Assembly: GCA_026709935.1 (NCBI GenBank)
Contig: JAPOSC010000059.1
Coordinates: forward strand, 1-64,000
Reading direction: 5' to 3'
DNA length: 64,000 bases
From: Thiotrichales bacterium
GTDB lineage: Bacteria; Pseudomonadota; Gammaproteobacteria; HK1
In this document: piece after piece, positions 1-64,000 of the stretch
Layout of the letters: the number at the start of each line of letters is the position of its first letter
Numbering within the stretch: position 1 is the first letter of the stretch
Program-made: the position numbers and the translations under genes
Notes under the pieces: model-generated
The model's input: only the letters and a program-made list of their open reading frames with translations
What the model was told of the DNA's origin: nothing
The model's database searches: none

Positions 1-1
1 C

Positions 2-151
2 GAATACCCCGAACTGTTTTCCCACGACCAGGAGTACGAACGCACCGACGATCCGAAGCTCGATCCGGAGCGAACCGATGGCGGAGTCAAGGTCGGCTTT
101 CGTGGCGAGCGCGTCGAAACTGCTTTCGGTCATGTCGAAGTGTCCGTGTAA
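2..151 (+). CDS. C-terminal end of an unidentified protein (partial)
   Basis: An open frame runs in from the left edge and stops at TAA (149-151), giving 49 residues beginning EYPELFSHDQEYERTDD and ending GHVEVSV. It is acidic and charged, with no membrane segment. I do not recognise the family, and the missing N-terminus makes assignment impossible. A GC-rich inverted repeat lies about 80 bp downstream, in the convergent gap before the next gene, consistent with this being a true gene end. Confidence 0.5.
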   Translation, partial: EYPELFSHDQEYERTDDPKLDPERTDGGVKVGFRGERVETAFGHVEVSV

Positions 152-233
152 CGGCCAGTTTCACGTTGCGGGGAAGGCAAGCGTTCCGAAACATGCGCCG
201 CCCGGGCCCTCGGCGCGGGCGGTGCCACAAGGT

Positions 234-259
234 GACGGGGCGACTACCGCCGCCCCGTC
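234..259. terminator. possible bidirectional terminator hairpin
   Basis: A perfect 9-bp inverted repeat (GACGGGGCG, 8-nt loop, CGCCCCGTC) lies between the ends of two convergent genes (stops at 151 and 284). There is no clear T-run, so intrinsic termination is not certain; position is the main argument. Confidence 0.4.
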
Positions 260-283
260 GTCTGTCCAGGCCTGATTGACGAT

Positions 284-766
284 TCAATAATCGAGGATGA
301 TGCCAAAGGCATGGTTACCATTGTACGGGGCGAACTCCACCCTCTGATTCCCGTGGGTGTCGAACGGAGAAAAGGCCAAACCGACCGTGAAAATTTCAGG
401 CGGTTCCCCCACCTCCTCGTCAGCAACCGTCTGCACGGTGAAGCTCTTCTCGGTGTCGTCCGCAAAGAAGAACAGCGACCCGCTGGCTCTCACAAAGTCC
501 TTGCCCACCGTCGCCGCCCGGCCGTCGCCACCTCCCCCGATTCTGGGAGCAGTGGCGCCGGCCGCCCAAAGGATCTGGACTTCGGCGGGGCCGTCCTTGA
601 CGACCGTGAACTCCAGGGCATTGCCTTCTCCGAATACGGTATACGCTGACCGGCTGAACTTGATAATGGTCACGCCGTCGTCCCCGTCGTCCTGCGCCGT
701 CGCCATGGCGGGCAGCAGCGGGAGGGCGCCGGCCAGGGTCAACGCGACAATCTTGAGCATCTTCAT
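284..766 (-). CDS. secreted Calx-beta-like protein
   Basis: The 160-residue product has a clear Sec signal peptide (MKMLKIVALTLAG followed by a hydrophobic stretch and a cut after about ATAQ, residue 25). The mature part has the Calx-beta pattern: an early beta strand (FSRSAYTVFGEGN), a GKDFVRASGSLFF turn and strand, a DDTEKSFTVQTVADEEV stretch, then a GLAFSP strand. Calx-beta domains are calcium-associated beta sandwiches found in adhesins and extracellular proteins; the exact role here is unknown. The ATG at 764-766 is preceded by AAGGAG at good spacing. A run of 14 G (on the coding strand) lies 67-80 nt upstream and could modulate expression. A second Calx-beta-like gene lies at 1513-2085. 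Confidence 0.75.
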   Translation of the reverse strand: MKMLKIVALTLAGALPLLPAMATAQDDGDDGVTIIKFSRSAYTVFGEGNALEFTVVKDGPAEVQILWAAGATAPRIGGGGDGRAATVGKDFVRASGSLFFFADDTEKSFTVQTVADEEVGEPPEIFTVGLAFSPFDTHGNQRVEFAPYNGNHAFGIILDY

Positions 767-832
767 GGATGGCTCCTTGGTCTGGTGGTTTGCCTGACAG
801 CCCGAGGGGGCTGACGGGATGGAATGTTTGCA

Positions 833-846
833 CCCCCCCCCCCCCC
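833..846. repeat. homopolymeric tract of 14 C (G on minus strand)
   Basis: Fourteen consecutive C residues lie 67 bp upstream of the start codon of the secreted Calx-beta protein on the minus strand. Runs of this length slip readily during replication and, in promoter regions, are a known mechanism of phase variation. Whether this one overlaps a promoter cannot be told from sequence alone. Confidence 0.85.
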
Positions 847-857
847 GTCCAGAAGCA

Positions 858-882
858 TTTTCCTATCGGGGCGATAGGAAAA
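858..882. promoter_or_regulatory. 11-bp perfect palindrome, possible operator or terminator
   Basis: The arms TTTTCCTATCG and CGATAGGAAAA are separated by GGG. It overlaps the 3' end of the integrase fragment and lies upstream of the poly-G tract of the Calx-beta gene. The CCTAT/ATAGG half-site recurs in the palindrome at 1389-1403, upstream of the second Calx-beta gene, which favours a shared protein-binding site. It could also simply be a hairpin ending transcription from the fragment. Confidence 0.5.
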
Positions 883-1030
883 GATGATGCGCGCCGCCTG
901 AATCGGTGTCATGGCGTGCGATCCGGTACGCGCGGCGGGTGTTCGGGGCGAGCGCATCGAGGGCGATGCGGGCCGTCTCGGCCTGCTCGGGAGTGAGCGG
1001 GCCGGTGAGGGTGGTGAGCGCGGAAGTCAT
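863..1030 (-). pseudogene. truncated N-terminus of a tyrosine-recombinase-like protein
   Basis: The 55-codon frame begins at ATG 1028-1030 behind a GGAGG ribosome site and ends at TAG. Residues 12-37 (LTPEQAETARIALDAL, then APNTRRAYRI) look like the start of the SAM-like core-binding domain of phage/XerC-type recombinases, where an N-T-R-R-A-Y helix is typical. The sequence leaves this similarity around residue 40, and the rest of the core-binding and the whole catalytic domain are absent. I read it as an integrase remnant. It could instead be a short protein in its own right, since start and ribosome site are intact. Confidence 0.5.
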
Positions 1031-1094
1031 CGGGGGTCCTCCGTTGGGGTGGGATGGCCCGCTCGGGGTAAACGGGCATTGACTGGAAATCCCT

Positions 1095-1298
1095 TCAGGC
1101 GTGGTTCAGGTACAGGACACCGCCCTGCACTTCGGCGGTCGGCCACGGCGATTCGTCGTTCGGCGGCCATTCGTTCAGGAGGTCGAGCAAGTCGCGGCGA
1201 TTCACCCGGACGAAGAACGTCTCGCCGCTGTGCATCAGCACCGGCATGCGGATCGAACGAGCGCCGTGTTGCCGGAGCTGCTCCATCAGGTCGATCAC
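1095..1298 (-). CDS. small protein of unknown function
   Basis: A 67-residue protein starts at GTG 1296-1298 with a strong GGAGAGGAG ribosome site. It has no signal or membrane segment. The sequence (MEQLRQHGARSIRMPVLMHSG, then RVNRRDLLDLLNEWPPNDE) resembles a small alpha/beta cytosolic protein with an acidic middle. No family recognised. It lies with the integrase fragment in the accessory strip and is transcribed away from the Calx-beta gene at 1513. Confidence 0.5.
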   Translation of the reverse strand: MIDLMEQLRQHGARSIRMPVLMHSGETFFVRVNRRDLLDLLNEWPPNDESPWPTAEVQGGVLYLNHA

Positions 1299-1388
1299 GT
1301 CATGGTCTCCTCTCCTTCAAGTGTCCTCATCGACCATCAAGTCTGTGAGCGTCGGGCCTATCGGGTCGCCGGCGGCACCGCCCGGTGT

Positions 1389-1403
1389 ATAGGAAATTCC
1401 TAT
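1389..1403. promoter_or_regulatory. palindrome ATAGGAA-A-TTCCTAT, candidate operator
   Basis: Seven-bp arms around a single A, in the divergent gap between the small protein (start 1298) and the Calx-beta gene (start 1513). It carries the same CCTATC half-site as the palindrome at 858-882; a third CCTATCGGG copy lies at 1357-1365. Common regulation is inferred. Confidence 0.4.
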
Positions 1404-1512
1404 CCGGTCCATGAGGATTCGATCTTGGACCTGTACGCCGCATCGGCGCTACGGTGCGTACCGTCCATGGTGCGGGACAAAAGCCGCACCTCGTCATACG
1501 GGAGGATGCATC

Positions 1513-2085
1513 ATGAAACCTTCGACCAGCAGAAATTCCGGATTGCTTGCCCGGCGCCTGCGAAGCGGAGCGGCCGGTTGCGCCATCGCGCTGATGCTGG
1601 CGGCGCTGGCGCCGCCGGCGGCGGCGCGGTCACTCATGGCGCCGGAAGTGATCACGGTGATGCCAGGCGAGCCCGCCGTCTTCACCTTCACGCTGCCGCA
1701 ACGGAGCAGGGTCGACGTCCGGTACGCCTACCGCACGGAGAGCGGCACGGCCAAAGCCGGTGACGACTACGAGGCGAAGTCGGGCCATGTGTATTTCCGC
1801 GCCGGTGAGACGCGGGCCCAGGTCGAGGTCAACACCTACGACAATGGCGATGAGGGCGACGAGGATTTCTCACTGGTGCTCTCCCAATTTCAGACGCTGG
1901 TAGTCAACTACTGGGGGGCGACATGGACCTCCGCAGCCCCCTCCCCCTGGTCGTTGCCGAACGGCATTCCCGGCTCCCTTCCTCAGAGCACGACGGTGCG
2001 CGCGATCATCCTCGGCACCGAGAGCCCTGAATACGAGGCAGAGCAATACGGCCAAGAGGACACGGAGGTCGGCGGGGACGGGTAG
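1513..2085 (+). CDS. secreted Calx-beta domain protein
   Basis: The 190-residue product starts at ATG 1513 with GGAGG at 1501-1505. Frames further upstream lack a ribosome site. An arginine-rich N-terminus is followed by a hydrophobic stretch and a signal cleavage region near PPAAARS (about residue 37). Residues about 75-125 carry the Calx-beta signature: RTESGTAKAGDDYEAKSG, then VYFRAGETRAQVEV and DEGDEDFSLVLS. The acidic C-terminus is disordered. Calx-beta proteins bind calcium or act in extracellular adhesion; the partner here is unknown. It is followed at 56 bp by another secreted protein and is likely cotranscribed with it. Confidence 0.75.
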   Translation: MKPSTSRNSGLLARRLRSGAAGCAIALMLAALAPPAAARSLMAPEVITVMPGEPAVFTFTLPQRSRVDVRYAYRTESGTAKAGDDYEAKSGHVYFRAGETRAQVEVNTYDNGDEGDEDFSLVLSQFQTLVVNYWGATWTSAAPSPWSLPNGIPGSLPQSTTVRAIILGTESPEYEAEQYGQEDTEVGGDG

Positions 2086-2140
2086 CCGCCATCGGGGGCG
2101 TCGCCCCACGAAGCGGTGCCAGTGATGGGAGGTCCACACC

Positions 2141-2674
2141 ATGAAACGCACCACACTACTCGCCGCGGTGATTGCGACGATGGTCGCAGGAGGAGCCCTG
2201 GCACAAGACAACACCACCGACGGGTTTCAGACGACAGAGGGCACGAATCAGAAAGGCTTGCCGGAATGCTCCGACTCGGTGGCGCTTGGCGAATACGTGC
2301 TTGAACGCTGGGGAGGCAACGGGATGGCGTTGACCGGCATCTCAAGCCGGAGCGTCGGAGACCCCACCGCGCAGGCAACGACCGAGGCTGAACTCAGGGC
2401 GCAGAGGGACGCATCCGTGGCCGCGTGCGAGACCGTCGGCCACGCAATGACTGAAGAGACGGAGAAGAAACTGGACGAATCGCGCACCAGCTTCGGAGGA
2501 CTCCTGTCGCAACTCTGCCCGACGTGCAACTTCGGCGGGTATCTCGGGTCGGGAAACGCCCAGCATCGCCAGCAGGTCGAGGCGATGACGGCGTGGTATC
2601 AGGCGCAGATTCGCCGCTGCCAGCAGTACTTCACCGACCAGTTCGTCGACACGCTGTGGACGCTCTGCCGGTGA
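2141..2674 (+). CDS. secreted protein of unknown function
   Basis: The 177-residue product starts at ATG 2141 behind GGGAGG. A Sec signal peptide is clear (MKRTTLLAAVIATMVAGGALA, cut about residue 21). The mature part is hydrophilic and mostly helical. It contains seven cysteines (one in PECSD, one in AACET, two in QLCPTCNF, one in RRCQQYF and one in TLCR among them), suggesting disulphides in the periplasm or outside the cell. I do not recognise the family. It follows the Calx-beta gene on the same strand, and may be a partner in a surface or secreted assembly. Confidence 0.65.
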   Translation: MKRTTLLAAVIATMVAGGALAQDNTTDGFQTTEGTNQKGLPECSDSVALGEYVLERWGGNGMALTGISSRSVGDPTAQATTEAELRAQRDASVAACETVGHAMTEETEKKLDESRTSFGGLLSQLCPTCNFGGYLGSGNAQHRQQVEAMTAWYQAQIRRCQQYFTDQFVDTLWTLCR

Positions 2675-2943
2675 AACGCTCGGGCCCGACCCATCCACGC
2701 CACGGCTGAACGCACCGCAGCAATGACACAGTGCCGGACATCACCGCGGATGACCCGTGGGGTACCGGCCTGTGCATCGCGTGCCTCATGCGGGCTCTGG
2801 AGCCCGTATCCGCCACGCCCCGGTACCCCGAGGGGGATCCCGGCCGGACGTGCGAGGAAGTCATCCCCCGGCACAGGCACTGGGCGTTCGGATATTGCCC
2901 GTCGTCGATGCGCACATCGTCCAGGACCGCGCGCTCGATGCCC

Positions 2944-3557
2944 TCACCCCCTCGGACGGTCGGACTTGGACCTTTCCCGAGCCGCGCCGGTGAGCACCGC
3001 GCCGATCCGCTGACGCACGCGCCTCGCTGTCGTCGGCCTCGCGTGCCAGATCGGTGAGAGCACCGCGATCACGTCTTCCGTCGAGATATCGTCCACGCCG
3101 TTATCGGCGAAGCGAGGGAAGACGAACTCCTCAAGCGTCCCGATCCACTGCCTGGCGTGCTTGGCGCTCCGCCAGCCGGGCCGCCGGAGCTCGTGTAGAC
3201 CTTGTGCGCGGCTTCGGCGAAGGTCGGGACGCCACGCGCGCGCTGGCGGTTCGTCTTCGGGTTCCCGCCGTTGCGGACCTCGCGTCGATTCACCAGGGCC
3301 GCCTCGCGCGCCATCTGCAGCGTCACGACCGGATATCCGCCGAGCCCGAGTTCCTGCCGCCGGCCCCTGACGGTGACTCGCTGCACCCAGGACTTCGCGC
3401 CGGATGGCTGAACCATCAGGAACAAGCCTTGCCCATCAAAGTACCGCCCCGGTACCTTGGCGGTGCGCACGGTCCGCTCGCTCAGTGCGTTGTGGAGTCG
3501 CCGCCCACCGACCTTCTTCCCTTTCGGCGCCCGCTCTTCCACAATCCCACCTTCCAT
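2944..3557 (-). pseudogene. frameshifted and truncated P4-type integrase (DUF4102 N-terminus)
   Basis: The first 120 residues match the N-terminal DUF4102 arm domain of P4-like integrases (ALSERTVRTAKVPGRYFDGQ, LFLMVQPSGAKSWVQR, LGLGGYPVVTLQMAREAA), then the linker PTFAEAAHKVY. At about position 3196 the frame breaks. Skipping two bases continues in a second frame as ELRRPGWRSAKHARQW, then GTLEEFVFPRFADNGVDDIS and TARRVRQRIGAVLTGAA, which is the core-binding domain. That frame stops at 2944. The catalytic domain (R, K, HxxR, H, Y) is absent. The gene starts 134 bp from the 3' end of tRNA-Lys and points away from it, the usual arrangement for tRNA-integrating islands. Confidence 0.85.
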
Positions 3558-3643
3558 TCCACCTTTGAGAACCGGGCTCTATGAAAACGAATGAGAACGG
3601 TCAAGACCCGCCCGGAACAGATCTGAAGGGAGATGGTGCGGTA

Positions 3644-3678
3644 ACTTACTGAAATAAAGGGGATAATTTCGAGTAAGT
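3644..3678. repeat. imperfect inverted repeat between tRNA cluster and integrase remnant
   Basis: ACTTACTGAAAT (3644-3655) faces ATTTCGAGTAAGT (3666-3678): 12 paired bases with one bulged G and a 10-nt loop. It lies 13 bp beyond the CCA end of tRNA-Lys. It may terminate the tRNA transcript, or be part of the old integrase/attachment region. Composition is locally AT-rich compared with the surroundings. Confidence 0.5.
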
Positions 3679-3690
3679 CACTGATTTCCT

Positions 3691-3766
<76 letters not shown>

Positions 3767-3772
3767 GTCTAT

Positions 3773-3849
3773 TGGGGTGAGCGAAGGGATTCGAACCCTC
3801 GACCGCTGGAGCCACAATCCAGAGCTCTACCAACTGAGCTACGCCCACC
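3773..3849 (-). tRNA. tRNA-His (GTG)
   Basis: A 77-nt cloverleaf with anticodon GTG, encoded CCA and the extra 5' G (position -1) opposite C73 that identifies tRNA-His. It is the third gene of the Pro-Arg-His-Lys cluster as transcribed, 6 bp from tRNA-Lys. Confidence 0.95.
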
Positions 3850-3868
3850 ATTGCTCGTCATCATCGAC

Positions 3869-3945
3869 TGGCGCGCCCGGCAGGACTCGAACCTGCGACC
3901 CGCGGCTTAGAAGGCCGCTGCTCTATCCGGCTGAGCTACGGGCGC
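3869..3945 (-). tRNA. tRNA-Arg (TCT)
   Basis: A 77-nt cloverleaf. Anticodon stem GCGGC/GCCGC with loop CTTCTAA gives anticodon TCT, reading AGA/AGG. CCA is encoded. Confidence 0.95.
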
Positions 3946-3978
3946 GTTTCGAGGTAATAGCCGGGAGCGGCGCCATAC

Positions 3979-4055
<77 letters not shown>

Positions 4056-4122
4056 CAGCCTTGGACGGCGGATGATACGCACCGCACCAGTCACGATCAA
4101 TTCGCAGCCTTGCAAATAAGGA

Positions 4123-5043
4123 TCAGCCGCGGGGGTGATGTCGGGCGTGAAGCACCTTGAGCCGTTCGCGGGCGATATGGGTGTAGATCTGGGTGGTGGA
4201 GATATCGCGGTGCCCGAGGAGCATCTGGACCACGCGGAGGTCCGCGCCGTGATCGAGCAGGTGGGTGGCGAACGCATGACGTAGTGTGTGCGGCGAAATG
4301 TCCCGCGAAATTCCCGCCCGCACCGCGTATCGCTTGATGAGATGCCAGAACGCCTGTCGTGTCATCGCACCACCGCGGGAGGTGGGAAACAGGGCGGGGC
4401 TTCGCTTCGCCCCGAGAATGTCCGCGCGCCCCTGCCGCAGAAAACGTTCCAACCAGTCCACGGCCAGTTCACCGAGAGGAACGAGGCGTTCCTTGCCGCC
4501 CTTGCCGACGACCCGCAGCACCCCCTGGATCAGGTTCACCTGCTCTGAGCGCAGACCGACGAGCTCCGACACTCGCAGCCCGGTCGCGTAGAGCACCTCC
4601 AGCATGGCGCGATCCCGAATACCGGTTGCGGTCTCTAGGTCGGGGGCGGCAAGCAGCCGCTCCACCTCCTGCTCCGAGAGCACCCCGGGCAGCGGGCGAC
4701 CGAGTCTCGGCGCATCGACGCGATGGCACGGGTTGCTCCCGATCCGTCCCTCGCGCTCCAGGTGCTGGTAGAAGCGTCGCAGTGCCGACAGACGCCTGGC
4801 CACGGTGCGGGGAGGCCAGTGCGCGTGCTCACCGAGAAAGTCGAGGACATCGAGCCGGCGTGCATTCTCGAGCCTGCGGCGTCGACCGGAAAGCCACCGG
4901 GAGAACCGCGAGAGATCACTACGGTACGCCGAAAGCGTGGCCTCGGCGAGACCGCGCTCCATCCAGATCAGATCGACGAACTCCTCGATGCTGCGGGAAT
5001 CGGCGTCGCTTGCCGCCGGCAACGCTGCGGGCCGGGGCTTCAT
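4123..5043 (-). CDS. xerD: site-specific tyrosine recombinase XerD
   Basis: XerD acts with XerC at dif to resolve chromosome dimers at the septum, under FtsK control. The 306-residue length is normal. The SAM-like core-binding domain spans about residues 17-100. The catalytic domain has all active residues: R157 (GLRVSEL), K181 (GKGGKERL), H252 and R255 (HTLRHAFATHLL), H278 (LLGHRD) and the nucleophile Y287 (TTQIYTH). The ATG start gives the standard N-terminus. It lies downstream of the rpsP-rimM-trmD-rplS cluster on the same strand. XerC is the alternative, but the C-terminal motif and context favour XerD. Confidence 0.93.
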   Translation of the reverse strand: MKPRPAALPAASDADSRSIEEFVDLIWMERGLAEATLSAYRSDLSRFSRWLSGRRRRLENARRLDVLDFLGEHAHWPPRTVARRLSALRRFYQHLEREGRIGSNPCHRVDAPRLGRPLPGVLSEQEVERLLAAPDLETATGIRDRAMLEVLYATGLRVSELVGLRSEQVNLIQGVLRVVGKGGKERLVPLGELAVDWLERFLRQGRADILGAKRSPALFPTSRGGAMTRQAFWHLIKRYAVRAGISRDISPHTLRHAFATHLLDHGADLRVVQMLLGHRDISTTQIYTHIARERLKVLHARHHPRG

Positions 5044-5216
5044 CGAGGTTCATTTCCTGCGCCACCCGCACGCAGCTTCACAGTTGCGCCGGAAACACCC
5101 CGGGATCCTTCAGGCGGCGCCGCATGGCGCCGGCGGCGAGGGCATCTCACTCCCCGGCGAGGTGCGGACAGGCTTTCCGATTGGGGCACGACACCGGTTG
5201 CGAACGGTTCGGGGAT

Positions 5217-5561
5217 TCAGATCTTCTCCCGGATCTTCGCAGCATTTCCGGACCTGCCGCGCAGATAGTAGAGTTTGGCCCGACGCACCGCGCCGCGCCG
5301 TTTGACCGTCACGTCCTCGATCTGCGGGCTATGCGTCTGGAACACGCGCTCGACCCCCTCACCGTGAGAGATCTTCCTCACCGTGAAGGAGGAGTTCAGG
5401 CCGCGGTTTCGCTTGGCGATGACGACACCCTCGAACGACTGGAGCCGTTCGCGGGTGCCCTCCTTGACCTTGACCCGGACGACGATGGTGTCTCCGGCCG
5501 AGAACTCGGGCACGACGTCTCGAAGCTGCTCGGCCTCGATCTCACTGATGATCTGGCTCAT
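5217..5561 (-). CDS. rplS: 50S ribosomal protein L19
   Basis: A 114-residue L19, standard length, at the 30S-50S interface. It starts at ATG 5559-5561 ([14 protein letters not shown]) behind AGGAG. An upstream in-frame extension reads through trmD and is not used. Family motifs: [52 protein letters not shown] and [16 protein letters not shown]-like [10 protein letters not shown]. The start lies 1 nt after the trmD stop, so translation is probably coupled in the rpsP operon. Confidence 0.97.
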
Positions 5562-5562
5562 C

Positions 5563-6357
5563 TCATTCGCTCCTTTCTCCTGTCGCCGCCGGATCGACAG
5601 CCGGCGCGGCACGTTCGCTCATGTACTCCTCCAGCAACGCCCGCTCCTCCGGCTCGAGGCCGCGACCGCGACCGCGCAGAAGATCAGGTCGGCGCTCCCA
5701 GGTGCGTCCAAGTGACTGCTTCAGCCGCCAGCGTCGAATCGCCCCGTGGTCTCCCGAGAGCAGCACCTCCGGGACTTTGCGCTGGGCCACTGTCTCCGGG
5801 CGCGTGAAGTGCGGACAGTCAAGCAGACCATTCGAGAACGAGTCCGCGTCGGCCGAACCCTCGTGTCCGAGCACCCCGGGAATCAGGCGCGTCATCGCGT
5901 CGATGACCACCATCGCGGCCAGCTCGCCGCCGCTCAGGACGTAGTCGCCCAGGGAGAGTTCCTCGTCCACCTCCGCATCCAGAAGCCGCTCGTCGATACC
6001 TTCATATCGACCACAGAGCAGCACCAGCGGCATCCCGCCCGCCAGACGGCCGATATCGTCCTGATCGAGTCTCGACCCCTGCGGCGAGAGATGGATGGTG
6101 CGACTCCCAGCGCCCACCGCATCGCGCGCCGCCGCAATCGCGAGCCGCACCGGCTCGTACATCATCACCATGCCGGGACCCCCGCCGTAGGGTCGGTCGT
6201 CGACCCGGCGATGACGGTCCCGGGCGTAGTCGCGCGGATTCCAGCAATCGAGTTCCAGCAGCCCGCGCTCCACCGCGCGTCCCGTCACGCCGTACCGGGC
6301 GACGGCTGTCACCATCTCCGGGAAGAGCGTCACGACCGCGACTCTCACTGCCGACAT
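5563..6357 (-). CDS. trmD: tRNA (guanine-N1)-methyltransferase TrmD
   Basis: TrmD makes m1G37 in tRNAs reading CUN, CCN and CGG, preventing +1 frameshifts. It is a SPOUT-class, SAM-dependent, trefoil-knot dimer. The 264-residue protein has the expected motifs: TLFPEMV near the N-terminus, [26 protein letters not shown], the knot region [20 protein letters not shown], then [13 protein letters not shown] and [11 protein letters not shown]. It is the third gene of rpsP-rimM-trmD-rplS; rimM ends 2 nt upstream of its start. Confidence 0.97.
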
Positions 6358-6359
6358 CC

Positions 6360-6872
6360 TCAGTCGTCCGGATGCCAGTCGACGACGATGACCCCCCGTT
6401 CGACATCGACCGACCGCACGACCGTCCCCGAAATGAACGGGATCAGCCGTTCGAACTCCCCTCGGACCACCATCACGTCGTTGGCGCCCGTCTCCAGCAT
6501 CCGCTCGACCTCACCGAGATCGACGCCATCGGCGGTGGCGACACGGAGTCCGACCAGGTCCGTCCAGTAGAACTCGCCGTCTTCCGGGTCCGGAAGCCGC
6601 GATCGCTCTATCGCGATTTCTCGTCCCCGGTATCGCAACGCCTGATCGCGATCGTGGCAACCCTCGAACCGCGCAACCACGCCGCGCCCTTGCGCCCGCC
6701 CTTCGGCCACCGCGACCATAGTCCAATGACCGTCCCGGCCGACCAACCACGGCGCGTACCGCAGGATGTTCTCCGGCGGCTCCGTGCTCGACCGGATCCT
6801 CACCCAGCCGCGCACGCCACAGGGACCGGTGATGGTTCCGAGCACAACCCGCCGCTGCTCTTCCGGCACCAT
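6360..6872 (-). CDS. rimM: 16S rRNA processing protein RimM
   Basis: RimM helps mature the head of the 30S subunit and binds S19. The 170-residue length is typical. The N-terminal beta-barrel shows [18 protein letters not shown]. The C-terminal PRC-barrel begins near [17 protein letters not shown] and ends [18 protein letters not shown] with VDWHPDD. It sits between rpsP (56 nt upstream) and trmD on the minus strand, the standard operon order. Confidence 0.95.
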
Positions 6873-6928
6873 CCGTCACCGTCCACCCGGAGGCGCCGGT
6901 GGCGGTACCGCTCGCGCTCGGGACGCGC

Positions 6929-7165
6929 CTACAGGGAACGAAGCAGCTTCGCCACCGAGTCGCTGGCACGGGCTCCGCAGGACTTCCAGTGCTCGATCCT
7001 TGCGGTGTCGATCCGAATCCGCTCTTCGCTCTCGGTAGCGATCGGGTTGAAGAAGCCGACGCGTTCGATGAACCGTCCTCCGCGCCGGCTGCGGCTGTCC
7101 GCAACCACCACATGGTAGAAGGGCCTGCGTTTTGCGCCGGCACGGGCGAGTCGAATTTTGACCAT
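6929..7165 (-). CDS. rpsP: 30S ribosomal protein S16
   Basis: A 78-residue S16 of normal length. It has the conserved N-terminus [20 protein letters not shown], then [20 protein letters not shown] and [16 protein letters not shown]. It is the first gene of the rpsP-rimM-trmD-rplS operon. The 297 bp up to ffh should hold the operon promoter. Confidence 0.97.
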
Positions 7166-7462
7166 GGCTGAAAAGGTTTCCTGTTACTCCGCCTCTGACC
7201 GGCGAAACTGCGTCCGAGGGCAAGCAACGAATTCTATGCTCCGAGGCGACGTCACCGCAACGCTCGCTTGTCTGGGTTGGCTGGTGCTCGGCAGCGATTC
7301 CCGCCGGGCTCCGAGGAACCGTCACGCGCTGCGATTCCAACGGGTTTCAACCGACGGAACATCCAGGCAGGGAGATTGCAAGAGCCGACTTCAGCTCAGC
7401 GAGTGGCTCAAGCCCGGCAGGAATGGCCGTGCGCCCGGCTCCGCCTCCCGGAAGCGCCCGCG

Positions 7463-8821
7463 TCAGCCCATTCCGGGAGGCACGGCGCCGCGCATCCCCT
7501 GCATCATGCGCGCCATTCCACCCTTCCTGCGCATGCGCTTCATCATCTTCTGCATCTGCGTGAACTGCTTGAGCAACCGGTTCACGTCCTGCACCTGCGT
7601 ACCCGAGCCCGATGCGATGCGGCGCTTGCGCGAGCCCTTGATTACCCCGGGGTAGCGGCGCTCGTGCCGGGTCATGGACGAGATGATCGCCTCCATGCGG
7701 ATGAACTCCTGGTCGTTGACCCGGTCACGCGCCGCGGCGGGCAGCCCGGGGAGCCCCGGCAGCTTGTCGAGCATGCCGGCGATGCCTCCCATGTTCCGCA
7801 TCTGCGCGAGCTGCTCGGCGAAATCCTCGAGATCGAACTGCCGGCCCTTGACGAACTTGCGGGCGAGCTTTTCCGTTTTCTCGCGGTCGACCTTCTGCTC
7901 GACCTCCTCGATGAGTCCGAGTACGTCGCCCATGCCGAGGATGCGCGACGCGATCCGTTCGGGGTGGAACGCTTCCAGCGCATCGGTCTTCTCGCCGATA
8001 CCGAGAAACTTGATCGGCTTGCCGGTCACGTGACGTACCGACAGTGCCGCGCCGCCGCGCGCGTCACCGTCGATCTTGGTCAGCACGATTCCGGTGAGCG
8101 GGAGGGCGGCGCCGAACGCCTTCGAGACGTGGGCCGCGTCCTGGCCGGTCATGCCGTCGACCACGAACAGCGTCTCCACCGGCGAAACCGCGGAGTGGAT
8201 ACGCCGCACCTCGTCCATCATCGTCTCGTCGACGTGGAGCCGGCCGGCGGTATCGACAAGCAGCACATCGGCGAAGCGTCGTCGCGCCTCGGTGAGCGCG
8301 CCCGTGGCGATCGCTGTGGGGTCGTCACCGGGCGCGCTGGGGACGAATTCGGCCCCGACCTGCTCCGCCAGCACGCGGAGCTGATCGATGGCGGCGGGCC
8401 GATACACGTCGCAGCTTACCGTCATCACCTTCTTGTCCGCCTGCTCGATGAGTCGGCGTGCGAGCTTTGCCACGGTCGTGGTCTTGCCCGATCCCTGGAG
8501 CCCGGCGACGAGCACTACCGCCGGCGGCTGCACTTTGAGGGCAAGCTCGGAGCTGCTCCCGCCCATCAGCTCGGCCAGCTCGTCGCGGACCACCCGGACC
8601 AGCGCCTGACCCGGGGTGAGGCTCGCGAGGACATCCTGGCCCACCGCGCGCTCGCGCACCCGCTCGATGAACGCGCGCACCACCGGCAACGCGACGTCCG
8701 CCTCCAGCATCGCGGTGCGAACCTCGCGCAGCGCCTCCCGAATGTTGTCGTCGGTCAGGCGCCCCCGGCCGCGCAGACGATTCAGGACCGTGCCGAACCG
8801 GCCGGTGAGATTCTCGAACAC
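7463..8821 (-). CDS. ffh: signal recognition particle protein Ffh
   Basis: Ffh is the SRP54 GTPase that binds 4.5S RNA and signal sequences and targets inner-membrane proteins through FtsY. The 452-residue protein starts at GTG 8819-8821 (VFENLTGRFG) behind AGGAGGAGA. Longer in-frame extensions have no ribosome site. NG domain: P-loop GLQGSGKTTTVAKLA, DVYRPAAIDQL, DTAGRLHVDE and TKIDGDARGGAA. The C-terminal methionine-rich M domain includes TQMQKMMKRMRRKGGMARMM. The neighbouring divergent ypjD and corB-like genes are the usual gammaproteobacterial context. Confidence 0.96.
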   Translation of the reverse strand: MFENLTGRFGTVLNRLRGRGRLTDDNIREALREVRTAMLEADVALPVVRAFIERVRERAVGQDVLASLTPGQALVRVVRDELAELMGGSSSELALKVQPPAVVLVAGLQGSGKTTTVAKLARRLIEQADKKVMTVSCDVYRPAAIDQLRVLAEQVGAEFVPSAPGDDPTAIATGALTEARRRFADVLLVDTAGRLHVDETMMDEVRRIHSAVSPVETLFVVDGMTGQDAAHVSKAFGAALPLTGIVLTKIDGDARGGAALSVRHVTGKPIKFLGIGEKTDALEAFHPERIASRILGMGDVLGLIEEVEQKVDREKTEKLARKFVKGRQFDLEDFAEQLAQMRNMGGIAGMLDKLPGLPGLPAAARDRVNDQEFIRMEAIISSMTRHERRYPGVIKGSRKRRIASGSGTQVQDVNRLLKQFTQMQKMMKRMRRKGGMARMMQGMRGAVPPGMG

Positions 8822-9151
8822 CGCGTCTCCTCCTCTCTCGCACCCATACCGCACGCGATTGTATCCTGCCGGCGACCGGCTCCGATCGCCGCGCCGACTC
8901 TCGACAGCCAGTCCCGCTGGCACTCCGAGAGACCGTCTCGCGGTGCAATGGCGACGAGAGGTCGATCTGCGACGTATCCATTGCGGGCAATGTCGGGAAC
9001 ATGCCCCGATCTGGCGGGAATGGCGGCCGGAAACACCCAGCCCTGTTGGCAACAAACAAACAGACCTTCCGGAAACGTTCAGCCCTGTTCCTTTCCGCTC
9101 GATGTTGGCACCATGAGTGCCTGTCGCTTCGTGATCCGGCCCTGATTACCC
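8822..9151. other. divergent intergenic region ffh / ypjD, with an imperfect direct repeat
   Basis: No gene is visible in these 330 bp, which must hold promoters for both flanking genes. A 21-nt imperfect direct repeat (CCGGAAAC then CAGCCCTGTT) occurs at 9027-9047 and 9069-9089, 18 of 21 bases identical, 42 bp apart. Its role is unknown; spacing close to four helical turns would suit a protein-binding pair. Confidence 0.4.
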
Positions 9152-9967
9152 ATGCCTTCGTTGCTCGCCGCGCTCGCAGCCATCACCTACCTCACGGCGG
9201 GCCTGCGGATTGCCCGCCACTTGGCCCACCCAGCCGCGGAGCGTCCGGCCCGCGATACGTTCGCGTGCGTCATCGTGGGTTGCGGCGTCGTCCTGCATGC
9301 TGCGTCGATCTGGCCCGGGCTCATGCTGTGGAGCGGATCGAGTCCCGATCTTCCGGCAACCATCTCACTCGCGGGTCTGGCCACGGCCGCGGTGTTCGGG
9401 ATCGCGCTCCTCTGGCGTATCGACCACATCGTCGGCGCGCTCGTGCTCCCGCTGGCGGCGATTGCTCCGATCGTCCCGGTGGTGTGGTCGGGGCAGACGA
9501 CTCCCGTCAACACCACCTCCGTCCAGATCCACGCGGCGATCTCGATCGTGACGTGGGCGGTGCTGAGCCTCGCCGCGCTGCAGGCGCTGCTCCTTGCGTG
9601 GCAGGAACGCCGCCTCCATACCCGACGTCCGGGCGGCGTGCTGCGCACCCTGGCATCACTCGACACCCAGGAGCGCTGGCTGTTCCGGCTCATCGGGATC
9701 GGGTTCTTCCTGTTGAGCTTGAGCCTCGCCAGCGGCCTCATGTTCGTCGAGGACATGCTCGACCAGCATCTGGCGCACAAAACAGCGCTCTCATGTCTCG
9801 CGTGGGCGATGTTCGGGACGCTGCTGTGGGGGCGCCGACGCCACGGGTGGCGAGGACAGACCGCAGTGCGATGGTGCCTGTCGGGATTCGTGGTGCTGGC
9901 GCTCGCGTACTTCGGCAGCCGCCTGATCCTCGAGGTGCTGCTCGGCCAGCGCTGGCACTCCGCCTGA
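9152..9967 (+). CDS. ypjD: CcsA/YpjD-family cytochrome c assembly-like membrane protein
   Basis: A 271-residue inner-membrane protein with about eight hydrophobic segments. The YpjD subfamily lies next to ffh in many gammaproteobacteria and resembles CcsA, the haem-handling subunit of system II cytochrome c maturation. Visible conserved histidines include H27-region RIARHLAHP, the IHAAISIVTWAVL helix and the HKTALSCLAWAMF segment near the C-terminus, which match the haem-ligand helices of the family. Its substrate in this subfamily is not settled. It is followed by the CorB-like gene on the same strand after 212 bp. Confidence 0.85.
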   Translation: MPSLLAALAAITYLTAGLRIARHLAHPAAERPARDTFACVIVGCGVVLHAASIWPGLMLWSGSSPDLPATISLAGLATAAVFGIALLWRIDHIVGALVLPLAAIAPIVPVVWSGQTTPVNTTSVQIHAAISIVTWAVLSLAALQALLLAWQERRLHTRRPGGVLRTLASLDTQERWLFRLIGIGFFLLSLSLASGLMFVEDMLDQHLAHKTALSCLAWAMFGTLLWGRRRHGWRGQTAVRWCLSGFVVLALAYFGSRLILEVLLGQRWHSA

Positions 9968-10179
9968 CGGACCCGGCCTCCGGCGCATTCCCTTGATCGA
10001 GGACCATTCGAAAGTCCCGATTGATGGCCCGACCGGCGTTCGCGGATGGCCCATGCATACAGGCCGGAGACACCAGTCGGAATGTCGAAGTGAGACACCA
10101 CCCTAGCCGCGCATCGCTTGACAGCACCGGGACGGCTCCCCCGTAATACAGATCGGCACTGTGTGAGGTACACCCGCGC

Positions 10180-11460
10180 TTGAGCGACGTTCCGCCTGGC
10201 GTCCTGATCGGCGCCCTCGTCGTCCTCATCATCCTCTCGGGATGCTTCTCCGGCTCCGAGACGGGCATGATGGCCCTGAACCGCTACCGGCTGCGCCATC
10301 TGGCGAGGGCCGGACACCGAGGCGCACAGCGCGCCAGTCGGCTCCTGGAGCGCCCGGACCGGCTGATCGGCCTGATCCTCCTCGGGAACAACTTCGTGAA
10401 CATCGCCGCATCGTCGCTGGCGACGGTGCTGGCGTTACGCCTGCTCGGAGAGGCAGGCATCGCCGTGGCGGCCGGTCTGCTCACCCTGGTGATCCTGATC
10501 TTCGCCGAGGTCGCGCCGAAGACGTTCGCGGCGTTGCACCCCGAACGGGTCGCGTTCCCCGCCGCACATGTCATCACCTGGCTGCTCGTCGTCTTCCAGC
10601 CGCTGGTGGTCGCCGTCAACTGGATGGCGAACGGCGTGCTGCGCCTGCTCCGACTGTCCCCGGCGGGAGCCGACCGCGATACCCTGAGCCGCGAGGAACT
10701 CCGCACCGTGGTCGCCGAAGCAGGGGCGCTGATCCCGCGTCGCCACCGGCAGATGCTGATGAGCATCCTGGACCTCGAGAAGGTCACGGTCGACGACATC
10801 ATGGTCCCGCGCCAGGAGATCAACGCGATCGATCTCGACGATCCCCCGGAAGAGATCCTGGAGCAGATGATGCATGCGCAGCACACGCGCCTGCCGTTGT
10901 ACCGCGGAGATGTCAACGAGATCGAGGGGATCCTCCACCTGCGTCGCGTCGTCGCGCCGCCCGGTGAGGACGGACTGATCGAGTACCTCCAGGCGCAGGC
11001 GGACGAACCCTACTTCATCCCCGCCGGCACCCCCCTGAGCGCGCAGCTTCTCAACTTCCAGCGGGCGAACGAACGGATCGGGCTCATCGTCGACGAGTAC
11101 GGCGAGATCGAAGGGCTCGCCACCCTGGAGGACCTGCTCGAGGAGATCGTGGGACAGTTCACCACCGATCCGACCGCCTACAGCTCGGATATCCACCCAC
11201 AGTCCGACGGGACCTTCCTCGTCGACGGTTCGGCCAACGTGCGCGAGATCAACCGCGCCATGAGATGGGAGCTTCCCACCGGCGGACCCAAGACCGTGAA
11301 CGGGCTTATCATCGAGTATCTGGAATCGATACCGGAGCCGGGTACGAGCCTCATGATCGCGGGATATCCGTTCGAGATCGTGCACACCACCGGCAACGCG
11401 GTACGCACCGCGCGGATCATGCCGGCCCTGCGCAGGACGGCGACGGAGAGCGACGGGTAG
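10180..11460 (+). CDS. CorB/HlyC family protein: DUF21, CBS pair and transporter-associated domain
   Basis: A 426-residue membrane protein. Residues about 5-180 are the DUF21/CNNM transmembrane domain (GCFSGSETGMMALNRYRLRHL, LLGNNFVNIAASSLAT, FAEVAPKTFAALHPERVAFP). A tandem CBS pair follows (VTVDDIMVPRQEINAID, TRLPLYRGDVNEIEGILHLR, IGLIVDEYGEIEGLATLEDL). The C-terminal CorC_HlyC domain ends the protein. Members are implicated in magnesium/cobalt efflux. The start codon is TTG 10180-10182 with an upstream GAGGT; no ATG precedes the first helix. The gene follows ypjD, as in other gammaproteobacteria. Confidence 0.9.
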   Translation: MSDVPPGVLIGALVVLIILSGCFSGSETGMMALNRYRLRHLARAGHRGAQRASRLLERPDRLIGLILLGNNFVNIAASSLATVLALRLLGEAGIAVAAGLLTLVILIFAEVAPKTFAALHPERVAFPAAHVITWLLVVFQPLVVAVNWMANGVLRLLRLSPAGADRDTLSREELRTVVAEAGALIPRRHRQMLMSILDLEKVTVDDIMVPRQEINAIDLDDPPEEILEQMMHAQHTRLPLYRGDVNEIEGILHLRRVVAPPGEDGLIEYLQAQADEPYFIPAGTPLSAQLLNFQRANERIGLIVDEYGEIEGLATLEDLLEEIVGQFTTDPTAYSSDIHPQSDGTFLVDGSANVREINRAMRWELPTGGPKTVNGLIIEYLESIPEPGTSLMIAGYPFEIVHTTGNAVRTARIMPALRRTATESDG

Positions 11461-11573
11461 TCGAACGCGGCATTCGGTGCCGGCGGCCTGCGGCGACTTT
11501 ACCTCGCCGGCCGCGCGGCCATGGCCGATGAACGTGCCACTGGAAGACGTATCCGCCCTGCGCGTCCCATTCG

Positions 11574-12923
11574 TCAAATCAGGTCGAGCGCGCGGTCCAC
11601 CCGCTCGACCCCGGTGACATCGATACCATGAGGGAGCCGCCGCGGGACGTTGGCGGTCGGGACCAGCGCTCGCGAGAATCCATGCTTGGCGGCTTCGCGG
11701 ACCCGCTCCTCCCCGCCCGGAACGGGCCGAATCTCACCCGCCAGTCCCACCTCGCCGAACACCATGAGACCGTGCTCGATCGGCCGTTCGCCCAGAATCG
11801 AACGCACTGCGGCCAGTACGGCAAGATCCGCCCCGGTCTCGGTGATTCGGACCCCTCCGACGACGTTCGCATAGACGTCGAGACCCTGGGTGGAGACGCC
11901 CGCATGCCGGTGAAGGACGGCAAGCAGCATGTTGAGCCGCCCCTGTTCGAGCCCCACCGTCAACCGCCGCGGCGGGCCGGACGCCTCGTCGACCAGCGCC
12001 TGGATCTCGACCAGCAACGGCCGGGTCCCTTCCCGCACCACGGTCACCACGCTGCCCGCAACTTCAGCGGCTCCGCGTGCGAGGAAAATCGCGGACGGGT
12101 TGCGAACCTCGCGCAGCCCTTTCTCCGTCATCGCGAAAAGGCCGATCTCGTTCGCGGCGCCGAAGCGGTTCTTGACGGCCCGGATGACGCGAAACCGGCG
12201 ATCCGCTTCGCTCTCGAAATACAGCACCGTGTCCACCATGTGCTCCAGGACCCGGGGACCGGCAATCGCGCCGTCCTTGGTGACGTGGCCGACCAGCAGC
12301 ACCGAAAAGGAGCGATCCTTGGCGTGACGCACGAGCCGCGCCGCACTCTCGCGCACCTGCGCGACGCTGCCCGGAGCGGACTGCAAGGCCTCGGTAAACA
12401 TGGTCTGTATCGAGTCGATGACCACGATCCGGGGCGACTCACGCTCGACGACTTCGAGAACCGACTCCACCCTCGTCTCGGCGAGCAGATGCACGCGATC
12501 CGCCGCCACTCCTAGTCGCCTCGCCCGCAGCGCGACCTGCCGGATCGACTCCTCTCCGGTCACGTACAGCACACGGACGATATCGCCGGCGAGATTCCCC
12601 AGCACCTGAAGCAGAAGCGTAGACTTCCCGATCCCGGGCTCGCCCCCCACGAGCACGACCGCTCCGGACACGAGCCCGCCGCCGAGCACGCGGTCGAGTT
12701 CCGAGAGACCGGTCTCTACTCTGGAATCCGGAGCGAGGTCCACGCTCGACGCCGCGACGGGCCGGACCGAATGCCCCGTCGGCGCCCGCGCACGCACTCT
12801 GACAGTGGGCTGCGTGACTTCCTCCAGAGAGTTCCACGCCCCGCAGTCGGGGCACTGTCCGCGCCACTGAGGGGTGCTCGCGCCGCACTGCGTACATGCG
12901 TAGACGATGCGTTGTTTCACCAT
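11574..12923 (-). CDS. radA: DNA repair protein RadA
   Basis: RadA is a RecA-related branch-migration ATPase acting in recombinational repair. The 449-residue protein starts at ATG 12921-12923 (MVKQRIVYACTQCGAS). Domains: N-terminal C4 zinc finger (CTQCGASTPQWRGQCPDCGAW), RecA-like core with Walker A GEPGIGKSTLLLQ and Walker B IVVIDSIQTMFTE, the RadA-specific KNRFG motif (AVKNRFGAANEIG), and a C-terminal Lon-protease-like domain with LFGEVGLAGEIRPV-type sequence. It is convergent with the CorB-like gene. No operon partner is evident. Confidence 0.96.
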   Translation of the reverse strand: MVKQRIVYACTQCGASTPQWRGQCPDCGAWNSLEEVTQPTVRVRARAPTGHSVRPVAASSVDLAPDSRVETGLSELDRVLGGGLVSGAVVLVGGEPGIGKSTLLLQVLGNLAGDIVRVLYVTGEESIRQVALRARRLGVAADRVHLLAETRVESVLEVVERESPRIVVIDSIQTMFTEALQSAPGSVAQVRESAARLVRHAKDRSFSVLLVGHVTKDGAIAGPRVLEHMVDTVLYFESEADRRFRVIRAVKNRFGAANEIGLFAMTEKGLREVRNPSAIFLARGAAEVAGSVVTVVREGTRPLLVEIQALVDEASGPPRRLTVGLEQGRLNMLLAVLHRHAGVSTQGLDVYANVVGGVRITETGADLAVLAAVRSILGERPIEHGLMVFGEVGLAGEIRPVPGGEERVREAAKHGFSRALVPTANVPRRLPHGIDVTGVERVDRALDLI

Positions 12924-13101
12924 GCCGAATCGAATCCACACCGCCGACGGGCAGGAGCGCCATCCTGGAAGGAGACGGCGAGTGTATGGAACGGACGCGC
13001 GGCACGCGAGCCCGGTATGAGCCCGGTGCGGTGCAATCAAACGCCTGAATCCAGTAAGTTCCGTTCCTGGATCCATGACTCCCCGGACAGCGTGACAGAC
13101 C

Positions 13102-14826
13102 ATGCCGGCGCAGACGAACCGCACATCACTGAAGCCTCTCCTTGTCGGCGAGGCAGAGGCGGAAACACTGAAGAGCGAATCGCTCGACACGCCGTCCCTG
13201 ACCCTCTCCCAGCGACAGCTCTGCGACCTGGAGCTGTTGATGAATGGCGGATTCACCCCCCTCGACGGCTTCATGGATCGGGAGACCTACACGCACGTAC
13301 TGGATTCGATGCGGCTGCCCGACGGCCAACTCTGGCCGATTCCGGTGGTGCTCGACATCACACGTGAACGCGCGGAGAAGCTGGAGGTGGGCTCCCGAGT
13401 CGCCCTGCGTGATCAGGAAGGGCTCGCGCTTGCGATCCTCGAGATCTCGGGAATGTGGGAAGCGGACAAGCACGCCGAGGGGCAGCAGGTCTACGGAACA
13501 ACGTCCGCGCACCATCCCGGGGTGCGGCACCTCCACGAACGGATCGGCGAGATCTACGTGGGAGGTCACGTTGCCGGCATCCGGCTCCCCACGCACTACG
13601 ACCATCAGGAGCTGCGTCACTCGCCCCGGGAGCTCGGCCGGTTCTTCGATCGGCTCGGCTGGCGCAGCATCATCGCATTCCATACGAGCCGTCCGATACA
13701 CAGGCGCGAACGGGAGCTGACTCTCGACGCCGCCAGGCAAGCGCGGGGGCACCTGCTCCTGCACCCCGTCGCCGGCGTCACGATGCATCACGACCTGGCC
13801 CATTTCGCGCGTATCAAGTGCTACCAGCAGGTCCTGCGGCACTACCCGCAGCAGCTCGCCGCCCTGTCCCTGCTTCCGCTCGCGACACGCGGCGCCGGCC
13901 CGCGCGAAGCGCTGTGGCACGCGATCATCCGACGCAACTACGGATGTACCGACTTCATCGTGGAATGCGACCATGCATCGCCGGTGCTGCCACCCGCCGC
14001 CGGCTCCGACAGACTCTATCCGCGCCATGCCGCCCAGGAGCTTGCCCGCGAGCACGAGAGCGAGCTCGGGATCTCGATCTTCCTCGCCAACCGACTCGGC
14101 TACTCGCCAAAGGCGCGCCGCTACGTCCCCGTCGGAAGCGCGGGAGTGCCGGAGGAAGAGACAGTGCCGTTCGGGGATGCGGAGCTGGCGGCCCGGATCG
14201 CCAGGCAGGAGGAGGTGCCCGGGTGGTTTACCTACCCGGAGATCATCGAGAGGCTGCGCGCGGTCTACCCCGCGCCCCGCGAGCAGGGCATCACGCTGTT
14301 CTTCACCGGGCTGTCGGGTTCCGGGAAGTCGACGCTCGCCAAGATCATGTACGGCAAGTTCATCGAGGAAGGCAGACGCTCGGTCACCCTGCTCGACGGC
14401 GACATCGTGCGCCACCATCTGTCGAGCGAGCTCGGATTCTCCAAGGCGCACCGGGACATCAACGTGCGCCGCATCGGCTTCGTGGCGAGCGAGATCACCA
14501 AGAACCGGGGAGTCGCGATCTGCGCGCCGATCGCACCGTATGCCGGAACGCGCCGGGACGTGCGCGAGATGGTCGAAGCCCACGGCGCGATGATCGAGGT
14601 CTACGTGTGCACACCGCTCGAAGTGTGCGAAGCGCGCGACCGAAAGGGGCTTTACGCCAGGGCACGCAAGGGGATCATTCCCGAATTCACCGGAATCAGC
14701 GATCCCTACGAGGTGCCGTCGCACCCGGAGATCACCATCGACACCACCGACCTCACCCCCATGCAGGCGGCACAGGAGATCTTTCTTTACTTGTTCGCCA
14801 AGGGATATCTCGATGCCGAGAGCTGA
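13102..14826 (+). CDS. cysC: APS kinase fused to an ATP-sulfurylase-like domain with altered active site
   Basis: A 574-residue two-domain protein. Residues about 1-385 have the ATP sulfurylase fold (LMNGGFTPLDGFMDRETY, LPLATRGAGPREALWHAIIRRNYGCTDF). Residues about 393-574 are APS kinase, intact: P-loop GLSGSGKS (403-410), LLDGDIVRHHLSSELGFS, RDINVRRIGFVASEI, CEARDRKGLYARARKG. The kinase phosphorylates APS to PAPS. In the first domain the catalytic QxRNPxHxxH motif reads HTSRPIHRRE (194-203), and GRDHAG reads ECDHAS (288-293), so Q, R, N and the second H are replaced, and the R of GRDHAG is C. Sulfurylase catalysis is therefore doubtful; a structural or regulatory role is possible. No other sulfate genes lie nearby. 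Confidence 0.88.
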   Translation: MPAQTNRTSLKPLLVGEAEAETLKSESLDTPSLTLSQRQLCDLELLMNGGFTPLDGFMDRETYTHVLDSMRLPDGQLWPIPVVLDITRERAEKLEVGSRVALRDQEGLALAILEISGMWEADKHAEGQQVYGTTSAHHPGVRHLHERIGEIYVGGHVAGIRLPTHYDHQELRHSPRELGRFFDRLGWRSIIAFHTSRPIHRRERELTLDAARQARGHLLLHPVAGVTMHHDLAHFARIKCYQQVLRHYPQQLAALSLLPLATRGAGPREALWHAIIRRNYGCTDFIVECDHASPVLPPAAGSDRLYPRHAAQELAREHESELGISIFLANRLGYSPKARRYVPVGSAGVPEEETVPFGDAELAARIARQEEVPGWFTYPEIIERLRAVYPAPREQGITLFFTGLSGSGKSTLAKIMYGKFIEEGRRSVTLLDGDIVRHHLSSELGFSKAHRDINVRRIGFVASEITKNRGVAICAPIAPYAGTRRDVREMVEAHGAMIEVYVCTPLEVCEARDRKGLYARARKGIIPEFTGISDPYEVPSHPEITIDTTDLTPMQAAQEIFLYLFAKGYLDAES

Positions 14827-14842
14827 GCGCCCCGGCCCGGTT

Positions 14843-16240
14843 TCAGCCGGGCAGATCCCCTGAGTAGTCGACCGGCGAAAGATTCTCGAATCGCGCATAC
14901 CGGCCGAGAAATGCGAGATTGACCGTACCGATGGGACCGTTGCGCTGCTTTCCGATGATGATTTCCGCCTTGCCCTTGTCCTTGCTCTCTTCGTCGTAGA
15001 CCTCGTCGCGGTAGATGAACAGGATCAGGTCCGCATCCTGCTCGATGGCCCCCGATTCCCGGAGATCCGACATCACCGGGCGCTTGTTCCCGCGCATCTC
15101 CAGGCTTCGGTTGAGCTGCGAGCAGGCCACCACCGGCGCGTTCACCTCTCTCGCCAGAGCCTTCAACGAGCGGGAAATCTCGGAGATCTCCGTGGCCCGG
15201 TTCTCGCTGCTTCCCGGCACGTACATCAGTTGCAGGTAGTCGATGACGACGAGGTCGAGCCCCTGCTCCCGCTTGAGCCTGCGGCAGCGGGCGCGAAGCT
15301 CCGTCGGAGTCAGGGTGGAATCGTCGACGATGAAGACGTTGGTGTCGTTGAGCATCGCGAGCGGGGAAGTCAACCGCGGCCAGTCTTCGGCTTCCAGCCG
15401 CCCGGTGCGAACCTTCTGCTGGTCGATCATTCCGAGCGACGAGAGCATTCTCATCGCCAGTTGCTCGGCCGGCATTTCCATGCTGAACACGGCCACGGAC
15501 AACCGGCCCCGGATCGAGGCCTCCTCCACGATGTTCATCGCGAACGCGGTCTTCCCCATCGAGGGACGGCCCGCGACGATGACGAGGTCGCCTCGCTGCA
15601 GGCCGGCGGTCATCTCGTCGAGCTTCTCGAACCCGGTCGGCACACCGGTGATCGGGTTCTCCCTCCGGGACAGCTCGTCGATGTGCTCCATCACGCGGGA
15701 CAGCACGGTCTTGATGGCGACCGAGTCCCGGCGGCCCACCCCCCCCAGCTCCGCGATTTCCAGAATTCGCCGTTCGGCTTCGTCCAGTACCTCGTGCGCC
15801 GCCCGCCCCTGAGGACGGAATGCGGACTCTGCGATCTCGGTGCTCGTCCGGATGAGACTGCGAAGCACCGCACGTTCGCGCACGATCTCCGCGTACGCGA
15901 CGATATTCGCGGCGTTGGGGGTGTTCTGGGCAAGATCCGCGAGGTAGGCGAGCCCCCCCGACGAGTCGAGAAGGCCGTCCCGGTCGAGCCGCTCCGCCAC
16001 GGTCACCGCATCGCACGGCTGCCCTTCATCGCACAGGCTCGCTACCGCGCCGAACACGGCGCGGTGGTCATTGCGGTAGAAATGCGCGGCAGTGACGATG
16101 TCCGCGATGCGGTCCCAGGCGTCGTTGTCGATCAGCACCCCGCCCAGCACTGCCTGTTCGGCATCGACCGAGTGCGGCGGGACGCGGAGCGCCTCGGAGC
16201 CGGGCGCTGGCGAAACTTCATTGAGCACTGGATCGGCCAT
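14843..16240 (-). CDS. dnaB: replicative DNA helicase DnaB
   Basis: DnaB is the hexameric 5'-3' helicase of the replisome. The 465-residue protein starts at ATG 16238-16240 (MADPVLNEVSPAPGSEALRV); a longer in-frame extension covers a repeat-rich leader and has no family similarity. The N-terminal domain begins PPHSVDAEQAVLGGVLIDN. The RecA-like domain has Walker A AGRPSMGKTAFAMN, Walker B LDLVVIDYLQLM, SQLNRSLEMRGNKRP and ESGAIEQDADLILFIYRDE. It follows rpsF-rpsR-rplI on the same strand, as in many gammaproteobacteria. Length and motifs show no intein. Confidence 0.96.
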   Translation of the reverse strand: MADPVLNEVSPAPGSEALRVPPHSVDAEQAVLGGVLIDNDAWDRIADIVTAAHFYRNDHRAVFGAVASLCDEGQPCDAVTVAERLDRDGLLDSSGGLAYLADLAQNTPNAANIVAYAEIVRERAVLRSLIRTSTEIAESAFRPQGRAAHEVLDEAERRILEIAELGGVGRRDSVAIKTVLSRVMEHIDELSRRENPITGVPTGFEKLDEMTAGLQRGDLVIVAGRPSMGKTAFAMNIVEEASIRGRLSVAVFSMEMPAEQLAMRMLSSLGMIDQQKVRTGRLEAEDWPRLTSPLAMLNDTNVFIVDDSTLTPTELRARCRRLKREQGLDLVVIDYLQLMYVPGSSENRATEISEISRSLKALAREVNAPVVACSQLNRSLEMRGNKRPVMSDLRESGAIEQDADLILFIYRDEVYDEESKDKGKAEIIIGKQRNGPIGTVNLAFLGRYARFENLSPVDYSGDLPG

Positions 16241-16535
16241 ATCGAAGGCAATCCCCAAGCGGCGGTCTCGGTCTGACCCGAACCATGGCGGCCAGGGACA
16301 GGATAGCCCCGGGGACAGGATGGACCCAAGGACAAACAGCCCCAGGGACAGATAGCCCCTAGAAAAGATAGCCCAGGAGACGTTCGAGGCCGCCGCGAAG
16401 TGGTCGGGAGTGGACATTCGAATGGAGCGGGAGCGTCCGACCCGAATCCGGTGTTCACCGGGCTCGCCCGAGCATACGCTCCCGCCAACTCCGGCGCGGC
16501 ACACCACGCACCACGGCGCCCTGAGCCGGCAGGTC
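16241..16535. repeat. dnaB-rplI gap with five degenerate 17-bp direct repeats
   Basis: No gene is visible. Between 16295 and 16375 a unit like GGGACAGGATAGCCCC recurs about five times: 16295-16310, 16312-16327, 16329-16343, 16345-16359 and a weaker copy at about 16360-16375. On the transcribed minus strand this is the 5' leader of dnaB. It may be decaying minisatellite DNA or a structured leader. Confidence 0.6.
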
Positions 16536-17033
16536 TCAGTCCACGGTCGATTCGGGCTCCAACTCCGGCCGAGTACCCGCGTCCGACTCGGGCTCCACCT
16601 TCAGCCGAATGGCGGCCTCGACCGTCGGGCCGATGTGGATGGTCACGTCATACTCCCCGACCTGGCGGATCGTGTCGCCGTCGGGCATCCGAACCTCCTG
16701 TCGACCGACTTCGTGCCCGGCGTCGACAAGCGCCTGCGCGACATCTGCGGAGCCCACCGATCCGAACAGCCGACCGCTCTCTCCCGCCTTGCGCAGCACC
16801 GTGATCTCGACGCCTTCAAGGGCCGACGCGCGATCCCCCGACGCCGCGAGAGCCTCCGCTTCGCGACGTTCGAACTCCTCACGTCGCGCCTCGAACTCGG
16901 CCATGTTCCTCGGTGTCGCCGCCACGGCGATTCCCTTCGGTATCAGGTAATTCCTGGCGTATCCAGCCTTGACCGATACCTTGTCGCCAAGTCCTCCGAG
17001 CCGTTGCACCGTCTCCAGCAGGATCACTTCCAT
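16536..17033 (-). CDS. rplI: 50S ribosomal protein L9
   Basis: A 165-residue L9 near the L1 stalk. The start chosen is ATG 17031-17033, with GAGGTG ahead; a GTG two codons upstream is the alternative. The N-terminal domain MEVILLETVQRLGGLGDKVS, KAGYARNYLIPKGIAVAAT is canonical. The central helix and C-terminal domain (LFGSVGSADVAQALVDAGH) follow. An acidic tail (EPESDAGTRPELEPESTVD) extends beyond the usual end at about residue 150. Confidence 0.95.
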   Translation of the reverse strand: MEVILLETVQRLGGLGDKVSVKAGYARNYLIPKGIAVAATPRNMAEFEARREEFERREAEALAASGDRASALEGVEITVLRKAGESGRLFGSVGSADVAQALVDAGHEVGRQEVRMPDGDTIRQVGEYDVTIHIGPTVEAAIRLKVEPESDAGTRPELEPESTVD

Positions 17034-17079
17034 CGTCACACCTCGTTGTGTTGCGCGGGGCCGCAGCCCCGCCCTGCAT

Positions 17080-17964
17080 TCACCGCGACGAACCGAATCG
17101 GGACCGATAGTCGAGCCATGCGTCCGAGAGCCCGGTCACCGAGAGCGCGAACACCGCGGCGGGCGTCACCAGAAACAGGCTCAGGTACATGGCGATGAGC
17201 CAGCCGCGACCGCCGCCTCGCACCCCCACGAGCCCGTGCACCGTCGCGACCCCCTGAATCGCGCACGCGGCCACGACCAGCACCAGGAGATCGTGGCCGA
17301 TCCCGGCGCCCTGCGGCGCCAGGAACATGGCGAGGAGCACCACCGCCCCGGCCCCGAACGCAAACCGGCGTCCGACCCGCAACTCCCGGAACTCGCGGCC
17401 GAACCCACCGGGATTGTCCAGGGCCGCATGCGCCCAGCGGGCCAGAATCACGGTGCATACCGCGGTCACCATCACGGCGATCGGCAACCCCGTCACCACG
17501 GGTCGGAGCATTTCGGCCAGTTCCTCGAACCCCTGGCGATCCACACCCTCGGTCCCGCCCGCCAGAAATCCCACGAACACGTTCAGCCACCACTCGGCGG
17601 GATCGGGCACCGCCAGGTACAGCGTCGCGATCGCCGCTCCCGTGGCCAGGGTCGCGGTGACCAGAACGACCCCCTGAGACGCCGTGGACCGCAGCAGCGC
17701 CGAGAGCGCGAGAACCGGCAGACCGGTCACCACCACGAACACCACGGCCGGCGCGATCGACCCCGCCAGCGCCCACATCGCGGCAGCAAAGATGGCAGCC
17801 GACCCCGCCAGCACCACCCCGCCTTCGACCGCTCCGTAGCGTAGTGTCGCCAACCCGATGATCGCCCCCCCGACGAAGCTGAACGGTGGGATCAGGAGCG
17901 ACAGCGCCGATACGCCGACCGCGTGATGCCGGCTGCGCGTGGCGAACCGGAGGAATCCGCGCAC
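17080..17964 (-). CDS. multi-pass inner-membrane protein of the rpsR-rplI operon (DUF2232-like)
   Basis: A 294-residue protein with about eight hydrophobic segments. It lies between rpsR (15 nt upstream) and rplI. A YybS/DUF2232-like membrane protein occupies this same place in many proteobacteria, and the length and topology agree. Sequence features: LSLLIPPFSFVGGAIIGLATLRYG at the first helices (split by a short loop), a periplasmic loop around PDPAEWWLNVFVG, and GGFGREFRELRVGRRFAFG before the fifth helix. The function of this family is not known, and the family call rests mainly on position. Confidence 0.75.
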   Translation of the reverse strand: MRGFLRFATRSRHHAVGVSALSLLIPPFSFVGGAIIGLATLRYGAVEGGVVLAGSAAIFAAAMWALAGSIAPAVVFVVVTGLPVLALSALLRSTASQGVVLVTATLATGAAIATLYLAVPDPAEWWLNVFVGFLAGGTEGVDRQGFEELAEMLRPVVTGLPIAVMVTAVCTVILARWAHAALDNPGGFGREFRELRVGRRFAFGAGAVVLLAMFLAPQGAGIGHDLLVLVVAACAIQGVATVHGLVGVRGGGRGWLIAMYLSLFLVTPAAVFALSVTGLSDAWLDYRSRFGSSR

Positions 17965-17979
17965 GCGGCCCTCCTCGCG

Positions 17980-18207
17980 TCAACGGTGCTGGTCGGTATA
18001 GGGAAGCAGCGCGAGAAACCGCGCCCGCTTGACGGCTCGCGCGAGCTGACGTTGATACCGCGCGCTCGTCCCCGTAATCCGGCTCGGAACGATCTTCCCG
18101 GTCTCCGACACGTAAGCCTTGAGGGTATTGAGATCCTTGTAGTCGATCTCCTTCACCCCGTCGACGGTAAAGCGGCAGTAACGCCGCCTGCGAAAGAAAC
18201 GCGCCAT
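17980..18207 (-). CDS. rpsR: 30S ribosomal protein S18
   Basis: A 75-residue S18, standard length. It pairs with S6 on the 30S platform. Conserved sequence: [53 protein letters not shown] and [12 protein letters not shown]. It lies 63 nt downstream of rpsF, with an AGGAG-type ribosome site. Confidence 0.97.
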
Positions 18208-18270
18208 GCAACTCTCCTTCTGGTAGCCGGGGAAGCACGCGGACCATGCGCGCGCAATCCCGACAGGCCG

Positions 18271-18981
18271 CTATGTCCGCTCTGCTTCCGGGGCCGGCGC
18301 CGCCGGGGCTTCGGCTTCGGCCGGGGTTTCGGCTTCGGCCGGAGCTTCGGCTTCGGCCGGAGCTTGGGCCTCGGCCGGAGCTTCGGCTTCGGCCGGAGCT
18401 TGGGCCTCGGCCGGAGCTTGGGCCTCGGCCGGAGCTTGGGCCTCGGCCGGAGCTTGGGCCTCGGCCGGAGCTTCGACCGAAGCTTGGGCTTTGGCCGGGG
18501 CTTCGGCTTCGGCCGGGGCTTCGGGCCGCGATTCTTCCGGGGCATCGGAACGACTCTGCCCCTGGAATTCGGAGCGCCGCCCCCCCGATGCGCCGGAGCC
18601 ACCGTCTCCATCCGACTCGCGGCGACGGCCACGGCCTCCCCGGTCCTCCCTCCCCTCTTTCTCCTTCGACTTCGCGAGCGGCGACGGCTCGGTCGGAGCC
18701 GAGTCGCGCCGGATGATGAGGTGGCGGATGACCGCGTCGTTGAACTTGAATGCGCTCGTCAATGATCCGAGCGCATCATGCGTGCACTCGACGTTCATGA
18801 GCACGTAGTGGGCCTTGTGCACCTTGTTGATGGAATAGGTGAGCTGACGCCGCCCCCAGTCTTCGAGGCGGTGGATGGCTCCACCATCGGATTCGATCAT
18901 CGAGCGATATCGCTCGACCATCGCGGAGACCTGCTCGCTCTGGTCCGGATGGACCATGAACACCACTTCGTAGTGCCGCAT
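18271..18981 (-). CDS. rpsF: 30S ribosomal protein S6 with a long repetitive Ala-Pro-Glu tail
   Basis: S6 binds S18 and 16S rRNA on the platform. The start is ATG 18979-18981 ([18 protein letters not shown]). The S6 fold covers about residues 1-100 ([46 protein letters not shown]). The total is 236 residues, about 100 more than E. coli S6. The extension is a basic/glycine-rich linker, then a tail from about residue 150 of tandem [12 protein letters not shown] hexapeptides (18-bp units). E. coli S6 has a short C-terminal tail that RimK extends with glutamates, so acidic tails on S6 have precedent; a genetically encoded tail of this length is unusual. Confidence 0.93.
18275..18535. repeat. 18-bp tandem repeats in the rpsF tail
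   Basis: Units of the type GCTTGGGCCTCGGCCGGA and GCTTCGGCTTCGGCCGGA are repeated about a dozen times in frame, coding for APAEAQ or APAEAE. The central copies (about 18355-18475) are nearly identical, which suggests recent expansion. Confidence 0.9.
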
Positions 18982-19102
18982 CAGTCGCTCCTTTCGGATA
19001 TGCCTCCCGCGCGTGGCGCAACGGTGAGACAAGGAGTGGATGGAACCAATTCGGCGGATACCGCCGAACGGCGGCGCATGGTAGGGAATTCCTGCCCGTC
19101 CT

Positions 19103-19864
19103 TCAACGCGCTCGGTCCCGGAACGCCGATCGCTGGCGCACCGCTTCGAACAGAAAGACGGCGGCCGCGACCGAGACGTTCAGGCTCTCCACCGGATCGG
19201 CGAGCGGAATCGAGAAGACCCGGTCACACTTCTCGCGGGTGAGGCGGCGCAGGCCCCGTGCCTCGCCGCCGAGCACGAGGGCGTGGGGCGATCGGAAATC
19301 GGCATCGTACAGGGGATGTTCAGCATCCGCCGCCGCTCCGATCACCGACAGACCCGCCTCGGCGATGCTCTCCAGGGAATGCGCGATGTTCGTGACCGAC
19401 ACGAGCGGAAGGTGTTCGGCCGCGCCGCTCGCGGCCTTGCGGACGGTCGCGGTCAGGGAAGCGCTCCGGCGTTTGGGGACGACCACCGCGTCGGCGCCCG
19501 CCCCTGCCGCGCACCGCATGCACGCGCCCAGGTTGCGCGGATCCTGCACCTCGTCGAGCACCACGATCAGGCTCGGCAGCGGGGTTCGGTGAAGAAGCCC
19601 GTCCAGGCTCACGACCGGCATCTGCGCACTCGGCCGGTAGCGGGCGACGACTCCCTGGTGAGCGACGTTGCCGACCATGCGCTCGATCGCCTCGCGGGGT
19701 ACGTGGTGCACCGCAATGCCGGATGCGACGCGGAGCGACAACGCGCGGCGAAGCGCCGGGGACTCGCGCCTCGCCTGCAGCCAAACCTCAAGGACCCCGG
19801 CCGGATCACACTCCACCAGGGCCCGAACCGCGTGCACTCCGAAGATCAGCTCAGTCCTGGCCAT
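19103..19864 (-). CDS. rlmB: 23S rRNA (guanosine-2'-O)-methyltransferase RlmB
   Basis: RlmB methylates G2251 in the P-site loop of 23S rRNA. It is a SpoU-type SPOUT enzyme. The 253-residue protein starts at ATG 19862-19864 ([18 protein letters not shown]) with GGAG upstream. N-terminal substrate-binding domain to about residue 75. Catalytic knot motifs: [40 protein letters not shown], and [19 protein letters not shown]. It lies downstream of rnr on the same strand; the rnr-rlmB pair is standard. Minor variation: the usual NxGA(I/C)xRTA is NLGACMRCA. Confidence 0.94.
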
Positions 19865-20016
19865 GCCGGCTCCATCGTGCTCCGAATCGCCACCCGCATC
19901 CATGGTGGAACGACGCGGTGGCCCGCGACACCCCCTCTCGTCCCATGCATCCCGGCGCTCCGCGAGAGTGCAAAGGGCGAGTCCACGGGGCCCGACCACC
20001 GGACATCGAACGCCTT

Positions 20017-22284
20017 CTACCGCCGGGTGAAACCACGCACCCGCCCGCGGCGACGGTGCGAGTCGCGCACCGCCGCATTCAGGCGACCACCCCCCCGGCG
20101 CGCGTACTCCTTTCCCACCGGCTCGAAGTCGACCCGGCGCTCGTCGAGGTCCACATGCGCAACCCGGACCCGCATCCGATCGCCAAGGCGAAACGAACGC
20201 CGCTCGCGCTCTCCGCTCAGCCGATACCTGACCGGATCGAAGTGGAAGTCGTTCGGACCCAGTGCGCTGACGTGGACGAGGCCTTCGACGAACACCTCGT
20301 CGAGGGTGGCGAAGACCCCGAATGCGGCGACCCCGGTGATGGTCGCATCGAATACTTCACCCAGTTTACCGAGCATGAATTCGCACTTGAGCCATGCGGT
20401 CGCGTCGCGCGTCGCATCGTCGGCACGGCGCTCGGTCATCGAACAGTGGTCGCCCACCGCGGCAAGCGATGAGCCGGGCGCCGGATCGAAGTCCCCGGGC
20501 CGGCCGCGCCGCAGCACGTGACGGATGGCGCGATGCGCCAGCAGATCGGGGTAACGCCGGATGGGAGAGGTGAAGTGGACATAGGCGCGATGCGCAAGCC
20601 CGAAGTGCCCCAGATTGCCCGGCGCATACGCGGCCTGCGAGAGCGAGCGCAGCAACACGGTCTGGACGAGCCGAGCATCAGGCCGCGACGCCGCGTCCTC
20701 GATGACGGCAGCGAAATGTCGGGGCTCCGGCGCCTCACCCCCGCCGAGCTTGAGCCCGAACTCGTCGAGGAAGACCCGCAGCTCTGCCGCCTTGTCCAAA
20801 GGCGGCCCCTCGTGGATGCGATAGAGCACGGGCAGGCGGTGCCGTTCCAGAAGCCGCGCGGCGGCGACGTTGGCCGCGACCATGCATTCCTCGATGATCC
20901 GGTGTGCGGTGTTGCGCTCCGTCGGCTCGAACCGCTCCACCCGGCGATCCGGACCGAGTACCACCCGGGTCTCGGTGAGGTCCAGGTCGATGGCTCCTCG
21001 CGCGTCGCGGGCCCGGCGGAGCGAAGTGTACGCATCGCGCAGCACTTCGAGCATCGGCACGACATCCACGAGCTTCTCGCCTGTCACTGGATCGGCGGAT
21101 TCGAGCCCCTGCGATACTTCGGTATAGGTCAGGCGTGCGCGCGAGCGAATCACGCCTTCGAAGAATCGCGACCGGTGGACCCGGCCCGATTCGGTGATGA
21201 TCAACTCGCAGCCGAGGCAAAGCCGGTCTTCGTGCGGTCGCAGAGAGCACAGCCCGTTCGAGAGCGATTCGGGCAACATCGGAATCACCCGATCCGGGAA
21301 GTAGACGGAGTTGCCGCGAAGCCGCGCTTCCGCATCCAGCGCCGTGCTGGGGAGGATGTAGGCGGATACGTCCGCGATGGCCACCATGAGCCGCCACCCC
21401 GCGGCAGTCCGCTTGCAGTGGACAGCATCATCGAAGTCGCGTGCATCCTCACCGTCGATGGTGACGAACGCGAGGTCGCGCAGATCCTCGCGACCCTCGA
21501 AGTCGACATCGCGGACTCCGGCGGGCAGCGCCGCCGCTTCCGCAATAGCCCCCTCGGGCCACGCGACCGGCAGCTCGTACGCACGGATGGCGACGTCGAC
21601 CTCCATCCCGGGCAGCAGTCGGGATCCGAGCACCTCCTCGACGACACCGACCGGCGGGTGGTGTCCCGCCGGCGGCTCGGTGACGCGTGCGACGACGTAG
21701 TCGCCGTCGCGCGCATCGGCGCCCGCGTCGAGAGGAACGAGGACATCATGATGAATCCGCGAATTGTGGGGGCGGACGAAGGTGACGCCACTCTCGCGCC
21801 ACAGGCGCCCGACCACCTTGTCAACCCCCCGCTCGATGACCTCGAACAGTGCCCCCTCGCGGCGCCCGGCGTGATCGATCTTCACCACGCGGGCCACCAC
21901 ACGGTCTCCATGCATCAGCCGGCGCATGTGTCGCGGGGAGAGAAACAAATCGGAGCCCGCATCGTCGGGCCGGACGAACCCGAACCCGTTTCGATGTCCG
22001 ATGACGCGCCCGGTGACGAGATCCGTCCGGTCGACGCTCCCGAATTCGCCGCGGTGGGTGCGGATGATCTGGCCATCACGCTGCATGGCCGCGAGCCGCC
22101 GCTGCAGCGCCTCCTGCTCGACTGAGGACCGGAGAGCATGCGCATCGGCGATTCGGGTGAACTGGACAGGCGCGCCGGCCTGGTCGAGAAACGCGATCAG
22201 CGCACTGCGTTCGGGCAGGTTCGCGATGCGCTTGTGCACGCCGCGTGAAGTATCGCGGCGGGGGGTTGGCGGACTCGTTGACAA
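20017..22284 (-). CDS. rnr: ribonuclease R
   Basis: RNase R is the 3'-5' exoribonuclease that degrades structured RNA and takes part in ribosome quality control. The 755-residue protein has an N-terminal HTH and cold-shock domains (GRVIGHRNGFGFVRPDDAGSD, LFLSPRHMRRLMHGDRVVAR), then the RNB catalytic domain (VTIDGEDARDFDDAVHC with the metal-binding aspartates, HFTSPIRRYPDLLAHR), and a C-terminal S1 domain (FDATITGVAAFGVFATLDEV) with a basic tail. The start is taken as TTG 22282-22284; a GTG 15 codons in is possible. The start region faces tRNA-Leu. Confidence 0.94.
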   Translation of the reverse strand: MSTSPPTPRRDTSRGVHKRIANLPERSALIAFLDQAGAPVQFTRIADAHALRSSVEQEALQRRLAAMQRDGQIIRTHRGEFGSVDRTDLVTGRVIGHRNGFGFVRPDDAGSDLFLSPRHMRRLMHGDRVVARVVKIDHAGRREGALFEVIERGVDKVVGRLWRESGVTFVRPHNSRIHHDVLVPLDAGADARDGDYVVARVTEPPAGHHPPVGVVEEVLGSRLLPGMEVDVAIRAYELPVAWPEGAIAEAAALPAGVRDVDFEGREDLRDLAFVTIDGEDARDFDDAVHCKRTAAGWRLMVAIADVSAYILPSTALDAEARLRGNSVYFPDRVIPMLPESLSNGLCSLRPHEDRLCLGCELIITESGRVHRSRFFEGVIRSRARLTYTEVSQGLESADPVTGEKLVDVVPMLEVLRDAYTSLRRARDARGAIDLDLTETRVVLGPDRRVERFEPTERNTAHRIIEECMVAANVAAARLLERHRLPVLYRIHEGPPLDKAAELRVFLDEFGLKLGGGEAPEPRHFAAVIEDAASRPDARLVQTVLLRSLSQAAYAPGNLGHFGLAHRAYVHFTSPIRRYPDLLAHRAIRHVLRRGRPGDFDPAPGSSLAAVGDHCSMTERRADDATRDATAWLKCEFMLGKLGEVFDATITGVAAFGVFATLDEVFVEGLVHVSALGPNDFHFDPVRYRLSGERERRSFRLGDRMRVRVAHVDLDERRVDFEPVGKEYARRGGGRLNAAVRDSHRRRGRVRGFTRR

Positions 22285-22369
22285 AGGATCGGGGCGGTGA
22301 GTATGGTCCGCGCGTCGTTCAGGCCGGTGCCGGCACTACCCTGCATCCGCGACCCTCGACGACTGCCAC

Positions 22370-22455
22370 GCCGAGGTGGCGGAATTGGTAGACGCGCATG
22401 GTTCAGGTCCATGTGGGGGTAACCCCGTGGAGGTTCAAGTCCTCTCCTCGGCACC
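22370..22455 (+). tRNA. tRNA-Leu (CAG)
   Basis: An 86-nt type II tRNA with a long variable arm. Acceptor GCCGAGG/CCTCGGC; anticodon arm CATGG-TTCAGGT-CCATG gives anticodon CAG. CCA is encoded. It stands alone between the divergent rnr gene and the 3' end of purA. Confidence 0.95.
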
Positions 22456-22602
22456 ACTTCCGGACATGATTCATCCCGCTGAAACCCATCCGGTCGCGGT
22501 CGATCTCTCCATCACTCGTCGTGTCCGCCGCAGGCTTCGCGCCACCCCCCTCAACGACCTGTCGCTCCACTCCTCCGTAACCGATAGCCGCAAGGCCGGG
22601 AA

Positions 22603-25106
<2,504 letters not shown>

Positions 25107-25190
25107 TCTCGACTCCAGGCACAACTCCGGGCGCGACTCCAGGGAGCCAACGGCGGCGACAGGCGGACGAGATACGCCTTCCGCGCGGGC

Positions 25191-25376
25191 TCAGCGAACG
25201 GCGTAGAGCAGCAGGCAGCCGATGAGCATCACCGTGAGTCCCGCGAACCGCAGAGTGCTGTCATTCATCTTGGCCAGCGCCAGCATGGCGCGGCGCGTCG
25301 CCCGAGGATTCAGAAAGGGAACCACGCCCTCGATCACGAGCAGGAGCGCGAGCGCAACAAGCAGATCGACCCACAC
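25191..25376 (-). CDS. DUF2065 small inner-membrane protein
   Basis: A 61-residue protein with two hydrophobic helices (LLVALALLLVIEGVVPFLNP and LRFAGLTVMLIGCLLLYAVR). Between them is RATRRAMLALAKMNDSTLR. This is the YjeT/DUF2065 family, which sits between hflC and hisZ/purA in gammaproteobacteria, as here. Function unknown; association with the HflKC complex is only suggested by position. Confidence 0.9.
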   Translation of the reverse strand: MWVDLLVALALLLVIEGVVPFLNPRATRRAMLALAKMNDSTLRFAGLTVMLIGCLLLYAVR

Positions 25377-25437
25377 GTCGCGCCCCGTAGTGGTCAGCGC
25401 CGGCCGCGCGGCATGAACGCGCCGCGGGACGCGCGGA

Positions 25438-26304
25438 TCATGGCCGCGGTCCCGAACCCTGGAAGTAGTCGAAGAACTCGCTCGTGGGCTCCAGCAGCAG
25501 GATGTCCGCGGTGCTTCCGAACGCGGTCCGGTAGGCGTTCAGGCTGCGGTAGAGCTTGTAGAACTCCCGATCCTGGCCGAACGCGGCCGCATAAATCTCG
25601 GTCGCCCGCGCATCGCCGGCGCCGCGGATGATCTGGGCCCGGCGCTCCGCTTCGGCCAGGATCACCTCTCGGTCCTTGTTCGCGCCCGCGCGAAGCTCGC
25701 GTGCTTCCTCCTCGCCCTCGGACCGGAACAGCTTGGCCACCTCCTGGCGCTCCGCCCGCATCCGGTTGAACACCGACTGGCTCACATCCTGGGGCAGGTC
25801 CACGCGCTTGATGCGTACGTCCACAATCTCCAGCCCCAGCTCATCGGCCTGATCCTTGGCCGCGACCCGGAGCTTGTCCATGATCTCGGTGCGTTCACCC
25901 GAGACCACCTGCTGGATGGTGCGCTTGCCGAACTCGTCGCGCAGCCGCTTGATGATCACCTCACCGAGCCGGTTGTTCGCCTGAAGGATGCTGCCCCCGG
26001 CGGAGGTGTAGAACCGGCGCACATCTGCGATCCGCCACTTCACGAACGAATCCACGATGACGTTCTTCTTCTCGAACGTGAGGTAGTTCTGGGGGTCGCT
26101 GTCAAGGGTCTGGATGCGCGAATCGAACTTGAGCACGTTCTGCACCACCGGCACCTTGAAGTGCAGCCCGGGCTCCATGTCGGTGCGCTCCACCTTGCCG
26201 AACTGGAGCAGGATCGCCACCTGGCGCTCGTCCACGGTGAAGATGCTCAGACCCGCCAGCACCGCGAGTCCGGCCAGCAGAACCAGCAACGCCTTGATGT
26301 TCAT
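25438..26304 (-). CDS. hflC: HflC, subunit of the HflKC membrane complex
   Basis: HflC and HflK form a large prohibitin-like cage in the inner membrane around FtsH and modulate its proteolysis. The 288-residue protein has one N-terminal membrane helix (ALLVLLAGLAVLAGLSIFTV), then the SPFH/band 7 domain (DERQVAILLQFGKVERTD, EPGLHFKVPVVQNVLKFD, RIKRVDLPQDVSQSVFNRM) and a helical region. The ATG overlaps the hflK TGA by one base. Confidence 0.96.
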   Translation of the reverse strand: MNIKALLVLLAGLAVLAGLSIFTVDERQVAILLQFGKVERTDMEPGLHFKVPVVQNVLKFDSRIQTLDSDPQNYLTFEKKNVIVDSFVKWRIADVRRFYTSAGGSILQANNRLGEVIIKRLRDEFGKRTIQQVVSGERTEIMDKLRVAAKDQADELGLEIVDVRIKRVDLPQDVSQSVFNRMRAERQEVAKLFRSEGEEEARELRAGANKDREVILAEAERRAQIIRGAGDARATEIYAAAFGQDREFYKLYRSLNAYRTAFGSTADILLLEPTSEFFDYFQGSGPRP

Positions 26305-27530
26305 CAGCGCGTCCTCCCGAGCGGATTCTCCCGCGAACGCCGCGAATCTTCGCCGAGCGTTCCGGATGTGGTGGTGTCGTCCGCCGCCCCGAACGATCGG
26401 CGCTCGGTGGAGGCGCTGCCTCTCGACCGCACGATCTGATCGAGCGGCAGATACATGATGTTGTTGCCTTCGGGAATGTCGACCAGCACCTTGCTGGTGT
26501 TCGCGAGCACCGACTCCTTCGCTTCGAGGTAGAGCCGGTCACGGGTGACTTCCGGCGCCGTCCGATACGCCTGCAGCACCTGCTCGAACCGCGACGCGTC
26601 ACCTTCCGCCACCGCCTCGACCCGCTGTCGGTAGGCCTCGGCCCCGGCGAGCATGGCATTCGCCTCACCGCGTGCCTTCGGAACCACGTCGGCCTGGTAC
26701 GCCCTCGCCTCGTTGATGATCCGCTCCTGGTCCTCGCGCGCCTTGATGGCGTCGAGGAACGCGTCCTGCACCTCCCCCGGCGGCTGTGCGTTCTGCATGT
26801 TGACGCTCATCACATGCAGGCCGGTCCGGTACCGGTCGAGGATGTCCTGAATGAGCCCCTGGGTCTCGGCCGCCACCGGGCCGCGGCCTTCGGTGATCAC
26901 GAAGTCCATCGTCGAGCGACCCACAATCTCGCGCACCGCGCTCTCCGTCGCCTGACGCAGCGCAATCTCCGGCTGACTGTTTTCGAACAGGAACTGCGCC
27001 GGATCCTTCACCCGGTACTGCACCGCGAACTGGAGATCGACGATGTTCTCGTCCTCGGTGAGCATCAGTGCCTCACGCGGCACCGCAGCGACGCTGGTGC
27101 CCTGGTTGCGGAACCCGATCTCGGCGTTGCGGACCCGGTCCACGTTGACCGTGATCACCGAATCGACGAAGTACGGCGCCCAGTTGAAACCCGGATCGAT
27201 GGTGCGGTGGTAGGCACCGAAGCGCAGCACCACCCCCCGCTCCGGCTCCTGGATGATCCAGATGCCCGCCATCCACCAGGCCACGACCAGCACAACCGAG
27301 AGCAGCCCGATACCCAGGTATCCGCCACGGCCGAATCCGCGGCCGCCGCCCGAGCCGGACCGCCCGCCCCCGAGGGGCCGCCGACCGAAGACCTGACCCC
27401 ATTTGGACTGCAACTTGCGGAGAATTTCGTCGAGGTCCGGAGGGCCCTGCTGCCGCCCGCGGTTCCCCCAAGGATCACGAGAATCGCGAGGATCGCGGTC
27501 TCCGTTCCCGTCGGGTTGATTCCAGGCCAT
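26304..27530 (-). CDS. hflK: HflK, subunit of the HflKC membrane complex
   Basis: The 408-residue partner of HflC. The N-terminus is glycine/aspartate-rich and cytosolic (MAWNQPDGNGDRDPRDSRDP, GPPDLDEILRKLQSKWGQVF), then one membrane helix (GLLSVVLVVAWWMAGIWII), then the SPFH domain (IQEPERGVVLRFGAYHRTID, GFNWAPYFVDSV, TEDENIVDLQFAVQYRVKDP). The order hfq-hflX-hflK-hflC is the standard gammaproteobacterial operon. Confidence 0.96.
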   Translation of the reverse strand: MAWNQPDGNGDRDPRDSRDPWGNRGRQQGPPDLDEILRKLQSKWGQVFGRRPLGGGRSGSGGGRGFGRGGYLGIGLLSVVLVVAWWMAGIWIIQEPERGVVLRFGAYHRTIDPGFNWAPYFVDSVITVNVDRVRNAEIGFRNQGTSVAAVPREALMLTEDENIVDLQFAVQYRVKDPAQFLFENSQPEIALRQATESAVREIVGRSTMDFVITEGRGPVAAETQGLIQDILDRYRTGLHVMSVNMQNAQPPGEVQDAFLDAIKAREDQERIINEARAYQADVVPKARGEANAMLAGAEAYRQRVEAVAEGDASRFEQVLQAYRTAPEVTRDRLYLEAKESVLANTSKVLVDIPEGNNIMYLPLDQIVRSRGSASTERRSFGAADDTTTSGTLGEDSRRSRENPLGRTR

Positions 27531-27662
27531 CCGGTCACTCCCGTGCTAGGCGTGCGTGGCGGCGAGACGTGCCGCAGCACTGAAGAAAGTCGAAGGGCGA
27601 TCATATCCTGCATCGTCGGCCAGTTCACGGTCGCCGACCGCAGGGATGACCCAGCGGACGCT

Positions 27663-29042
27663 TCACACCGGCGGCGAGAGGTCAGCGGCGGCGCTCGGGG
27701 TTTCGGCGGTGACGGATCCGATCGCTTTCCCGCCGCCGCCCGAATCCGTCTCGGCGAGGAACTCCGCCAGTCGCATCTCCCGATGCAGCCGCGCCAGCGC
27801 AGCGGGTTCGATACGAAACGTCATCCAGCTTGCACCGTCGGAGGCGCCGACTTCCTCCACGACCTGCGCGCACGCATGAATCGCCGCGCGCAGCCGTCCC
27901 TGGGAAGGGGGCACCCGTGCGACGCGGGTGACTCGTGAACGTCCGAAGTGTGAACGGATCGCCTCCACCACGCGATCCATTCCGGCCCCGGTTCGCGCCG
28001 ACGCCCACACCCGAGCGGGCCGTGCGGGCGGCCCGCACCCGGGGTGCGACCAGCCGGATGCGGCCTCGAACCGCGCGGGTTCCAACGCGTCGCACTTGTT
28101 GAACACCTCCAGCCTGGGGACCACGCCAGCGCCGATCGCCTGCAGCACGTCGTGCACATCGCGCATCCGGTCATTGCGATCCGGAGCGGTGGCATCGACG
28201 ACATGCACGAGGAGCTGCGCCTCCTTCGTCTCCTCCAGCGTCGCCCGGAATGCCGCCACCAGGTCGTGGGGGAGCTGGCGGATGAACCCGACGGTGTCGG
28301 CGAGCACCACCGCGTCGCCGCCTCCCAGCTCGAGCCGGCGCAGCGTCGGATCGAGCGTCGCGAACAGCCGATCCTCGGCGAGCACCCGGGCGCCCGTGAG
28401 TTGATTGAACAGAGTCGACTTGCCAGCGTTCGTGTACCCCACCAGCGCCACTACCGGAACCCCGGAGCGGGACCGGGCGCGTCGGCTCAGGCCGCGGCGC
28501 ACGCGGACCTGCTCCAGACGCCCGCGAATCATCCGGATACGCCGGTCGACCAGGCGGCGATCGGTCTCGAGCTGGGTTTCCCCCGGACCACGCAGGCCGA
28601 TGCCTCCCTTCTGGCGCTCCAGGTGCGTCCACCCCCTCACCAGGCGGGTGGACAGATGTTCGAGCTGGGCGAGCTCCACCTGGAGCTTGCCTTCGAAGGT
28701 GTTGGCGCGCTGCGCGAAGATGTCGAGGATGAGAGCGCGCCGGTCGAGAACCCGGCACGCGACGTGGCGCTCGAGATTGCGCTCCTGCGCCGGACTCAGA
28801 GGACGATCGACGAGGACGACCTCGGCCTCGTGGGTCTCCACTGCGCAGCGGACCTCGTCCGCCTTGCCCCCACCCACGAAGAACTTCGGATCCGGGCTGC
28901 GTTCCGGATAGCGCACCGCGCCTGCGATGCGGGCTCCCGCCGAGACCGCCAGCTCGCGGAACTCGGCCGACGCGCCTCCTTCACCACCATCATCCATGTG
29001 CACGAGGAGCGCGCGTTCACCGGTTGTCGGTCTATCGAACAT
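27663..29042 (-). CDS. hflX: ribosome-associated GTPase HflX
   Basis: HflX splits stalled 70S ribosomes, for example after heat shock. The 459-residue protein has the N-terminal HflX domain (PDPKFFVGGGKADEVRCAVE, VLVDRPLSPAQERNLERHVA, DIFAQRANTFEGKLQVELAQ), the glycine-rich linker KGGIGLRGPGETQLETDRRL, and the G domain: P-loop GYTNAGKSTLFNQLTG, switch region FATLDPTLRRLEL, DTVGFIRQLPHDLVAAFRAT and NKCD. The start is ATG 29040-29042, 6 nt after the hfq stop. Confidence 0.95.
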   Translation of the reverse strand: MFDRPTTGERALLVHMDDGGEGGASAEFRELAVSAGARIAGAVRYPERSPDPKFFVGGGKADEVRCAVETHEAEVVLVDRPLSPAQERNLERHVACRVLDRRALILDIFAQRANTFEGKLQVELAQLEHLSTRLVRGWTHLERQKGGIGLRGPGETQLETDRRLVDRRIRMIRGRLEQVRVRRGLSRRARSRSGVPVVALVGYTNAGKSTLFNQLTGARVLAEDRLFATLDPTLRRLELGGGDAVVLADTVGFIRQLPHDLVAAFRATLEETKEAQLLVHVVDATAPDRNDRMRDVHDVLQAIGAGVVPRLEVFNKCDALEPARFEAASGWSHPGCGPPARPARVWASARTGAGMDRVVEAIRSHFGRSRVTRVARVPPSQGRLRAAIHACAQVVEEVGASDGASWMTFRIEPAALARLHREMRLAEFLAETDSGGGGKAIGSVTAETPSAAADLSPPV

Positions 29043-29048
29043 GGTCGG

Positions 29049-29300
29049 TCAGAGTTCGCCGACGTCTTTCTCGGCCGCATCGAGACGAGGGAGCTTCAGG
29101 TTGCGAGACGGCACCACAGTCGAGATCGCGTGCTTGTAGACCATCTGGCTGACGGAATTGCGCAACAGAACGACGAACTGGTCGAACGACTCGATCTGCC
29201 CCTGGAGCTTGATGCCGTTGACGAGAAATATCGAGACCGGCACCCGCTCCTTTCTCAGCATGTTGAGGAACGGGTCCTGCAACGAGTGTCCCTTGCTCAT
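29049..29300 (-). CDS. hfq: RNA chaperone Hfq
   Basis: An 83-residue Sm-like hexameric RNA chaperone that pairs small RNAs with mRNAs. Sm1: [20 protein letters not shown]; then [19 protein letters not shown]; Sm2: [19 protein letters not shown] short C-terminal tail ends [10 protein letters not shown], shorter than in E. coli. It heads the hfq-hflX-hflK-hflC run. miaA, the usual upstream neighbour, is absent here. Confidence 0.97.
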
Positions 29301-29460
29301 GTTTGCTCTCCGACGCGCTGTCGCTTGTTGTTCTGCGAGCTAGTGGAATGCGCAAAGGCGATCGAGTCAAGCGCACCGCCGACCCCGGCCGAGAAGCGGG
29401 GTCGGCTCCCCCGGCGATGCGCAGACGACGAGCAGCGGCGCGGTGCGAGCCGCTCCGTCC

Positions 29461-30509
29461 TCACGGCGGCAGCTCGTCCTCGACCTCGAAGATCTTCACC
29501 AGGAGCGCCACCCGCATCCACATTCCGTTGCGTTCCTGGCGCCAGTACATCGCCCGCGGGTCCGCGTCGATGGCGGGATCGATCTCGGGGCCGCGCGGCA
29601 GGGGGTGCATGATCACCGCGTCGGAGCGCAGCGCGGGCAACTGCTCGGGACCGATCCGGTACCGGGCGTGCTCGTAGCCCTTCGACTCATCGCCGACATC
29701 GTGCTCGGTCTGGAGGCGGGTGACGTAGATGGCGTCGAGGTCCCCGATCACGGAGCCGAGCTCCCGCGTCTCGTGGAACGGGAGGCCGTGCTCGCGCAGA
29801 TGCACCTTGATGTCACTGCCCATCCCGAAGTCGTCCGGTGCGATGAACACCAGGCGCACGTCGCGGTAGTTCTTCATGAGATAGGCGAGGGAGCGCGCCG
29901 TGCGCCCGCGGCGCAGATCGCCCATCAGGCCGATGGTCTTGCCGTCGATACCCCCGCGTCGCCCGAAGCTGCGCTCCAGCGTGTGGATGTCGAGAAGCGC
30001 CTGGGTCGGGTGCTGGTCCCGGCCGCTGCCGGCGTTGATGATCGGCACCGGCCGCTTGATGCGGTCCATCAGCGCCGCCGACTGGGCCGCCATGCCCGCC
30101 TCGTGGGTCCGCATGATGATGACGTCCACGTAGGAGCTGAACGTCCGGATGCTGTCCTCGAACGTCTCCCCCTTGACCTCCGAGGAGATGGCGGGGTCGC
30201 GGATCTCGCTCGTGCGGACTCCGAGCAGATGGCAGGCGTTGTCGAACGAGAGAAACGTCCGCGTGGACGGTTGGGTGAAGTAGAGCATCGCCCGCTTGTG
30301 GGGCAGCAGCGTTTGCAGCGAGCGCGCCCCGAGCCTGGACCTCGCATGCCGACGCAGCCGGGTGGACAGGGCACAGAGGTCGTCGAGCAGGGCCCGGTCG
30401 AACTGCCGGGGATCGAGGACGTGGAAGAGACGACGATGACGCTGGCTCAATCCTGCGGCTCCGGCTCCGTGACGGCGCCCTTGTACCAGAGCGCCCGACC
30501 GGACGCCAT
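29461..30509 (-). CDS. pyrB: aspartate carbamoyltransferase-like enzyme with an apparent N-terminal frameshift
   Basis: This family condenses carbamoyl phosphate and aspartate in pyrimidine synthesis. The catalytic signatures are present: carbamoyl-phosphate loop QPSTRTFLSF, SSEVKGETFEDSIRTFSS, VINAGSG-type INAGSGRDQHPTQALLDIHT, and HPLPRGPEID. The C-terminal region has YWRQERNGMWMRVALLV. The main frame runs 29461-30450 (329 residues) if begun at TTG 30448-30450. Just upstream a second frame reads MASGRALWYKGAVTEPEPQD and stops at TGA overlapping that TTG. Inserting one T would join both into a continuous protein of about 349 residues. So this is either a 1-base deletion or sequencing error, or stop-start coupling. 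In-frame ATG 30579 is another possible start but gives a low-complexity N-terminus. Confidence 0.78.
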
Positions 30510-30576
30510 GCTCCGGCGGGATCCGCGTGACATCACGCTTGTCGGCATCGAACTCGAAGGCCACGAACCCGATGGC

Positions 30577-30608
30577 CATGAATCGTGGACCATGAATCGT
30601 AATATACT
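30577..30608. promoter_or_regulatory. putative promoter region with 10-bp direct repeat between pyrB and the pyrK-like gene
   Basis: CATGAATCGT occurs at 30577-30586 and 30591-30600 (14-bp spacing). The second copy is followed by TATACT (30603-30608), a good -10 hexamer for the plus-strand gene at 30676; no strong -35 is visible. The reverse strand reads TATATT nearby, so divergent promoters may overlap. The repeat could be an operator; this is inference. Confidence 0.35.
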
Positions 30609-30675
30609 CTCGGCCCACGCCCGCTGGCCGCGCCCGCCGACGGCTCTTCCGCGACACCTCCGGACCCCACACTCA

Positions 30676-31572
30676 GTGCACCGCGGCACCATCTTCGTCG
30701 AGGATTGCGAGATCCTGGCGCACGAGGCCCATCCGGCCGGTCAGTGGCGGTTGCGCCTCCATGCGCCGCGGATCGCGGCAAAGGCTGAGCCCGGCTCCTT
30801 CGTGCACCTGCGTTGCGACCCCCTGCTCCCGATGCGCCGTCCCATGTCGCTGATGCGGGCGGACCCCGACGGCGGCTGGGTGGACCTCCTGTACAAGGAG
30901 GTCGGCCACGGCACGAGGCAGCTCGCCGGCCAGCCCCCGGGCACTCACCTCAGCGTCATCGGCCCCATCGGGCGTCCGTTCGAAGCGGTCGCGGGCCGTG
31001 CCCGCGCGCTGCTCATCGGGGGCGGCGTCGGCATCCCGCCCATGGTTTTCCTGGCCGACCGGCTGCGGCGGGACCCGTCGGTATCGACCTTCGTGGCGAT
31101 GGGCTCGGAGGTGCCGTTTCCGTTCGAGACGCCGGCGTCGGACATTCCGGTGCCGGGCGTCGACGGCGGCGCCACCGCGACGATGCCGCTTCTGGAGCGC
31201 TGGGGCATCGCCGCGCGGCTCGCGAGCGGGGCCGGCCTCCCCGGCTGCCACCATGGCCACGTCACCGATCTCGCGAAGACCTGGCTCGATGCGCTCGACA
31301 AGGATGCGCGCGCCGAGGTCGCCGTCTACGCCTGTGGTCCCGTACCCATGCTCGAAGCCTCGGTCGATCTTGCCCGCGCGCACGCGCTTCCGTGCCTCGT
31401 CTCGCTGGAGGAGTACATGGCCTGCGCGGTGGGGGGATGCGCCGGATGCACGGTGCGGGTGCGCACGGCGGGCGGTCGCGCAATGAAGCGGGTGTGCGTG
31501 GACGGCCCGGTGTTCGACGGTCACACCGTCGTCTTCGACCCCTCGACCCCGAAACCCGCCGAGCTCTGCTGA
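30676..31572 (+). CDS. PyrK-like FAD/[2Fe-2S] electron-transfer flavoprotein
   Basis: The 298-residue product resembles the electron-transfer subunit of class 1B dihydroorotate dehydrogenase. The FAD-binding barrel shows AEPGSFVHLRC and RRPMSLMRAD (R-P-x-S motif). The NAD-binding half shows ALLIGGGVGIPPMVFLADRL and VYACGPVPMLEA. The C-terminal 2Fe-2S site is SLEEYMACAVGGCAGCTVRV with a fourth cysteine in KRVCVDGPVF. The GTG at 30676 fits the family start (VHRGTIFVEDCEIL); an ATG at 30592 would place the -10 box inside the gene. It is divergent from the pyrB-like gene, which suggests pyrimidine metabolism, although no pyrD is in the window. Confidence 0.85.
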   Translation: MHRGTIFVEDCEILAHEAHPAGQWRLRLHAPRIAAKAEPGSFVHLRCDPLLPMRRPMSLMRADPDGGWVDLLYKEVGHGTRQLAGQPPGTHLSVIGPIGRPFEAVAGRARALLIGGGVGIPPMVFLADRLRRDPSVSTFVAMGSEVPFPFETPASDIPVPGVDGGATATMPLLERWGIAARLASGAGLPGCHHGHVTDLAKTWLDALDKDARAEVAVYACGPVPMLEASVDLARAHALPCLVSLEEYMACAVGGCAGCTVRVRTAGGRAMKRVCVDGPVFDGHTVVFDPSTPKPAELC

Positions 31573-31580
31573 ACCACGCC

Positions 31581-32813
31581 ATGCTCCCGGTCGATAACGC
31601 TTCGAAGCCCCTGAGCGGAATTCGCGTCCTGGAAATGGGACAGCTCATCGCAGGGCCATTCGCCGGATGCGTGCTTGCATACTTCGGCGCGGAAGTCATC
31701 AAGGTAGAACCTCCCGGCACCGGCGACCCGCTGCGCAACTGGCGGGCGCTGAAGAACGGGACGTCGCTCTGGTGGCGCGCGATGGGGCGAAACAAGAAAT
31801 GCGTCACGCTGAACCTGCGTACACCCAGAGGCCGGGAGATCGCGCGGGCGCTCGCGCTGCGCTCCGACGTGCTCATCGAGAACTTCCGTCCGGGCACCAT
31901 GGAGAAGTGGGGGCTCGGTCCCGACGATCTGCGGGCCGAAGCTCCGGAGCTCGTCTACACGCGGGTTTCGGGCTACGGCCAGACCGGACCCTTCGCGACG
32001 AAACCCGGATTCGCATCGGTGTGCGAGGGCTTCGGCGGGCTGCGCTACATCAACGGCGTTCCCGGCCAGCCGCCGGTGCGTCCCAACCTGAGCCTGGGCG
32101 ACACCCTGGCCGCCCTGCACGCGGTGATCGGGGTGCTGCTCGCGCTCGTCCACCGCCACCGCATCGACGGCGGCGCCACCGACAGCGGCGCCGGCGCCGG
32201 GCAGGTGGTCGATGTGGCCATCTACGAGTCGGTGTACAACGTCCTCGAAGCGATGGTGCCGGAGTACGACGGCGCCGGCATCGTGCGCGAGCCGTCGGGC
32301 TCGACCCTGACCGGCATCGTCCCCACCAACACCTATCCGTGCGCAGACGGGCGGTACGTGATCATCGGCGGCAACGGCGACTCCATCTTCAAGCGGCTGA
32401 TGCACGCGGCGGGACGCGACGATCTCGCCGACGACCCGCGGCTTGCGGACAACGCCGGCCGGGTCGCCCACCAGCGCGAGGTGGACGATGCAATCGCCAG
32501 GTGGACCTGCACCCTCGACTCCGGCCGCGTGCTCGAAACCCTGGACGGCGCCGGGGTTCCCGCCGGCCCCATCTACAGCGTCGCCGACATGATGGAAGAT
32601 CCGCAGTACAACGCCCGCGGCCTGTTCGAGACGGTCGAAGTCGCGGGAGAAGCCCTGAAGATTCCAGCCCTCGCCCCGAAGCTCGGCGACACACCGGGCG
32701 CGACCCGGTGGCCGGGATCTGAACTCGGAGCCCACAATCGCGAGGTCTACATGGGCACCTTGGGCCTCGACGAGGACGAGCTCCGGTCGCTTGCGAGCGC
32801 CGGGGTCGTCTGA
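31581..32813 (+). CDS. CaiB/BaiF family (class III) CoA transferase
   Basis: Class III enzymes move CoA between carboxylic acids through an enzyme-aspartyl anhydride. The 410-residue protein opens with PLSGIRVLEMGQLIAGPFAG and FGAEVIKVEPPGTGDPLRNW. The catalytic aspartate region is GFASVCEGFGGLRYING then LSLGDTLAALHAVIGVLLAL (D in SLGDT). IYESVYNVLEAMVPEY and PIYSVADMMEDPQY are typical. The start is ATG 31581, 8 nt after the PyrK-like stop. The substrate is unknown; the aldehyde dehydrogenase downstream suggests a catabolic pathway. Confidence 0.88.
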   Translation: MLPVDNASKPLSGIRVLEMGQLIAGPFAGCVLAYFGAEVIKVEPPGTGDPLRNWRALKNGTSLWWRAMGRNKKCVTLNLRTPRGREIARALALRSDVLIENFRPGTMEKWGLGPDDLRAEAPELVYTRVSGYGQTGPFATKPGFASVCEGFGGLRYINGVPGQPPVRPNLSLGDTLAALHAVIGVLLALVHRHRIDGGATDSGAGAGQVVDVAIYESVYNVLEAMVPEYDGAGIVREPSGSTLTGIVPTNTYPCADGRYVIIGGNGDSIFKRLMHAAGRDDLADDPRLADNAGRVAHQREVDDAIARWTCTLDSGRVLETLDGAGVPAGPIYSVADMMEDPQYNARGLFETVEVAGEALKIPALAPKLGDTPGATRWPGSELGAHNREVYMGTLGLDEDELRSLASAGVV

Positions 32814-32933
32814 GGAGACATCCAAGGGGACGAGGTGCCGCGTCGCCGTCCTTCCGGCGCCGCGCGCTCGGATACGTCCGCGGAATTCGACTACGCATGA
32901 TTCGTACATGATTCATACTCGAGGGACACAACA

Positions 32934-34388
32934 ATGATCGGACCGGATCTGAACTTCACGCCGCGCGGACTCTGGATCGGCGGCGAGTGGCAGGAAGCAG
33001 CGGAGGGTGGACGCCTCGCGTCGATCAATCCGTCCACCGGCGAGCCCCTGGGCGAGGTGCCGGCCGCGACCGACGCCGATGTCGACCGCGCGGTGCGCGC
33101 CGCCCGCGCGGCGTACGAATCGGACTGGGGGCGGATGCCTATCGCTGAGCGCGCAGGGTATCTGGAACGCCTCGCGGATCGCCTGCACGCGCACCGCGAC
33201 GCACTCGGGCTCATGGACTGCGTCGACGCCGGCAACGCCCTCTCGGGCATGGTGGGCGACGTGGACTGGACGGTGGACACCCTGCGCTATTTCGCAGGCC
33301 TGGTCACGGAGATCAAGGGAGAGACCTCGTCCTACGGCCCGCGGCATCTCAACTTCACCCGGCGCCAGCCCTACGGCGTGGTGGCCAAAATCAACCCCTT
33401 CAACCATCCGTTCCGCTTCTGCGCGGAGAAGTCCGCAGCCGCGCTGGCGGCGGGCAACACGGTGGTGGTGAAGGGTTCGGATCAGGCGCCGCTTTCGAGC
33501 CTGCGCTTCGCGGAGCTGTGCGAAGGGCTCCTGCCGCCGGGGGTGGTGAACGTGGTGACCGGTGGCGCTGCGGCCGGTTCGGCCATGGTGCGGCACCCGC
33601 TGGTGGAACGCATCGGCTTCGTAGGCTCGGTGGAGACCGGGCGCATCATCGCCCGCGAAGCGGCGGAGGGGATGAAGGAAGTCACCCTGGAACTCGGCGG
33701 CAAGAACCCCGTCATCATCTTCCCCGACGCCGACCCCGCGCAGGCGGCAAGGGCCGCGGTGAAGGGGATGAACATGAACCGCCAGGGCCAGTCGTGCAGC
33801 TCGACCTCGCGCGTCTTCGTGCACGAATCGCTGCACGGCGCGGTGCTGGAAGCCCTGGTGGCGGAGGTGGAGGCCCTGCCGGTGGGTCTGCCCTGGGAGG
33901 ACGGCAAGGAGGTCGGACCCATCGTGTCCGCGCGACAGTTCGACCGGGTGATGGGCTACATCGCATCGGGCCGCGACCAGGGCGCACGCCTCGTCACCGG
34001 CGGCGGCCGCCCCGCGGACCCGGCGCTCTCGAACGGGTTCTTCGTCTCCCCCACCGTGTTCGACGGAGTCGACGACTCCATGCGCATCGCCCGCGAGGAG
34101 ATCTTCGGCCCGGTCATGTCGGTCTTCACCTGGTCGGACCTCGACGACGTACTGGCAAAGGCGAACGCGCTCCAATACGGCCTCACCGCCGCCATCATCA
34201 CCAACGATCTGGACCGGGCCATGGAGACCGCGGAGCGGGTGGAGGCGGGCTACGTGTGGATCAACTCCACCGGGCGCTACATCGGCGTCCCCTACGGCGG
34301 CTGGAAACAGAGCGGCTCGGGACGCGAGGAGTGCTTCGAGGAGCTACTGAGCTACACCCGCATCAAGAACGTGAACCTGCGCTGGTAG
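32934..34388 (+). CDS. NAD(P)-dependent aldehyde dehydrogenase
   Basis: A 484-residue ALDH superfamily member, closest in appearance to betaine/semialdehyde dehydrogenases. Motifs: KINPFNHPFRFCAEKSAAAL (cofactor site), ELGGKNPVIIFPDAD (general-base E), GQSCSSTSRVFVHE (catalytic C), EEIFGPVMSVFTWSDLDDVL, and PYGGWKQSGSGREECFEEL at the C-terminus. Oxidises an aldehyde to an acid in the cytoplasm; the substrate is not evident. It lies 120 bp after the CoA transferase on the same strand, and the two may act in one pathway. The defence island begins 62 bp beyond its stop. Confidence 0.92.
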   Translation: MIGPDLNFTPRGLWIGGEWQEAAEGGRLASINPSTGEPLGEVPAATDADVDRAVRAARAAYESDWGRMPIAERAGYLERLADRLHAHRDALGLMDCVDAGNALSGMVGDVDWTVDTLRYFAGLVTEIKGETSSYGPRHLNFTRRQPYGVVAKINPFNHPFRFCAEKSAAALAAGNTVVVKGSDQAPLSSLRFAELCEGLLPPGVVNVVTGGAAAGSAMVRHPLVERIGFVGSVETGRIIAREAAEGMKEVTLELGGKNPVIIFPDADPAQAARAAVKGMNMNRQGQSCSSTSRVFVHESLHGAVLEALVAEVEALPVGLPWEDGKEVGPIVSARQFDRVMGYIASGRDQGARLVTGGGRPADPALSNGFFVSPTVFDGVDDSMRIAREEIFGPVMSVFTWSDLDDVLAKANALQYGLTAAIITNDLDRAMETAERVEAGYVWINSTGRYIGVPYGGWKQSGSGREECFEELLSYTRIKNVNLRW

Positions 34389-34450
34389 GGCAGGCTCCGG
34401 GTTGTCGCCAGATCCCGGCAAGGATCGGAGAACCGCTCGGGCTTCGATGG

Positions 34451-36253
34451 TTACGCCCCCTCGCCCGGTGTCGCCTCGTCGAAAAGCGCCTTGAGCAGGT
34501 CGAGGGTTTCCGAAACTTCCGTCGGAATCGAACGCGGATCAACGAAATCCACGAGTTGATGCAGATCACCCTTGCGCAGCAGCATGGCGTGCCCGAGTCG
34601 CTCGGCCAGACGACGGAAGAATGCTTCCGCGAAATCGCTCAGCTTGATGCGCTCGGTGCTTGCCTCCCACAACAGGCGCGCCGCGTCGGCATCGAGTCCC
34701 TGCCAGGTCGCGAAGTCCGAGGTGCGGCCCGAGAAGACGCGCTCCAGGATCAACGCATCGAGCACCTCGTCGATCTCGCCGGCAAATGACTCCGCGAACA
34801 GCGGCGGTTCGGAATAGGCATTCCTAGCGTACCGCTTCAGAACCGCAGGCGTGATGAAATAGTTCTCGATTTCATATCGGCGCCAGTACCTGATCCGGAG
34901 ACCGCCACTGTTCGTATCCTGTCCCTGACCACGGTCGCTGTCCAGGATCGCCAGCCCACGCAACCCCGGCAACATCTCGCGCAGGGCAAAGAAGTGCCGT
35001 TCGGGCGTCACCCCGAAGCCTCCTTCCACCCGCTCGATTTCCGAGTCGATCTGCGCGTCGGGGCCGGGAAAATTGTCCTGCACGTGGAATGCGTTGATTC
35101 GGTCGTCCCATGCGTCCGCAACAGGGTGATCCAGCCGTCTCGCCAGCGCCTGCAGAATGTCGAGATTGGTACGTCCCTCGACATAAAGCACGTAACCCCG
35201 TTGCCTGGCTCGGACATAGTGGGCGGTGCCGTAGTGCTTGAGCGTATTGCGGATCCCGGTTTTCGCCGCGAGGTCGTCGGCGCGCCCGTCGAGCAACAGC
35301 GTGAGATTGCGGTCCAGGGCCTCCTCGAGGATGACCTCGGAGTGGGTCACCAGGATCACCTGAGACCCGTTCTCATGGGCAATCTCGCGCAGCAGCACGT
35401 AGACCTGCTTCTGGCGCAGTATCTCCAGGTGCGCATCCGGTTCGTCGATCAGCAACACGCTGGGTCGGTGGGAGTAGAGGTAGGCGAAGATGAGGAGCAT
35501 CTGCTGCAACCCGCGACCGGCGAGGGCGATGTCGAGCGGCTCCTTCACCTCCGGTTGACGATAGAGGAGATCGATGGCGCCTCTCGCGGTCTCCCGGGGG
35601 TCGCCCAGATCGACCGAGAACAGCCGCTTCGTCAGCTTGGTGATCTTCTTCCAGTCCCCGGGAGTGTTCTTCAGCACCATCAGACAGAGATTGCGCAGCG
35701 TCTGCGCCGTCTGGCCCTGGCCCAGCAGTACGTCGATACGCCCCGGCTGGAGTATCGGCTCCTCGGTTTCCAGGCCCGACATGGGATAGAGCAGATCGAC
35801 GTTCACCCGCGCCGCCGCCTCGATGAGGGCCGGTCTCGCAAGGGTCTCCTCGTCGGGCTTGCAGTAGATCAACTCCTCGCCCTGATTGCGAAAGTGCATG
35901 GTGACGGGCTCGACCTTGTTCTCGTGGAGCACCCCGAGGGTGATCACCAGCGGAATGTCCGCATTGCGCTTGCGCACGACGGTGTTGTGCCAGAAGTAGC
36001 GCGTGCGGGGCACGGGCACCGAGACGAGATTCAGCCGATTGAGCGAGGTCGACGTGCGTTCCGGAGGTGGCGCGTTGCCCTTGCTGTCGTACCAGGTCCT
36101 GACCGCCTGGGACCAGAGCGCGATGGCCTGGATCGCCGTCGTCTTGCCGCAGTTGTTCGGGCCGATGAGCACCGTCGGATGATCCAGCTCGATGCGCTGT
36201 CGATCCCCGAAGCACTTGAAGTTCCGGATCTCCAGATAGTGAAACAACCTCAT
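34451..36253 (-). CDS. OLD-like ATPase with C-terminal TOPRIM-type nuclease region
   Basis: A 600-residue SMC/OLD-type ATPase. Residues 1-345 are the ATPase: YLEIRNFKCFGDRQRIEL, Walker A GPNNCGKTT (31-39), a signature-like ALAGRGLQQMLLIFAYL (243-259), Walker B VLLIDEPDAHLEI (266-278) and H-loop VTHSE (302-306). From about 350 there is a TOPRIM-like pattern: YVLYVEGRTNLDIL (E359), LAILDSDRGQG (D438, D440) and YWRRYEIENYFITP. Related OLD and PARIS/Gabija-type proteins defend against phage or nick DNA. It lies 97 bp downstream of hsdR on the same strand. The exact subclass is uncertain, and no UvrD-like helicase (a Gabija hallmark) is adjacent. Confidence 0.82.
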   Translation of the reverse strand: MRLFHYLEIRNFKCFGDRQRIELDHPTVLIGPNNCGKTTAIQAIALWSQAVRTWYDSKGNAPPPERTSTSLNRLNLVSVPVPRTRYFWHNTVVRKRNADIPLVITLGVLHENKVEPVTMHFRNQGEELIYCKPDEETLARPALIEAAARVNVDLLYPMSGLETEEPILQPGRIDVLLGQGQTAQTLRNLCLMVLKNTPGDWKKITKLTKRLFSVDLGDPRETARGAIDLLYRQPEVKEPLDIALAGRGLQQMLLIFAYLYSHRPSVLLIDEPDAHLEILRQKQVYVLLREIAHENGSQVILVTHSEVILEEALDRNLTLLLDGRADDLAAKTGIRNTLKHYGTAHYVRARQRGYVLYVEGRTNLDILQALARRLDHPVADAWDDRINAFHVQDNFPGPDAQIDSEIERVEGGFGVTPERHFFALREMLPGLRGLAILDSDRGQGQDTNSGGLRIRYWRRYEIENYFITPAVLKRYARNAYSEPPLFAESFAGEIDEVLDALILERVFSGRTSDFATWQGLDADAARLLWEASTERIKLSDFAEAFFRRLAERLGHAMLLRKGDLHQLVDFVDPRSIPTEVSETLDLLKALFDEATPGEGA

Positions 36254-36350
36254 ACGGCGTCCTCCCGGTGCATCACAACGCCGCGAACATCAATCCTGCC
36301 GATGACGGCCGCGGTGATCGGCGCCGCGCAGTTTTCCCAACGGCGCATGG

Positions 36351-39300
36351 CTACGCGGCCATCGCGAATTCGCCGTGGACGGCCTGCTGCCAGACGTGGG
36401 TGTAGACCTCGGCCGCCATCGCATCCTTCTCCTCGGGCGAGAACGGCGGTGTCGGCAGGCTGGCGTAAACCTTGTCGCGGATGAGAACCTCGATGTCCGC
36501 CTTGGTCTGTTCCTTCTCCCAGAAGCGGTCGAGCTCCTTCAGGCGCGCCTTGATCGAAGCGAGCAGGTCGCGGCTCGCCTGCTTGACCCGCTCCCGCTCG
36601 GCCCGGCCAAGGTTCTCCTTCTTCAGCAGGTCGAAGATGGCAAGCTCGTCCTCGCCGAGGCCCTCCTCGACCGCGCGTCGTTGCTCCACGTCCAGCTCCT
36701 CGACGAGCTCCATCAGCCGCCGGAAGGTCTCCTCGACGGTCACGCGGTCTTTCTCCCGGTTGTAGTCGGCGACGATCGCTTCGTATTTCTGCTGGTAGTC
36801 CATCCTCGACGGGTTGCGCGCCAGCATCTCGGCCAGCTTCTGCTCGACGATCTCGCGGATGTCCCGTAGCGCCGTCGCCTTGCAGCGCACCTTCTTCGCG
36901 AATTCCTCGCGCAGCTTCTCGGCATCGATCCGGCTGAGATCGAAGGTCAGCCCCTCGGCCTGGTCGTCGCCGGGCGCCCGCGTGCGGATCGCCTCGTTCA
37001 CGATGCGGTGCAGCGCTTTGAGGAGCGCGGTCACGTCCGCGGTATCGCGCCGCTCCGAGAGCTTCTTGTAGATCGCCTCGATATTGTCGTGCCGCTCGGC
37101 GAACGGAAACGCCGACGGCTCCGTCAGCAGCGCCTTGAAGCGGATGAACACCTGCCGGGCCAGCACCTCGAAGCGTCGCTTGGTCTCGTCGCTGGTGTAG
37201 ACGGCCTCCACGGCGTCCTTGAGCCCCTCGATGCAGGTGAAGCCGGTCGAGCCGATCAGGGTCGCGGGATCGAAGCCGAGGCGGCGGAGGTGCGCCTCCG
37301 TCGCCTCGATGGCCTCGATCAACGCCTGCATGCGCTCTTCGATGGGGGCGACGATCGCCTCGCCGCCGGTGTCCCCGTCATCGCCCAGCGCGTACTGCGC
37401 CAGCGCCTCGCGCAGGCTCTTCAGCATGCCGTTGTAGTCGACGATCAGGCCGAAGTCCTTGCCCGGCCAGACCCGATTCGCCCGGGCGATCGCCTGCATC
37501 AGCGAGTGCGCCTTCATCGGCTTGTCGATGTAGAGCGTCGAGAGGCACTCGACGTCGAAACCGGTCAGCCACATCGCGCAGACGATGGCGACCCGGAAGG
37601 GATGCTCGGGGTTCTTGAACGCCTTCTCGACATCGACGCGCTTGCCGTCCGCCGTCTCGAAACCCTGCTTCATCCGCGCCCGGTGCGGGACGATGTCGAA
37701 ACCCCACTTGGCGAAATCCCTGACCTCGTTCCGGGCCCCGCTGATGATGATCTCGACGATGGTTTCATCCAGCCACGCGGCCTGGGCGGCCAGCGCCTCG
37801 GCTTTCTCGGCGAGTGCGGCGCGGATGGATTCATCGCCCTCTGCCTCTGCTTCCGCGCGCCTCGCGTCCGCTGCTTTGCGGACGGCTGCCGCCCTGGCCC
37901 GCCAGCGCGGAACGATCCGCTGGTACATCCGGGCGCAGGTGATCTTGTCGACGCATACCAGCATCGACTTGCCCGACTGCCACCGGGTTGCGCAGTGCTC
38001 GACGAAATCGGCCGCAATCCGGTCAAGCCGTTCGTCGGCGGTGATGACTTCGTAGTCCTGGCCCAGCAACTTCTCCAGTAGCGCCTCCCGGTCGGGGTCG
38101 AGTTCGGCCTCCTCGATCTTCTCGGCAATGCGGTCGTTCAGGTCGAGCCGCGCCAATCCCAGCTTCTCGCCCCGGTTCTCGTAGACCAGCTTGACGGTGG
38201 CTCCGTCCTCCTCGGAGCGCTTGAAGTCGTAGCGCGAGATGTAATCTCCGAAGATGCGCTTCGTGATCTCGTCCTGCTTGAAGAGCGGCGTGCCGGTGAA
38301 GCCGATGAAGGCCGCGTTCGGCAGCGCGAGGCGCATGTTGCGGGCCAGCCGCCCGGCCTGCGTGCGATGCGCCTCGTCGGAGATCACGATGATGTCGCCG
38401 CGCTCGCTGTAGGGCCGCTTCGGATCGACATCCTTGTTGAACTTGTGGATGAGGCTGAAGACGTAGCGGTGGTTCTCCTTGAGCCGCCTTTCCAGGTCGT
38501 CGCCCGACGCGGCCCGCGGCGTGTTGTCGTCGGCGATACCGCAGCCGACGAAGGTCCCGTAGATCTGGCCGTCGAGATCGTTCCGGTCGGTCATCAGCAG
38601 GAACGTGAAGTTGCCGTCCAGCTTCCGCCGCACCTTCTCGGCGAAGAAGGCCATGGAATAGGATTTTCCGCTCCCCTGGGTGTGCCAGAACACTCCGAGC
38701 CGGCCGAGGTCGGGATGCGCCCGCTCGACAATGTCGACCGATCCGGCGGGAATGTAGGATGCCGGCTCCTCCGCAACCTTCGGCAGCGGCGGCAGATCCT
38801 CCTCGGGGCTCCGCGATTGGAGCGGCAACTCCACGATGCGATGTGTCAGACGCCGGCCCGGCGGGAACTCCAGTTTCAACGTCTCCTGATTCCTCACGGA
38901 CGCCACCGCCCGGTTGACACCCAGAACCTGGTGGTTTCGGGCAACGACCTTCCGAGTGGCCCCCGGCTTGCTCTCGTCGAACAGGATGAAGTTCTCGACG
39001 ATATCCAGCAGCGGATCGTGCGCCAGCATGCCGTTCAGCATGACCTCCGCATCCAGACGGCCCGTGTCCATCTCGTCGAGCCGCTTCCACTCGGCGAAGT
39101 GCTCCCACCCGCTGGTGATGGAGCCGTAACGGGCGCGGTCGCCATTCGACACGATCAGGAAAGCGTTGTGATGGAAGGCGTGGGCGATGACGTTCTCGTC
39201 CAGATAGTCGGAGAGGTTGTTGTCGAACCCCTCGCGGATGTTCCGGTAGACCGCCTTCAGCTCGATGAAGACCAGCGGCAGGCCGTTGACGAAGCAGACC

Positions 39301-39770
39301 AGATCGGCGCGGCGGTTGTAGTTGGGGGTGCGGATGCCGGTGAGCTTCAGTTCCCGCACCGCGAGGAAGCGGTTGGAGCCCGGCGGGTTGTCGAAGTCGA
39401 TCACCCGGGCGCGGGCGGATTTCCGGCGTCCATGGGCGTCCCGGTACTCCACGGGAACACCGCCCCGGATCAGCCGATGGAAGTCGCGATTGTGCTGCAC
39501 CGCCGAACGGCCGACGTCATAGGCGGTCAGGTCCCGGATCGCGTCGTTGACCGCCGAGGTCGGCAGGTCGGGGTTGAGCCGTTCCAGCGCCGCCCGCAGG
39601 TCGCGGGTGAGCACCGCCTCCCTGGTGTCGGCGCGGCCGAGGGCACCGTCCGGCCCGAAGGTCTCCTCGTTCCAGGCGTAGACGCTGTCCCAACCGAGCA
39701 CCCCCTCAAGGTGCTCGGCGAAGGTCGTCTGCACCAGCCGGTCCTCGCTGTTGACGGCCGTCACCGCCAT
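36351..39770 (-). CDS. hsdR: type I restriction enzyme, restriction/translocase subunit HsdR
   Basis: HsdR cuts DNA after ATP-driven translocation when HsdS finds unmodified sites. The 1139-residue protein starts at ATG 39768-39770 behind GGAGGG; a start 10 codons earlier is possible. The N-terminal RecB-like nuclease has YNRRADLVCFVNGLPLVFIE and ELKAV (D...ExK). The SF2 motor has WHTQGSGKSYSMAFF (motif I), VISDEAHRTQAGRLARNMR (DEAH), AAFIGFTGTPL (III) and MQAIARANRVWPGKDFGLIV (VI). The helical C-terminus is complete, so the subunit looks active. The start lies 37 nt after the hsdS stop. Confidence 0.95.
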   Translation of the reverse strand: MAVTAVNSEDRLVQTTFAEHLEGVLGWDSVYAWNEETFGPDGALGRADTREAVLTRDLRAALERLNPDLPTSAVNDAIRDLTAYDVGRSAVQHNRDFHRLIRGGVPVEYRDAHGRRKSARARVIDFDNPPGSNRFLAVRELKLTGIRTPNYNRRADLVCFVNGLPLVFIELKAVYRNIREGFDNNLSDYLDENVIAHAFHHNAFLIVSNGDRARYGSITSGWEHFAEWKRLDEMDTGRLDAEVMLNGMLAHDPLLDIVENFILFDESKPGATRKVVARNHQVLGVNRAVASVRNQETLKLEFPPGRRLTHRIVELPLQSRSPEEDLPPLPKVAEEPASYIPAGSVDIVERAHPDLGRLGVFWHTQGSGKSYSMAFFAEKVRRKLDGNFTFLLMTDRNDLDGQIYGTFVGCGIADDNTPRAASGDDLERRLKENHRYVFSLIHKFNKDVDPKRPYSERGDIIVISDEAHRTQAGRLARNMRLALPNAAFIGFTGTPLFKQDEITKRIFGDYISRYDFKRSEEDGATVKLVYENRGEKLGLARLDLNDRIAEKIEEAELDPDREALLEKLLGQDYEVITADERLDRIAADFVEHCATRWQSGKSMLVCVDKITCARMYQRIVPRWRARAAAVRKAADARRAEAEAEGDESIRAALAEKAEALAAQAAWLDETIVEIIISGARNEVRDFAKWGFDIVPHRARMKQGFETADGKRVDVEKAFKNPEHPFRVAIVCAMWLTGFDVECLSTLYIDKPMKAHSLMQAIARANRVWPGKDFGLIVDYNGMLKSLREALAQYALGDDGDTGGEAIVAPIEERMQALIEAIEATEAHLRRLGFDPATLIGSTGFTCIEGLKDAVEAVYTSDETKRRFEVLARQVFIRFKALLTEPSAFPFAERHDNIEAIYKKLSERRDTADVTALLKALHRIVNEAIRTRAPGDDQAEGLTFDLSRIDAEKLREEFAKKVRCKATALRDIREIVEQKLAEMLARNPSRMDYQQKYEAIVADYNREKDRVTVEETFRRLMELVEELDVEQRRAVEEGLGEDELAIFDLLKKENLGRAERERVKQASRDLLASIKARLKELDRFWEKEQTKADIEVLIRDKVYASLPTPPFSPEEKDAMAAEVYTHVWQQAVHGEFAMAA

Positions 39771-39807
39771 CGCGTCCGCCCTCCGGTGGTGGTGCTGCAT
39801 GCTCCCA

Positions 39808-40992
39808 TCAGACCGCGACCTCTCCGTTCATCAGGCGGGGTAAGAGGAGATCGCGGGCGCGAGCAAGATTGTCATTTTGACCCGTAAGGCAGGTAATCTG
39901 TAGATCGATGGCGCTGGCCTGATCCTCAAATTCCTGAAGAAGCGCTGCTGATGGTTCGAGAAAGATTTGATCTTCAAGTTCCTTTTTGTTCGTCGCTGCG
40001 TAAATTGCTCCGGTTCCGATGATATCCTCCGCATAGAAGTGATTTTTCATTGCGTAGAGCAGGAAAGATTGGTGCCCGGTACGCGATCGAATCGCAGCGA
40101 GTCCTCGTCCGAGGACAATCCTGTCTCGCGTGATATTGATCCGACCGACGGGTGCCCGAACGCTGATCAATATGTCTCCCGCCTCTGCGATCTTCGTTAC
40201 TGCCGAGGAGAAAACACGGTGCGACACGAAACGAAAACCGTAGTCGGATACGCCTTGATGGAATGGGAGACCTTCGCCGATCTCATTGTAGAATTGAGAC
40301 TTGGGGCTCTGTCCCATCACGATTTCGGCAAGTTCAACGAGCGTCCGCCGCTTCCATCCCCCTGGGATCCCTGCCAAAATCTTGACGTGTTCGTGGCCCG
40401 GAAACCGGAAGTGAACGAACCACTCGCGGTAGAGCAGCCGAGCCGCCTCCTCCAGCAACGCAATCCGCCGCCGGTTGTTCTCGATCAGGTCGTCGTAGGC
40501 AGAGAGCGTAGACGCGATTGCCGCTTGTTCCTTCTGTCGTGGTAACGGAAACTTGAATCTCCTGATCTGGCTTCCACTGATGTGTGGGACGTTTGTTCCA
40601 CCCATAATGTTCCGCACGTACTTCGAGAACGTCGCAGAACCGATAATGTAGGCGAGAAAATCTTGCCTCAGACCGGATCTTGCTCGCAGACGGGCGACTC
40701 GCTGAACGAGGAGGCTTGGTGGATCGTGTGGCTTCAAACGTGCCCACTTCAGACCTGCGGTAATCCAGGGTCGATCCATGGCGAGGACGATATCGCCCGC
40801 AATCAAGCGAAAGCGTTCGTATCCTTCTACCTGCCCGATGGGCCAATATCTTGATTTTTCCCAGGCAATATAGCCTTGGGCTATATTTTCACCTTTAATT
40901 AGCGGCATATCGGACGGATCATCGGTAAATGATGCACTCTGGTATGCAGGTCCGCTGACGACATCGACATAATCTCCAATCTCGACCGTCAT
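39808..40992 (-). CDS. hsdS: type I restriction enzyme specificity subunit HsdS
   Basis: HsdS recognises the split DNA target with two target-recognition domains (TRDs) joined by conserved helices. The 394-residue protein has TRD1 at about 1-150 (ending NVPHISGSQIRRFKFPLPRQ), the first coiled spacer (EQAAIASTLSAYDDLIENNR then RRIALLEEAARLLYREWFVH), TRD2 (VELAEIVMGQSPKSQFYNEI ... IYAATNKKELEDQIFLEPS), and a second spacer ending ARARDLLLPRLMNGEVAV. The gene is visibly richer in A+T than its neighbours, as usual for exchanged TRDs. A GTG at 40999-41001, nearer the AAGGAG site, is an alternative start. Confidence 0.94.
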   Translation of the reverse strand: MTVEIGDYVDVVSGPAYQSASFTDDPSDMPLIKGENIAQGYIAWEKSRYWPIGQVEGYERFRLIAGDIVLAMDRPWITAGLKWARLKPHDPPSLLVQRVARLRARSGLRQDFLAYIIGSATFSKYVRNIMGGTNVPHISGSQIRRFKFPLPRQKEQAAIASTLSAYDDLIENNRRRIALLEEAARLLYREWFVHFRFPGHEHVKILAGIPGGWKRRTLVELAEIVMGQSPKSQFYNEIGEGLPFHQGVSDYGFRFVSHRVFSSAVTKIAEAGDILISVRAPVGRINITRDRIVLGRGLAAIRSRTGHQSFLLYAMKNHFYAEDIIGTGAIYAATNKKELEDQIFLEPSAALLQEFEDQASAIDLQITCLTGQNDNLARARDLLLPRLMNGEVAV

Positions 40993-41125
40993 TACTTTCA
41001 CGTCTCCTTTCCCTTACGGTTTCGAGTGAGCGGCGCGGCCAATTTCACTCTTCTTGGTTCGGTTTCCCGATGTCCGTTCGGATAGCCCACAATGCCTCCT
41101 CCGTGTCGCACTTTCGCCGTCCACC

Positions 41126-42109
41126 TCATCGCGCCACCGCCCGCCCGCGGGCCGTGAGCCGGTACCGTTGGTTCCTCGCCCTCGGCGACTCCGGGTGGGT
41201 CATTTCCACCAGCGCGTGCTCCAGGGCAGGAAGCAGGTAGCGTTCCCGGAAGGATTTTCGGTCGCGCAAGCCGAGCGCTTGCAGAATCTGTCGTGCCGAC
41301 ATCTCACCTTTCAGGACAGAGAGCAGGCGGGTTACTTGGGGGGTTACATGGGCGGTTTCTTGGGGGGTGGAGACTGCGGCGTGAATCGCCTCGAGCATGT
41401 ACGTGATAAACGGCGTGCTCTCCCCCTTGGCGGAGCTTGCTCGGATGGCTTCGTAGTATTCGCTCTGGCGGGCATATATCAGGCTCTCTACCGGGACCCA
41501 GGCGAACAGGGGATTCCAGCGCGTCAGAATCAGGGTCTGCCAGAGTCGCCCCATGCGGCCGTTGCCGTCCCCGAAGGGATGGATGAACTCGAATTCGTAG
41601 TGGAAGATCGAACTCGTGATCAACGGATGCTCGTCCGTCTCGCCCACCCAGGACAACAGATCCCCCATCAGGTGCGGAACGCGATCGGCGGGCGGACCGA
41701 TGTGGTGCACCTCCCCCGCTCCGACGACCGCGACATTGCCGCGCCGGTAGCGGCCGGGGGCGTCGAGCAGGCCCGACATCAGTATCTCGTGGGCACGGAG
41801 CAGGTCGGCTTCGCTGGACGGGTGCCACTGCGGAAATGTGGTATAGGTGTCAAAGGCGTTGCGGACCTCCCGAATCTCCCGTGGCGGCGCGATCACCGGC
41901 CTGCCGTCGAGGAGGGTCGTGATCTCGTCTTCGGTGAGGGTGTTGCCTTCGATCGCAAGCGATCCTCGAATGCTGCGGATGCGATTGATCCGCCGCAGGT
42001 GCAGGTCCTCGCCGACCGCCGATGCTTCCGCTCGGCCGAGCGCTTCGCCGATCTGTATGGCGAGGTCGAGAATCGCCGGGGTGATCGTGTAGGGCGGCGC
42101 CGTAGTCAC
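41126..42109 (-). CDS. fic: Fic-domain AMP-transferase, self-inhibited class II, with C-terminal winged-helix region
   Basis: Fic enzymes transfer AMP or other phosphate-containing groups to proteins. The 327-residue product has the active motif HPFGDGNGR (177-185) inside FEFIHPFGDGNGRMGRLWQT, so it should be catalytically competent. Upstream is SLAIEG (50-55), matching the [S/T]xxxE[G/N] inhibitory helix of class II Fic proteins. The C-terminal 80 residues (TRLLSVLKGEMSARQILQAL, GLRDRKSFRERYLLPAL) resemble a winged helix. The start is GTG 42107-42109, overlapping the hsdM stop (GTGA), so it is translated with the methylase. hsdS follows after about 115 bp. Confidence 0.93.
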   Translation of the reverse strand: MTTAPPYTITPAILDLAIQIGEALGRAEASAVGEDLHLRRINRIRSIRGSLAIEGNTLTEDEITTLLDGRPVIAPPREIREVRNAFDTYTTFPQWHPSSEADLLRAHEILMSGLLDAPGRYRRGNVAVVGAGEVHHIGPPADRVPHLMGDLLSWVGETDEHPLITSSIFHYEFEFIHPFGDGNGRMGRLWQTLILTRWNPLFAWVPVESLIYARQSEYYEAIRASSAKGESTPFITYMLEAIHAAVSTPQETAHVTPQVTRLLSVLKGEMSARQILQALGLRDRKSFRERYLLPALEHALVEMTHPESPRARNQRYRLTARGRAVAR

Positions 42110-44220
42110 ACCCCCAACTCCTCGAAGTTCCGGGCGATCCGCGCGGCCAGCTTCGCCGCCTCGTCGGTCAGTTCCTCGAGGTCCATGTGGATGGACCGCA
42201 TGGCCTCCCCGAAGTCGAAATCCTCGTCCTCCTCCTCGGGCGCGACGCCGACATACCGGCCGGGGGTGAGGCTCCAGTCCTGCGCCTCGATTTCGCCGCG
42301 CTCGACCAGCTTCACCAGACCTTCGACATCGCGGAGCCTTGCGTCGGGGAAGCGTTCCTGCAGCCAGTCGGCCTGTTGCACGAAGTAGCGCGTTCGGCGG
42401 AGCGATTCGACGGCCGACCCCCGCGCGCCTTCCAGCGCCCGGTGCGCCCTGCCGATTTCGGCGTTGGGCCAGCGATCCGAACGCTGGGCATCCAGCCCCT
42501 TCACTGCCGTATCGACCACGCGGCCGGCGAGCTTCACGGCCAGCTCGATCTGCTTCGTCAGGCTCCGGCCGCGCACCGCCATGCCATGCAGGCTTTCGCG
42601 CGCCGCGTGGAGGGCGGGGTTGTTTCGCGCCCCGCCGTTGCCGCCCTGGTTCCAGGCGGCGGCGCGCTCCGCGACTTCGGCGGTGAACGCCGCGCAGTCG
42701 GCGGATGCCTTGATCCGAGCGGAAGCCAGTTCCCCCCAGGGCTCGGCCAGCGGGCCGGAAGGGCGCGCCTCGGTCGCGAATGGCTTGGCCAGATCGATCA
42801 GCCGGCCGAGCGCGCCCTCGAATGCGGCGAGCGGCTCCGCGGCGGCCCCGCCTTCCGCGATGGACCGGCCGAGGTAGCTCGCGACCAGGTCGAGGAACCG
42901 CTCCGACTGCCCCCGATACAGCCAGACGATGGCGGCGATATTCTTCTGCTGCTCGGGGCTGAAGTCGTACACCGCGCGCGAGATCTTGCGGTGGATGTTG
43001 CGCGCATCGAGCATGAGGGTGCGACCCGCCCGCTCGGGGTCCCGCTCCCTCGCCCGGTCGAAGAACCAGAGCTGGCAGGGCACGGTGCGGGTGTAGAAGA
43101 AGTTGCCGCGGATGTCGATCATCACGTCCACCGCGCCGCTCTCGACCAGCTTCCGGCGCACCTTGGCCTCGTCGCGGCCGGCGCTCGACGCCTGCGAGGA
43201 CATGACGACCCCGGCGCGGCCGTTCTCGTTCAGGTAGCCGTAGAAGTAGGAGAGCCACAGGTAGTTGGCGTTCGAGATCTTCCCGGCCTTGTTGACGCCG
43301 GGCAGGCCGAAGGGGAGGCGCCGGTCGCCCCTGACCTTCTCGGCGTCCACTTCGTCCACGTTGAAGGGTGGATTGGCCATCACGAAGTCGCACCGTCCGG
43401 CCAGCTCGTGCGGGTCCTTGTAGTAGGTGATGGCCTCGTTGCCGGCCCGGATCCTGCCCTCCAGCCCGTGTACGGCGAGGTTGATCCGGGCGAGCTTTCC
43501 GGTGGTTTCGTTCTTCTCGTGGCCATAGAACGTGACCCGCTTCATCGTGTCCTCGCCCGCATCCTCGATGAAGTGGCTCGACTGCACGAACATCCCGCCC
43601 GAGCCGCAGGCGGGGTCGAGGACGACGCCGTGGTCCGGTTCGATCACGTTCACGATGGTCTGGACGATCGAGGGCGGGGTGAAGAACTCGCCGTTGTCGT
43701 GCGCGCCCTCCTTGGAGAACTCGGCCAGGAAATACTCGTAGATGCGGCCGAACACATCGCCCGAGGCGGTGCGCAGCGCCTCGGAGTCGAAGGTTCGCAT
43801 CATCTCTTCCAGGGTGTCGTCCTCGAAGCGCTCGTAATCCTTCGGCAACTGGCCGGCGAGCGGCGGGAAGTGGTCCTCCACGGCGTCCATGGCGGCGGTC
43901 ACTGCGGCGCCGAGGTTGCCGTCCTTCGGCCTGCCCAGCAGCACGTCGTAGCGCGCCGGCTCGGGCAGCATCAGGGCGCGGCGGCGGGTGAAGTCGGCCT
44001 CGACGAGAGGGCGGTCCGGCATCCTGCCCGCGGCCCGGTCTTCTTCGATTGCGGCCACCGCCGCGTAGTAGCGGTTCGTCGCGTGCCGCAGGAAGATGAG
44101 GCCCAGGATGGGCATGAAGTACTCGTTCGACGCAAGGTTCGAGTTGGCCCGCAGGTTGTCCGCGACCTTCCAGAGGCCCGCCTCGAACCGCTCGATCCCG
44201 ATCAGGTGATCCGCCGTCAT
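42106..44220 (-). CDS. hsdM: type I restriction enzyme modification subunit HsdM
   Basis: HsdM is the N6-adenine methyltransferase that, with HsdS, protects host DNA. The 704-residue protein starts at ATG 44218-44220 (MTADHLIGIERFEAGLWK); a GTG 8 codons upstream is possible. N-terminal helical domain: VADNLRANSNLASNEYFMP. Catalytic domain: GEFFTPPSIVQTIVNVIEP, motif I LDPACGSGGMF, motif IV MANPPFNVDEVD, and GVVMSSQASSAGRDEAKVRR. The C-terminal 250 residues are helical, longer than in type IA HsdM. It is first in hsdM-fic-hsdS-hsdR. Confidence 0.95.
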   Translation of the reverse strand: MTADHLIGIERFEAGLWKVADNLRANSNLASNEYFMPILGLIFLRHATNRYYAAVAAIEEDRAAGRMPDRPLVEADFTRRRALMLPEPARYDVLLGRPKDGNLGAAVTAAMDAVEDHFPPLAGQLPKDYERFEDDTLEEMMRTFDSEALRTASGDVFGRIYEYFLAEFSKEGAHDNGEFFTPPSIVQTIVNVIEPDHGVVLDPACGSGGMFVQSSHFIEDAGEDTMKRVTFYGHEKNETTGKLARINLAVHGLEGRIRAGNEAITYYKDPHELAGRCDFVMANPPFNVDEVDAEKVRGDRRLPFGLPGVNKAGKISNANYLWLSYFYGYLNENGRAGVVMSSQASSAGRDEAKVRRKLVESGAVDVMIDIRGNFFYTRTVPCQLWFFDRARERDPERAGRTLMLDARNIHRKISRAVYDFSPEQQKNIAAIVWLYRGQSERFLDLVASYLGRSIAEGGAAAEPLAAFEGALGRLIDLAKPFATEARPSGPLAEPWGELASARIKASADCAAFTAEVAERAAAWNQGGNGGARNNPALHAARESLHGMAVRGRSLTKQIELAVKLAGRVVDTAVKGLDAQRSDRWPNAEIGRAHRALEGARGSAVESLRRTRYFVQQADWLQERFPDARLRDVEGLVKLVERGEIEAQDWSLTPGRYVGVAPEEEDEDFDFGEAMRSIHMDLEELTDEAAKLAARIARNFEELGV

Positions 44221-44347
44221 TCGCTGTTCCTGCGCGTTACGCACACTGTCAATATCAATTGGCGAGAATCATATCCAGTATCATGCCGTTTACGGTCACC
44301 TTCTCAGGAGGGGATGACCAAGCGGCGCATCGAGGGACAATAACCGG

Positions 44348-45883
44348 ATGAGCTTACCCCGTGACTTCCGCATCGGCTGCGGCGCCGGCTTTTCCTCCGA
44401 TCGGCTCGACCCGGCCGTGGATCTCGCGCGCCGGGGCCACCTCGACGCGCTGGTGTTCGAGTGCGTGGGCGAGCGCACCCTCGCGTTCGGGCACCGCGAT
44501 CTGCGGGCCGACCCCGCGCGCGGCTACAACCCGCTGCTGGAGCGGCGCATGCGCGCGATCCTGCCGCTCACCTTTCCGCGCGGCACGCAGGTGATCACCA
44601 ACATGGGGGTCGCGAATCCGCGGGCGGCGGCCGAGCGCACCGTCGAGGTGGCGCGGGAGCTGGGGCTCGGCGGACTCGTGGTGGCGGCCCTGCTCGGCGA
44701 TGACGTGTCGGAAGCGCTCGGACCCGAGACACCGCTCCGGGAAGGCATGACCATCGGGGAAGTCGGTCGCCCCTTCATCGGCGCGAACGCCTACCTCGGC
44801 GCGGACGAGATCCTGCCGGCGCTGGAGACCGGGGCCGATATCGTCATCACCGGCCGGGTCGCCGACCCGTCGCTCTTCGTCGCACCCCTGCGCCGCCACT
44901 TCGGGTGGAGCGCGGACGACTGGGCGCACCTCGGGCCGGCCACCGCGGTCGGGCACCTGCTGGAGTGCGCGGCGCAGGTGACCGGCGGATACTTCGCGGA
45001 CCCCGGATACAAGCATGTCGACGGACTGGCGTATGTCGGCTTCCCCTTCGCCGAGGTCGGCGCCGACGGCGGCGCCTGCATCACCAAGCTCGACGGCACC
45101 GGCGGCCGGGTCGACGAGCGCACCGTGAAGGAGCAGCTTCTGTACGAAGTGCACGATCCCTCCCGTTACCTCACGCCCGACGTCACCGCCGACTTCTCCA
45201 CCGTCTCGGTCGCCGCCGCCGGCGACGATCGAGTCCGGGTCGGCGGCGCAGGGGGCGCTCCCCGCCCCGAGCGGCTCAAGGCGACGGTGGCGTTCGATGG
45301 CGGCTGGCTGGCGGAGGCGGGCATCTCGTACGCGGGCGAAGGCGCCCGGGAACGCGCAACGCTGGCCGGTGACATCGTGCTCGAACGCATGCGCCGCGTG
45401 CACGGCGTCAACGCGCCGCTTCGGGTCGATCACGTCGGGGTGCACTCCCTGCACGCAAACGCCAAACGCGAAGTCGGACATCCACGCCGCGAGCGGGATG
45501 GGCGCTCCCTGCACGCAGGCGATGCGTTGGTCACGGAACGGGGACGGACGCTCGACTCAGCGCGCTCCCTGCGCGAAGGCGACACGCCAGCGACGGAACG
45601 CGGGTCGACGCCCGGCTCGGCGCGCTCCCCGCATACCGGCAACTCGGGCGATCACCCGGGCGATCACTCGGGCGACCCCCGCGACGTGCGGCTGCGATGC
45701 GCGATGCGGGCCTCGTCGCGGGACGAGGCGGAGCTTCTGCTGTGGGAGGTCGAGGCGCTGCTGTGCTGCGGGCCGAGCGCCGGCGGCGGCTATCGCGGCG
45801 CGGTGACACCGTCGGTGGTCACGTACTCCGCATCCATCGACCGCACCATGGTCTCGCCGCGAGTGGAAGTCTTCCGGGCATGA
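44348..45883 (+). CDS. AtuA-family (DUF1446) protein with an in-frame repeat insertion
   Basis: AtuA-family proteins occur in acyclic terpene and branched-chain acid catabolism; their reaction is not settled. The 511-residue product has FRIGCGAGFSSDRLDPAVDL, ERRMRAILPLTFPRGTQVIT, NMGVANPRAAAERTVEVARE and DIVITGRVADPSLFVAPLRR. Around 45441-45665 a set of 20-residue repeats (HSLHANAK..., RSLHAGDA..., RSLREGDT..., RSPHTGN...) is inserted before DVRLRCAMRASSRDEAELL. The usual C-terminal domain is encoded separately by the next gene. The ATG at 44348 follows a short divergent gap from hsdM. Confidence 0.83.
   Translation: MSLPRDFRIGCGAGFSSDRLDPAVDLARRGHLDALVFECVGERTLAFGHRDLRADPARGYNPLLERRMRAILPLTFPRGTQVITNMGVANPRAAAERTVEVARELGLGGLVVAALLGDDVSEALGPETPLREGMTIGEVGRPFIGANAYLGADEILPALETGADIVITGRVADPSLFVAPLRRHFGWSADDWAHLGPATAVGHLLECAAQVTGGYFADPGYKHVDGLAYVGFPFAEVGADGGACITKLDGTGGRVDERTVKEQLLYEVHDPSRYLTPDVTADFSTVSVAAAGDDRVRVGGAGGAPRPERLKATVAFDGGWLAEAGISYAGEGARERATLAGDIVLERMRRVHGVNAPLRVDHVGVHSLHANAKREVGHPRRERDGRSLHAGDALVTERGRTLDSARSLREGDTPATERGSTPGSARSPHTGNSGDHPGDHSGDPRDVRLRCAMRASSRDEAELLLWEVEALLCCGPSAGGGYRGAVTPSVVTYSASIDRTMVSPRVEVFRA
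45441..45665 (+). repeat. 60-bp tandem repeats inside the AtuA-family gene
   Basis: A unit of exactly 60 bp begins TGCACTCCCTGCACGCAAAC at 45441, and diverged copies begin at 45501 (GCGCTCCCTGCACGCAGGC), 45561 (GCGCTCCCTGCGCGAAGGC) and 45621 (GCGCTCCCCGCATACCGGC). The first copy is part of the ancestral gene; the others keep the frame and add about 66 residues together with the following GDHPGDHSGDP stretch. Confidence 0.85.
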
Positions 45884-45944
45884 ACCGCACCCCGCATGCC
45901 GATCCGAGCCTCCGAGGACAGGCCGCGGGTAGAGGTGCTCCGGC

Positions 45945-46277
45945 ATGAGCCGTACCGTCGCCCTGCGCGCAATCGCGCACGCACGGGCGGGCGACAAGGG
46001 CAACCGCTCGAACGTGGCGGTGTTCGCGTTCGACCCCGCGCACTACGACACGCTGCGCGATCAGCTCACCGCCGAGAGGCTGAAACGCGAGTTCGGCGCA
46101 CTGCTCGCCGGACCCGTGGTGCGCTACGAGCTGCCCTCGCTCCACGGGCTCAACTTCGTCATGGACGATGCGCTGGAAGGCGGCGTCAACGAGTCGCTGA
46201 ACCTCGACGGACACGGCAAATCGTGGAGCAGTCTGGTCCTGGGGCTGGACATCACCCTGCCTCCGGAGGTGGGGTAG
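45945..46277 (+). CDS. AtuA-related C-terminal domain protein
   Basis: A 110-residue cytosolic protein (MSRTVALRAIAHARAGDKGN, RSNVAVFAFDPAHYDTLRDQ, VVRYELPSLHGLNFVMDDAL, EGGVNESLNLDGHGKSWSSL). This matches the domain that in many genomes is fused to the C-terminus of DUF1446/AtuA proteins. Here it is a separate gene 61 bp downstream, on the same strand. The pair probably forms a complex equivalent to the fused protein. The GDKGNRSNVAV segment is the most conserved part. Confidence 0.8.
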   Translation: MSRTVALRAIAHARAGDKGNRSNVAVFAFDPAHYDTLRDQLTAERLKREFGALLAGPVVRYELPSLHGLNFVMDDALEGGVNESLNLDGHGKSWSSLVLGLDITLPPEVG

Positions 46278-46463
46278 ACGCCCCTGCGATTTCCTGTCGC
46301 GCGATAGCGTTCGCGCGCTCGATACCCTGCTACACACCTGCTCGCGCGGCTCGGTCGTGCCAATCGGGCCGGTCGCGGGGCTTGCTCCAGTGCGTTTCCG
46401 AACTGCCCTCCCGTGGCTCCCGACGGTGACAGCAGGGCCAGGCTACCCGGCCATTACCGGCTT

Positions 46464-47891
46464 TCAAGACCACAGGTCCGCCGGCCGGCTCCCCCCGTTC
46501 GGCCGTCCGCGGCGTCGATCGCGCTCTTCGCGCAGCATCTGCGCGATCCGGAAGGCGATCTCGATGCTCTGGCTCGCGTTGAGCCGAGGATCGCAGTGGG
46601 TGTGATAGCGTCCCGCCAGCTCGTCTTCGGAGAGTGCCTGCACCCCACCGACGCATTCGGTGACGTTCTGGCCGGTCATCTCGACGTGAATACCGCCCGC
46701 GTGGGTGCCCTCCGCTCGGTGCACCTCGAAGAATCCCTGCACCTCCGCAAGCACTCGATCGAATACCCGGGTCTTGTACCCCGAGGCGGACTTGATGATG
46801 TTGGCGTGCATCGGATCGCACACCCACACCACGGTGCGGCCCTCGCGTTCCACCGCCCGCACCAGCGGCGCCAGTCTCTCGCGCACCGAGTCCGCCCCCA
46901 TCCGGGCGATGAGCATCAGGCGACCGGGGTCGTTCGCGGGATTCAGGTGCTCGATCAGGCGAATGAGGGCGTCCGTGGTGATACCCGGGCCGACCTTGAG
47001 CCCGATCGGGTTCCCCACCCCGCGCAGAAACTCGACGTGTGCGCCGTCCGGCTGGCGGGTGCGGTCCCCGATCCAGAGCAGGTGCGCGGAGTTGTCGTAC
47101 CAGTCGCCAGTGGTGGAGTCGATGCGCGTGAGCGCCTGCTCGTAACCGAGCAGCAGCGCTTCGTGCGAGGTATAGAACGCGGTCCGATGCACCGCAGGAG
47201 TGGTGGCGGCGGTGACACCGCACGCCTCCATGAAGTCGAGCGACTCCTGAATCCGATCGGCAAGCGCGCGGTAGCGCTGCGCCTGGGGGGTGTCGGAGAC
47301 GAAGTCGAGGCTCCACCGGTGGACCCGGTGCAGGTGCGCATACCCGCCTTGCGCCAATGCCCGAAGCAGGTTCAGGGTGGACGCGGACTGGAGGTAGGCG
47401 CGCAGCATCCGCTCGGGGTCCGGGGTCCGGGCGCCCGCGTCGAACTCGATGCCGTTGACAATGTCGCCGCGGTAAGCGGGAAGCTCGACCTCGCCGCGAG
47501 CCTCGGTCGGCGCCGAGCGGGGCTTCGCGAACTGCCCCGCCAACCGGCCGATCTTCACCACCGGGCACGCGCCGCCGAAGGTCAGGACCACCGCCATCTG
47601 CAGGAGAACGCGGAAGGTGTCGCGGATGTTGTCGGGATGAAACTCCGCGAAGCTCTCGGCGCAGTCCCCGCCCTGAAGCACGAAGGCGTCACCCGCCGCG
47701 GCCGCGGCGAGCGCCGCCCGCAGATTGCGCACCTCACCGGCGAAGACCAGCGGCGGATAGCTCGCGAGCTGCGACTCGACGGCGCGAAGCCGCTCCGGAT
47801 CGGGATATTCCGGCATCTGGCGGGCAGGGAATGTGCGCCACGAGTCCGGGGTCCAGGGAGGTTCGGTGCGGGAATCGTTTCGGCTCGTCAT
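46464..47891 (-). CDS. class II 3-deoxy-7-phosphoheptulonate (DAHP) synthase
   Basis: DAHP synthase condenses phosphoenolpyruvate and erythrose 4-phosphate, the first step of the shikimate pathway. The class II (plant/AroA-II) form is shown by [112 protein letters not shown] and [18 protein letters not shown]. The metal-binding C, H, E and D residues are present. The length of 475 is normal. The gene is transcribed from beyond a striking 18-bp perfect hairpin at 48023-48066. Confidence 0.95.
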
Positions 47892-48197
47892 CGTTCGTTC
47901 CTCATGTCCTCATGCATCGATCCGCTACAGGAGAGCCGGCACACCGCGGAACGGCAGCCAGAATCGCCGCATCGCGGCGGCCGGGACCGTCAGGAAGTCG
48001 GTTCGCTGGAGCGTGCGGAGAAGATCACTGGAAAATTCGGCACTGCATCCGAATTTTCCAGTGATCAGAACGAACCAGTCCGATCAAACATCGACGGCAC
48101 ACGACCGTCGTCCGCTCCTCCGGTCACGACGACCGATCGGGCGACCACCACCTCGCCGCGACAGACCGGTTGCACGCGCCCGTCCCGCCTCTTCGTG
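47892..48197. other. intergenic region upstream of DAHP synthase
   Basis: No coding frame with family similarity is seen in these 306 bp between the aminotransferase stop and the DAHP synthase start, both on the minus strand. It contains one large perfect hairpin (annotated separately) and must hold any independent promoter of the DAHP synthase gene. Confidence 0.5.
48023..48066. repeat. perfect 18-bp inverted repeat with 8-nt loop
   Basis: Arms GATCACTGGAAAATTCGG (48023-48040) and CCGAATTTTCCAGTGATC (48049-48066), loop CACTGCAT. It is AT-richer than its surroundings and lies 132 bp upstream of the DAHP synthase start codon, downstream of the aminotransferase. No T-run follows on either strand, so a simple intrinsic terminator is unlikely. 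Candidates: attenuator, operator for a dimeric repressor, or a repetitive palindromic element. Confidence 0.9.
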
Positions 48198-49376
48198 TCA
48201 GCCCGCGTCGAATTCGTTGTCGTGGCGCTCGATGTAGCGGACGATCCGCTCGAGCCCGTCGCGCAGGCGGTCGTGCGACTGCGCGAAGCAGAGCCGGAAG
48301 TGTGCCTCGTTGCCGGGGCCGAAGGTGTACCCCGGAGCGATGCCAACGTTTTCCTCCGCCAGCACGCCCTGCGCGAAAGCGAGGCTCGACCGCAGCCCGC
48401 GCAGCCGCGGAAATGCGTAGAATGCGCCCGGCGGCTCGGTGAACTCGATGCGCGGACAGCGGCCCAGCACCTCGGACACGATGTCCCGCCCCCGCGCGTA
48501 CTGGCCGCGCAGCCGCGTGACCACCTCCTCGCCTCGCTCCAGTGCGGTGATTGCGGCCCGCTGCACGAACACGGTGGCGCCGGTGTTGAAGCACTCGGAG
48601 AGGACCGCCCAAGTCTCGGCGAATCGGCTCGGTGCAACCACCCACCCGATGCGCCAGCCGGTCATCGCCCACGCCTTGGAGAACCCGTTCACGACGACGA
48701 CCGGATCGTCGTCCCGGGCGACGGTCAGAAACGACGGCGCCGCGGGGCCATCGAACACGTTGCGGTGATAGACCTCATCCGCGATCAGCAGGAGGTTCCG
48801 CTCCCGGCACAGCTCCAGCAGCTCGGCCTGCTGCTCCGACGGCATGACCCAGCCGGTCGGGTTGCAGGGCGTATTGACGAACAGCGATCGGGTGTTCGGG
48901 CGGAGCGCGGCCCGGACGTCGTCGAGATCGAGGCACCATCCGGCGTCCGTGCGCCGCTGGCGCACATACTCCACCTCGGCGCCGGTCGTCCGATAGGTGC
49001 TCTCGATGTTCGGCCAGCTCGGACCGACGATGATCGCGTGGTCCCCCCGGCCGAGCGCCATCTGCGCCGCGATGGTGATGCCGAGCATGGTCGCTCCCGG
49101 CACGCTGATCCGGTCCGGGTCGAGGTCGATGCCATAGAGATCGTCGAGGTAGCGTTTCAGCGCTTCGCGCAGATCCTGCCGGCCCCGGGGATGGGTGTAG
49201 AACGTATCGCCCTCGTCGAGCGCCTGCTTCGCGGCGTCGCGGATGAACCCTTCGGTGACGAGATCTCCCTCGCCGAACCACAGCGCGATCACGTCCGGAT
49301 CGTCGAGCCGCGGGAGGGCGACCCGGGTGATTCCGTTCTGCTCCAGGGCGGCGATTTCGGGGCGAAGCGGACTCAT
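48198..49376 (-). CDS. PLP-dependent class I/II aminotransferase
   Basis: A 392-residue fold-type I aminotransferase. It starts at ATG 49374-49376 (MSPLRPEIAALEQNGITRVA). Motifs: YTHPRGRQDLREALKRYLDD, VGPSWPNIESTYRTTGAEV, NTPCNPTGWVMPSEQQAELL, LLIADEVYHRNVFDG, and the PLP lysine in NGFSKAWAMTGWRIGWVVAP. PPGAFYAFPRL is typical of aspartate-type enzymes. The substrate is uncertain; aromatic or aspartate transamination would fit its place beside DAHP synthase, but separate transcription is possible. It is divergent from ald. Confidence 0.9.
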   Translation of the reverse strand: MSPLRPEIAALEQNGITRVALPRLDDPDVIALWFGEGDLVTEGFIRDAAKQALDEGDTFYTHPRGRQDLREALKRYLDDLYGIDLDPDRISVPGATMLGITIAAQMALGRGDHAIIVGPSWPNIESTYRTTGAEVEYVRQRRTDAGWCLDLDDVRAALRPNTRSLFVNTPCNPTGWVMPSEQQAELLELCRERNLLLIADEVYHRNVFDGPAAPSFLTVARDDDPVVVVNGFSKAWAMTGWRIGWVVAPSRFAETWAVLSECFNTGATVFVQRAAITALERGEEVVTRLRGQYARGRDIVSEVLGRCPRIEFTEPPGAFYAFPRLRGLRSSLAFAQGVLAEENVGIAPGYTFGPGNEAHFRLCFAQSHDRLRDGLERIVRYIERHDNEFDAG

Positions 49377-49559
49377 GACGCGCTCCGGTGGTGACGGGGC
49401 GCGCAATGTATCGATTGCGCGATCCCCGGACAAGAAGTGGACCAAACGGTCGTGTCGGACCGAACGGTTGCGTACCGGGAAATCCGGACTACGATCCGCA
49501 TCCGGCTACGCAATCCGAATCAACCGCAGCGCAAGACACCACCTACGGAGGCGCTATCC

Positions 49560-50678
<1,119 letters not shown>

Positions 50679-50793
50679 TCCGGCCGCGACGCGGCGGTGA
50701 GGTGACGAGCGGAGCGGAGGCGGGAACCGGTGCGAATATGTCACCGTTGCCCGCCGGCGGGTCTGGGTCAACCCTGCGGATCCGGAGCGGCGA

Positions 50794-51267
50794 CTAACCC
50801 TGCAAGAAGATCTTGACGGCAGCGATCACGAGCGTCGCGAACGCGAGGTTGGTGCCGATCATCCACTTGATGAGATCGGACTTGAGGGATGCCATCTCGG
50901 CCTTGAATTCGTGTCGAAGCGATTCGAATCTGGCATCGGTTTCCCGCCGTTGCGACGCGAACTGGGCCTCGGTCGAGACACGTAACGACTCGATCGACGC
51001 GTGCACCTTTTCGAACTCACCTTCGGTCCAGGCGCGCAATGACTCGATCGACGCGTACACCTTTTCGAACTCAGTCTCGCTCCAGGCACGCGACGACTCG
51101 ATCGACGCGTTGACCGTTCCGATATCGGCCTTGGTCGCGAAGTGCTGCTCCATCAGGCTCACCTGCAGACGCACCACGGTTTCGGCCTGACGCTCCGGCA
51201 TGCCGGAGCCCACCAGTTCGACCACCGCGGCATGGGTGTCGAATGCAAGCAAGGGTTGCTGTTCCAT
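50794..51267 (-). CDS. DUF1640-like coiled-coil protein with C-terminal membrane anchor
   Basis: A 157-residue protein starting at ATG 51265-51267 ([20 protein letters not shown]). The N-terminus ([20 protein letters not shown]) is typical of DUF1640/CCDC90-type proteins. The centre is a coiled coil with an internal repeat: [54 protein letters not shown]. The C-terminal helix [20 protein letters not shown] anchors it in the membrane. Bacterial function is unknown. It stands alone between ald (convergent) and the GMC oxidoreductase. Confidence 0.82.
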
Positions 51268-51481
51268 GGGCTCGACTCGGTTTCGCGTCCCGAAGGACGG
51301 CGCGTTGCGGGGCTGCCGCCCCTTCGACGAATCCGATACTGACGCAGTTCCATGGCGAGTGGATATGGACTCCGGGATCGCCCGTTGTAGGACGCGGGAG
51401 ATCATCCTGTCATCCTGCGCCGATACCCGCAACCGCTCCCGACGCCGCTTCCCTCACCACTTCCGCAAACACCAACGACCT

Positions 51482-53080
51482 TCAACTCCGTGCGGCGTCG
51501 GCACGGATCATGTCCGCGGCCTTCTCCGCGATCATGATGGTGGGGGCATTCGTGTTTCCCGAGGTGATGACCGGCATCACCGAGGCGTCGACCACCCGCA
51601 GCCCGCCGACACCGTGCACCCGCAGCCGCTCGTCGACCACCGCGTGCGGTCCCTGACCCATCGCGCAGGTTCCGGTCGGGTGGTAGATCGTCTGCGCGAT
51701 GTTCCGCGCCGCTTCCAGCAGCTCCTCGTCGGTGCGGGCGGCCGGTCCCGGGAGCAACTCCTCCGCCACGAAGGGCCGCATGGCCCGTGAACCCGCGATC
51801 GCGCGGGTCATCCGCAGCCCCGCCACCGCCGCCGCCCGGTCCGTGACGGTCGCGAGGTAGTTGGGCTCGATGGCGGGATACGCATACGGGTCCGGGTGCT
51901 TGATGCGGATGCGGCCGCAGCTTTCGGGACGAAGCTGGCACACCGACGCGGTAAACGCCGAGAAGCGATGCAGCCCCTCTCCCGGCTTGTCGGCGCTGAG
52001 CGGCTGGAAGTGGAACTGGATGTCCGGCGTTTCGAGCTCCGCCCGGGTGCGGGCGAACACGTAGACCTGACTCGCCCCCATGCTCATGGGCCCGGTGCGC
52101 CGCAGCAGATACTCCAGCCCGATGAGCGCCTTGCGGAAGGGGTTGTTCACCTCGTCGTTGAGCGTCGGCCGGGTGCATCGGTACACGGAGCGGATCTGGA
52201 GGTGGTCCTGGAGGTTCTCGCCGACGCCGGGAAGGTGATGCACCGGCTCGATGCCGTGACGCTCCAGCAGTTCCGCCGGCCCGACGCCGGAGAGCTGGAG
52301 GATCTGCGGCGAGCCGATGGCTCCGGCGCAGAGCACCACCTCCGCCCGCGCCCGCACTTCGTGCACGTCGGGGCCGACCGCGTAGCGCACTCCCGCCGCC
52401 CGCCGGCCCTCGAATCGCAAGCCATGCACTTGCGCCCGGGTGACGACGCGGAGGTTGGGCCGCCGGCGGGCGGGGCGCAGGTACCCGACCGCGGTGCTGC
52501 AACGCCGCCCGTTGCGGGCGGTGAGCTGGAAGTAGCCCGTGCCTTCCTGCTGCGCCCCGTTGATATCATCGTTGCGGGGAATGCCGATCTCCTCTGCGCC
52601 CGCGATGAACGCGTCGCAGACATCGCGCCGCACCCGCATGTCGCTGACCGCCTGCGGTCCGCCGGTGCCGTGCCACTCGCTCGCGCCGCGCTCCTGATCC
52701 TCGGCCCGGATGAAGTACGGCAGTACGTCGTCGAACGACCAGCCAGCGTTGCCGAGCTGACGCCACTGGTCGAAGTCCTGCGGCTGGCCGCGGACGTAGA
52801 GCAGTCCGTTCATCGAGCTGGACCCGCCGAGCATCTTGCCTCGCGGCCAGTCGAGGCTGCGGCCGTTGAGCGCCGGCTCGGGTTCGGTCCGGTAGCACCA
52901 GTCCGTGGCCGGGTTGTGCATGATCTTGAAGTAGCCGACCGGGATGTGAATCCAGGGGTTGGTGTCCCGGCCGCCGGCTTCCAGCAGCAGGACCCGGGTG
53001 GAGGGGTCTTCGCTCAGACGCGCCGCCAGCACGCAGCCGGCGGAGCCGGCGCCCACGATGATGTAGTCAGGGTCTGTCAT
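51482..53080 (-). CDS. GMC-family FAD-dependent oxidoreductase (choline/alcohol dehydrogenase type)
   Basis: A 532-residue GMC flavoprotein. Dinucleotide-binding motif [23 protein letters not shown] signature 1 region [20 protein letters not shown]; signature 2 [21 protein letters not shown]-terminal catalytic region: [20 protein letters not shown] (H) and [20 protein letters not shown] (N). It oxidises an alcohol to an aldehyde, passing electrons to a quinone or oxygen. Choline dehydrogenase is one possibility, but no bet neighbours are adjacent. Transcribed away from pta. Confidence 0.9.
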
Positions 53081-53225
53081 GGTTTCTTCAACTCGTCAGC
53101 AGGAAATTTCCACGGCGTCACCGGCCGGGAGTCCGAAGTCTTTCCAGTCGCGCGGGCGGGCCGCGTCGGAGTGGGCCGTTGCAAAAAGTGTGTCATCTTG
53201 ATAACGCTTCGTCGTGGCATATGCA

Positions 53226-54200
53226 ATGGATCTCATTGAGCAGCTCATCGAACGCGCGAAGTCGCGACCGCGCTCCGTCGTCCTTCCCGAGGGCAAGGAT
53301 CCGAGAATCGCGCAGGCGGCGCGGCGGCTGCGCGACGAGGGCATCGCCCGCCCCATCCTCATCGGGGAGCGGACGGCGCTGGAAGCGGCGGCGGCATCGG
53401 CGGGCATCTCGCTCGACGGGATCGACTCCGCATCGCCCCGAACGAGCGACGCCCTCGACGCCTACGCGGCGCTCTACGTCCGAAGCCGGCCGAGGACGAA
53501 CGAGCGGGTGGCGAAGCGGCTGCTCGCGAAGCCGCTGTTCCATGCGGCCATGGCAGTGAAGGCGGGTGATGCCGACGCGCTGGTGGCCGGGGCGAGCCAG
53601 CCCACCGCGCGGGTCATCGAGGCGGGGCTGATGTCGGTGGGTCTCGCGGACGGCATTTCCACGCCTTCGAGCTTCTTCATCATGGCGCCCCGGGAGGGCG
53701 GCGCTCCGCTCGTCTTCGCCGACTGCGCGGTCAATGTCGAACCCGATGCGGAAACGCTCGCGGACATCGCCGTCGCCTCCGCCGGGAACGCCGAGCGACT
53801 CCTCGACACCCCCCCGCGGGTGGCGATGCTGTCGTTCTCGACCCACGGCAGCGCGAAGCACGAGCGTGTCGAGAAGGTCCGGCGAGCGGTGGAGATCGTG
53901 CGAGCGCGGTCGCCGGGACTCGCCATCGATGGCGAGCTGCAGGCGGACGCGGCGCTGGCGCCGAGGGTCGCGGCCCTGAAGGTCCGGCCATCGAGCGACG
54001 TGGCGGGCCGGGCCAACGTCCTCGTGTTCCCCGACCTCGACGCCGGCAACATCGGCTACAAGCTGAGCGAGCACCTCGGCGGGATGCGCGCGATCGGCCC
54101 CTTCCTCCAGGGCTTCGCCCGGCCGCTGTGCGATCTCTCGCGCGGCGCGACGGTGGACGACGTGGTGGCGGCGGCCGCGATCACGGCGGTAATGACTTGA
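53226..54200 (+). CDS. pta: phosphate acetyltransferase
   Basis: Pta interconverts acetyl-CoA and acetyl phosphate. The 324-residue short form corresponds to the catalytic domain alone. Motifs: [100 protein letters not shown] and [19 protein letters not shown]. Start ATG 53226; a GTG four codons upstream is possible and no strong ribosome site is seen. No ackA lies in the window, so acetyl phosphate may be used otherwise, or ackA lies elsewhere. Confidence 0.93.
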
Positions 54201-54265
54201 GCCCACGGCGGTGATGGCCTGAGCCGGCGGCGGTGAGGGTCTGAGTCGGCAGAGCCCAACGGGCT

Positions 54266-55585
54266 TCAGAACGCGCGGGCAGCGCCGGCAATCACGCCGT
54301 GGTTGCGGTATTCGCGGATCGGGATGTTGGAGCGATTCGACTCGAAGGTATAGCCGATCCAGGGCGCGAAGCCGCGGTATCGCAGGGACCGGTGCAGCAC
54401 CCGCACCCCGAGGTGATAGTTCCGGTCGAGCTGCCGGGTTCCAAAGAGCGGGTCCGCGGAGGCATGTCGGCGGACCTGGAGGCCGGGTGCAAGCGACACC
54501 GACAGCCCGCCGTCGAACGTTCGCGCAATCGTCGCGCCCAGGCCGATGGAGCGGCTTCCGTGGTGGTCCGTCTCCGCCTCGGTCATCTCGAACGTCGGCT
54601 CCACCCTGATCGACGTCCGGCTGTCCAGGTTGTGCAGGAAACGAGGCGTGAGCACGAGGCGCCATCCGTCGCGGTCGGGCCGTTCGTCGTGCTTTCGGTA
54701 CCCTGCGCTCAGCGCAAGCCCCAGGTGGGTCGAGCCGGACAACCGCAGACGCGTCTGCGCCCAGGGGCCAAGACTGCGCTGGTAGCCGTCGCCCCCGACC
54801 CAGCGCCGCCCCAGGCGCAGACCGCCGGACACGCTGCCCGTCTCGGTCAGACGCGAGAGCCCGATATCCCCGGAGGTCGAGACATCATTCCAGTCCGAGC
54901 GCTCGTACCACTTCGCAGCCGCGGAAGCGGCGAGCACGCCACGCAGGTCGTCGGAGATCACCGGCGAGAACGAAGCCCCGGCCGAAAGAAGCGCCCCGAC
55001 CCCGGAAGACGCCCTCGCCTCCTCACTCAGCCGGAACGGCACGCCGCCGATCAACACCTCTTCACGATCGGAACGCCGGGTCTCGGGCAGCATCGACGCG
55101 GACAGGGAGGCCGACCACCGCTTGCGCGCGTCGATTCCCCGCAGGAAGCTCTCGACCGCCGCTTCCACCGACGACGGCAGATCATCGGCGAGGGAGGTAT
55201 GGAAGTGATGCCTCGCCCGGTCGTCACGACCGGTGAGGTAGTAGGCCCGCGCAAGCTCCAGCCGCACCCGGGTCAGCTCCGGGCGCCGGGCGAGGATGGC
55301 TTCGAAATGTTCCGCGGCAGCGCCCGGATTGCCGAGCTGCATCTCGATCCGGCCGAGCAGGAAGCGCCGCTCGATCGATTCCTCCTCGTCGGAGGGACGG
55401 GCCTGGGTGAGGAACGCCCGCGCGTGCTCCAGCCGCCCGGCCCGGATGAGCATCCGGGCCGCCTGCATGTCGGTGAGCGCGGTGGGCGCTTCGGCCGTAT
55501 GGGGAACGGAATCGGCGCCCGCGCCGGCCGCGATCAGCAGTGTGAGCGCAAGCGCGGCGCGGGTAACGTGGAACAATCGGATCAA
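54266..55585 (-). CDS. Slam-type surface lipoprotein assembly modifier (TPR plus DUF560 barrel)
   Basis: Slam proteins in Neisseria move lipoproteins such as TbpB across the outer membrane. The 439-residue product has a signal peptide (RAALALTLLIAAGAGADS), an N-terminal TPR-like helical domain about residues 35-150 (ARMLIRAGRLEHARAFLTQA, FLLGRIEMQLGNPGAAAEHF, RVRLELARAYYLTGRDDRAR), and a C-terminal 14-strand-type DUF560 barrel ending FAPWIGYTFESNRSNIPIRE with a terminal aromatic F. The start is TTG 55583-55585, 5 nt after the stop of the lipoprotein gene, so the two are cotranscribed and presumably work together. Confidence 0.9.
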   Translation of the reverse strand: MIRLFHVTRAALALTLLIAAGAGADSVPHTAEAPTALTDMQAARMLIRAGRLEHARAFLTQARPSDEEESIERRFLLGRIEMQLGNPGAAAEHFEAILARRPELTRVRLELARAYYLTGRDDRARHHFHTSLADDLPSSVEAAVESFLRGIDARKRWSASLSASMLPETRRSDREEVLIGGVPFRLSEEARASSGVGALLSAGASFSPVISDDLRGVLAASAAAKWYERSDWNDVSTSGDIGLSRLTETGSVSGGLRLGRRWVGGDGYQRSLGPWAQTRLRLSGSTHLGLALSAGYRKHDERPDRDGWRLVLTPRFLHNLDSRTSIRVEPTFEMTEAETDHHGSRSIGLGATIARTFDGGLSVSLAPGLQVRRHASADPLFGTRQLDRNYHLGVRVLHRSLRYRGFAPWIGYTFESNRSNIPIREYRNHGVIAGAARAF

Positions 55586-55590
55586 TCGGC

Positions 55591-57633
55591 TTACTGCTGC
55601 TTGCGGCCGTAGAGCGATCCGATTGCCACGAGGTTGTCTTCTTCACGGGTCGCACTGAACACACCGCCGACCTCCTCCGCGGCCGGCCCATAGAACTCGC
55701 CGAGAACGTTGCCTTCGAATCCGCGAACGGACTGATCCAGCGGCGTACTGTTGTCCGTATCCATCCCGGTCAGGGTGGCGGTGAACTGACCGTTCGCGAT
55801 CTGTCCGTTGCTAATCACGAGCGAGGTGGTCTCGGCCATGAGCGACCAATCGGACTCATTCTGTCCTCGCATGTCCATTCCCGACACGGTCCCTCCGAGC
55901 GTGGCGTCGTCGAAATCTGCCATGAGACTCAAATCACCGCGCACGCGGACACGGGAATCACCCGACGGATCGTTCTGCGGATAGGAATCGGCACTGATGC
56001 CGCCATCATAGGTGGCGCTGCCTGCGGGCAGGTTGTCCGGATCGGTGCGGGCGCCAAATGTCAGGTGGTGCCGGTGGCTGAGATCCATCCATCGCTGGAA
56101 ACCGTAGGCGTGGAGATATTGGTATTCGGATTCAGAATCATCTTCGAACGAACCGGTAAGAATCCAGAGAGATCTACCGGCACCGTCCGCCTCTTTCTGG
56201 AATCCACCATCATCGTAATCGGCATCCGTGAATCCAATCGTATGCTCCTCACCGTCAGCCACATAGGTCACGTGCAGTGTCCCGGAGCCGCCAATGACAT
56301 CACCGTCGATCCATGTCTCCTTGACGTAGGCGTCGTCATCCAGCATCACGTTCAAATGGGACGAATCCCGTTGGAGGGCCGACGTTAGCGGCGCGAATCG
56401 ACCGCCCTGATCAGACAGGGCCTTGTATGTATCGTCCAGAGTCGTCGCGTAGACAGGGTCCGCCGTGCTCCGGTTCAACCCGGTCGCACTCTGTTTTCCG
56501 GCGAACACACCGAGCATCACGCGATCTTGGCGACTTGCATTCAGGACCCCACCGACCTCATTCGCAGCCGGCCCGTAGAACTCGCCGAGAATGCCACCTT
56601 CGTATCCCCTGACATTGACCCGAGACGCGACGCCGGCATCCGAGTCCATGCCGGTCAGAGTGGCCGTGAACTGGCCATCGATGATCCGACCTTCACCGAT
56701 CTCGAAATGAGTAGTCTCGGGCAATGTCTCCCATGCGTTCCAGCCGTCGTTGTTCTGATTGCGTGTTCTCGCGCGAATCCCGAGGACCATCCCCTCCAGC
56801 GTCCTGTCGTCGAAATTTGCCGTCAGACGCAGGATTCCCCTCATGCTTTCCCGGTGGCTCCGCGAAGGGTCGCTCGTGAGGTAAGTTTCGGCATCCATGG
56901 TGCCGGAGTAATTGGCAGCACCGGCGGGCAGGCCATCGGCAGCGGCGCGAACGCCGTACGACATATAGCCCCGATGCGTCACATGATCCTCCCCGTCCGC
57001 TTCTCCCCTTATTGTTGAACCCAGATCCACGTACTTGTATCGGGACGATCCTCGATTCTTGTCGGTCCCGTTGAACGCGCCGGTCACAGACCAAAACCAG
57101 TACTGGACGCCCTCGACCTCCTTGTAGAAGCTGCGGTTCCTGGGGACATAGTCGTCCGCCTCGAAATGAATCGCACTCTCGTCACTGCCAACGACATAGG
57201 TCACGTGGAATCCGTTGTTGCCATCGCTCGAGATCGTCTTGACGTGAGATTCGCTGGTCGTCGTAGTCGATGCAGCAGAGTCCCGCTCTACCAACGTGCT
57301 CAATGGCGCAAACCGGTTGGTCTCGTCAGGCAGCAACGCCGCCAGCGTACTGGCGGCGCTGCCCGCCTTGACGGGATCCTCCGTGCTCCGAGTCAGACCA
57401 TCTCCAGGCACGAGGGGCACCAGAGGCTGCTGGTCATTCATCCGGGTCGTACCGTCCTTCATCCCGTTATCGTTGCCCCCAGTCATCCCCGTATCTGTAT
57501 CTCCCGCCTTGCCGTTGCTTCCGCCGCAGCCGGAAATTGCCACCGCGAGAGCCGCAGTGATCAGGAACCCTGCATGCCGCCTGTTGTCTGACCTGCGGTC
57601 CGATCTGTTGCTTGAATTCTGGTCTGGGAACAT
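55591..57633 (-). CDS. surface lipoprotein with two tandem TbpB-like barrel repeats; candidate Slam substrate
   Basis: The 680-residue protein has a lipoprotein signal: a basic N-terminus, then ITAALAVAISGCGG with the lipobox cysteine at about residue 36. After a low-complexity Gly/Asp linker come two homologous halves. Each has a handle-like part (TLAALLPDETNRFAPLSTLV; TYKALSDQGGRFAPLTSALQ) and an eight-strand barrel ending GFEGNVLGEFYGPAAEEVGG-type sequence (VRGYEGGILGEFYGPAANEV; VRGFEGNVLGEFYGPAAEEV). This ending is typical of TbpB/FHbp-like lipoproteins. The ligand is unknown; no TonB receptor is adjacent. ATG 57631-57633 follows AGGAGGAGG. Confidence 0.9.
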   Translation of the reverse strand: MFPDQNSSNRSDRRSDNRRHAGFLITAALAVAISGCGGSNGKAGDTDTGMTGGNDNGMKDGTTRMNDQQPLVPLVPGDGLTRSTEDPVKAGSAASTLAALLPDETNRFAPLSTLVERDSAASTTTTSESHVKTISSDGNNGFHVTYVVGSDESAIHFEADDYVPRNRSFYKEVEGVQYWFWSVTGAFNGTDKNRGSSRYKYVDLGSTIRGEADGEDHVTHRGYMSYGVRAAADGLPAGAANYSGTMDAETYLTSDPSRSHRESMRGILRLTANFDDRTLEGMVLGIRARTRNQNNDGWNAWETLPETTHFEIGEGRIIDGQFTATLTGMDSDAGVASRVNVRGYEGGILGEFYGPAANEVGGVLNASRQDRVMLGVFAGKQSATGLNRSTADPVYATTLDDTYKALSDQGGRFAPLTSALQRDSSHLNVMLDDDAYVKETWIDGDVIGGSGTLHVTYVADGEEHTIGFTDADYDDGGFQKEADGAGRSLWILTGSFEDDSESEYQYLHAYGFQRWMDLSHRHHLTFGARTDPDNLPAGSATYDGGISADSYPQNDPSGDSRVRVRGDLSLMADFDDATLGGTVSGMDMRGQNESDWSLMAETTSLVISNGQIANGQFTATLTGMDTDNSTPLDQSVRGFEGNVLGEFYGPAAEEVGGVFSATREEDNLVAIGSLYGRKQQ

Positions 57634-57701
57634 TGAATCGCCTCCTCCTGATGGTCGGTTTCAGCCCATGTGTGCCTCCTCTGTAAGCGAATATACGGGA
57701 A

Positions 57702-57742
57702 ATTGCCCTTGAAGCAAGGTCGATTAGCCTCAAAAGGGCAAT
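57702..57742. promoter_or_regulatory. 9-bp inverted repeat between lipoprotein and HTH genes, candidate operator
   Basis: ATTGCCCTT (57702-57710) and AAGGGCAAT (57734-57742), 23 bp apart, in the divergent gap between the Slam-substrate lipoprotein (start 57633) and the HTH protein (start about 57783). A dimer of the HTH protein is an obvious candidate ligand, but this is inferred from position only. Confidence 0.5.
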
Positions 57743-57782
57743 GAGCCCCATCAACGCGGTCGAACTATCGGAAGCTTCGACC

Positions 57783-58475
57783 ATGGAGGATCTACTCAGG
57801 GAAATCTTGCAGGCCGTCAGGCGACGCGGCTGGTCCGCTCGGCAGGCGTCGATGAAGGCCGTGGGCACGCCCGAGCTCATTCGGGACATGCGTCGGGGGC
57901 GCGTACCCTCGGTGGAGCGTTTCCGCGCGTTGTGCGAGGTGCTCGGTCTGGAGTTCTACGTCGGCCCTCCTCGCAGCGAGAGTCCGCTGAAGCCGGAGCG
58001 ACTCCAGCAGGCAATAAGACTCGCGGAGGATATGAGCGAACGTTCGCCCAACGGGCTGACCCATGCGGAGAAAGCGAGGGTCGCGAGTTCGGCCTACGTG
58101 CTCATGAGCGGGAGAATCAAGGACGGGAGCAAGGCTGGAGAACAGATTTCCGATGGACTACTCCCAGACGCGCAGTCAAACCAACGCTCCATATCCTCCA
58201 CATCTCCGATATTCCTCGCATTCCTGGAATTCCTGGAGTTCCTGGAATCCCGAGAGGCCAAAGAGGCCAAAAAGGCCAGAAAGACTCGGAAAGCCAGGAA
58301 GGCCCAGAGGGCGCGAGAATCCTTGAGATCCGTGGCACTTCAGGAACGCCAGAACCCCAGTACCCCGGTAATAACCGTAACCCCTGTAATCCCTGGAGCT
58401 CCGGAGCCCTGGAGTCCGGAGTATTCTCGACTTCACGGGAAGCTTCGGGTGTCCCGGGACCATGGGGATTCCTGA
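57783..58475 (+). CDS. helix-turn-helix protein with low-complexity C-terminal half
   Basis: Residues 1-65 look like a Cro/CI-type DNA-binding domain (MEDLLREILQAVRRRGWSAR, QASMKAVGTPELIRDMRRGR, VPSVERFRALCEVLGLEFYV). A helical part follows to about residue 125. The rest is low complexity, including FLAFLEFLEFLESREAKEAK and KARKTRKARKAQRARE, produced by short GGAATTCCT-like repeats. The start is placed at ATG 57783 (GGAAG upstream); an ATG at 57741 lies inside an inverted repeat and is an alternative. It is divergent from the lipoprotein-Slam operon and may regulate it. The C-terminal half may be a recent expansion or out of frame. Confidence 0.72.
   Translation: MEDLLREILQAVRRRGWSARQASMKAVGTPELIRDMRRGRVPSVERFRALCEVLGLEFYVGPPRSESPLKPERLQQAIRLAEDMSERSPNGLTHAEKARVASSAYVLMSGRIKDGSKAGEQISDGLLPDAQSNQRSISSTSPIFLAFLEFLEFLESREAKEAKKARKTRKARKAQRARESLRSVALQERQNPSTPVITVTPVIPGAPEPWSPEYSRLHGKLRVSRDHGDS
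58195..58470. repeat. low-complexity short-period repeat tract
   Basis: Degenerate 9-12 bp units around CCTGGAATTCCTGGAGTT, AGGCCAAAGAGGCCAAAAAGG and CCCTGGAGCTCCGGAGCC. In the HTH frame it gives FLEFLEFLES and KARK runs. In the next plus frame it gives a collagen-like G-x-y run (GIPGVPGIPRGQRGQKGQ), and the minus strand gives GIPGTPGIPG. Confidence 0.8.
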
Positions 58476-58672
58476 ATTCCCCGGCATTCCGAGCATGTGT
58501 GACATGCACGAAGTCACAAAACCCACTCAACCTCATGAAATAAAAAGGAATTTAGCCCGCATTTCTCTCCGGGTTGCGAGCGAGGGCACGGAGAGACCCG
58601 AATTGGCAAGGCGAGCGCGAGTCAGAGCGCGCAGGCGTATCCGCAGGTGAGGCAGGGGCCGCCTCTTACCCC

Positions 58673-59815
58673 TTACCCCCGCGCCTCGATCGACACGTAC
58701 TCCCGGGCTTCCGGCCCGGTGTAGAGCAGGCGGGGGCGGATCAGGATGTTGTTCTCTAGCTGTTCCATCGCCTGCACTGTCCAGCCCGGAATGCGGCCGA
58801 TGGCGAAGATGGGGACGAAGAGATCCTGCGGGACCCCGTGCAGGTGGTAGACGATGCCGGCGTAGAAGTCGACGTTCACGTTGACGCCGTGCCGGGCGTA
58901 GGGCCGCATCGCATCCACGAGTGCTTCCAGGATTGCGTACCACTGCGGCTGGCCCATCTCCTCGGACAGCCGCTTCACCCCCGCCCGCATGTGCCGGGCC
59001 CGCGGGTCCTCGGCCCGATAGACCCGGTGGCCGAAGCCCATGATCGGCTGCCGGGCCTTGCGCCGGGCCTTGACGTAGGCCGCCGCCTGCGACGGATCGC
59101 CGATCTCCCGGGCCATCAGCATCACGTTCTCCGCCGCGCCGCCGTGGGCGGGGCCGGAGAGGGCCGCCACCGCGGCGGTGACGGCGGCGTGGAGGTTTGC
59201 CTCGGTGCTGACCACCACCCGCGCGGTGAACGACGACGCGTTCGAGCCGTGCTCGGCGTGCAGCACCATGTCGGTATCCATCAGCGACGCGGCGTCCTCG
59301 CTGGGCCGCTCGCCCTTGAGCATGTGGAGGAAGTTGGCGGCGTGGCCAAGTTCGGCGGATGCAGGCACGGGATCACGGCCCTGACGGATATGGTGGTGCG
59401 CGGTCACGATCACCGGCACCTGGGAAGTCAGCCGGATACCCTTGCGGCGGGTGGCTTCGAGCGAGTTGTCGCCCGTCTCGAGGTCGAACGCGGCGAGCGC
59501 GGACACCGCGGTCCGCAGCACCTCCATCGGATGCGCATCCTTCACCGCACGAATGATGTCGAAGATCGCATCGGGTACCTCGCGCGCATCCTTGAGCGCT
59601 GCGTCGAACGCATCAAGCTCGGTCGCGGTGGGCAGGTCGTCGTACAGCAGCAGATAGGCGGTCTCCTCGAACGACGAGTGCGCCGCGAGGTCGTGAATCG
59701 AGTAGCCGCGGTACCGGAGCTCGCCCGCTCGGCCATCGATGAGGGTGGTGGGCGAGCGGTCGAAGCACAGGTCCTTCAAGCCGCGGTGAACCGCCGGCTG
59801 ATTCGCATCCGTCAT
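58673..59815 (-). CDS. citrate synthase (or 2-methylcitrate synthase)
   Basis: A 380-residue type I citrate synthase family member. The catalytic residues are present: H in SGPAHGGAAENVM, H in IMGFGHRVYRAEDPRARHM, and D in NVNVDFYAGIVYHLHG. Also GRAGELRYRGYSIHDLAAHS and HAEHGSNASSFTARVVVST. Condenses oxaloacetate with acetyl-CoA (or propionyl-CoA). The short length resembles methylcitrate synthases and archaeal-type citrate synthases; the isolated context cannot separate them. Start ATG 59813-59815 (MTDANQPAVHRGL); an ATG three codons upstream, right after GGAGGGG, is also possible. Divergent from the YbaK-like gene. Confidence 0.92.
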   Translation of the reverse strand: MTDANQPAVHRGLKDLCFDRSPTTLIDGRAGELRYRGYSIHDLAAHSSFEETAYLLLYDDLPTATELDAFDAALKDAREVPDAIFDIIRAVKDAHPMEVLRTAVSALAAFDLETGDNSLEATRRKGIRLTSQVPVIVTAHHHIRQGRDPVPASAELGHAANFLHMLKGERPSEDAASLMDTDMVLHAEHGSNASSFTARVVVSTEANLHAAVTAAVAALSGPAHGGAAENVMLMAREIGDPSQAAAYVKARRKARQPIMGFGHRVYRAEDPRARHMRAGVKRLSEEMGQPQWYAILEALVDAMRPYARHGVNVNVDFYAGIVYHLHGVPQDLFVPIFAIGRIPGWTVQAMEQLENNILIRPRLLYTGPEAREYVSIEARG

Positions 59816-60018
59816 GAGCTGCATCCCCTCCTCATCGATCGCTGGTTGCAAGTGGCGCCCGGGCCTTCGAAGATCGGCGGCGCACTGCTCACGCCGAACT
59901 CCCGCACTCCGGGTGGAACGCGGATTTTAGCCCGGATTGCGCACCAGCTTGCGGCGGCGGACGCGGCGCCGGCGGGATCGCTCGGGCCGGGAGGTGCCCT
60001 GCCCACGGAGGCTGAACC

Positions 60019-60492
60019 ATGGCAAGAATGAGGGGAACCGACCGGTTCCGGGCCGCGCTCGAGGCGGCTTCGCTCGAATGTGAAATCCGCACCCTGCCCG
60101 ACTCCACCCGCACCGCGGTCGAAGCCGCCGCCGCGGTCGGGTGTTCGGTGAGCGAGATCGCGAAATCCCTCGTGTTCCGCACCGGCGACCGCGCGGTGGT
60201 CGCGATCATGAGCGGAGACAACCGGCTCGACCCCGCCAAGCTCGCCGCCGCGCTCGGAGAGAAGGTCGCACGGGCGGACGCGGATTTCGTGCGGGCGGCC
60301 ACCGGGTTCGCCATCGGCGGCGTCCCGCCCCTCGGGCACGCCACCCCCGCCGACATCTTCATGGACGAGGATCTGTTCCGCTTCGGCGAAATCTGGGCCG
60401 CGGCGGGCAGCCCGTACAACGTGTTCGCGATCACGCCGGCGAGGCTCCGCGATGCCAGCGGAGCCTCGGTGATGGAGTTGAAAACGGACTGA
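60019..60492 (+). CDS. YbaK/ProX-type aminoacyl-tRNA deacylase
   Basis: A 157-residue free-standing editing domain that removes mischarged amino acids from tRNA (Cys- or Ala-tRNA-Pro in characterised members). Family sequence: AAAVGCSVSEIAKSLVFRTG with the conserved K, AVVAIMSGDNRLDPAKLAAA, ADFVRAATGFAIGGVPPLGH (the GxxxGGxxPxG-type loop) and MDEDLFRFGEIWAAAGSPYN. Start ATG 60019 behind CGGAGG. Substrate specificity cannot be told from sequence. Confidence 0.9.
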   Translation: MARMRGTDRFRAALEAASLECEIRTLPDSTRTAVEAAAAVGCSVSEIAKSLVFRTGDRAVVAIMSGDNRLDPAKLAAALGEKVARADADFVRAATGFAIGGVPPLGHATPADIFMDEDLFRFGEIWAAAGSPYNVFAITPARLRDASGASVMELKTD

Positions 60493-60536
60493 CGGACCCC
60501 GCCCGGATGCGCCCGGATAGAGAGGTCAATCTCCCC

Positions 60537-61721
60537 TCAGGGCGCCAGCGCCTGCGCGAGCGTCCGTGCGTTGTGGCGCATCATGTCGAGATACGTTGGC
60601 GCGGGGCCTTCGGGACCGGAGAGCGCGCCGGGATAGAGCGTGCCGCCCACCGTGGCGCCCGTCTCGTCCGCGATGCGCTTCAGGAGCCGGGGATCGGCGA
60701 TGTTCTCCAGGAACACGGCGCGGATGCCCTCGCTCCGGATGAGCTCGATCAGGCGCACGACATCCTTTGCGGACGCCTCGGATTCCGTGCTGATTCCCTG
60801 AGGCGCGATGAAGGCGAGCCCGTAGTCGCGGCCGAAGTACTGGAATGCGTCATGTGACGTGACGATGGTGCGAGCGCTCTCGGGAAGTTTGGCAAGCAGG
60901 CCGCCGATCTCGGCGTCGAGCGCCTCGATCTCGGCCACGTAGGCAGCGCGATTCCGGTAGAACACGCTTGCGTGGTCCGGATCGATCTTCGCAAGAGCCG
61001 CCGTCACGTTGTCCACGTAGGTCACTGCGTTTCGCAGGCTCTGCCAGGCATGCGGATCGAATGCGCCGTGGTGATGTCCGTGGTGTCCGTCGTGCTCATC
61101 GTGCCCTTCGTGCCCTTCGTGCCCTTCGTGTGCGTCATGCTCAGCGTGCTTGTCATGCTCGTCACGCCCATCGTGCTCGTCGTGCCCTTCATCCTCGTCA
61201 TGCTCGGCGTGTTCGTCGTGCTCGTCATGCCCATCGTGCCCGGTGTGCTTGTCATGCCCGTCATGCCCGTCATGCTCGTCGTGCCCGTCGTGCTCGGCAT
61301 GTTCGTCATGCTCGTCATCATGCTCTTCGTGGCCATCCCCGTGATCGTCCTCGAAGGTGATCGGCTCGATCCCCGCGGTGGCGACCACGTGCACGCCGCC
61401 GAAATCCGCCGATTCGATCAGCCGGTCCAACCACCCCTCGAAGTCGAGGCCGTTGACCACGAGGACATCCGCCTCGCTCACCGCGCGGGCGGCGGTCGGG
61501 GTCGGTCGGTACACATGCGCATCTCCGTCCGGCCCGACCAGCGTGGTGACCGCCACGTGTTCGCCGCCGATACGCGACACCATGTCGCCGAGAATCGAGA
61601 AGGTGGCGACCACCCGAATCGGCGCGTCGGACTCGGCCGATGCCGGGGCTAGGACCGCTGCGGTCGCCGCCACAGCCGCCGCCACGGCGGTGGATTTGAG
61701 CAGGGCTCTGCGTGTGATCAT
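60537..61721 (-). CDS. znuA: zinc ABC transporter substrate-binding protein ZnuA with long His/Asp-rich loop
   Basis: A periplasmic zinc-binding protein (cluster A-I). Of 394 residues the first about 30 form an export signal with a twin-arginine-like start (MITRRALLKSTAVAAAVAAT). The zinc ligands are visible: H in GPDGDAHVYRPTPTAARAV, H in GAFDPHAWQSLRNAV, H in VTSHDAFQYFGRDYG, and a late acidic residue. Between about 125 and 225 is a loop of repeated GHDEH/EHDGHDEHD units, far longer than the usual His-rich loop. Start ATG 61719-61721 with GGAGG. It is last in zur-peptide-znuC-znuB-znuA; znuB ends 16 nt upstream. Confidence 0.94.
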   Translation of the reverse strand: MITRRALLKSTAVAAAVAATAAVLAPASAESDAPIRVVATFSILGDMVSRIGGEHVAVTTLVGPDGDAHVYRPTPTAARAVSEADVLVVNGLDFEGWLDRLIESADFGGVHVVATAGIEPITFEDDHGDGHEEHDDEHDEHAEHDGHDEHDGHDGHDKHTGHDGHDEHDEHAEHDEDEGHDEHDGRDEHDKHAEHDAHEGHEGHEGHDEHDGHHGHHHGAFDPHAWQSLRNAVTYVDNVTAALAKIDPDHASVFYRNRAAYVAEIEALDAEIGGLLAKLPESARTIVTSHDAFQYFGRDYGLAFIAPQGISTESEASAKDVVRLIELIRSEGIRAVFLENIADPRLLKRIADETGATVGGTLYPGALSGPEGPAPTYLDMMRHNARTLAQALAP

Positions 61722-61737
61722 TGAGAGATAACCTCCG

Positions 61738-62607
61738 TCAGGCTTCAAGATGGCGTCGCACGGCGACGCGCGCGGCAAGGCTGCCCACCGGCCCGAGAGC
61801 CAGCGATATCCCGTAGACGAGACCCGCCACCAGGATGATGGCCGGCCCGGAAGGCAGGCTGAAGTGGTAGGAAAGAAGCAGGCCACCGACGCACGCGATC
61901 AGGGCGATGCCGACCGCGACCGCGATCAGCGCCCCGATCTGTGCGGCCCAGAAACGCGCGGCGGCGGCCGGCAGGATCATGATGCCGACGGCCATCAGCG
62001 TACCGAGCGCATGGAACCCGCCGACGAGGTTCAGCACCACCAGCGCAAGGAAGGTGAAGTGCGTCATGGCGCTGAGCCCGCTGACCGAGCGCAGGAACTG
62101 CGGGTCCGCGCATTCGAGGACCAGCGCCCGGAACAGAGCCGCCAGCGTCAGCACCGAGACGCTCGCGATGGAGCACAGAAGGAGCAGCGCCGCGTCGTCG
62201 AGGGCAAGGACGGTGCCGAACAGGACGTGCATCAGGTCCACATTGCTGCCGCGCATGGAAACGATCACCACCCCGAGCGCCAGCGAGATGAGGTAGAAGG
62301 CGGCAAGGCTGGCATCTTCGCGCAGGGCGGTGGCGCGGGAGACGAAGCCGGCGAGCAGTGCCACCGCCATGCCTGCCACCAGTCCCCCGACAGTCATCGC
62401 GCCGAGGGACAGTCCGGCCACCAGATAACCCACGGCGGCACCCGGCAGGATCGCATGGGCCATCGCGTCGCCGGTCAGACTCATGCGGCGCAGCATCAGG
62501 AAGACCCCCACCGGGGTGGCGCCGACCGAGATGGCGACACAGCCGAGAAGCGCGCGGCGCATGAAGCCGAAGTCCGCGAACGGCTGGACCACCGCCTCCC
62601 ACATCAT
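61738..62607 (-). CDS. znuB: zinc ABC transporter permease ZnuB
   Basis: A 289-residue inner-membrane permease of the ABC-3 family with about eight helices. Conserved: FMRRALLGCVAISVGATPVG, FLMLRRMSLTGDAMAHAILP, GAAVGYLVAGLSLGAM and FLALVVLNLVGGFHALGTLM, then MILPAAAARFWA. Start ATG 62605-62607 overlaps the znuC stop (ATGA); an adjacent second ATG is possible. Works with ZnuC and ZnuA to import zinc. Confidence 0.95.
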   Translation of the reverse strand: MMWEAVVQPFADFGFMRRALLGCVAISVGATPVGVFLMLRRMSLTGDAMAHAILPGAAVGYLVAGLSLGAMTVGGLVAGMAVALLAGFVSRATALREDASLAAFYLISLALGVVIVSMRGSNVDLMHVLFGTVLALDDAALLLLCSIASVSVLTLAALFRALVLECADPQFLRSVSGLSAMTHFTFLALVVLNLVGGFHALGTLMAVGIMILPAAAARFWAAQIGALIAVAVGIALIACVGGLLLSYHFSLPSGPAIILVAGLVYGISLALGPVGSLAARVAVRRHLEA

Positions 62608-63347
62608 GCGGCTTGCCGCCCGCAGGTGTGCGGAGGGCCGGCACAGGCTTCGCACATCTGGCGGGCGCGGAACTGGTTCTCGGTCGTGAGGACCTGCGCG
62701 GTCGGCCCGTGTGCCACGAGCTCGCGCGCCAGCATCAGGGTTTGCGGGAAATGGGTGCGCACCGTATCCAGATCGTGCGAGACGGCCAGCACCGTGCGGC
62801 CTTCGCCGTGCCAGCGCCGCACCACGCCGATCAGATCGGCGGTAGTCCGGGCGTCGACCGCAGAGAACGGTTCGTCCAGGAGCACGAGCCGGGCGTCCTG
62901 CAACAGAAGCCGGGCGAAGAGCACGCGCTGCATCTGTCCGATCGACAGCGAACCGATGGGCCGGGACTCGAACCCGACCAACCCCACGGCGGAAATCGCA
63001 TCGGCGACGCGCGCACGATTGGCGGCGCGCAGATGTCCGAAGGCGCCGATCTCGCGCCACAGCCCCATCGCGACGAGATCCACGACCGACAACGGAAACG
63101 ACCGGTCGATGTCCGACTGCTGCGGGAGATAGCCGACCTCGCGGCGCGCGAGCGACCCGAAGGAAATCCGCCCCCCGAGCGGGCGAATCGCTCCGATCAC
63201 CCCCTTCAGCAGCGTGGACTTGCCCGCGCCGTTGGGGCCGACGATGGCGGTCAGAGCGCCTTCGGCGATCTCGCCGTCGAGCCGATACACGGCGGGCGTC
63301 CGGTCATAGCCCAGGGTCAGATCCTGGAATGAAAGGGCGTAGTTCAT
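62604..63347 (-). CDS. znuC: zinc ABC transporter ATPase ZnuC
   Basis: A 247-residue ABC ATPase starting at ATG 63345-63347 (MNYALSFQDLTLGYDRTPAV). Walker A VGPNGAGKSTLLKGV, Q-loop GYLPQQSDIDRSFPLSV, signature LSIGQMQRVLFARLLLQ (LSxGQ), Walker B LVLLDEPFSAVDA, H-loop AVSHDLDTVR. The C-terminus has C and H residues (RARQMCEACAGPPHTCGRQ) that could bind zinc. The start overlaps the stop of the 44-residue peptide gene (ATGA). Confidence 0.95.
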   Translation of the reverse strand: MNYALSFQDLTLGYDRTPAVYRLDGEIAEGALTAIVGPNGAGKSTLLKGVIGAIRPLGGRISFGSLARREVGYLPQQSDIDRSFPLSVVDLVAMGLWREIGAFGHLRAANRARVADAISAVGLVGFESRPIGSLSIGQMQRVLFARLLLQDARLVLLDEPFSAVDARTTADLIGVVRRWHGEGRTVLAVSHDLDTVRTHFPQTLMLARELVAHGPTAQVLTTENQFRARQMCEACAGPPHTCGRQAA

Positions 63348-63478
63348 GCCCCCCCCGGGGCGGAGGTCGCCCAGAAGAACCCGGCCCAGAGGGCGGCCAG
63401 CACGAGCGCCGCCCCGACGAGGCGCTGAGCGGCGCCCGCCGCGAGAAGCCGGAACCAAGGGGCGAATCGCTTCGTCAC
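63344..63478 (-). CDS. 44-residue single-pass membrane peptide within the zinc operon
   Basis: Begins at GTG 63476-63478, overlapping the zur stop (GTGA), and ends at TGA overlapping the znuC ATG (ATGA). The peptide reads MTKRFAPWFRLLAAGAAQRL then VGAALVLAALWAGFFWATSA and PGGA: a basic N-terminus and one hydrophobic helix of about 20 residues. Exact 4-nt overlaps on both sides argue that it is translated, as part of a zur-to-znuB coupled message. I know of no named family. Roles in stabilising the transporter or sensing are open. A weakness is that a frame linking two genes this way can arise by chance. Confidence 0.6.
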   Translation of the reverse strand: MTKRFAPWFRLLAAGAAQRLVGAALVLAALWAGFFWATSAPGGA

Positions 63479-63876
63479 GCCCGGCTCTCGGCCGATCCAC
63501 AGGCGCCGCACCGTCCATGAACCTCGATGACGTGACGCATCGGCGCAAACCCGGACTTCCCGGCGATGCCGGACAGCGCGGTCAGAAGATCAGTGGACGA
63601 GTTCTCTTCGACCACACCACAGTCGGTGCAAACCCAGAGAATCGGGGCGTCGCGATGACGTTCGCACTGACAAGCGACGAAGGCGTTGAGCGATTCGAGT
63701 CGGTGCACCTTCCCGCGCTCCATCAGAGCCGCAAGCGCCCGGTAGATCGTCGGTGGCGCCAGACGCGGATGCTCTTCGCGCAGGCATCGGAGCACATCGT
63801 AGGCGGACATCGGCACGCGGCAGCTTCGCAACACGTCCAGCACCTGCGCCTGCATCCGTTGTCCGCGCATGGACAT
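63475..63876 (-). CDS. zur: zinc uptake regulator Zur (Fur family)
   Basis: A 133-residue Fur-family repressor. Winged-helix domain: VPMSAYDVLRCLREEHPRLA, PPTIYRALAALMERGKVHRL. Dimerisation/metal domain: FVACQCERHRDAPILWVCTD, CGVVEENSSTDLL, and HGRCGACGSAE with the CxxC pair of the structural zinc site. The place at the head of a znu operon identifies it as Zur rather than Fur. A palindrome resembling a Zur box lies about 35-50 bp upstream, so it probably represses its own operon when zinc is sufficient. Confidence 0.93.
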   Translation of the reverse strand: MSMRGQRMQAQVLDVLRSCRVPMSAYDVLRCLREEHPRLAPPTIYRALAALMERGKVHRLESLNAFVACQCERHRDAPILWVCTDCGVVEENSSTDLLTALSGIAGKSGFAPMRHVIEVHGRCGACGSAESRA

Positions 63877-63907
63877 GAGATTCTGCTGCCGGGGAGAGGT
63901 AAGCCGG

Positions 63908-63926
63908 AAAGTTATAACATAACGTT
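63908..63926. promoter_or_regulatory. candidate Zur box upstream of zur
   Basis: On the minus strand AACGTTATGTTATAACTTT, with core GTTATAAC and flank ATGTTATAAC. It resembles the E. coli Zur operator (GAAATGTTATA...TATAACATTTC) and is the only AT-rich palindrome near the zur start (31-50 bp upstream). Confidence 0.7.
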
Positions 63927-63934
63927 CAAAGAGT

Positions 63935-64000
63935 TCAACCGCGCCCGAGCGCCGCCGCGAGTGCTCGTCCGACGTCGGACGGCGTGTCGAGCACCTCGAC
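63935..64000 (-). CDS. C-terminal end of an unidentified protein (partial)
   Basis: A frame entering from the right edge reads VEVLDTPSDVGRALAAALGR then G and stops at TGA (63935-63937). Only 21 residues are in the window, so no family can be named. The short distance to the Zur box (less than 15 bp) means the zur promoter lies close behind the end of this gene. Confidence 0.4.
   Translation of the reverse strand, partial: VEVLDTPSDVGRALAAALGRG

Follow-up and report, generated by a model that had tools for sequence, protein, structure and literature searches.

A double-lobed TbpB-like lipoprotein paired with a Slam in an Immundisolibacterales genome without detectable TonB receptors

TbpB-like surface lipoproteins have outer-membrane translocators, the surface lipoprotein assembly modulators (Slams). 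A 64,000-nucleotide stretch of contig JAPOSC010000059.1 (hereafter the window) carries such a lipoprotein gene directly before a Slam gene, and raises the question of what the pair does in this bacterium. An earlier sequence-only reading regarded the two genes as a substrate-translocator pair outside the Neisseria/Moraxella setting and doubted that it was a standard transferrin system. The setting is indeed outside these genera, which is less surprising than was assumed because Slams have been described in a range of Proteobacteria (Hooda 2017, PMC5449769).

Both genes lie on the minus strand. The ORF reading gave a 680-aa lipoprotein starting with ATG (57633..55591), followed by a 439-aa Slam starting with TTG (55585..54266), and the 5-nt spacing claimed by the sequence-only reading proved exact (intergenic 55586–55590). 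A Shine-Dalgarno-like AGGAGGAGG (57641..57649, minus strand) ends 7 nt before the lipoprotein ATG. Further upstream, the divergent intergenic region contains an inverted repeat, ATTGCCCTT-N23-AAGGGCAAT (57702..57742), a possible operator. A sigma-70 promoter scan of the region returned no match, and the divergent ORF (57741–58475) had neither a Pfam match nor a credible PHROGs match. Genes for a zinc ABC importer and for a regulator of the Fur family (znu/zur-like) also lie in the window, 3–6 kb from the pair.

The downstream gene was identified as a Slam (T11SS outer-membrane protein) by domain matches, alignment and tree. The SlipAM family PF04575 (DUF560/SlipAM barrel) matched with 65.4 bits against a cut-off of 22, covering the C-terminal barrel domain from residue 209 to residue 439 (54269..54961, minus strand), whose last residue is F. 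The N-terminal region of about residues 39–142 (55160..55471, minus strand) matched TPR_19, TPR_2 and TPR_14 above cut-off, while TPR_Slam scored 24.8, below its cut-off of 35.2. By analogy with characterised Slams, we infer that this protein would move its cargo across the outer membrane.

The lipoprotein begins with a signal peptide of residues 1–35 (57529..57633, minus strand) and a lipobox AISGC at residues 32–36, the Cys of which is invariant in an alignment of three orthologues. Residues 36–79, from the putatively lipidated Cys36 through a Gly/Asp/Asn-rich stretch (57397..57528, minus strand), form a flexible tether that was modelled with low confidence and mostly without structure. The remainder consists of an N-lobe (residues 80–383; 56485..57396, minus strand) and a C-lobe (residues 386–680; 55594..56478, minus strand). 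TbpB_B_D (PF01298) was found in two stretches (E = 1.4e-20, 74.5 bits, cut-off 26), which placed one Pfam barrel in each lobe (56491–56925 and 55624–56025), and FHBP_C (PF08794) matched over the second lobe with 34.4 bits (cut-off 28.1). Aligned with one another, the lobes show 39% identity (residues 80–381 versus 386–680, E = 1e-62), in agreement with the two tandem barrel halves proposed earlier, and their similarity points to a tandem duplication within the gene. A single ancestral duplication for all double-lobed relatives was not supported by a lobe tree, which grouped the C-lobes of the window protein and of its orthologue in the related MAG G003 (90/91), placed the C-lobes of G012, another related MAG, elsewhere and did not resolve the N-lobes. 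The curated equivalog NF041636 of NCBIfam, 'Slam-dependent surface lipoprotein', scored 66.8 bits, below its cut-off of 80; by these scores, the window lipoprotein appears to be of the same kind but to lie outside that equivalog.

We modelled the mature lipoprotein with AlphaFold2 from a 7-row alignment. The model was of moderate quality (pLDDT 69.8, pTM 0.56) and predicted a handle and an eight-strand barrel in each of the two lobes. A Foldseek search against the PDB returned TbpB spanning both lobes as the top matches (E about 1e-15). VIA-align gave Z 17.5 for the TbpB C-lobe (rmsd 3.6 over 213 residues), followed by HpuA (15.0), haemophilin (14.7) and fHbp and NHBA (about 14). The sequence-only reading had proposed a comparison of predicted structures with TbpB, HpuA and fHbp and had named barrels unlike TbpB as a refutation; the test did not refute it, since the barrels did model as TbpB-like. 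Superposition of whole TbpB gave an rmsd of 17–19, so that the orientation of one lobe to the other in the model is unreliable. The PF01298 match and the fold match to the TbpB C-lobe agree in predicting an eight-stranded TbpB_B_D barrel at the C-terminus, the end that Slam would recognise.

Relatives carrying the pair were found with the Slam alignment as query; a contig scan of public genomes with the lipoprotein alone as query returned none. The order of the pair is kept in two other MAGs, 'Gammaproteobacteria bacterium jk18x1bzbins.85' (G003) and 'Immundisolibacterales bacterium APA_bin_69' (G012). The lipoprotein has 646 aa, with a gap of 5 nt, in the former (L015), and 611 aa, with a gap of 4 nt, in the latter (L018); their Slams are 67% and 57% identical to the window Slam, respectively. 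The flanking genes are unrelated among the three genomes. Since the pair is kept while its flanks are not, the two genes hold together as one unit, and the E-values, many orders of magnitude below 1, together with the conservation in two other genomes indicate that the pairing is not due to chance. This conserved adjacency upheld the earlier view of a translocator-substrate pair. A genome search placed the window genome in the genus of G003 and the family of G012. The bacterium belongs to Immundisolibacterales, and its host is probably a marine sponge, as judged from these relatives. APA in APA_bin_69 appears from the code to stand for Aplysina aerophoba, which is among seven sponge hosts sampled (PMC8163846).

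The sequence-only reading had noted the lack of a TonB receptor gene next to the pair, and this now extends to the whole genome. The window genome is a MAG of 3.78 Mb and 95.9% completeness, in which the receptor barrel PF00593 and the plug PF07715 each gave 0 matches, although a TonB receptor could be encoded in the missing 4%. At least one plug is present in 13 of 17 family members. Two Slam-bearing relatives are complete single contigs; one (G002, also coded G064) has neither PF07715 plug nor PF00593 barrel, and the other (G005) has no PF07715 plug. Because of the 0 matches in the window genome and their absence from the complete Slam-bearing relatives searched, a TbpA-like partnership is excluded within the limits of completeness. 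Profile searches therefore make a TbpA/TbpB-type iron system very unlikely for this pair, as the doubt about a standard transferrin system had anticipated.

These results bear directly on whether the lipoprotein acquires metal or haem in the manner of TbpB, HpuA or haemophilin, together with a TonB receptor. Those proteins are its nearest folds, zinc importer and Fur-family genes are encoded 3–6 kb away, and TonB receptor genes occur in 120 of 185 published Slam-lipoprotein clusters (PMC5449769). A receptor barrel or plug was nevertheless not found in the genome, and the zinc genes are not beside the pair in G003 or G012, so that we consider acquisition highly improbable. The znu/zur-like genes had also raised zinc uptake as a candidate function, which was rejected on the same comparison. 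Even less probable, by a little, is that the lipoprotein remains periplasmic, its adjacency to Slam being incidental. The second Slam of the window genome (G000:C26) has no cargo gene at its locus, which shows that linkage is not universal, but the pair studied here is kept in three genomes with a gap of 4–5 nt despite differing flanks, its lipoprotein has the predicted fold of proven Slam cargos, and barrels of the cargo type co-occur with Slam.

It is therefore most likely, in our judgement, that the pair is a type XI secretion (Slam) system which displays on the cell surface a lipoprotein that binds a ligand and does not feed a TonB importer. Because a TonB-dependent receptor was not detected in the cell, the lipoprotein would not pass iron or haem on to such an importer, and with no detected receptor to feed, attachment or masking becomes the likeliest role. 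By exclusion and by analogy with fHbp, NilC or PmSLP, we moderately favour an adhesin-like function, the least certain part of this reading: the protein would attach the cell to a host (sponge) or matrix molecule or mask the cell from it. A TonB-independent binder that concentrates a soluble ligand or nutrient, such as a glycan, at the cell surface would fit the data as well as adhesion does. The T11SS cargo NilC is reported to aid colonisation of glycan-expressing host epithelia (PMC9100927). The pair is not linked to a transporter or a glycan enzyme, however, and its neighbours vary between genomes; we thus regard such a concentrating role as rather unlikely.

The course of display can be proposed from Slam1-TbpB, for which published work with reconstitution describes export by Sec, lipidation, passage in an unfolded state held by Skp, binding of the cargo C-terminus by Slam, translocation and folding outside (PMC9090332). 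Genes for a cargo and a translocator of this route are both present in the window. The window lipoprotein would likewise be exported by Sec, lipidated at Cys36 and carried unfolded across the periplasm. Slam would recognise it by the C-terminal barrel, and the protein would thread through the Slam barrel and then fold outside, anchored in the outer leaflet. In TbpB, the barrel of the C-lobe serves targeting and the N-lobe acts as effector (PMC12282271). If the same division of labour holds here, targeting would fall to the C-lobe barrel, and the N-lobe, as effector, would face outward and bind the ligand.

The pair resembles TbpB and Slam1 of Neisseria and Pasteurellaceae in the two handle-plus-barrel lobes of the cargo and in the TPR region and barrel of the partner Slam. 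It differs in that neither TbpA nor another TonB receptor was detected in the genome, in the 39% identity between its lobes, and in the position of slam directly downstream of the cargo gene in an operon-like arrangement. Slam cargos of two to three lobes have been described from Sphingomonas and Psychrobacter, with at least two handle-barrel pairs per Slam-linked cargo (Grossman 2025, PMC12282271). Those multi-barrel proteins have N-termini of Pro-Thr(-Asp) repeats and long disordered loops, whereas the window lipoprotein is laid out like TbpB, and its tether spans only about 43 residues. It is also akin to fHbp, NilC and PmSLP as a Slam-type barrel surface lipoprotein (PMC9100927, PMC12080921), and a binding role is proposed by analogy with them. 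They lack a repeated lobe pair of the window kind, and their ligands or hosts are known.

A C-terminal barrel profile, built from 22 cargos, revealed a large putative repertoire of surface lipoproteins, of which the window lipoprotein may be one specialised member with its own translocator. The profile gave 24 matches in 23 genes of the window genome (all E ≤ 2.6e-11), and 15 of these genes were not part of the profile. Slam-bearing relatives have 2–4 such genes each; the excess may be overstated, since 8 rows of the profile come from the window genome and it leans towards that genome. All 5 family genomes that have a clear Slam also have barrel-bearing genes, as against 1 of the 12 that do not (one weak match; Fisher p 0.001). 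Among 38 other genomes of the class, the profile search found none. The lipoprotein signal is in frame in 19 of the 23 ORFs and separated from the ORF by a frame break or stop in 3, and the remaining ORF is cut by a contig end. Most of these barrels were missed by Pfam. When cargos of this kind from other MAGs were modelled, their barrels came out as fHbp/TbpB-type (Z about 14), a fold that is not specific by itself because OmpX also scores 13.3. The profile of these barrels matched the window C-lobe right up to its final residue (hhalign 95%, E = 3e-8).

Ten of the repertoire genes share a near-identical signal peptide (..ARTSLWASLAIAASLGLAGCGGSS) before diverged bodies. At the DNA level, they share about 95% identity across the signal peptide but about 40% directly past the lipobox, and at identical degenerate residues the codon is the same in 94% of cases in the signal peptide versus 29% in the bodies. 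Since this codon identity is not readily explained by selection on the protein alone, exchange or re-use of a start cassette is suggested, a sign of mosaic diversification as far as the sequences indicate. In five instances, the gene after one of the ten carries a different signal peptide, MK(H/Y)(A/S)HIGL.., which these following genes have in common. The repertoire genes mostly have a third-position GC of about 0.55 versus about 0.88 in housekeeping genes of the window, and many are located close to the end of a contig, which fits repeats that break assemblies. The window lipoprotein is outside the mosaic set: its signal peptide and its Slam are different, and so is its composition (GC3 0.70). 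Phase variation at G runs was not supported as a general feature, as a 7-G run coincided with a frame break in one gene (C8) only.

The second Slam has PF04575 with TPRs and is about 30% identical to the window Slam. In the tree it fell apart from the latter, within a well-supported clade of 47 (99/95), in which Alpha- and Gammaproteobacteria, Acidobacteriota, Nitrospirota, Myxococcota, Binatota and Cyanobacteriota are mixed. Most members end in ..VRQF or similar and often adjoin cargos ending in GAFGA. By their names, we take many of these records to come from sponge MAG studies, which is partly supported (PMC8163846). Within the family to which Ca. Synechococcus spongiarum belongs, 7 of 201 genomes carry a Slam; these are 7 of the 10 in its genus, against none of the 191 in the rest of the family (Fisher p = 5e-11, with genomes treated as independent). 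The cyanobacterial Slams show conserved synteny across three genomes, which makes a binning error unlikely; their neighbours are, by eye, presumably ilvC- and clpP-type genes. A Chloroflexota Slam (L086) and one Acidobacteriota Slam (L109) were not accepted as evidence of transfer, since their tight nesting in Rhodospirillales indicates likely misbinning.

The window pair thus joins the type XI secretion family; its cargo is double-lobed and TbpB-like, and TonB receptors were not detected in its genome. Greater novelty attaches to the repertoire and to the cross-phylum clade, though both are found beyond the window and are based on MAGs and profiles. Together they allow a wider reading, whose chances we hold to be evenly balanced: the genome, with two Slams, no detectable TonB receptor and some 23 barrel lipoproteins, would produce a surface coat of which the window pair is one part and which diversified as mosaics by placing a re-used start cassette before diverged ligand domains, in five cases as one and the same two-gene pair, and the second Slam clade would have spread between phyla in sponge microbiomes, including the lineage of Ca. 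Synechococcus spongiarum but not its sampled relatives, making type XI secretion a shared trait of sponge adaptation. The open-access journal papers covered described Slam/T11SS as proteobacterial and mentioned neither sponges nor Cyanobacteria.

Slams also serve cargos that are not tied to TonB uptake, such as fHbp, NilC and PmSLP. The present pair would extend Slam-dependent display to an order that had no described example in the literature covered, and it represents a natural case of a TbpB-like cargo whose cell has no detectable TonB receptor, so that the TbpB fold appears uncoupled from the import of iron. Should the wider reading be true, a diversifying repertoire of surface-exposed proteins would lie at the interface between symbiont and sponge, and a secretion system so far regarded as proteobacterial would be a cross-phylum trait of sponge microbiomes.

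Profile searching with the C-terminal barrel detected the Slam-cargo barrel in ~23 genes of the source genome, G000. These genes were located on contigs C2, C4, C8, C10, C15, C19, C34, C45, C46, C48, C54, C55, and C68 (loci L054, L055, L147-L149, and L178-L188). One nearly identical signal-peptide cassette was common to ten of the genes, and the bodies behind the cassette had diverged. In addition, five tandem pairs of repertoire genes carried two signal-peptide types in the same order. Some of the repertoire genes were interrupted. In the gene on C8 (L148:4970-5400), the signal peptide lies in one frame and the body in another, and a run of seven G residues is located shortly 3' of the lipobox codon. 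The frame difference can be explained by phase variation, by a pseudogene, or by an assembly error. Two further genes, on C34 (L186:3500-4500) and C45 (L055:7525-8738), were broken 3' of the signal peptide; an in-frame stop causes the break in one of them, and a frame change in the other. G000 also encodes a second Slam on C26 (L014:7349-8944), an orphan with no cargo gene beside it at this locus. As named by eye, its flanks are presumably genes for an oligopeptide ABC transporter on one side and a pcnB-like gene on the other.

Close to the lipoprotein–Slam pair, the window contains a zinc uptake cluster on the reverse strand (60537-63876) encoding ZnuA, an ABC-3 permease, an ATPase, and a Fur-family regulator, in which a tandem repeat (61088-61316) corresponds to a long His/Asp-rich repeat of ZnuA. 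In the relatives, the pair occurred without a linked zinc cluster. A divergent forward-strand ORF (57741-58475) gave no Pfam match and appeared helix-turn-helix-like by eye. A perfect 9-nt inverted repeat (57702-57742) overlaps the start of this ORF and the gap towards the lipoprotein gene. From this arrangement, it is possible that the ORF encodes a regulator and that the repeat is its operator.

Slam genes were also found in Candidatus Synechococcus spongiarum and one related cyanobacterial MAG (L088, L120, L121), with conserved synteny around them. Slam was present in 7 of 10 genomes of the Ca. Synechococcus spongiarum genus, whereas none of 191 genomes sampled elsewhere in the family contained it. 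MAGs labelled Nitrospirales, Bryobacterales, Binatia, and Deltaproteobacteria likewise carried Slams (L104, L118, L138, L128, L099, L135), at several of which a lipoprotein with a GAFGA end was located near the Slam. Since the Slams of the contigs labelled Chloroflexota (L086) and Acidobacteriota (L109) nest tightly among those of Rhodospirillales, these two contigs were probably misbinned.

Two family members without cargo barrels, G010 and G014, encode weakly SlipAM-like TPR-barrel proteins (L053:6717-8801 and L052:6991-9811, respectively), each adjoining a FecR-domain gene. Here, the Slam-like protein is paired with another kind of partner.
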